A DNA stretch of 23,899 nt from a virus: the IMG/VR virus record IMGVR_UViG_3300046804_002374, positions 1 through 23,899 of that record. The stretch is one strand, 5' to 3'. The notes under the pieces are model-generated. The model searched no databases. It worked only from the letters and a program-made list of their open reading frames with translations, and was not told where the DNA came from. A program made the position numbers and the translations under genes. Positions 1 to 23,899 of the stretch are shown here, in pieces (position 1 is the first letter of the stretch; each line of letters opens with the position of its first letter).

Positions 1-545
1 TTTTCTTCTTCTTTATAAAAGAAAGGAAAATAGATTCTTTCAGTATGATATAAATCTAATAAATTTAGACTAAGTGTTCTAATAATATAATTTTTATTTT
101 CAGGGTTAACAACGTAAAATTCTAACTTAGCATTTACCCCAGCTGTAAGAAACTTAGAGCGTTTATCTTCTCTAAGTTGACATCCCCATTTTTTAAGCAA
201 GGGATATTGTTCAACTGTTAACTCATTATCCCAATTATCAATTTCATCTACCTTAATTAAAAATTGAGAACTTATATCTTCTTTTGATTTTAAGACTATT
301 GATGGTTTATCCTCTGCATCAAATTTAACTCTATATTTTACAGTATTTCCAAAAACTTCTTCTAGATCCTTTGACTCAACGTCAAAGTAATGCAAATGCT
401 CTATATTATATTCGTTCGATATTGATAAAATTTCTCCGCTATCTTTATCAAAGTATACTCGATGGATAGTGTTTACTCTGGAAAGATTTTCTGATTCTTT
501 AATAAGCTCAATAGGAATTTCACCATCTAATAGATATTCATCCAT
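1..545 (-). CDS. Unknown phage protein, C-terminus beyond window
   Basis: I do not recognise this gene. The frame opens at ATG 545-543 and stays open for 181 codons to the left edge, so the C-terminus is missing. The protein starts MDEYLLDGEIPIEL, is rich in acidic residues and lysine, and shows alternating hydrophobic stretches suggesting beta structure. I see no signal peptide, membrane segment or catalytic motif. A GGAG Shine-Dalgarno at 553-556 lies 7 bases before the start. Its start overlaps the end of the upstream glycosyltransferase-like gene by 8 bases (ATGGATGA), so it is probably translationally coupled and part of the same operon. The function is open; the context only suggests that it serves with the glycosyltransferase-like pair. 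Confidence 0.8.
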   Translation of the reverse strand, partial: MDEYLLDGEIPIELIKESENLSRVNTIHRVYFDKDSGEILSISNEYNIEHLHYFDVESKDLEEVFGNTVKYRVKFDAEDKPSIVLKSKEDISSQFLIKVDEIDNWDNELTVEQYPLLKKWGCQLREDKRSKFLTAGVNAKLEFYVVNPENKNYIIRTLSLNLLDLYHTERIYFPFFYKEEE

Positions 546-1362
546 CTAAATTCTCCACTATTTCTTTATTTAGAAAACAATCTTCAACATAATGAAAGAC
601 TCCTAGTTGTTTATAGTTTCCAACGTATAGCTCTTTATCTTTATTAAAATAACTGTGTACCTGAGAATAGCAAGACCCCGGAATTGGGAACCAACCTTGT
701 AGGGCTGGTTTCATATGTACAAATTTAAATGGGGACTGACTATGAACAACATCAGACTCTATACCTAATATTTTAATTGCTATAGCAGATGCTACATCTA
801 AACTATAAAATTTTTGTGTAAATTTTGGGGTTACTTCAAAAAAGAATCTTTCCCAATTATAGGTAATATATTCTAATAGTTTAAAAAAACTGTGTGTATA
901 ATTTGACTTTCTAAAATAAAACATCCCGGAATAGATATTCGGTAATTGATTTTCTATAAAAGTTTTTCTATACACTTTATCAACAATATGATTTCCTCTG
1001 TAATCTAAGATTTGAGATGTAAAAAATAGGTCTCGCCCTTTAATAAATTCCCAACATTTTTTAAGATCCGATGTTACTAAAATATCTGCATCAAATACTA
1101 TAGTTTCATCATAAGGACTAGCATGATATAGCTTCCATCTATTTTCAATTTTCCATTCTGAATTTTGAGCTTGGTCGCCAAAGGGAATAGGTATGATCTT
1201 ATCAAAAACATTTTTATAATTATCTGGCACATTATCGTTAGTTACTAGACTTATGTTCTTAATATATGACTGGCTATGTTGTAATGATCTAGCAAGATAG
1301 TAGGCCTGTCTTACATAATCAGTATTGCTATTTTGAGCTAAAACTAAGTATCCTTTAGTCAT
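538..1362 (-). CDS. Glycosyltransferase-like protein (DxD), paralogue 2
   Basis: Predicted 274-residue cytoplasmic protein with the layout of a GT-A fold nucleotide-sugar transferase. The N-terminus MTKGYLVLAQNS is followed by a Rossmann-like beta/alpha stretch, and PYDETIVFDADILVTSD carries an Asp-Ala-Asp at about residues 91-93, the usual metal and sugar-nucleotide site of this fold. The next gene upstream is a paralogue with the same MTKG start and PYDET-DxD block. An in-frame TTG lies 15 bases upstream at 1377, but I prefer ATG 1362: it matches the paralogue's start, has AGGA at 1369-1372 six bases away, and overlaps the upstream stop as ATGACTAA. Similar proteins occur near tail-fibre genes in marine T4-like phages (from memory). 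Donor, acceptor and activity are unknown; it could glycosylate a virion protein or a host surface glycan. Family call moderate, reaction unproven. Confidence 0.85.
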   Translation of the reverse strand: MTKGYLVLAQNSNTDYVRQAYYLARSLQHSQSYIKNISLVTNDNVPDNYKNVFDKIIPIPFGDQAQNSEWKIENRWKLYHASPYDETIVFDADILVTSDLKKCWEFIKGRDLFFTSQILDYRGNHIVDKVYRKTFIENQLPNIYSGMFYFRKSNYTHSFFKLLEYITYNWERFFFEVTPKFTQKFYSLDVASAIAIKILGIESDVVHSQSPFKFVHMKPALQGWFPIPGSCYSQVHSYFNKDKELYVGNYKQLGVFHYVEDCFLNKEIVENLDG

Positions 1363-2206
1363 GACGTGTCCTATCAATATATCTTGCTAAACTGAACTTA
1401 TTCATAATATGCATGTCTAAATTACTTGTTTTTGATAGCGTATATTCTCCATGAAATTTTTCTTTTTCTAATAAAATTTGAAATTTGTCATCTTTAATAT
1501 CTAAAAGAATATCGCTGTCTAGCGTGTAATAAAGTTTTCCAGGTAAACTTTCAAACGCAAAATTATCTATCGATCCGTTCATCATATGAATAGCAATACT
1601 AAATGCATAATCGTTTCTAAATAAAGGGGAATCAATTAGATAAAGAGTTCTATAATAGGACCAATTTTCTCTAATGTTTTTAATTAAGACAAAAAAAGAT
1701 TCTGTGATAAAATTCTTTTTAAAATAAAATACTGTTGCCCAATAAAACGGAATAGCATACTGATTAAAATATTGAAAAGATTTAGTATCTCTCCATTGGG
1801 CGATATCATAACTGTCTTTATAAATTAAAAAATCTGCCTGTGTATTCCATATTTTTGAAAGATTAGTTGTAGAGATAATATAATCTGAATCTATAACTAA
1901 AGTTTCATCGTAAGGGGTTAAATCAAAACAATCTCCTCTGATAAAATTATTCCACTTAACGTTTCTCGAGTATAAACTTCCGTCATTAAATTTTTTAGTT
2001 TGATCTGTTTGATACCAAATATCTATTATTTTATCTACAATACTTTCTGCTTCAGGTTGACTATCTATAAGCCATTGTTTTGCATCTGTTGCAATCGACA
2101 CCGGAACATCTAAGTATTGTTTAACTCGTTTGGCTGCATATACAGCTAACTTGGCATAATCCATTTCTGGATTATTCTGAGCAAATATTAAAACACCCTT
2201 AGTCAT
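1355..2206 (-). CDS. Glycosyltransferase-like protein (DxD), paralogue 1
   Basis: Predicted 283-residue soluble protein, paralogous to the gene just downstream. It begins MTKGVLIFAQNN, has an early beta/alpha region with VSIATDA at about residues 36-42, and carries PYDETLVIDSDYI with Asp-Ser-Asp at about 106-108, the probable metal-binding DxD of a GT-A type glycosyltransferase. No signal peptide or transmembrane helix is apparent. The start ATG overlaps the stop of the upstream 115-residue gene as ATGA. The best Shine-Dalgarno (GAGGA, 2219-2223) is 12 bases away, so translation probably depends on coupling. The two copies differ clearly in length between the N-terminus and the DxD, so they are an old duplication and may use different substrates. 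The fold call rests on motif pattern only. Confidence 0.87.
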   Translation of the reverse strand: MTKGVLIFAQNNPEMDYAKLAVYAAKRVKQYLDVPVSIATDAKQWLIDSQPEAESIVDKIIDIWYQTDQTKKFNDGSLYSRNVKWNNFIRGDCFDLTPYDETLVIDSDYIISTTNLSKIWNTQADFLIYKDSYDIAQWRDTKSFQYFNQYAIPFYWATVFYFKKNFITESFFVLIKNIRENWSYYRTLYLIDSPLFRNDYAFSIAIHMMNGSIDNFAFESLPGKLYYTLDSDILLDIKDDKFQILLEKEKFHGEYTLSKTSNLDMHIMNKFSLARYIDRTRHD

Positions 2207-2550
2207 AGATTAACTAGATCCTCAACTTTGCGTTTTTTCTTTAAATCGTTGTATGTTTTAATAAATGTATTAGCAGCTTGAGTATAAATGTCAACTAACG
2301 ATTGTAAGAATTCTTTTCCATTTGCAATTTCAACTGGGATATTATTATCATCTAATATAACAAATTCCGCATAGCCAAGATCCAAAAGTGTTTTAATAAA
2401 ATTAATTAATTCTCTGCTGGCTATAAAACTAGCACCATTATGATAATAAATTAAACTTTGTGTAAATTCTTCGTAGGCTAATTTTTTTTGAGTATTCAGT
2501 GTAGCCATATAGTTGGCTGTTTGTATTGCTTTTTCTAATCTTTCGTCCAT
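2203..2550 (-). CDS. Small conserved phage protein of unknown function
   Basis: A 115-residue protein starting MDERLEKAIQTANYMATL and ending in a lysine-rich tail (KKKRKVEDLVNL). The N- and C-terminal thirds look helical. The middle (YAEFVILDDNNIPVEIANG, about residues 60-78) looks like a beta hairpin with an acidic turn. No catalytic motif is visible. The pattern resembles a small hypothetical protein that I recall from marine T4-like phages, but no function is known to me. It is the first gene after the sigma70-type promoter and has a strong AAGGGG Shine-Dalgarno 6 bases before ATG 2550. Its stop overlaps the next start (ATGA), linking it to the glycosyltransferase-like genes. A helper or adaptor for those enzymes is possible but is inference from position alone. 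Confidence 0.88.
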   Translation of the reverse strand: MDERLEKAIQTANYMATLNTQKKLAYEEFTQSLIYYHNGASFIASRELINFIKTLLDLGYAEFVILDDNNIPVEIANGKEFLQSLVDIYTQAANTFIKTYNDLKKKRKVEDLVNL

Positions 2551-2556
2551 AAGAAA

Positions 2557-2562
2557 CCCCTT
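2557..2562 (-). promoter_or_regulatory. Shine-Dalgarno AAGGGG inside hairpin arm
   Basis: AAGGGG lies 6 bases before ATG 2550 and is the strongest Shine-Dalgarno of the left operon. It falls wholly within the 3' arm (TCAAGGGGT on the minus strand) of the inverted repeat at 2556-2607. It would therefore be paired in any transcript that enters from the structural genes upstream. Confidence 0.75.
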
Positions 2563-2573
2563 GAGTTCTAAGT

Positions 2574-2602
2574 ATTATACACTAGAATACTTAGCTTGTC
2601 AA
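2574..2602 (-). promoter_or_regulatory. Consensus sigma70-type promoter
   Basis: On the minus strand TTGACA (2602-2597) and TATAAT (2579-2574) are separated by exactly 17 bases, a perfect bacterial housekeeping promoter. The predicted start is an A at about 2566-2567, which leaves a leader of about 17 bases carrying the AAGGGG Shine-Dalgarno. It would drive the 115-residue gene, both glycosyltransferase-like genes and the left-edge gene. In T4-like phages such promoters are used by unmodified host RNA polymerase early in infection, whereas the adjoining structural genes should be late. The spacer and -10 lie within an inverted repeat (9-base arms), so repression by a dimeric protein is also possible. 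Confidence 0.85.
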
Positions 2603-2619
2603 GGGGTCTAATAGGAAAA

Positions 2620-3528
2620 TTATAGAGTAGTTGTATTTGATGCTGTGTGAGCTAGGACAGATACATTTGACCCGCTTGGGCGAAAATTTTTCACTGTACT
2701 AGTTAATGTACCAGAAATATTTTCATCTATAAGAGGATTGGTTCCGGCATTATCTTGAAACTGTATTGTAAAGATAATTAACGTAGAGCTCGCATCTCTT
2801 CTTGCAGAAATTCTATATAAATTTGAAGAATAAGAACCAGCTGGTGCATTTTTTGTGTAGATTACTTGATCACTAGTAGTTAGATTATACCAGCCAATCC
2901 CAGAGCCAGTTCCCGAAGCAGCAGATGTTGCATTATAATTAAAAGTTACAGTACCCATTCCTTGCAACATTTGATCCCAAGTCCAACCTTTTTGGTTAGT
3001 TCCTGACTCATTGTATCCAGTAATTGTAGCTGAAAACTTAATTGAACCCCCGGCATTGAAGAAATATCTCATGTTTGCGGCTGATCCAGAACCGCTAGTA
3101 TTACCAACTACTTGTATAGTATGGGTCAAAGTACCGTTCCACGATGTGGTTCTTGTACTCGAAGTCAGTGCTTCGTCTGAATAATTTGATGTGCCTGCTA
3201 TTTCAAATTTATTTGTTTGAAGAACATTGGCAAAGTTGTTGTACTGGGAGAGCAATGCTGTAGAAATAAGAGTACCTGCTGTAATGCTTCTTAGATTATT
3301 GCCATCCGTCGATGTTGATGTTCCGACGGCAGTTCCGGTCTGATGCTGTCTTGCTTTAACCATGTCATTACGCAGTGCTATCCATTGGGAAGCTGTTTGC
3401 CTCTGTCCCGGAATTACTGTAGGCGATGTAACAGTTTGGCCGTATCCAGATTGTCCGGACCCTGCTCCAAAAACCGCATCTACCTTACTCTTAATTGTTG
3501 AATAATCTGCCGCTTGAATGACTGCCAT
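2620..3528 (-). CDS. Virion structural protein, marine myovirus type
   Basis: A 302-residue Gly/Ser/Thr/Asn-rich protein with few charged residues and little cysteine, as expected of a tail or fibre component. The N-terminus (YSTIKSKVDAVFGAGSG, then GYGQTV, then ASQWIALRNDMVKARQHQTG at about residues 45-65) matches from memory a conserved structural protein of cyanophages and related marine phages. The rest (about 110-300) looks all-beta, with TSWNGTLTHTIQV, RYFFNAGGSIKFSAT and TWDQMLQGMGTVTFNY blocks. It follows the 496-residue fibre-like gene by 12 bases with AGGA 7 bases before ATG 3528, and is the last gene before the promoter/hairpin boundary. It is most likely part of the tail-fibre or baseplate periphery; no enzymatic motif is seen. 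The structural call is fairly firm, the exact location in the virion unknown. Confidence 0.88.
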   Translation of the reverse strand: MAVIQAADYSTIKSKVDAVFGAGSGQSGYGQTVTSPTVIPGQRQTASQWIALRNDMVKARQHQTGTAVGTSTSTDGNNLRSITAGTLISTALLSQYNNFANVLQTNKFEIAGTSNYSDEALTSSTRTTSWNGTLTHTIQVVGNTSGSGSAANMRYFFNAGGSIKFSATITGYNESGTNQKGWTWDQMLQGMGTVTFNYNATSAASGTGSGIGWYNLTTSDQVIYTKNAPAGSYSSNLYRISARRDASSTLIIFTIQFQDNAGTNPLIDENISGTLTSTVKNFRPSGSNVSVLAHTASNTTTL

Positions 3529-3540
3529 TTTTCTTTCCTA

Positions 3541-5031
3541 TTATAGTATCACAGCTTCTACTGTAGATTCGCCGCCAGCGTTTGAACCTAAAGACACTGC
3601 AAATACATGAAAATGTGCCTTACTAATCACTGGTCCAGTTAATGCTTCAGCAAAGCCATCGCCGCATGCCACTAGTTCGTCGCCCTTTTTAACTTCGCCA
3701 CGAACTTTAACTGGACAACGCCCAGTCAGTGCTACAGCAACTACGTGATCTCCAGTAAGATCTTTGTTCATTAGATATGCTGGGTTAGTTGAAACTACAC
3801 CGATTGCTTTTTCTCCTCTTGCGGCAACAGTAACCTCGGCTGTTCCGCCCACCATTAAAACTGTCCCCGGCTCATAGTCTGCATCTGCTAGATAATTTTC
3901 TGCCAAGTCAGCATAATAGGCGCTTGTTGCGATTCCTTCAAAAAAATCTGATTTTACGTTAGAATAATTTGTGCCGTCAACTACTTTAAGATCTCTTACA
4001 GCAATAGTATTATATAAGGTTGTCACTGATGCATCTAAGTATCCAGTGTTATCAACTTTTAATTGATCAGCTTTGGTAGCAATGCCGTTGAATGTGGCAG
4101 CATATACTGATCCAAACTTTGCAGCATTGCTACCTAAGTTAGTAATATTATTAGTTCCTGGTAATACATCTGCTCCGGACAATACCAAAGCAATTTTTTC
4201 GCCGCCTGATGTAGTTTTTAAAGTAATTGTACTTCCTACTGTGTTCTTAATAATACCCTTATTTGGACTTTCAATGAAAACAGCTAGATCGTTAGCATTA
4301 CCAATTGTAATACCGGAATCTCCAAATGCGCCTTGACCTGCTTGATCAATAATATCATTAACACTCTGGCCGTCTAAAAGCAAAGCATTAGTCGCTGTGC
4401 CATGAAATTTTGATTGTGTATTGTTAGTATTGGTAATACCTGTGCTCGAATAGGGTAAATTTAATCCGACTCTTACAGTTGTAAACGCCGTTGCAATACT
4501 GTCTAACGCATTAACATCAAACTGTTCCGGACTTATAACATACACAACATTGCCGTCAACAACGGCTTCAATTATAGGATGCTCATTATCGTCAGTATCT
4601 TTTACGCTTCTTGATCGCATTTGCGTAATACCTGCATTAGCAACTGATTGCGGACCAACTAGAATATAGCTTGTTCCGTCAAATACAGATAATTGTTTAT
4701 TATCGCTGTGCCAGAACAAATCGCCTGCTTTAGACGTCGACGGTGTTTGATTATCAGTAACTGATACAGCCAACGGTTTCCATCCCGCTAAGGATCTGTA
4801 TACATACAGCTTCTCTTCGCTGGTTTTATACCATACTTGGCCTTCAACGGGGTTAGAGGGGGAACTATTTGAAGCAAAATTTTCCATTAAAAATACAAAA
4901 TTTTCATTTTGTATCTCACCATACCCGGCGTAGTTTTTACCAATTAGTTTTACTCCGTATTTTGTTTCAACTGTACCATCTTCTACAGTTGTTAAACTTA
5001 GTCCATTTGTTTTATTAATTACATAAGCCAT
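3541..5031 (-). CDS. Fibre-like structural protein with IMC/peptidase-G2-like C-terminus
   Basis: A 496-residue protein, third of three tandem paralogues. Residues 1-215 are the shared module: GKNYAGYGEIQNENFVFLMENFAS, GQVWYKTSEEKLYVYR, and GDLFWHSDNKQLSVFDG. A middle LPGTNNITNLGSNAAKFGSVYA block (about 290-312) is of the kind common in phage fibres. The C-terminal 120 residues begin YYADLAENYLADADYEPGTV and run through GEKAIGVVSTNPAYLMN and VALTGRCPVKVRGEVKKGDELV. This resembles the Peptidase_G2 intramolecular-chaperone domains that fold and then release trimeric tail appendages. I cannot confirm catalytic residues, so self-cleavage is only possible. Start ATG 5031 has a strong AAGGGG at 5040-5045 eight bases away and lies 34 bases after the previous stop. 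Probably a trimeric fibre; host-binding role inferred. Confidence 0.9.
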   Translation of the reverse strand: MAYVINKTNGLSLTTVEDGTVETKYGVKLIGKNYAGYGEIQNENFVFLMENFASNSSPSNPVEGQVWYKTSEEKLYVYRSLAGWKPLAVSVTDNQTPSTSKAGDLFWHSDNKQLSVFDGTSYILVGPQSVANAGITQMRSRSVKDTDDNEHPIIEAVVDGNVVYVISPEQFDVNALDSIATAFTTVRVGLNLPYSSTGITNTNNTQSKFHGTATNALLLDGQSVNDIIDQAGQGAFGDSGITIGNANDLAVFIESPNKGIIKNTVGSTITLKTTSGGEKIALVLSGADVLPGTNNITNLGSNAAKFGSVYAATFNGIATKADQLKVDNTGYLDASVTTLYNTIAVRDLKVVDGTNYSNVKSDFFEGIATSAYYADLAENYLADADYEPGTVLMVGGTAEVTVAARGEKAIGVVSTNPAYLMNKDLTGDHVVAVALTGRCPVKVRGEVKKGDELVACGDGFAEALTGPVISKAHFHVFAVSLGSNAGGESTVEAVIL

Positions 5032-5053
5032 TTAGCTCACCCCTTATTGATTG

Positions 5054-5061
5054 TATTTAGT
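5054..5061 (-). promoter_or_regulatory. Possible T4-like late promoter (ACTAAATA)
   Basis: In the 34-base gap before the 496-residue gene, the minus strand reads ACTAAATA, one mismatch from the NATAAATA late-promoter core of T4-like cyanophages. Spacing would give a leader of about 17 bases with the AAGGGG Shine-Dalgarno. In AT-rich DNA such a match is weak evidence. Confidence 0.25.
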
Positions 5062-5065
5062 ATTT

Positions 5066-6958
5066 TTACGGTCCGGTTACCAACGGAACTGTGCTTGCAG
5101 ATTGTGCTGCAGAAGTCTGTACAGGGTCATATACCCAAGTTCCTACTCCAACAACAAAGACCTTGATAGATCTTTGCACGGTTATTGTACCAGCACCAAT
5201 GTTTGCGTTAGTGATTGACACAAGATCTAGTACAGGAGTACCAAAAATATTGTTTCTGTCAACTGTAATATAGTTAGTAGTCGGTACTATAGTAACGCTA
5301 GGATAATTTACTACTTGTTTTGTACAATGTACTCTAGCAAAGGTGCCCGCAGAAAAGTATGCCACAGGAGCAACATCATTTAATACTAGGGCAATTTGGT
5401 TATCTGAAAGTCCTGTTATGTCTAAACTTAAAAATACTGGTCTATTAGTAACAAGATTATCTACGTATGTTTTATTTGCAGCATCGTTCGGGTTAACAGG
5501 TTGCCCCATACCTGTGATTCTAGGTGTTCCAATTAGTGCAATGTTACCTAGACCGTTTGCAGATAATTCTAAATTACCGTTGGTATTCGTTACCCTGACG
5601 CGATTATTCTGTATGTTTACATTATTAACTTGTAGATTACTTAATGTACCTAAAGAAGACAACCCCGGAGCACTTGTAATTGTACTAGCAAGGGCAGTTG
5701 CACTTGTAAATAATTCAACGCCTCCAATATAGTAACTTGATCCGCTAGCTACATTTATATTTTCACTAGAATTAAAACCCGAAGTTCCCATAAAATATGG
5801 CGAAGCTGCTTTAGTAGAATTCCAAGTAAACAACTTATCAGTATCGCCTTTTATAGTTAGGCCACCGCCATTAGCATAAACGTCTGACGGGCTTTCTGTA
5901 TCCGCTAGTGTAATGTTTATATCATCTACTGATAGTTCTGTAGAATTTACAGTAGTTGTTGTTCCATTTATTGTTAAATTACCTTCAATGATCACGTTAC
6001 TTGGCTCAGTTTGTGAGCCAATGTGTAGCATTGCCTGCGGTTCAGAATTAAAAATTCCAATCCTATTGGTAACTCCTTTTATTATAAGTGCATTCTTTCT
6101 TCCAGCCGATACTTTAGTCTTAAAAATATAGTCCTGTCCGTTACTATTACTTAGAAATTGGACTGAGGTACTGTCAACGTTCATTTGAAAATTACTACTA
6201 GGTCCTAGAATTAAAGGAATTTCATTTTGAATACTTAAAGTAGCTACCATTGCTGTGTTTCCGCCAGCCGACGCAGCCTCTGTACTCACGAAGCTAGTAG
6301 TTGTTTTTAGATTTCCTAGAGGATCGATTAGCGCATCTGCCGAAGATGAATTCACCCTAAATGTCATTCCAGACAAAGTTGATTGGTTAAATCCCGGATA
6401 TATATTGCCTGTAAAACCATTTATAGCTGTAAGCGGTGTAAAAGGTGTAGTATCTTTAGAAAAAATACCTAATAAAGTGTTTCCAACCCATAACTTAACA
6501 ATAGTTCTTTCTATACTATTGGTATCAAATATAGTTACTGTCTCGAATCCAGAAACTCCCTGGCTATACTTGTAGATAGGTCCGGCTAGTGTAAGATCAA
6601 TGCCGTCATAAAAGTAAAGTTGATTTTCTTTACTATCAATCCAAAGATCTCCTTGTACAAGAGATGTGGGCGGAGTACCTTGAACTAATGGACCGCTGCC
6701 TGTTCTAAATGTGCTACCATCATAAACTCTTAATCTATTTTGTCCGGAATCATACCACACTTGGCCAAGAATAGGATTATTAGGTTGACTACTACTTGCA
6801 AAATTTTCAAGAATTTTTACAAAATTTTCATTAATGTATTCACCGTAGCCAGAAACATTCTTTCCAACAAGAGTTAAATCAGTTGCACTTTGATCTACTG
6901 ATCCGTCAACAATCTCTGTTAATAACGAACCATCTGTTTTAGTAATTTTATAAGTCAT
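5066..6958 (-). CDS. Fibre-like structural protein, shared N-terminal module
   Basis: A 630-residue protein, second of the three paralogues. Its N-terminus has GKNVSGYGEYINENFVKILENFAS, then two copies of the G-x-x-W-Y-D...YDG motif (GQVWYDSGQNRLRVYDG and GDLWIDSKENQLYFYDG). At about residues 325-383 it has the NLTINGTTTTVNST, VDDINITLAD, GGGLTIKGDTDKLFTW string that I recall from many marine phage fibre proteins. At about 480 QPVNPNDAANKTYVDN marks the start of a coiled or trimerising segment. The C-terminal 150 residues are hydrophobic beta-like sequence and end without a collar or chaperone domain. Start ATG 6958 overlaps the previous stop (TAATG), with AGGA 7 bases upstream. Likely a tail-fibre or baseplate-fibre subunit; the partner and ligand are unknown. 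Confidence 0.9.
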   Translation of the reverse strand: MTYKITKTDGSLLTEIVDGSVDQSATDLTLVGKNVSGYGEYINENFVKILENFASSSQPNNPILGQVWYDSGQNRLRVYDGSTFRTGSGPLVQGTPPTSLVQGDLWIDSKENQLYFYDGIDLTLAGPIYKYSQGVSGFETVTIFDTNSIERTIVKLWVGNTLLGIFSKDTTPFTPLTAINGFTGNIYPGFNQSTLSGMTFRVNSSSADALIDPLGNLKTTTSFVSTEAASAGGNTAMVATLSIQNEIPLILGPSSNFQMNVDSTSVQFLSNSNGQDYIFKTKVSAGRKNALIIKGVTNRIGIFNSEPQAMLHIGSQTEPSNVIIEGNLTINGTTTTVNSTELSVDDINITLADTESPSDVYANGGGLTIKGDTDKLFTWNSTKAASPYFMGTSGFNSSENINVASGSSYYIGGVELFTSATALASTITSAPGLSSLGTLSNLQVNNVNIQNNRVRVTNTNGNLELSANGLGNIALIGTPRITGMGQPVNPNDAANKTYVDNLVTNRPVFLSLDITGLSDNQIALVLNDVAPVAYFSAGTFARVHCTKQVVNYPSVTIVPTTNYITVDRNNIFGTPVLDLVSITNANIGAGTITVQRSIKVFVVGVGTWVYDPVQTSAAQSASTVPLVTGP

Positions 6959-9090
6959 TACGCTATCCTACCAGTAAATATGATATAATTAATTGTTAGA
7001 TAAGGATTCATAAGATCTATTGGGGTACTAAAGTTTGTACCGATAGCAGCTTGTATTCCTCCGGAGTTTGGTAAAAATTGTCCTCTACCTGCAGCATCTG
7101 GTCCATTTCCTGTATATTGCACAACGTCTGCATCGGTAATAGCTTCGCTAGTATCCCTAATAGCATAGAATTGATTACCCTTCGTTCCGTTTTGTGTAGT
7201 AGCTCTTAGATCATGTTTATGGTCTGGCAAATTCTCTAAATCAATAGTTAATGACTCATTACCTTTGCCGAGTCCTACTGTTAGTGCAGTAACGTCTGTA
7301 ACTCTACCAGCTGTAAAGGCTTCTGTTACCCCATCTTTATCATAAGTAGTAGCTCCTGCATTTTGCATTCCGTCCTTTCCTAAAGGAAATCTACCACGTA
7401 GATCGGGAACAGCAAAATAAGCAGCCCCATTTACTAAAAGTCCGATAGCCTTATAAGCATAGCCTATAATGTTAAAAAGTTCCGGATAGTCAGAGATCTT
7501 TTGTTCGCTACCATCGCAGAATAAGTATCCTGAAGGCAATGTTACTCCAGCAAAAGGAAAAATAGAGCCGGTAGGCACAGTTGCAACGTTAGATAAAAAA
7601 GTTAATTTGGAAATCTTTTGAAGACCAGTTCCAATTTTATTAATAATAAGTTCATCTACTGACGATGCGCTTACAGCACTTGTCTTTGTTGAAATAAAAT
7701 CTGGGCTAATAGAACAATTAAAATAGGCTTGAGAATTAACCTGTTGTCCGTTAAATGAAATTGTATTACTTGTTACATCGCCTTGTAATTTAAAAGCAGT
7801 TGATGTGGCGAGTCTAGAAGCTGTTCCGCTAACATTGCCGGAGAAAGTTCCTGTAAAAGTAGTTGCTGAAATGGTTCCATCTGCTGTGATATCATTAGCA
7901 TAGACATGTCTCCATACTTTACTTGCACTACCGATATCAAACAGATCGGTAGTAGCAGGTAAAAGTGCTGCGCCGGCGCCACTAGTTTTATTAAGAGTAA
8001 GTACTCCGTCTACAAATGCGTTTCCGCCCACTCGCAAGACACCACCGATTCCAACGCCGCCGGTGACAACTAGCGCACCTGTGGTATTACTAGCCGAAAC
8101 TGTAGAATTAGCAATCGATACTGTACCAGTAGCAGATATTCCTCCGACAATATCTAATTCAACGGCTGGCGCCGTTTTATTAATGCCTATTTTGTTGCCA
8201 AAAATTGTTAAGGCGGAATTATTTTGATTATTATAAATGGTTCTAACTACGATACTACTGCCTTCGTTTTTGTTATAGAGAACAGTATCACCATTAGCTG
8301 TTGTAGAAATAATCGTTGTAAGGTCGGAACCTAAGGTGATTCCGCTATTATTTCTTACACTTAATCCAAAGTTTGTCGTGCTTGGTTCATCTTTTCTTAA
8401 GAAATTAGATGCACTAATAAATTTTGAATTTATTAAAAGACTTTCGGCCGCAAGAGCTGTGGCCCAAAATCTATTTGTAGACCCGTTACCTACAAAATCT
8501 TTTGTAGATAAATTTATTCCGGGTTTTAAAATTGTAAATCCGCTTATAGAGGTCCTTGGAGTAAATTCTTCGGTGGCAATTATTGCTACAATATTATCTT
8601 CAATATAGAAATTAATTACAGTATGTTCTAAAGGAATAGTTGCTGTATCTAAAATTACCTCAACCTTAGGACCCGATTTTGTACTTTGACTGAATTCTGG
8701 TCCTACTAAAATCCAATTTGTTCCGTTATATAAAAATAATTGCTGAGTATCTGTGTTTACCCATAGATCTCCTAGCAAGGGATTTTGTGGTTTTTCTTTA
8801 CTAACTCCGCCAGCAAACTTCCATTCTTGATTAGCCGCGTCGTAGATTCTAAGTTTTGGTAATCCGGTACTTGCATCTTTATCGTACCATAACTGTCCGT
8901 CAACCGGTGTTTCAGGTTCTATCTCACTAGCAAAATTTTCTAATAAGTGTAAAAAGTTTTCAGCTAATAATTTTGAATATCCTGTATAATTTTTACCTGG
9001 AAATCTTAAAGAAGTGGTATCGTCTACAATACCGTCTTGTACGCTTATAGGAGTTTTTGTAGTATCAGTATAATTTACATTATATGGCAT
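6958..9090 (-). CDS. Short-tail-fibre-like protein with tail collar domain
   Basis: A 710-residue protein, first of the three paralogues. Residues 1-215 are the shared module (GKNYTGYSKLLAENFLHLLENFAS, GQLWYDKDAS, GDLWVNTDTQQLFLYNG). Residues about 300-400 hold IGINKTAPAVELDIVG, GALVVTGGVGIGGVLRVGG and FDIGSASKVWRHVYAND, typical fibre-shaft blocks. From about 505 comes a phage tail-collar domain: GSIFPFAGVTLPSGYLFCDG, then FAVPDLRGRFPLGKD, then NLPDHKHDL, ending NPYLTINYIIFTGRIA. This is the arrangement of T4 gp12-like short tail fibres and microcystin-dependent-like proteins. It is probably a trimeric fibre at the baseplate that binds the host surface; the His pair in DHKH may bind metal as in gp12, which is inference. 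Start ATG 9090 overlaps the preceding stop (TAATG) and has AGGAG 7 bases upstream. Confidence 0.93.
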   Translation of the reverse strand: MPYNVNYTDTTKTPISVQDGIVDDTTSLRFPGKNYTGYSKLLAENFLHLLENFASEIEPETPVDGQLWYDKDASTGLPKLRIYDAANQEWKFAGGVSKEKPQNPLLGDLWVNTDTQQLFLYNGTNWILVGPEFSQSTKSGPKVEVILDTATIPLEHTVINFYIEDNIVAIIATEEFTPRTSISGFTILKPGINLSTKDFVGNGSTNRFWATALAAESLLINSKFISASNFLRKDEPSTTNFGLSVRNNSGITLGSDLTTIISTTANGDTVLYNKNEGSSIVVRTIYNNQNNSALTIFGNKIGINKTAPAVELDIVGGISATGTVSIANSTVSASNTTGALVVTGGVGIGGVLRVGGNAFVDGVLTLNKTSGAGAALLPATTDLFDIGSASKVWRHVYANDITADGTISATTFTGTFSGNVSGTASRLATSTAFKLQGDVTSNTISFNGQQVNSQAYFNCSISPDFISTKTSAVSASSVDELIINKIGTGLQKISKLTFLSNVATVPTGSIFPFAGVTLPSGYLFCDGSEQKISDYPELFNIIGYAYKAIGLLVNGAAYFAVPDLRGRFPLGKDGMQNAGATTYDKDGVTEAFTAGRVTDVTALTVGLGKGNESLTIDLENLPDHKHDLRATTQNGTKGNQFYAIRDTSEAITDADVVQYTGNGPDAAGRGQFLPNSGGIQAAIGTNFSTPIDLMNPYLTINYIIFTGRIA

Positions 9091-9692
9091 TAGGCTACTC
9101 CTGTAAGACTTTGGATTCTAACTGTGTAGTCAATTTGTATTAATCGGTTTAAACTTTTTTGCACAGGGTGAAAAATAACATGAGTTAGTAATTTACCAGT
9201 TCCTGCCGAATTATAAGAAACTAGGCCTAATTCATCAAATACAAAATTTGTTTTATTATTAGATGTGTTATCAAATGCTTCTTGTCCTGGTCCATCACCG
9301 TAGTCTAATAGGCAAGTAATAAAAACATCTGTATAAGATTTTCCTGTTACGTGTCTTGTTTCTATAAAATTTCTTGTAGGATCCAAATTTGTAACACTGG
9401 TATTATTAACCACCTTTGAATAAGTTTGATTGTAAAGCCCGGCATTTTGACCAGTAGAATTAGGTGTTAGATATGTAATAATCCCGGTTGGGTCGATCGC
9501 CGTTCCGCCGTTGCCGAACGCCATAGAATAGATAAATCCTTGTCCAGAATTAGCAATACTCTCGGCCAAAGCTATACTCATATTTTCATAATGAATAGCA
9601 TTAGGTTTATCGATGAGGACTTCCCCAGATTCTGGGTCGTGAATTTTAATATGCCCTCGAATATATAGCCCTGAAAAGTCCTTTGTTTCCAT
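9090..9692 (-). CDS. Conserved virion structural protein (200 aa)
   Basis: A 200-residue protein starting METKDFSGLYIRGHIKIHDP. It has DKPNAIHYENMSIALAESIA at about residues 28-47, MAFGNGGTAIDPTGIITYLT at about 57-75, FVFDELGLVS, and the C-terminal stretch THVIFHPVQKSLNRLIQID. From memory this is a strongly conserved structural protein of marine T4-like phages placed beside tail-fibre and baseplate genes. It is predicted all-beta, with no enzymatic motif. The frame extends upstream to a TTG at 9767 that would overlap the giant gene by 28 bases. I prefer ATG 9692 because the late-promoter core GATAAATA lies at 9712-9719, within that extension, and a purine-rich AGAGAGA precedes the ATG. It may link the giant protein to the fibres; that is positional inference. 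Confidence 0.9.
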   Translation of the reverse strand: METKDFSGLYIRGHIKIHDPESGEVLIDKPNAIHYENMSIALAESIANSGQGFIYSMAFGNGGTAIDPTGIITYLTPNSTGQNAGLYNQTYSKVVNNTSVTNLDPTRNFIETRHVTGKSYTDVFITCLLDYGDGPGQEAFDNTSNNKTNFVFDELGLVSYNSAGTGKLLTHVIFHPVQKSLNRLIQIDYTVRIQSLTGVA

Positions 9693-9711
9693 ATAATCTC
9701 TCTTTATCTGA

Positions 9712-9719
9712 TATTTATC
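9712..9719 (-). promoter_or_regulatory. T4-like late promoter (GATAAATA)
   Basis: On the minus strand GATAAATA matches the NATAAATA -10 core of T4-like cyanophage late promoters and lies in the 47-base gap between the giant gene and the 200-residue gene. A second near match, TATAAATG, lies just upstream at about 9722-9729. The expected start is close to 9706, giving a leader of about 14 bases. It would let the 200-residue protein and the three fibre genes be made independently of the 14-kb giant transcript. No -35 is expected for this class. Confidence 0.6.
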
Positions 9720-9739
9720 AACATTTATAATATGCTGTT

Positions 9740-12700
9740 TTATTCGTTTGACATGTTTGTATACCAAACTGCAGGTGCTGCCCTTAAGAAACTAGCAATT
9801 TGATTATCGCCGTACAGATTGTTATCCCAATTAAATCCTGTTTTCTTAACTACAGTAATTCGTGTTCCGACGGCAAGTTCGTTAGTTAATAACAATTGAG
9901 GATTTTCTCCGTCTACGGCAAAATCTGCTTCAATCTTCTCGTCCCCTTCAGGGCTATATACAAACTTATTCATATTATGATAAGAATAAGGAACCTTGCT
10001 TAGTCTCCTGTTACCTACAAAAATTTTCCAAAAGTTATAGTCGTCCATAAATGATGAAGAGCTAGTATGTTCCATTTGGCATTTATAAGAATATGAATCC
10101 TTAGTAATCAACGTGCCTATAGTATAAAGTGTGTTTGGTTCCCAGATTTGAGTCAAATCATATCCCCCAACTAGAACTTCAATGTCATTAGACATGCCAA
10201 AACCTACAGGAATTTCTGTATCGTACGGGGCCCAATATTCTGTATTTGTAGGTAGAACACTCCTTGATCCAACTAAAGCCGTATAATATCCGCTTTGATA
10301 TGAAACTACATCATTCGATACGTATTGGGATCCGCTTATATATTCTCCCTTATAATTTAAATTATAATCTGCAAACCATTTAACAACTCCGCTAGTATCA
10401 TAATTAGGACTTGCTGTATCTTGATCTCCTTTTATAGGTATAAATGTTAAATTTACATATCGGGTTCCATCTGAAATGTGATTTTCAATTAACTCTGTAT
10501 CAAGATAAGGAATAGTCTCTTGTGGACCAATATCTATAACATAAGACCCCTCTTTATGGATAGCAGGGACTCCTGTTCCTAATGTTCCTCGTCTTAGTCT
10601 AAGTAAAGCATTACCGTCAATCTCGAAATATTCAATCCTTTCTCCCTTGATTTCAATCACCCCTGGCTTGTTTGCATTAATGTTAGGTTGATCGAACTGA
10701 GACGAATCTTCTACTAATATATAAGTATCATCAAATTTTAAATCTTGAGCAAGTCTAGTTTGTTTATTCTTGTTAAGACGCTTAAAATGAACTCGATTTA
10801 AAATATCTTTAAATTGCATATAGCTTACAGAATAGGTAACTACTTCACTATTAAAAGCAATAACTTGAACTATATCAGTTTCATCTAATTCTGTCTTAAG
10901 TCTTACTGATCTATGATCTAATTCAAGAGAGTAATCTACACTATGAGTGAGCATTTGTCCATTTTTAATTACCCAGATATAGTCATCGGTGCTTACCGGT
11001 CTGTCTAACTTAAATCGTTGTCCGAGTTTATTTGTAAAAGTATAATAATCGGCCGATCCGGGTACTAAGACATTGGCCGGTGTGAGACTATTAACTGATC
11101 TTTCAACTTTCAATATGGCATGATTATAAAAACTTATTACTTCTATTTCTGTTCCGGTAGGATAATTAGATGTAAATGTAATCGAACCGTTATCATTGAT
11201 ATTATAATCGCTTCCTGCACTAATTACAACAATCATCGCTGCACCATCAATATACTTTCTCTTGTTAATTTTAACTGTTACTCCATAGAAATCTACAGTA
11301 AAATCTTTTCCAACCTTGAGCTCTATACCTGCAATAAACACTCTAACTTGAGTGATATCAAAGGTTGCTGAATCAGCTTCATACGGAGATAATTTATATT
11401 CTAGTGTGTTATTTGTTAGCACAAAGTTTAATGTCTTAGACGGTTGAAGGAAAGTTTGTCCCTTACGAACTAAAACGTTATTTTCGTACGGTTGCAAGTT
11501 TAGTGCGGTTAATTTTTCTTGAGTCAAATTAATTAAATTATATGTTGATGTTCCTGAAACAAAATTTATTATTTGACTCTTCATTACTGACGACGTTTGT
11601 TGGGTAACGTCTGATAAAGAATCAGTATCTATCAAATAGTTAATCAATGAACCATTATCTATAGAATTAGCAAATCGTATTCCTACAAGGTTTGATACAT
11701 CGTATGTACTATCTGTTTTAAACAATGTAAAGTTTAAAACAGAGCCATCAACTAAAACTGTAGCATTGAGCTCGTCTAACCACGGAGCCTTAGTAATAAA
11801 TTCTTTTGTAACTCCGTCGCCAATAAAATAATCTGTATCTAAAATATTATTAGCATTAAACCCTAAACTTACTATACTTACTAATGACCCGGCCTCTGGC
11901 GGATCTGCTAGTACAACATTATTATTTTTCCAATCAATAGTATAATCAATTGGATCTAAAAATTCACCACTTACTTTTACAATAACAGACCTATCTGTCG
12001 GAAAATATTGCCCAATTTTAAATGTGTCATTGCTACCGTCGCTGACATAATTTTTAAACAATATCTTAGGTGCGCCGCCTGTTGGTCTATGATAAACTTT
12101 GATTGCAACACTATCAAATATTCTACCAGGAAGTAGCTCTTCGGGAGATGTAGAATTTAACTCTGTCACTAACTCATCACCGTCAACAATAATATCATCG
12201 GGTTCTAAACCCGTTGCTGATGTAAATGCAGACCCTACAAACTGACCGCCGCTTAATTGCGTGTCTAGTTCTGTGAAACCAATTACATTAGACCCATCGG
12301 TATAATTTTTTCTAATTGTAATCCTGTCATTCTCGTCTATAGTGATATAGGCAGGCAATTCAACAACATCTATTTCTCCATCGCCGATTACTGATTTCAT
12401 TTGAGCATTAGGATTTAAGGCATGTGTGTTGAGTGTTAAAAATACTGTATTTGTTATAGCAGTAAATGGTTGATCGGGTACTTCAAAATCGTCATTATAA
12501 AGAGCCGTTCCTTTAAGGATTCTAACATTACTGATACTTCCATTAAAATATCCGTTAGCAGGATCAAGTCCATAGCCTATTCTCAAAGGACCTAGGCCCG
12601 AGAAATTAAAACTTACAGAATTTACAGTATTAAGTTTCACTCCGTCAACAAAAAAGTAAACCGTATTACCTTCTTTAACCAATGCTATATGGTGCCAAGC

Positions 12701-15700
12701 ATTTGGTGTAAGGATGTGAAAGTTTCCTTGGTACACATTACCGTTATTGGTATTATTAGGAATTAGATATCCAACCCCGTTTCCGTCGATATTATGCCCT
12801 ATTCTAATTTCTTTACCAGCGATGTTTTGTCCTATCGCTAGGATTGGGGTCCAGTTGTTAGTAGGAAGACTGTCTGGTCTCACAAAAAATTCAATAGTAA
12901 AATTCTGTGTTCCAAATGCATAATTTGAACTTTGCGCAGCACTAATATAACTAGATCCGTTTAATCCTAATACGTCTACTCCATCGAATGGTCCCCCGTA
13001 GATAGAGTACGAAGGCGACCCTACAAAACTAATTAAATCTGTATCGATACTATAATTAGGATCATCCAGGCGAATTTCATTACCATATAATTGAATTTTT
13101 ATTTCATCACCGCTTAATGGTGCAACAATAAATCTAACAATTCGAGACACTGGACTAAATGGCACTAATGAATAATCAATTCCTAATTCTTTTAGCGTAT
13201 TATTAATGTATACTTTCGGGGCAAATGAAGTGTTTGGAATTTTAAAATCTTTAGTAGTGCCGTCGCCCTGATACCTATCTCCAGGAGATAGCGGATCTTT
13301 TACGTCAATAAGTTTATTAATATATACGTTTAAGATTTGGCCAGCGTCCGGTGTATATTTTAATTGAACTGTGTGATCATTGGCTCCTTGAACTACTGAT
13401 AAATTATCATAGTCTTCATCGAAGCTATCCCATGCATCTGAGAACCACGGTAAAGCATCCCAACCACCAACACTTCTAAAACCCAGTCCGGTAATATTGA
13501 CGCCGCCATAGTCTATACCAGTCATTAGCTGAGATAAATCTTTACCCCATTTCCCTGATTCTACATTATAGAAAAAGTTAATCCTATCAGCTGCTGACAA
13601 ATATGAAATATCTTTTTCATATTCAATAATAACTACATCGCCTGCAGCAGGTGGACTAGATAAAGTTAGACTTCCGTAGTAGCTAGTAAATCCTCTGTTT
13701 TTGGTTTTTTTAGTGGCCAATTGATATTCATTACGGAGTACTTCAGTTCCGGGATTAGTAGGGTCTGCTAAGTATTCTTCTCCGTTAACAATTCTTACTT
13801 TACTATTGCCCACTGTTTTAACTGGACTATATTTTAGATCAAATTGTAAACGCGATCCAGTGCCATAAAATATTTCAGTTTCTGTAATTTCATATATGAA
13901 ATAATTATTTGTAATTCTATCAAATTTTACAGAAATCTTATTTGCTCTAACAGCTTGAGTTTCAATAATTGCTACAGCTTTACCTGCGATTCCGTTGACT
14001 GACAAACCGCCGTCTAACAACACAGTGGGTGCTTTTAAATAACCATAACCCGGATTTGTGACAGTAATTCTGTTTACTACACCATTTGAAATATAGGCTC
14101 TAGCTGTAGCACCAGTCCCGTAGCCTCCAGAAATTTTAACTATTGGAGGATTAATATAACCCGAGCCTCCGTTTGCAACTTCAATACTTAAAACACTAAA
14201 TCCTAAATTGTCTTTCCAATTTTTCCAAGGATATGTATTAAGAATCTCATCACTTGAACTTTCAATCACCGCTTGAGTTTGGCTTAGTTCATTAACTTTT
14301 AAAAATAATTTTGTTATATCGTAATCTGGATTGACATAAGGTATGATATCAAAGTCGGAAACCATAGTTTGAGTATTATCAATATTCTTATAAGATGATA
14401 CATACTCTCTAATATTCGTTCTATATGGTTTCACTTCGTTTATATACGACTCGTAGTCTGATAGATTATCATTATTATAGTTTACTTTCTGAACTAGTGC
14501 GCCTACATTATGTTTTGAAACTACAAAACTAGTCTTTGTCACCCAATCAACAAATGGTTGTTCTCTTAATACAAACCGTAGACTTGCAAAGAATAATTTA
14601 ATATATTCTGATCTCAGTTCCTCGATTAGCAAATTGTTTTTAATGCAGTCTAATATAATCCTTAATTCGTTTAAGGCAAATGAATCATAGATTGCAGAAT
14701 CAAATAGGTTAGTATCATATCCTACTGTAGAATTAGAAAAATCATATAGAGTTGGTAGGAATTTAATTGTTCCGTTTTCTCTTCCTATAACAGAATAATT
14801 TTGTGTATAATCAATAGTAGTATTATTTGCAAATTTTTCTAATAGCAACCAACCGCCTGTTCCAATATTTTTAACTTTTACAGTTTCTCCAATATTTGAT
14901 TTTAGATTAGCTAGTTCATACGTGTTGTTTACAAAATAATCTATTTTAGTAAATTCATTATAACCTGTTGCATACCAGTCTATATAACTCCAAAAAGAAT
15001 TTGTATTAAAGGCCTGACTAATTATTTTAGTCCAGGATTTTTTAATAGAGTTATAAGAATATATTGCCCACTTGTCGAAAGAATTTTCATCACTGTCAAT
15101 AAGGACTGAGAAATTTCTAATTGTTAAACTTGTATTTGCTAAATTATATCCAACGCCTTTATTATTAATCTTTACATTTACCACTGATCCATTAGCATCT
15201 AGTACTGTTCTAATTTCTGCGCCGGTACCGTCGCCGATAATTTTTATATACGGTGCATTGACATATCCATTTCCAGCATCAATAATAATAACGTCAGTTA
15301 TTCTTCCATTTTCGATAACAGGTTCTAATACAGCGGGCCTTAGTGCTCCGGTCGAAATAAACCTTAATAGACTGTTAGTTGAGATTTGTGTGTCCCACAA
15401 CCCTGAGTATTTTGATGGTGCATCGTCTAGTTTTTCTAAAGGACTAATATTATAATTGTCTGTAATAAGATTATTAGCTAAAACAGAGTTTACCCCCTCG
15501 ATGAATAATTTTAAAGCTTCACCTCTATTAACAAACATAGATTGTCTTGGTTTAAACTCAACACCGTATCTAAGTTTAAAGGGTAAATTACTATCCGGTA
15601 GTGGTTTATCGTTGTCATCTTTTCCGATAAGACTGTTGATCCATTTCTTTTCAATATTTTCAGGAATATATAAACTAGACTCGCTAAGTAATTTCCATTG

Positions 15701-18700
15701 ATTGTGAATATTAAGTTCTTGATTCTCAATAGTCCAATATTGAACAGATAGTACTGTATGTGTATTAGTTAAAAGGTTCTCGGTGTTGACTACACTAAAG
15801 GAATTAGGACCTGTTAATGCTAGACATGCATATCCGTACGATCTAGGATCAGCAATAAGATTTGCTATTTCAGCAGAGGATAATGTTCGACCTAAAACAT
15901 TAGGAACTACTGTTTTATTCTTAACCCAGAAATAGTAAACACTTATAAACTTTTTGCTAACAGTATCGTACGTTTGAACTTCACTATAAACTAAATCTCC
16001 GTATTTTGATTTACCGCTTATATTATTAGCTAATCCTTTTTCTGTATCAGCAAGTTTATCCCACTCTGATGGAAGATATTTTGATTCTACCCATTCGTAA
16101 ATATCAATACTTGCAGAGGCATATAATGTGTTCCATGTTGTGGATCTATAGACTACATCCCCTATACTATTTTCTAAAAATTTAGCTCTGTTAAGGTCCC
16201 ACCATAATAGGCCTACCTTGCTCTTAGTCCATTTTACTCCGTCATTAACATTAACTGACGAATCGCCTGTCGAATAAATTGCAGGGTCAAAGTAAGATTT
16301 AAATCTTATTTCTTGTTCTGCTATACCGGGAATTTTTCCTTGGTTAGGTTCAACAATATCAAGATATTGAATTAATTTTTGTTCAACGCTATCATATAGG
16401 AATGCTTTTTTAATTTTATTAACATTTGGTTTGCTTTCTTGTTGGTGTAAGACGGCCCAGGATGTAGCATTAGGATTTCGAGAATAAGAATAAATTCTAC
16501 CAACATTTTTTTCTTCGGAGGCGATACCGATATCATGATACGGTGTTCCAACTAATATGGTGTTTTCGCTTGAGCTTACCGAGCTTGCAAATCCGTCAGT
16601 TGACGACAAATCTGTTATGTCCTCTCCAATAAATCTAGATTTTAATGTTTCGCCGTAGATATAATTGTTATTATACTTGTCAAAAATATCAACTTTTCCG
16701 CCATTTATAACTGTTACAAAATTTGTAGAATTATTATCAAATGTAGTTGAATTTTCTTTTTTAATTGAATCTTCGTCGTTGATATAATTAGATCCGTATA
16801 GCTGCTGAGATACAGTTCTATCTAATAATTTAGAATAAACATCAAATGTGGTGTCCGAAATTATTGAACTATTTTTAGATACTACGACTATAGTTTTATT
16901 ATCTATACTGTAAGAAACATTAGTTCCAAAATTTCCGCTTTCTTTAAAGTATGGACTTGTGATTTCATGTGATAGTTGATAAGAATTATTATTAAGTTTG
17001 TAAACAGAAATTTTTCCTAATACATTATAAGGACTTGATACTAAAAATTCAGATGCGTCTGCAGTAATATCGATGCTTTCTCCAAATCTTGATGTAGTAT
17101 TAACCGAAGATCCGTTTATTGTTTGAGCTAAATTCCATGTATCTAGGCCGGTTCGTTTATATACCTTAACTTGATTTGTACTCGGTAAAGATACTATAAA
17201 TGTGCTGGCTTGATCTGAAAGTTTAACATCCGAGGATGCGCCTGAAAATATAGTCGGGAATACAATTCCAAAACTAATGTTGAAATCATATATTCCAGAT
17301 CCTGTAAAACTGCTGTTTACTTCGAAACCGACTCCATTTATAACATTAGATACCTGAGTATTAGTAGGCAAAACAGCAGCCGATACCTGTGCAAGATAAA
17401 ACTTTTCGTCTGCGCCCGGATATGCTATAAAATTACTTCCAAGTGTAACCGTACTTGTAATTTCGAGTGGGGTGTAGATGTTAAACAGCCCCACTTCATT
17501 ATTTGTAGCCACAGCAACGGTATAAGAATCTTTATAGTTAACTATGTCTATCGTTTTTAGGTGGCTTGTAAATCCGGTAGCAAATGCGCCTTCATAAACC
17601 GGAAATCCTGATATGTACACATACTGTCCAACATTATTTTTTTGATGAATTTCATAGTAACTACCGTCTATATTCTTATGTCCAATTAATAATAATTGTT
17701 TATCAGGCGAGAACTTTGTTACAAGACTGTCTGTTTCTACCTGAGTAGGCGTTGGAATTTTTTGGAGCTCGTTCCAAGCTGACGATGAAAACGTTTTTGT
17801 AAGAATAGTTGTAAAATTTTTACTAGAAACTGCCGCTAATGTACCATCCTTAGTTATTGATACAAATTTTCCAAAATAACCATCTTCTACAGGGAATGTA
17901 GTATCAACAGCTGAATCTTTAAAAATTTTACTATTTTTGTATACAGCCCATAGACCTTGTCCGTTATCTTTAGACCACACTAACTCGCCGTCTTTAATTT
18001 TATTAGGTATAAATTGATTAAGATCGTCTATCGAGTTAATTTTACATTGCTCAAATGTATAAATTACAGTCTTTGATAAATCTGTAATAGGATCCCATCC
18101 TGTGATATTAGTCGTTATTAAAATTTTATCTTGATTAGTAGAAGTTACCTTATAGTAACCTGTAACTATTGAAGGATTAGATATAGCTATAATACCACCG
18201 GCCGTAACTGGACTCTTAGTGTTTAATTCTATAGTTAAAGTCTTATTGGCATAAGTTATTGCTTCGATTTTTTCTACCATTGTCGTAGTTCTATATACGT
18301 TCCAATGATCAGTAGACAAGCCGTTTTCAAAAGCACACCAAATATAATCTCCGTCTTTTAATTCAAAGACCTTTGTTCCAACTAAATCGTCAAGAGAGTC
18401 TATATACAAAGCAACATCATCGTATCGCACGAATCCCGGACTTCGCAAAAATTGCTTTGTTCCCGTAGTGGGGAAAATTCCTCTATCTAAACTTACAAAA
18501 TTCTTAGGCTTAATATATAGATCTTTTACTTGTTGTCTATAAACAAGATCGGTAGATGAGCTATTAGTTTGTTCTACCACTTCAATAGGCTGAGGTTTTA
18601 ATTTAAATTTTGATTCGTCTAATATAAATTCTACTTCATCAAATCCCGAACTTGCACCATATTGACCCACTCTAACGGCCCACTCTTCATTGAATGTTAG

Positions 18701-21700
18701 GCTGTCGGTGTCGTCTGCACTTAGGACATCAAATAGTTTAGACAATGAATTTTGAGTTCCTTTTTCTCTAATATAACCCTGATAAAAATTGTATTGACTT
18801 ACATCATCTTGTATTATGTTCTGCAAATATTGGCGCTTTTGATAACCAATTAAATGCTGTGCAAATTTTTGTTGTTCGGCATCAAAATTACTAGTATCAA
18901 GATCGTAAAAATCAGTAAACTGTTGAGCCCTATAGTCCCAGTTAGCCTTTAAAACTTTTTCTGGTTTGTCGTTTAATCTATACCAGTCAACGTCATTAAA
19001 ATTTTCAGTTCCTAAAATTTTCTTTGTAGCAGAATAATAGAATGCTCCATACTTGACAACATCGCCGAGTGAATAATCTACCCAAGGTTGCCAATCATAT
19101 ATCTTTGCTTGATCAAATATGAATCCCGGAACGTCGAATCCCCCAGACCATCCACTAGTCAGGTAACCTAATACTTTTATTTTTTCTTGCTTAATACCTG
19201 CATTTAGATCATAGATAACGTCATTGAATAATGTCTTATTATCAATGACAAGAGCGTGTTCTTTTTGTACAAGATAAAGAGTAGCTCCATAGATTCCATG
19301 ATTAGTTTTTACTGGCTGCAAACTAAAAATATTTTCTGTTCTTGTAATATTTGTAAACTCATAGTCTAATTTTTGGCCGTCAACCCTGAAAATTTTATAA
19401 TCGTAAAACGGATCTAAAATGTCATTAATTACACTATAGTCGGCTCTTACGCTTAATAATCCTGCAGAAGGACTAATACTTAATACAGCCCCTTCTCCCC
19501 AGTTTTGCGTAGTCCAGAATAAAAATTCTTTTAGACTTGTTTCCCAATTAGATACTGTTTGAAGAGTGTTGTTAAACGTATCGAAAATAAATCCTTGATC
19601 TTTTAGATACTCTCCGTATCCCTGTATAAAGTCAGCTACTTCTTGAATAGTTGTTAACTTAGTACCATAACTTAGTATTAGTTCCTCTCTTTTATTAAAA
19701 GTCTTTCTAATATATGCATCTACACCCCCTACCATCGGAAGGGCAGGAAGTTTTACTAAATTAACCGTACTAAACGTATCTGTTGCTGTAAATGTTACTG
19801 TAGTTTTATAATATACATTATTATATTTTACATTTGTTCCGACCGAGTATGTTTTTCCTTCTTCCCAATTGACGAAGGTTTCAGATATTCCGCCTACATT
19901 GATAACTCTATCAGTTAATTCATAACCATAAAATTTAAAAAATGGGTCTTCAAAATTATAACCTTTTAATTCAAAACCGTCTGTGTACTTGGTTATAATA
20001 ATTCCGCTGTAATTTAATTTTTTAATCGGAGAGCTAGTGTTTAAGAAAATAGAGAAATTTTCTTCTGGTATAAAAACTCCCCCGGTTGAGCTTGGATTTT
20101 TACTATCTAAAACAAGATTAAATTTAGCCTTTGATGTGAATCCGCCTAGCTTCGAACCGATCTGGACAGTTAATAATGAAAGTGCTTCTTTGTAGGAGTT
20201 GACTAAGTCTTGAGAATCTGAAGTAATATAATCAATTACATAGTTTACTAGACCAGCCGTATAAGAACGTTGACTAGATTGAGGCAAGGTCGGTACAACA
20301 ACGTCTTTTAATCTTATACGAAGACCTGTATCTTTATATACTAGTTGTCCTGCATTATTTCTTTGAATTCTGCTAAGGTCAAAGGCAAGACTTAAAGTCT
20401 TAGCAGGATTCAACAAGAGTAATGTTTGTATTAACGCAAAAGGATAATAGCTTGACTTTCTCCAAGTAGCCTCAACAGGTCCTTGATCTCCGAAAATATA
20501 ATACCCTTCGCTTGTTGGTTTAATAACTCCTGCTACAAAATTTGCGTTAACTGGATCTATAAGATTACCCTCGGCGTCGACTGGTACTCCATATTGTAAT
20601 ATAGTCCTAGCTATGCTATCATTTTTCTTAGGTGGCTTTCCTGGTGCTCTTACTATACCCTGTTGAAGGTCATTCCATAAAATTTGGTTGTCGCTTGTAT
20701 ATGGAGCAGGACCGTAGACTTCGTCCCACCAAGCCGGCTTAATAGTTAATTCTAAACATTCCCAGGGATGGGTATGGGGCCTGTCGGTGTTTAAAAACCA
20801 TTTATAGGCTCCTCTCCAAAATGCCGGAACCTCTGTTCCATCCGGAGCATAGTTATCTCTGTAGTTAAAAGTGAATGGATTTAATCTATCGTAATAAAGT
20901 TGTTTAGTAAAATCTTGTCCAATAAGAGTAGTCCATTGATAGAAATAAGTTCCTAGAACTCTTTCAAACTCTTGTCTTGAAAAATCTGTAGATTTTCCAT
21001 ATGCTGGAATAAAATTGTGTATATTAAACTTTTCTTTATCGTAAGATATTTTTACATTATTAAAAATTCTTTTTTCTAATTCTAAAATTAGATCATCTCT
21101 AAAGTCGCCATATGCCAGCGTAATACTTCCGTCGTGGCCTTGTATTACCTCTACTGGCTCTAAGTAGGTATCATCTGTAAATTTTTTAGGTTCAAATAAA
21201 GGATAAAGTCCTAACTTACTTGGTGTGCTAGGGCAATAACATCCGTCAGTTGATTCATATTCGATAATTTCAATTAATGCTTCCTCTGTTAAATCGATTA
21301 AAAATTCAATATAATGGTCATCACCAAATATATAATCAATTCCGTGCAGAAGTTGTTCGCCGTTAATATAGACATTAACGGCCTTGTTCGACAATGATGT
21401 CATGCTAAAAATGTTTGTAATAGGATATTTCTTGACTAGAGAATTATCTATTATGTAATCTAGTTTATTATAAGCGCCGAGGCCAAACATATCACTAAAG
21501 TAATATGGTTCAAACTTGCTCTTGTTTTGTCTCATTAGATTTAAAATATAATCAACATGGCGCCTAGTGTCTGTATCAATTCCGCTATTAGTTGCTGTTA
21601 CAATGAAAGCTCTCTTAAATTTGCCGTAATCATCTTTTGACTGTTGCAGGGCTTTAACAATGTTAAATTCTTTTGAAGCTAAATGTAATAGGCCTAATAC

Positions 21701-23899
21701 TGTAGGACTACTATGTTGTACAAATTTAGTTCCGTAAGGAGTAATTATACCAAGATCTCTTAAGTTGCTAGCGCCAGGAAAATCGCCATCAAAACTGTCA
21801 AGATTTTCAACAATTGAATCTACATGCGTAATTACTTCTCCTAAAGTAAAAGAAGTAATATCATTGTTTAGTGGATTATTTTGAAGATTGATCGGTACTT
21901 CATAATATCCATTTTTATTCTTAGATTGTTTGGCAAAGCATTTAATAGATACTACGTCAGTTTCTTTAATTTCGTATGAATCTAAAATTTTAATAAACTT
22001 TCTTACCGTGCCAGTTTCGATAGTATAAAAACTTGGATTTAAACGAACACCATTGACATATACACGTATTTTTAAATCTGAAAGGTCGTCTACATTGTCA
22101 TAAACATCTATTGGAAAATTATTAATTAACGGGACTACTGTTTTAACTCCGTCAATAATTTTTTCCACTGTTTCATTTTTATATACTCTTACGATTGGTT
22201 GATATTCTAAAACTTTAGAAATTTCCCATCCGTTAACATATTCAAAACTCTCAAGAGTCTTGATCATCTTTAAAAATCCAGCATTAATATTTTTAGTTTC
22301 AATTACTGATGATGTTTTGTAATTAAATGTATCTTGTAATAAATTAAAATTAAACAGGATGTCACCAATATTATCAATATTTTGATAAGATAATGCGAAA
22401 CCTAATTCTGAATCTACTGTCCCTGTATCTGAAACTTTATAAGAAAATATCTTTGAACCCGTAAAGGTAGATCCGCTATATGTAGATTCATTGCTATAGC
22501 TTAGACCTGTTGAATCAAATACATCAAATAACGGGGCTTGATTTTGAGAAAATTTCTCCTGCCCTTTTACCCACGTTTGTCCGTTAAACCAATACATTTT
22601 ACCCTGACTTACAGATCCCTGTCTAACTAAAACTACTTCATTTTCTTTAGGCGTAGTATCTTCTGCTTCTACAAAATGAATTTGTGTTCGTGTCTGGCCT
22701 ACTACATCAAAGCTATGGATGCCGGTAGTTTTATTAAGTAAAGGAACTTCAGTTGTTAGAGTTTGATCAAAATATAATTTAATAATGTAACTATCTACTA
22801 CTGAAGCATAATAGGTTTTTCCGTTAAAAAGACCGCCTGTGTTGATATTACCATTATTTCTATAAATTATTTTACTGCCGTTGACTAGCTTGTGTGTTTC
22901 GTTAAATGTAATAGTGTTTGCGGTTGTATTAATTCCTGCTGTTCCGTAAAAATTTATAATGTATTGAGGTTTGTTAATCTCGACAAATGTAACATTATAA
23001 ATTTTATTCTTTACTAGAGTATCTGTGTCTGCTGTAAACAAAACACGCATACCCTCAACCAGAGGAATCCCATCAATTACATATCCTAACTGACCTTCAA
23101 TATTTGAAAATACATCAGTAGTAACCGTATCTATAAGATCTACGTCTATTTTTGAAACATGTCCAAAATTAAATAATTTAAGTCCGGCTTCAAATTCAAT
23201 AATTGGTCTTGTTGCCCTAGCGTTTTGATCTAGGCCGACTGTCGATCCGGCTATTTCATCTGAAATTAAAATTACATCTTGATGATACCATCTGTTATAT
23301 CTACTCCATGGATTTTTATCAATACTACCTCTATTGATAACAAGATAATCTTTATATTTTGAATACGTTGTAGCAGAACTAAATGCTGTTTGATCGAACG
23401 GCTCGTCATCGAACAGCATTGTTATGTCTTCTGAATATGTCGTTAGTATTTCAAGATCTTTTTCGCTAATAAGTTTAATACTTGTTCCAACACCCTCAAC
23501 ATACCAAAATCCTTTAGAATAAATTTCAGGTAAAATATTTCCTGTAAATTTTAGTTTCATGCCGTTAGACAACTTATATCCATTGGTCATTGTAAAAGTT
23601 TTTTTACCAAGAATTTCTTGGTCAACGTTTAAAAAAGTATTTTCATTAATATCAAGTATATGGAATACACCGCCGGCATCTAGATTCGTTTCACTAGTAT
23701 AGTACAAAACATCTGGAGCATCAAACGGTACTTCAAAGATTATTTTTCCTGTAGTTTGTCCGTTGCCTATAACCCCATCGTTATATCTATCAAGCTCCCC
23801 TACTGTTCTTTTAAACTTTATGCTTAGGGGATTATTTGGACAATCGATGTCAAAGACATAGGTATATCCTCTAAATAGCGTCACCTGTGGGTTGTTTTC
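9740..23899 (-). CDS. Giant multidomain tail/baseplate-associated structural protein, N-terminus beyond window
   Basis: One frame runs without a stop from the right edge to TAA 9740-9742: 4,719 codons in view. A GTG at 23884 is not the start, because the frame continues to the edge as ENNPQ and the residues fuse into a domain core ([15 protein letters not shown]). Domains in order, by nucleotide: cupredoxin-like module (about 23899-23650); conserved [12 protein letters not shown] motif (about 23290); NG/DY beta-modules (about 22085-21270); CBM5/12-like modules (19881-19740, 19100-18970); mixed helical region (about 18900-18750); beta-propeller (about 17890-16480); GxGY blocks (about 15325-15120 and 14203-14008) flanking a helical region (about 14700-14370); LamG lectin (about 13025-12420); more NG/DY modules (about 12065-10850); a GERIEYF...LRRGTLGTG motif (about 10640-10560); two more CBM-like modules. 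The pattern suggests a long extracellular tail or baseplate protein with many carbohydrate-binding parts. A baseplate or long-fibre role is inferred. I see no frameshift or repeat collapse. Confidence 0.92.
10022..10150 (-). other. CBM5/12-like aromatic module 4 in giant protein
   Basis: [20 protein letters not shown], then [13 protein letters not shown] and YNFWKIF. It has the leading Trp, Y-T-I-G core, Y-K exit strand and closing Trp. It follows module 3 by about 20 residues, making a C-terminal tandem pair. Confidence 0.55.
10215..10355 (-). other. CBM5/12-like aromatic module 3 in giant protein
   Basis: [20 protein letters not shown], then [21 protein letters not shown], keeps the core (Y-V-S-N-D-V-V-S-Y-x3-Y-Y) and the closing Trp of CBM5/12-type modules. 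It sits near the C-terminus, where the protein's free tip or attachment end would be. Confidence 0.6.
12420..13025 (-). other. LamG/concanavalin-A-like lectin domain in giant protein
   Basis: About 200 residues with the hallmarks of a Laminin_G_3 jelly roll. [20 protein letters not shown] and [10 protein letters not shown] form the first strands, APILAIG-like strands follow, and [20 protein letters not shown] is the signature W-H-H-I-A...FFVDG. Then come [20 protein letters not shown] and [11 protein letters not shown]. Such domains bind glycans or protein partners; in a phage tail protein host-surface binding is the likely role. Confidence 0.85.
14008..14203 (-). repeat. Gly-Tyr repeat block 2 in giant protein
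   Basis: [20 protein letters not shown], then [16 protein letters not shown] and [20 protein letters not shown]. It is the second copy of the motif about 1.1 kb earlier in the transcript; the two copies flank a helical region ([20 protein letters not shown] at about 14670-14610). Confidence 0.65.
15120..15325 (-). repeat. Gly-Tyr repeat block 1 in giant protein
   Basis: [20 protein letters not shown], then [31 protein letters not shown]. This is the G-x-G-Y-x2-P-x-V/I-x-I...GTGA...G-x-V-x2-I-x-V-x3-G-x-G-Y motif, found in duplicate here. Likely a small beta-domain used as a spacer or sugar-binding repeat; function unknown. Confidence 0.6.
16480..17890 (-). repeat. Predicted beta-propeller repeats in giant protein
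   Basis: Seven or eight repeats of about 40-75 residues share a hydrophobic strand, a D/N turn and a second strand ending in an aromatic-rich strand. Examples are [88 protein letters not shown] and [17 protein letters not shown], the last followed by GRIYSYSR. This resembles FG-GAP or integrin-alpha-like propellers, but canonical calcium-binding D-x-D-x-D-G loops are missing. Confidence 0.6.
18970..19100 (-). other. CBM5/12-like aromatic module 2 in giant protein
   Basis: [20 protein letters not shown], then YSATKKI and DVDWYRL, is the best match of the four. It has the leading Trp pair, Y-S-L-G-D-V-V-K-Y core, aromatic YY and closing W that form the flat sugar-binding face in CBM5/12. Confidence 0.6.
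19740..19881 (-). other. CBM5/12-like aromatic module 1 in giant protein
   Basis: [20 protein letters not shown] followed by YYKTTVTF fits the pattern W-x4-x-Y-x2-G-x2-V-x-Y-x3-Y-Y of carbohydrate-binding modules 5/12 and phage fibre modules. The closing Trp of the family is replaced by a hydrophobic stretch. Confidence 0.45.
23650..23899 (-). other. Cupredoxin-like module in giant protein, ligands lost
   Basis: The first visible residues read [17 protein letters not shown], then [20 protein letters not shown] and GGVFHILDI. This is the layout of the RG-x-TY-x-F...LYYYCxxHxxMGG domain common in marine phage virion proteins. The copper-type Cys, His and Met of the family's C-terminal motif are absent here ([12 protein letters not shown]), so metal binding is unlikely. 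Family assignment is from memory. Confidence 0.55.

Follow-up and report, generated by a model that had tools for sequence, protein, structure and literature searches.

A Probable Read-Through Lock with a Host-Type Promoter Inside It Precedes a Phage Gene for a 115-Amino-Acid Protein

Introduction

In the genes e, soc, 49 and I-TevI of phage T4 and in mobE of phage Aeh1, the read-through RNA sequesters the Shine-Dalgarno (SD) sequence and/or the AUG, and a promoter in the 5' arm of the hairpin yields an RNA that lacks this arm and is translated (PMC3014915; PMC2988022). The genes under such hairpin-promoter control are all late genes (PMC2988022); those of T4 and Aeh1 ride on early or middle RNA and are freed by a late promoter (PMC3014915; PMC2988022). 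In seg43(25) of Aeromonas phage 25, the hairpin directly adjoins the ribosome site and the SD is free (PMC2988022).

Here we analyzed a viral DNA of 23.9 kb (IMG/VR record IMGVR_UViG_3300046804_002374, positions 1-23,899), and "the window" hereafter refers to this whole stretch. A gap of 69 nt ahead of a gene for a 115-aa protein resembled the T4 e type in that a promoter lies in the 5' arm and the SD is predicted to be masked in the read-through RNA, and the T4 e leader behaved in the same manner in our folding test. Unlike that of T4 e, the promoter of the window matches the sigma70 consensus exactly, and the RNA arriving from upstream is probably late. Thus, the order appears to be reversed compared with the T4 e type, a reversal that the first-pass annotation of this DNA had proposed and that these two features support. 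Some relatives of the 115-aa gene have the T4-like order, with a late motif in the arm.

In the transposase gene of IS10/Tn10, a sigma70-type promoter starts RNA inside the 5' arm, and RNA that enters from external promoters folds so that its ribosome site is hidden. The arms come from the transposon end, and the arrangement guards against chance insertion beside promoters. The window would likewise have a lock around a sigma70-type promoter; in contrast to IS10/Tn10, the gene concerned is a fixed part of a phage genome, lies downstream of a probable late operon and has no transposon around it.

Results

An Exact Sigma70 Promoter Overlaps Two Nested Inverted Repeats

The gap (positions 2551-2619, minus strand) lies between the 302-aa gene and the 115-aa gene (Table 1) and ends in TAGACCCCTTGACAAGCTAAGTATTCTAGTGTATAATACTTAGAACTCAAGGGGTTTCTT, directly followed by the ATG of the 115-aa gene at 2550. 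Its TTGACA-17-TATAAT (minus strand, 2602-2574; spacer of 17 nt) is the sole exact match in the window, in which 0.02 matches were expected from the base composition. The outer repeat, ACCCCTTGA/TCAAGGGGT, is a perfect inverted repeat of 9 bp; its 5' arm includes the first bases of the -35 hexamer and sets CCCCTT opposite the SD AAGGGG. The inner repeat, CTAAGTATT/AATACTTAG, is perfect over 9 bp and can alternatively be read as 12 bp at 92%. When the 69-nt gap was shuffled, two nested repeats of at least 9 bp were found in 0 of 3000 shuffles and one such repeat in 18 of 3000. The promoter on the minus strand and the two nested perfect 9-base repeats that the first-pass annotation had described were therefore recovered as claimed, at 2602-2574. 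Further, the annotation had placed the transcription start at about 2566-2567, just past the inner stem, and the spacing rule predicts 2567, one base beyond that stem, which would leave a leader of 17 nt that includes the SD. An Rfam search of the window returned no match.

Table 1. Features of the gap ahead of the 115-aa gene and of its surroundings in the window.
Feature	Position	Strand	Basis
-35 hexamer TTGACA	2597..2602	-	Sequence; TTGACA retained in most of 50 sigma70-type leader clusters
-10 hexamer TATAAT; overlaps inner 3' arm	2574..2579	-	Sequence
Outer stem 5' arm ACCCCTTGA; anti-SD arm, overlaps -35	2599..2607	-	Perfect inverted repeat; pairs with SD in fold
Outer stem 3' arm TCAAGGGGT	2556..2564	-	Perfect inverted repeat
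Inner stem 5' arm CTAAGTATT; within promoter spacer	2586..2594	-	Inverted repeat
Inner stem 3' arm AATACTTAG	2568..2576	-	Inverted repeat
Predicted transcription start (7th base after -10)	2567..2567	-	Predicted from spacing rule
SD AAGGGG	2557..2562	-	Sequence; 6 nt from ATG at 2550
115-aa gene, putative target of the control; helix-hairpin-helix-hairpin-helix fold predicted	2203..2550	-	ORF; AlphaFold2 pLDDT 93
283-aa gene; start overlaps stop of 115-aa gene by 4 nt	1355..2206	-	ORF; ATG near stop in 69/73 clusters
Upstream structural-block gene, 302 aa; putative source of read-through RNA	2620..3528	-	ORF
Tail/structural protein gene, 496 aa; same likely late unit as 302-aa gene	3541..5031	-	Virion and tail-fibre PHROGs
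Late-type motif CTAAATA ahead of 496-aa gene	5054..5060	-	ATAAATA enrichment

The SD Is Buried in the Predicted Fold of the Long RNA and Free in That of the Short RNA

The read-through RNA of the window folded at -24.7 kcal/mol (z -3.8) with the SD inside the stem, and the promoter RNA at -1.6 kcal/mol with the SD mostly free; the unpaired probability of the SD (over AAGG) was 0.0 in the long RNA and 0.74 in the short RNA. This probability is too coarse a measure because in some leaders an internal loop separates two helices and holds part of the SD, and the cost of opening positions -15 to +3 was used in its place as the measure of the lock. The opening cost was 22.6 kcal/mol (z 6.5) for the long RNA and 3.4 kcal/mol for the short RNA of the window, and 8.2 +/- 2.2 kcal/mol when the upstream part was shuffled. 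These values agree with the earlier suggestion that AAGGGG is buried in read-through RNA and left free in promoter RNA. As in T4 e and I-TevI, predicted folding pairs the SD and/or start codon in the read-through RNA, and the promoter lies over the 5' arm, such that its own transcript, from the predicted start, lacks that arm.

The T4 gene e leader, which served as the positive control, gave an SD unpaired probability of 0.0006. A probability of 0.05 or lower was also obtained for about 11% of 170 ordinary genes on contigs of the family. Given this background of buried SDs, single cases are not decisive and recurrence is.

The Layout Recurs in Relatives with Unrelated Stems

Two profile scans of IMG/VR detected 516 and 571 relatives of the 115-aa protein. 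The leader set covers part of these (the best 80 per profile scan): 194 loci together with the window gave 112 distinct leaders, which fell into 73 clusters (80% identity over 75 nt). In all 73 clusters, an upstream ORF on the same strand ended 24-122 nt before the start. A promoter was scored as sigma70-type when it matched at least 5/6 bases of TTGACA and at least 4/6 of TATAAT, with a spacing that was nearly always 17 nt; 50 of the 73 clusters had such a promoter, and their predicted leaders were mostly 10-22 nt long. The median opening cost in these 50 clusters was 12.3 kcal/mol for the read-through RNA and 3.3 kcal/mol for the promoter RNA. In 28 clusters, the start region was buried more strongly than when the upstream part was replaced by dinucleotide shuffles (p<=0.05), and 22 missed this level. 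Fisher's method gave a combined p of about 1e-18 for the first 33 clusters, although the p-values of the clusters are optimistic because clusters are related and not fully independent.

Across lineages, the stems were unrelated in sequence and alike in placement. The outer stem of the window corresponds to ACTCCTAAGATAA/TTATCTTAGGAGT in L107, and other lineages have the stems TCTCCTTTAA/TTAAAGGAGA (L096) and CTCCTATTAGT/ACTAATAGGAG (L219). In L095, the stem has three T.G pairs across AGGAG, and the arm extends to the start codon in L061, L095 and L130. In the group nearest to the window, the outer arm is AATCTC, AACTTC or AACCTC opposite GAGATT or GAGGTT. Several of the sigma70-type leaders that missed p<=0.05 (L055, L062 and L090) resemble seg43(25) in that the hairpin adjoins the SD without burying it; many leaders of the 115-aa gene differ from seg43(25) and take the SD into the stem.

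The first-pass annotation had named compensating changes in both arms as a check. The layout recurred across lineages with different arms, but covariation was weak within the one group that aligned well (group-2). Its 19-bp helix was paired in 89% of cells, vs. at most 52% when slid; four pairs were changed on both sides, which 67 of 500 shuffles also reached, and the covariation score was reached by 11 of 500 shuffles, a modest signal. The comparison as a whole, with the layout recurring in 50 sigma70-type clusters on unrelated stems, favors the annotation's proposal that the read-through RNA would be silent and the RNA made by host polymerase active.

Other Sampled Sigma70 Promoters of the Family Mostly Lack a Buried SD

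From four records of the family (G004, G011, G013 and G016), 19 other exact sigma70 promoters were taken, 11 of which had a scorable start. The opening cost of the long RNA at these 11 was 1.3-6.2 kcal/mol, and none was beyond the shuffles. Near-consensus promoters in G001, G005, G006 and G010 had short leaders too, and the long RNA of only one of them besides that of the 115-aa gene (the promoter of a 366-aa gene, G010:6941) had its SD strongly buried. Short leaders are thus a general feature, whereas a lock is uncommon at the sampled promoters.

Ahead of a gene for a protein of 391-392 aa, the spacer of the sigma70 promoter is itself a GC hairpin between TTGACA and TATAAT or TATACT, at L161:8040-8115 (G010:C1:8040-8115), G005:C1:11720-11794 and G001:C1:136594 (minus). 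The hairpins are ACAGGAGC-UUCG-GCUCCUGU, ACACCACC-UUCG-GGUGGUGU and ACACCGCC-CCCG-GGCGGUGU, their stems differ by compensating changes, and they are possibly terminators inside a promoter. The PHROG of this gene is named HNH endonuclease, yet the protein has a VWA-like DMSGSIG motif; in G010 the gene is downstream of a MoxR-like AAA gene.

The Class of Promoter in the Leader Differs among Relatives

The motif NTAAATA was present at -12 to -40 in 18 of the 23 non-sigma70 clusters vs. 2 of the 50 sigma70 clusters (Fisher p 1e-10), and in those 18 it sits where the sigma70 promoter would be. A significant hairpin was found in 13 of the 23. In L192 and L193, GTAAATA is within the arm that masks AGGAG, which is the arrangement of T4 e, and some leaders (L084, L096 and L206) have both TATAAT and TAAATA. 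The leader of the window has no TAAATA and carries the exact sigma70 promoter instead; the T4-type pairing of a nested phage late promoter with a late gene was not found there. Because TAAATA is enriched, we take the TAAATA sites in leaders to be late promoters that probably work.

In a marine clade (L123, L125, L129, L132, L133 and L136), a short perfect hairpin takes up the last 15-16 nt before the start and has the SD in its loop (AGTGA-GGAAA-TCACT followed by ATG, with variants that have other loops), and a late-type motif TTAAATA is just upstream. The hairpins of the marine clade L111-L122, which is without a clear SD, occupy the last 15-16 nt as well (AGTAAA-TAC-TTTACT followed by ATG) and contain the late-type motif TAAATA. 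If used as a late promoter, this TAAATA would give a nearly leaderless mRNA.

Late RNA Plausibly Enters the 115-aa Gene

In the window and four relatives, ATAAATA was enriched 42-fold upstream of genes, and TAAATA was enriched 12- to 28-fold upstream of genes in three other records. The late-motif search also located GATAAATA at 9712-9719 of the window, and this motif and the one at 5054-5060 make it plausible that late RNA enters the 115-aa gene. A terminator scan of the window found no clear terminator between the upstream ORF and the 115-aa gene. A gene for a gp55-like late sigma factor was present in two relatives, one of which was scanned (phrog_12791, E 1e-76).

The T4 portal family (Portal_T4) was detected on several contigs of relatives of the 115-aa gene, and one of these portals shared 55% identity with its counterpart in Sinorhizobium phage Phosso (469 kb) and 53% with the one in Agrobacterium phage Atu_ph07 (490 kb). 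These jumbo T4-like phages have a similar block, a giant structural gene and then tail genes. One ORF of ~4,714 codons occupies 9740-23884 (minus) of the window, and its position matches that of the giant structural gene in Atu_ph07 and in Phosso.

Downstream, the 283-aa gene is probably transcribed together with the 115-aa gene. It is the first of two tandem related, glycosyltransferase-like genes (538-2206, minus), both of which begin with MTKGxLxxAQN; one matched phrog_1903.

The 115-aa Protein

Foldseek matched the model of the 115-aa protein to phage proteins with a DUF4376 domain (E 3e-4, TM 0.6-0.7). Searches of the PDB by sequence and fold gave a prefoldin-like coiled-coil likeness alone (Z 7.4, rmsd about 5 A), which is weak and not distinctive; that the protein is an assembly chaperone would be a guess from the model. 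If anything, a chaperone-like role would speak against the lock, since the reason for silencing such a protein in late RNA is not obvious. PHROGs and Pfam gave nothing above threshold for this protein. The best match to CdiI_ImmP (Pfam; E 0.0011) was under the family cut-off in the first member, and we do not give it credence. A tblastn search of the isolate phage collection detected no relative of the 115-aa protein at the sensitivity used.

Discussion

We consider it quite probable that the gap acts as a read-through lock and that the host-type promoter inside it serves the 115-aa gene itself. Late RNA from the tail genes would carry both arms of the hairpin, fold and bury the SD, together with the start codon in some relatives. 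With the SD buried, the 115-aa gene should be poorly translated from the tail-operon RNA. RNA polymerase with a sigma70-type factor would start at about 2567, beyond the 5' arm, and the resulting 17-nt leader, unable to form the hairpin, would expose AAGGGG. The 115-aa gene, and probably the overlapping 283-aa gene too, would in this manner be expressed from the host-type promoter, possibly early, and independently of the late tail operon. The lock would be a variant of a known device, and the comparison of relatives supports it well, with a layout that recurs, predicted folds that differ between long and short RNA and a rarity among the sampled sigma70 promoters.

The palindromes could instead act as DNA, either as an operator that covers the -10 (which the first-pass annotation had raised) and binds a dimeric repressor or as a cruciform, with the match to the SD being incidental. 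Short perfect dyads centered on the -10 in some relatives fit such a role, for example TTACTATA ctg TATAGTAA in L037 and CATAGTGTA caa TACACTATG in L045. However, no dyad was conserved: the sequence, length and center of the stem vary widely among lineages, and the arms extend to the SD and in some leaders to the ATG. The mismatches, moreover, are not strand-symmetric. In a palindrome search that scored G.T and A.C as equal mismatches, the ratio of G.T to A.C in the arms was 48:20 in the real leaders and 21:4 in the strongest set, and about 1:1 in shuffles (p about 0.001). An excess of G.T indicates that the sense strand pairs as RNA and is not expected of a DNA dyad read by protein, which counts against the operator; we regard a DNA role as quite improbable.

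Among readings at the RNA level, the hairpin might mainly terminate the late tail mRNA or protect its 3' end, its overlap with the promoter and SD being due to chance. The stem of the window is closed by CCCC/GGGG and then TTTCTT, and in Phosso the matching tail gene is followed by a terminator-like hairpin of the ordinary kind. Termination of late transcription, another suggestion of the annotation, is thus possible in the window. Most relatives, however, end in GGAG or AGGAG followed by mixed bases without a U-tract; the terminator scan did not pick the site, and the SD itself is part of the strongest stems, so that a role chiefly as terminator or protector is unlikely. Several lineages have stems as long as about 20 bp, which would suit an RNase III-type processing site that parts the tail mRNA from the downstream mRNA. 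Many stems, however, span just 8-12 bp and are interrupted by internal loops, and processing leaves the position of the promoter in the 5' arm unexplained. We think this very improbable.

The read-through lock may also be independent of the kind of promoter that it contains. On this broader proposal, which we put forward tentatively and judge to have slightly less than an even chance of being correct, stems of unrelated sequence arose or were replaced repeatedly, the DNA of the -35 and -10 also supplies the arm by which the SD or start codon is masked, and related phages switched the class of promoter between host sigma70 and phage late types, which would have reset the timing of the 115-aa gene yet kept it deaf to the tail operon.

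The device by which T4 silences late genes in early RNA can, on our preferred reading of a lock with a host-type promoter inside it, be set the opposite way, and the promoter in it would be exchangeable. The relatives offer dozens of natural versions for testing how one set of bases encodes both a promoter and an RNA structure. In giant phages, similar locks would be worth seeking at any gene that follows a strong late operon and has a promoter of its own.
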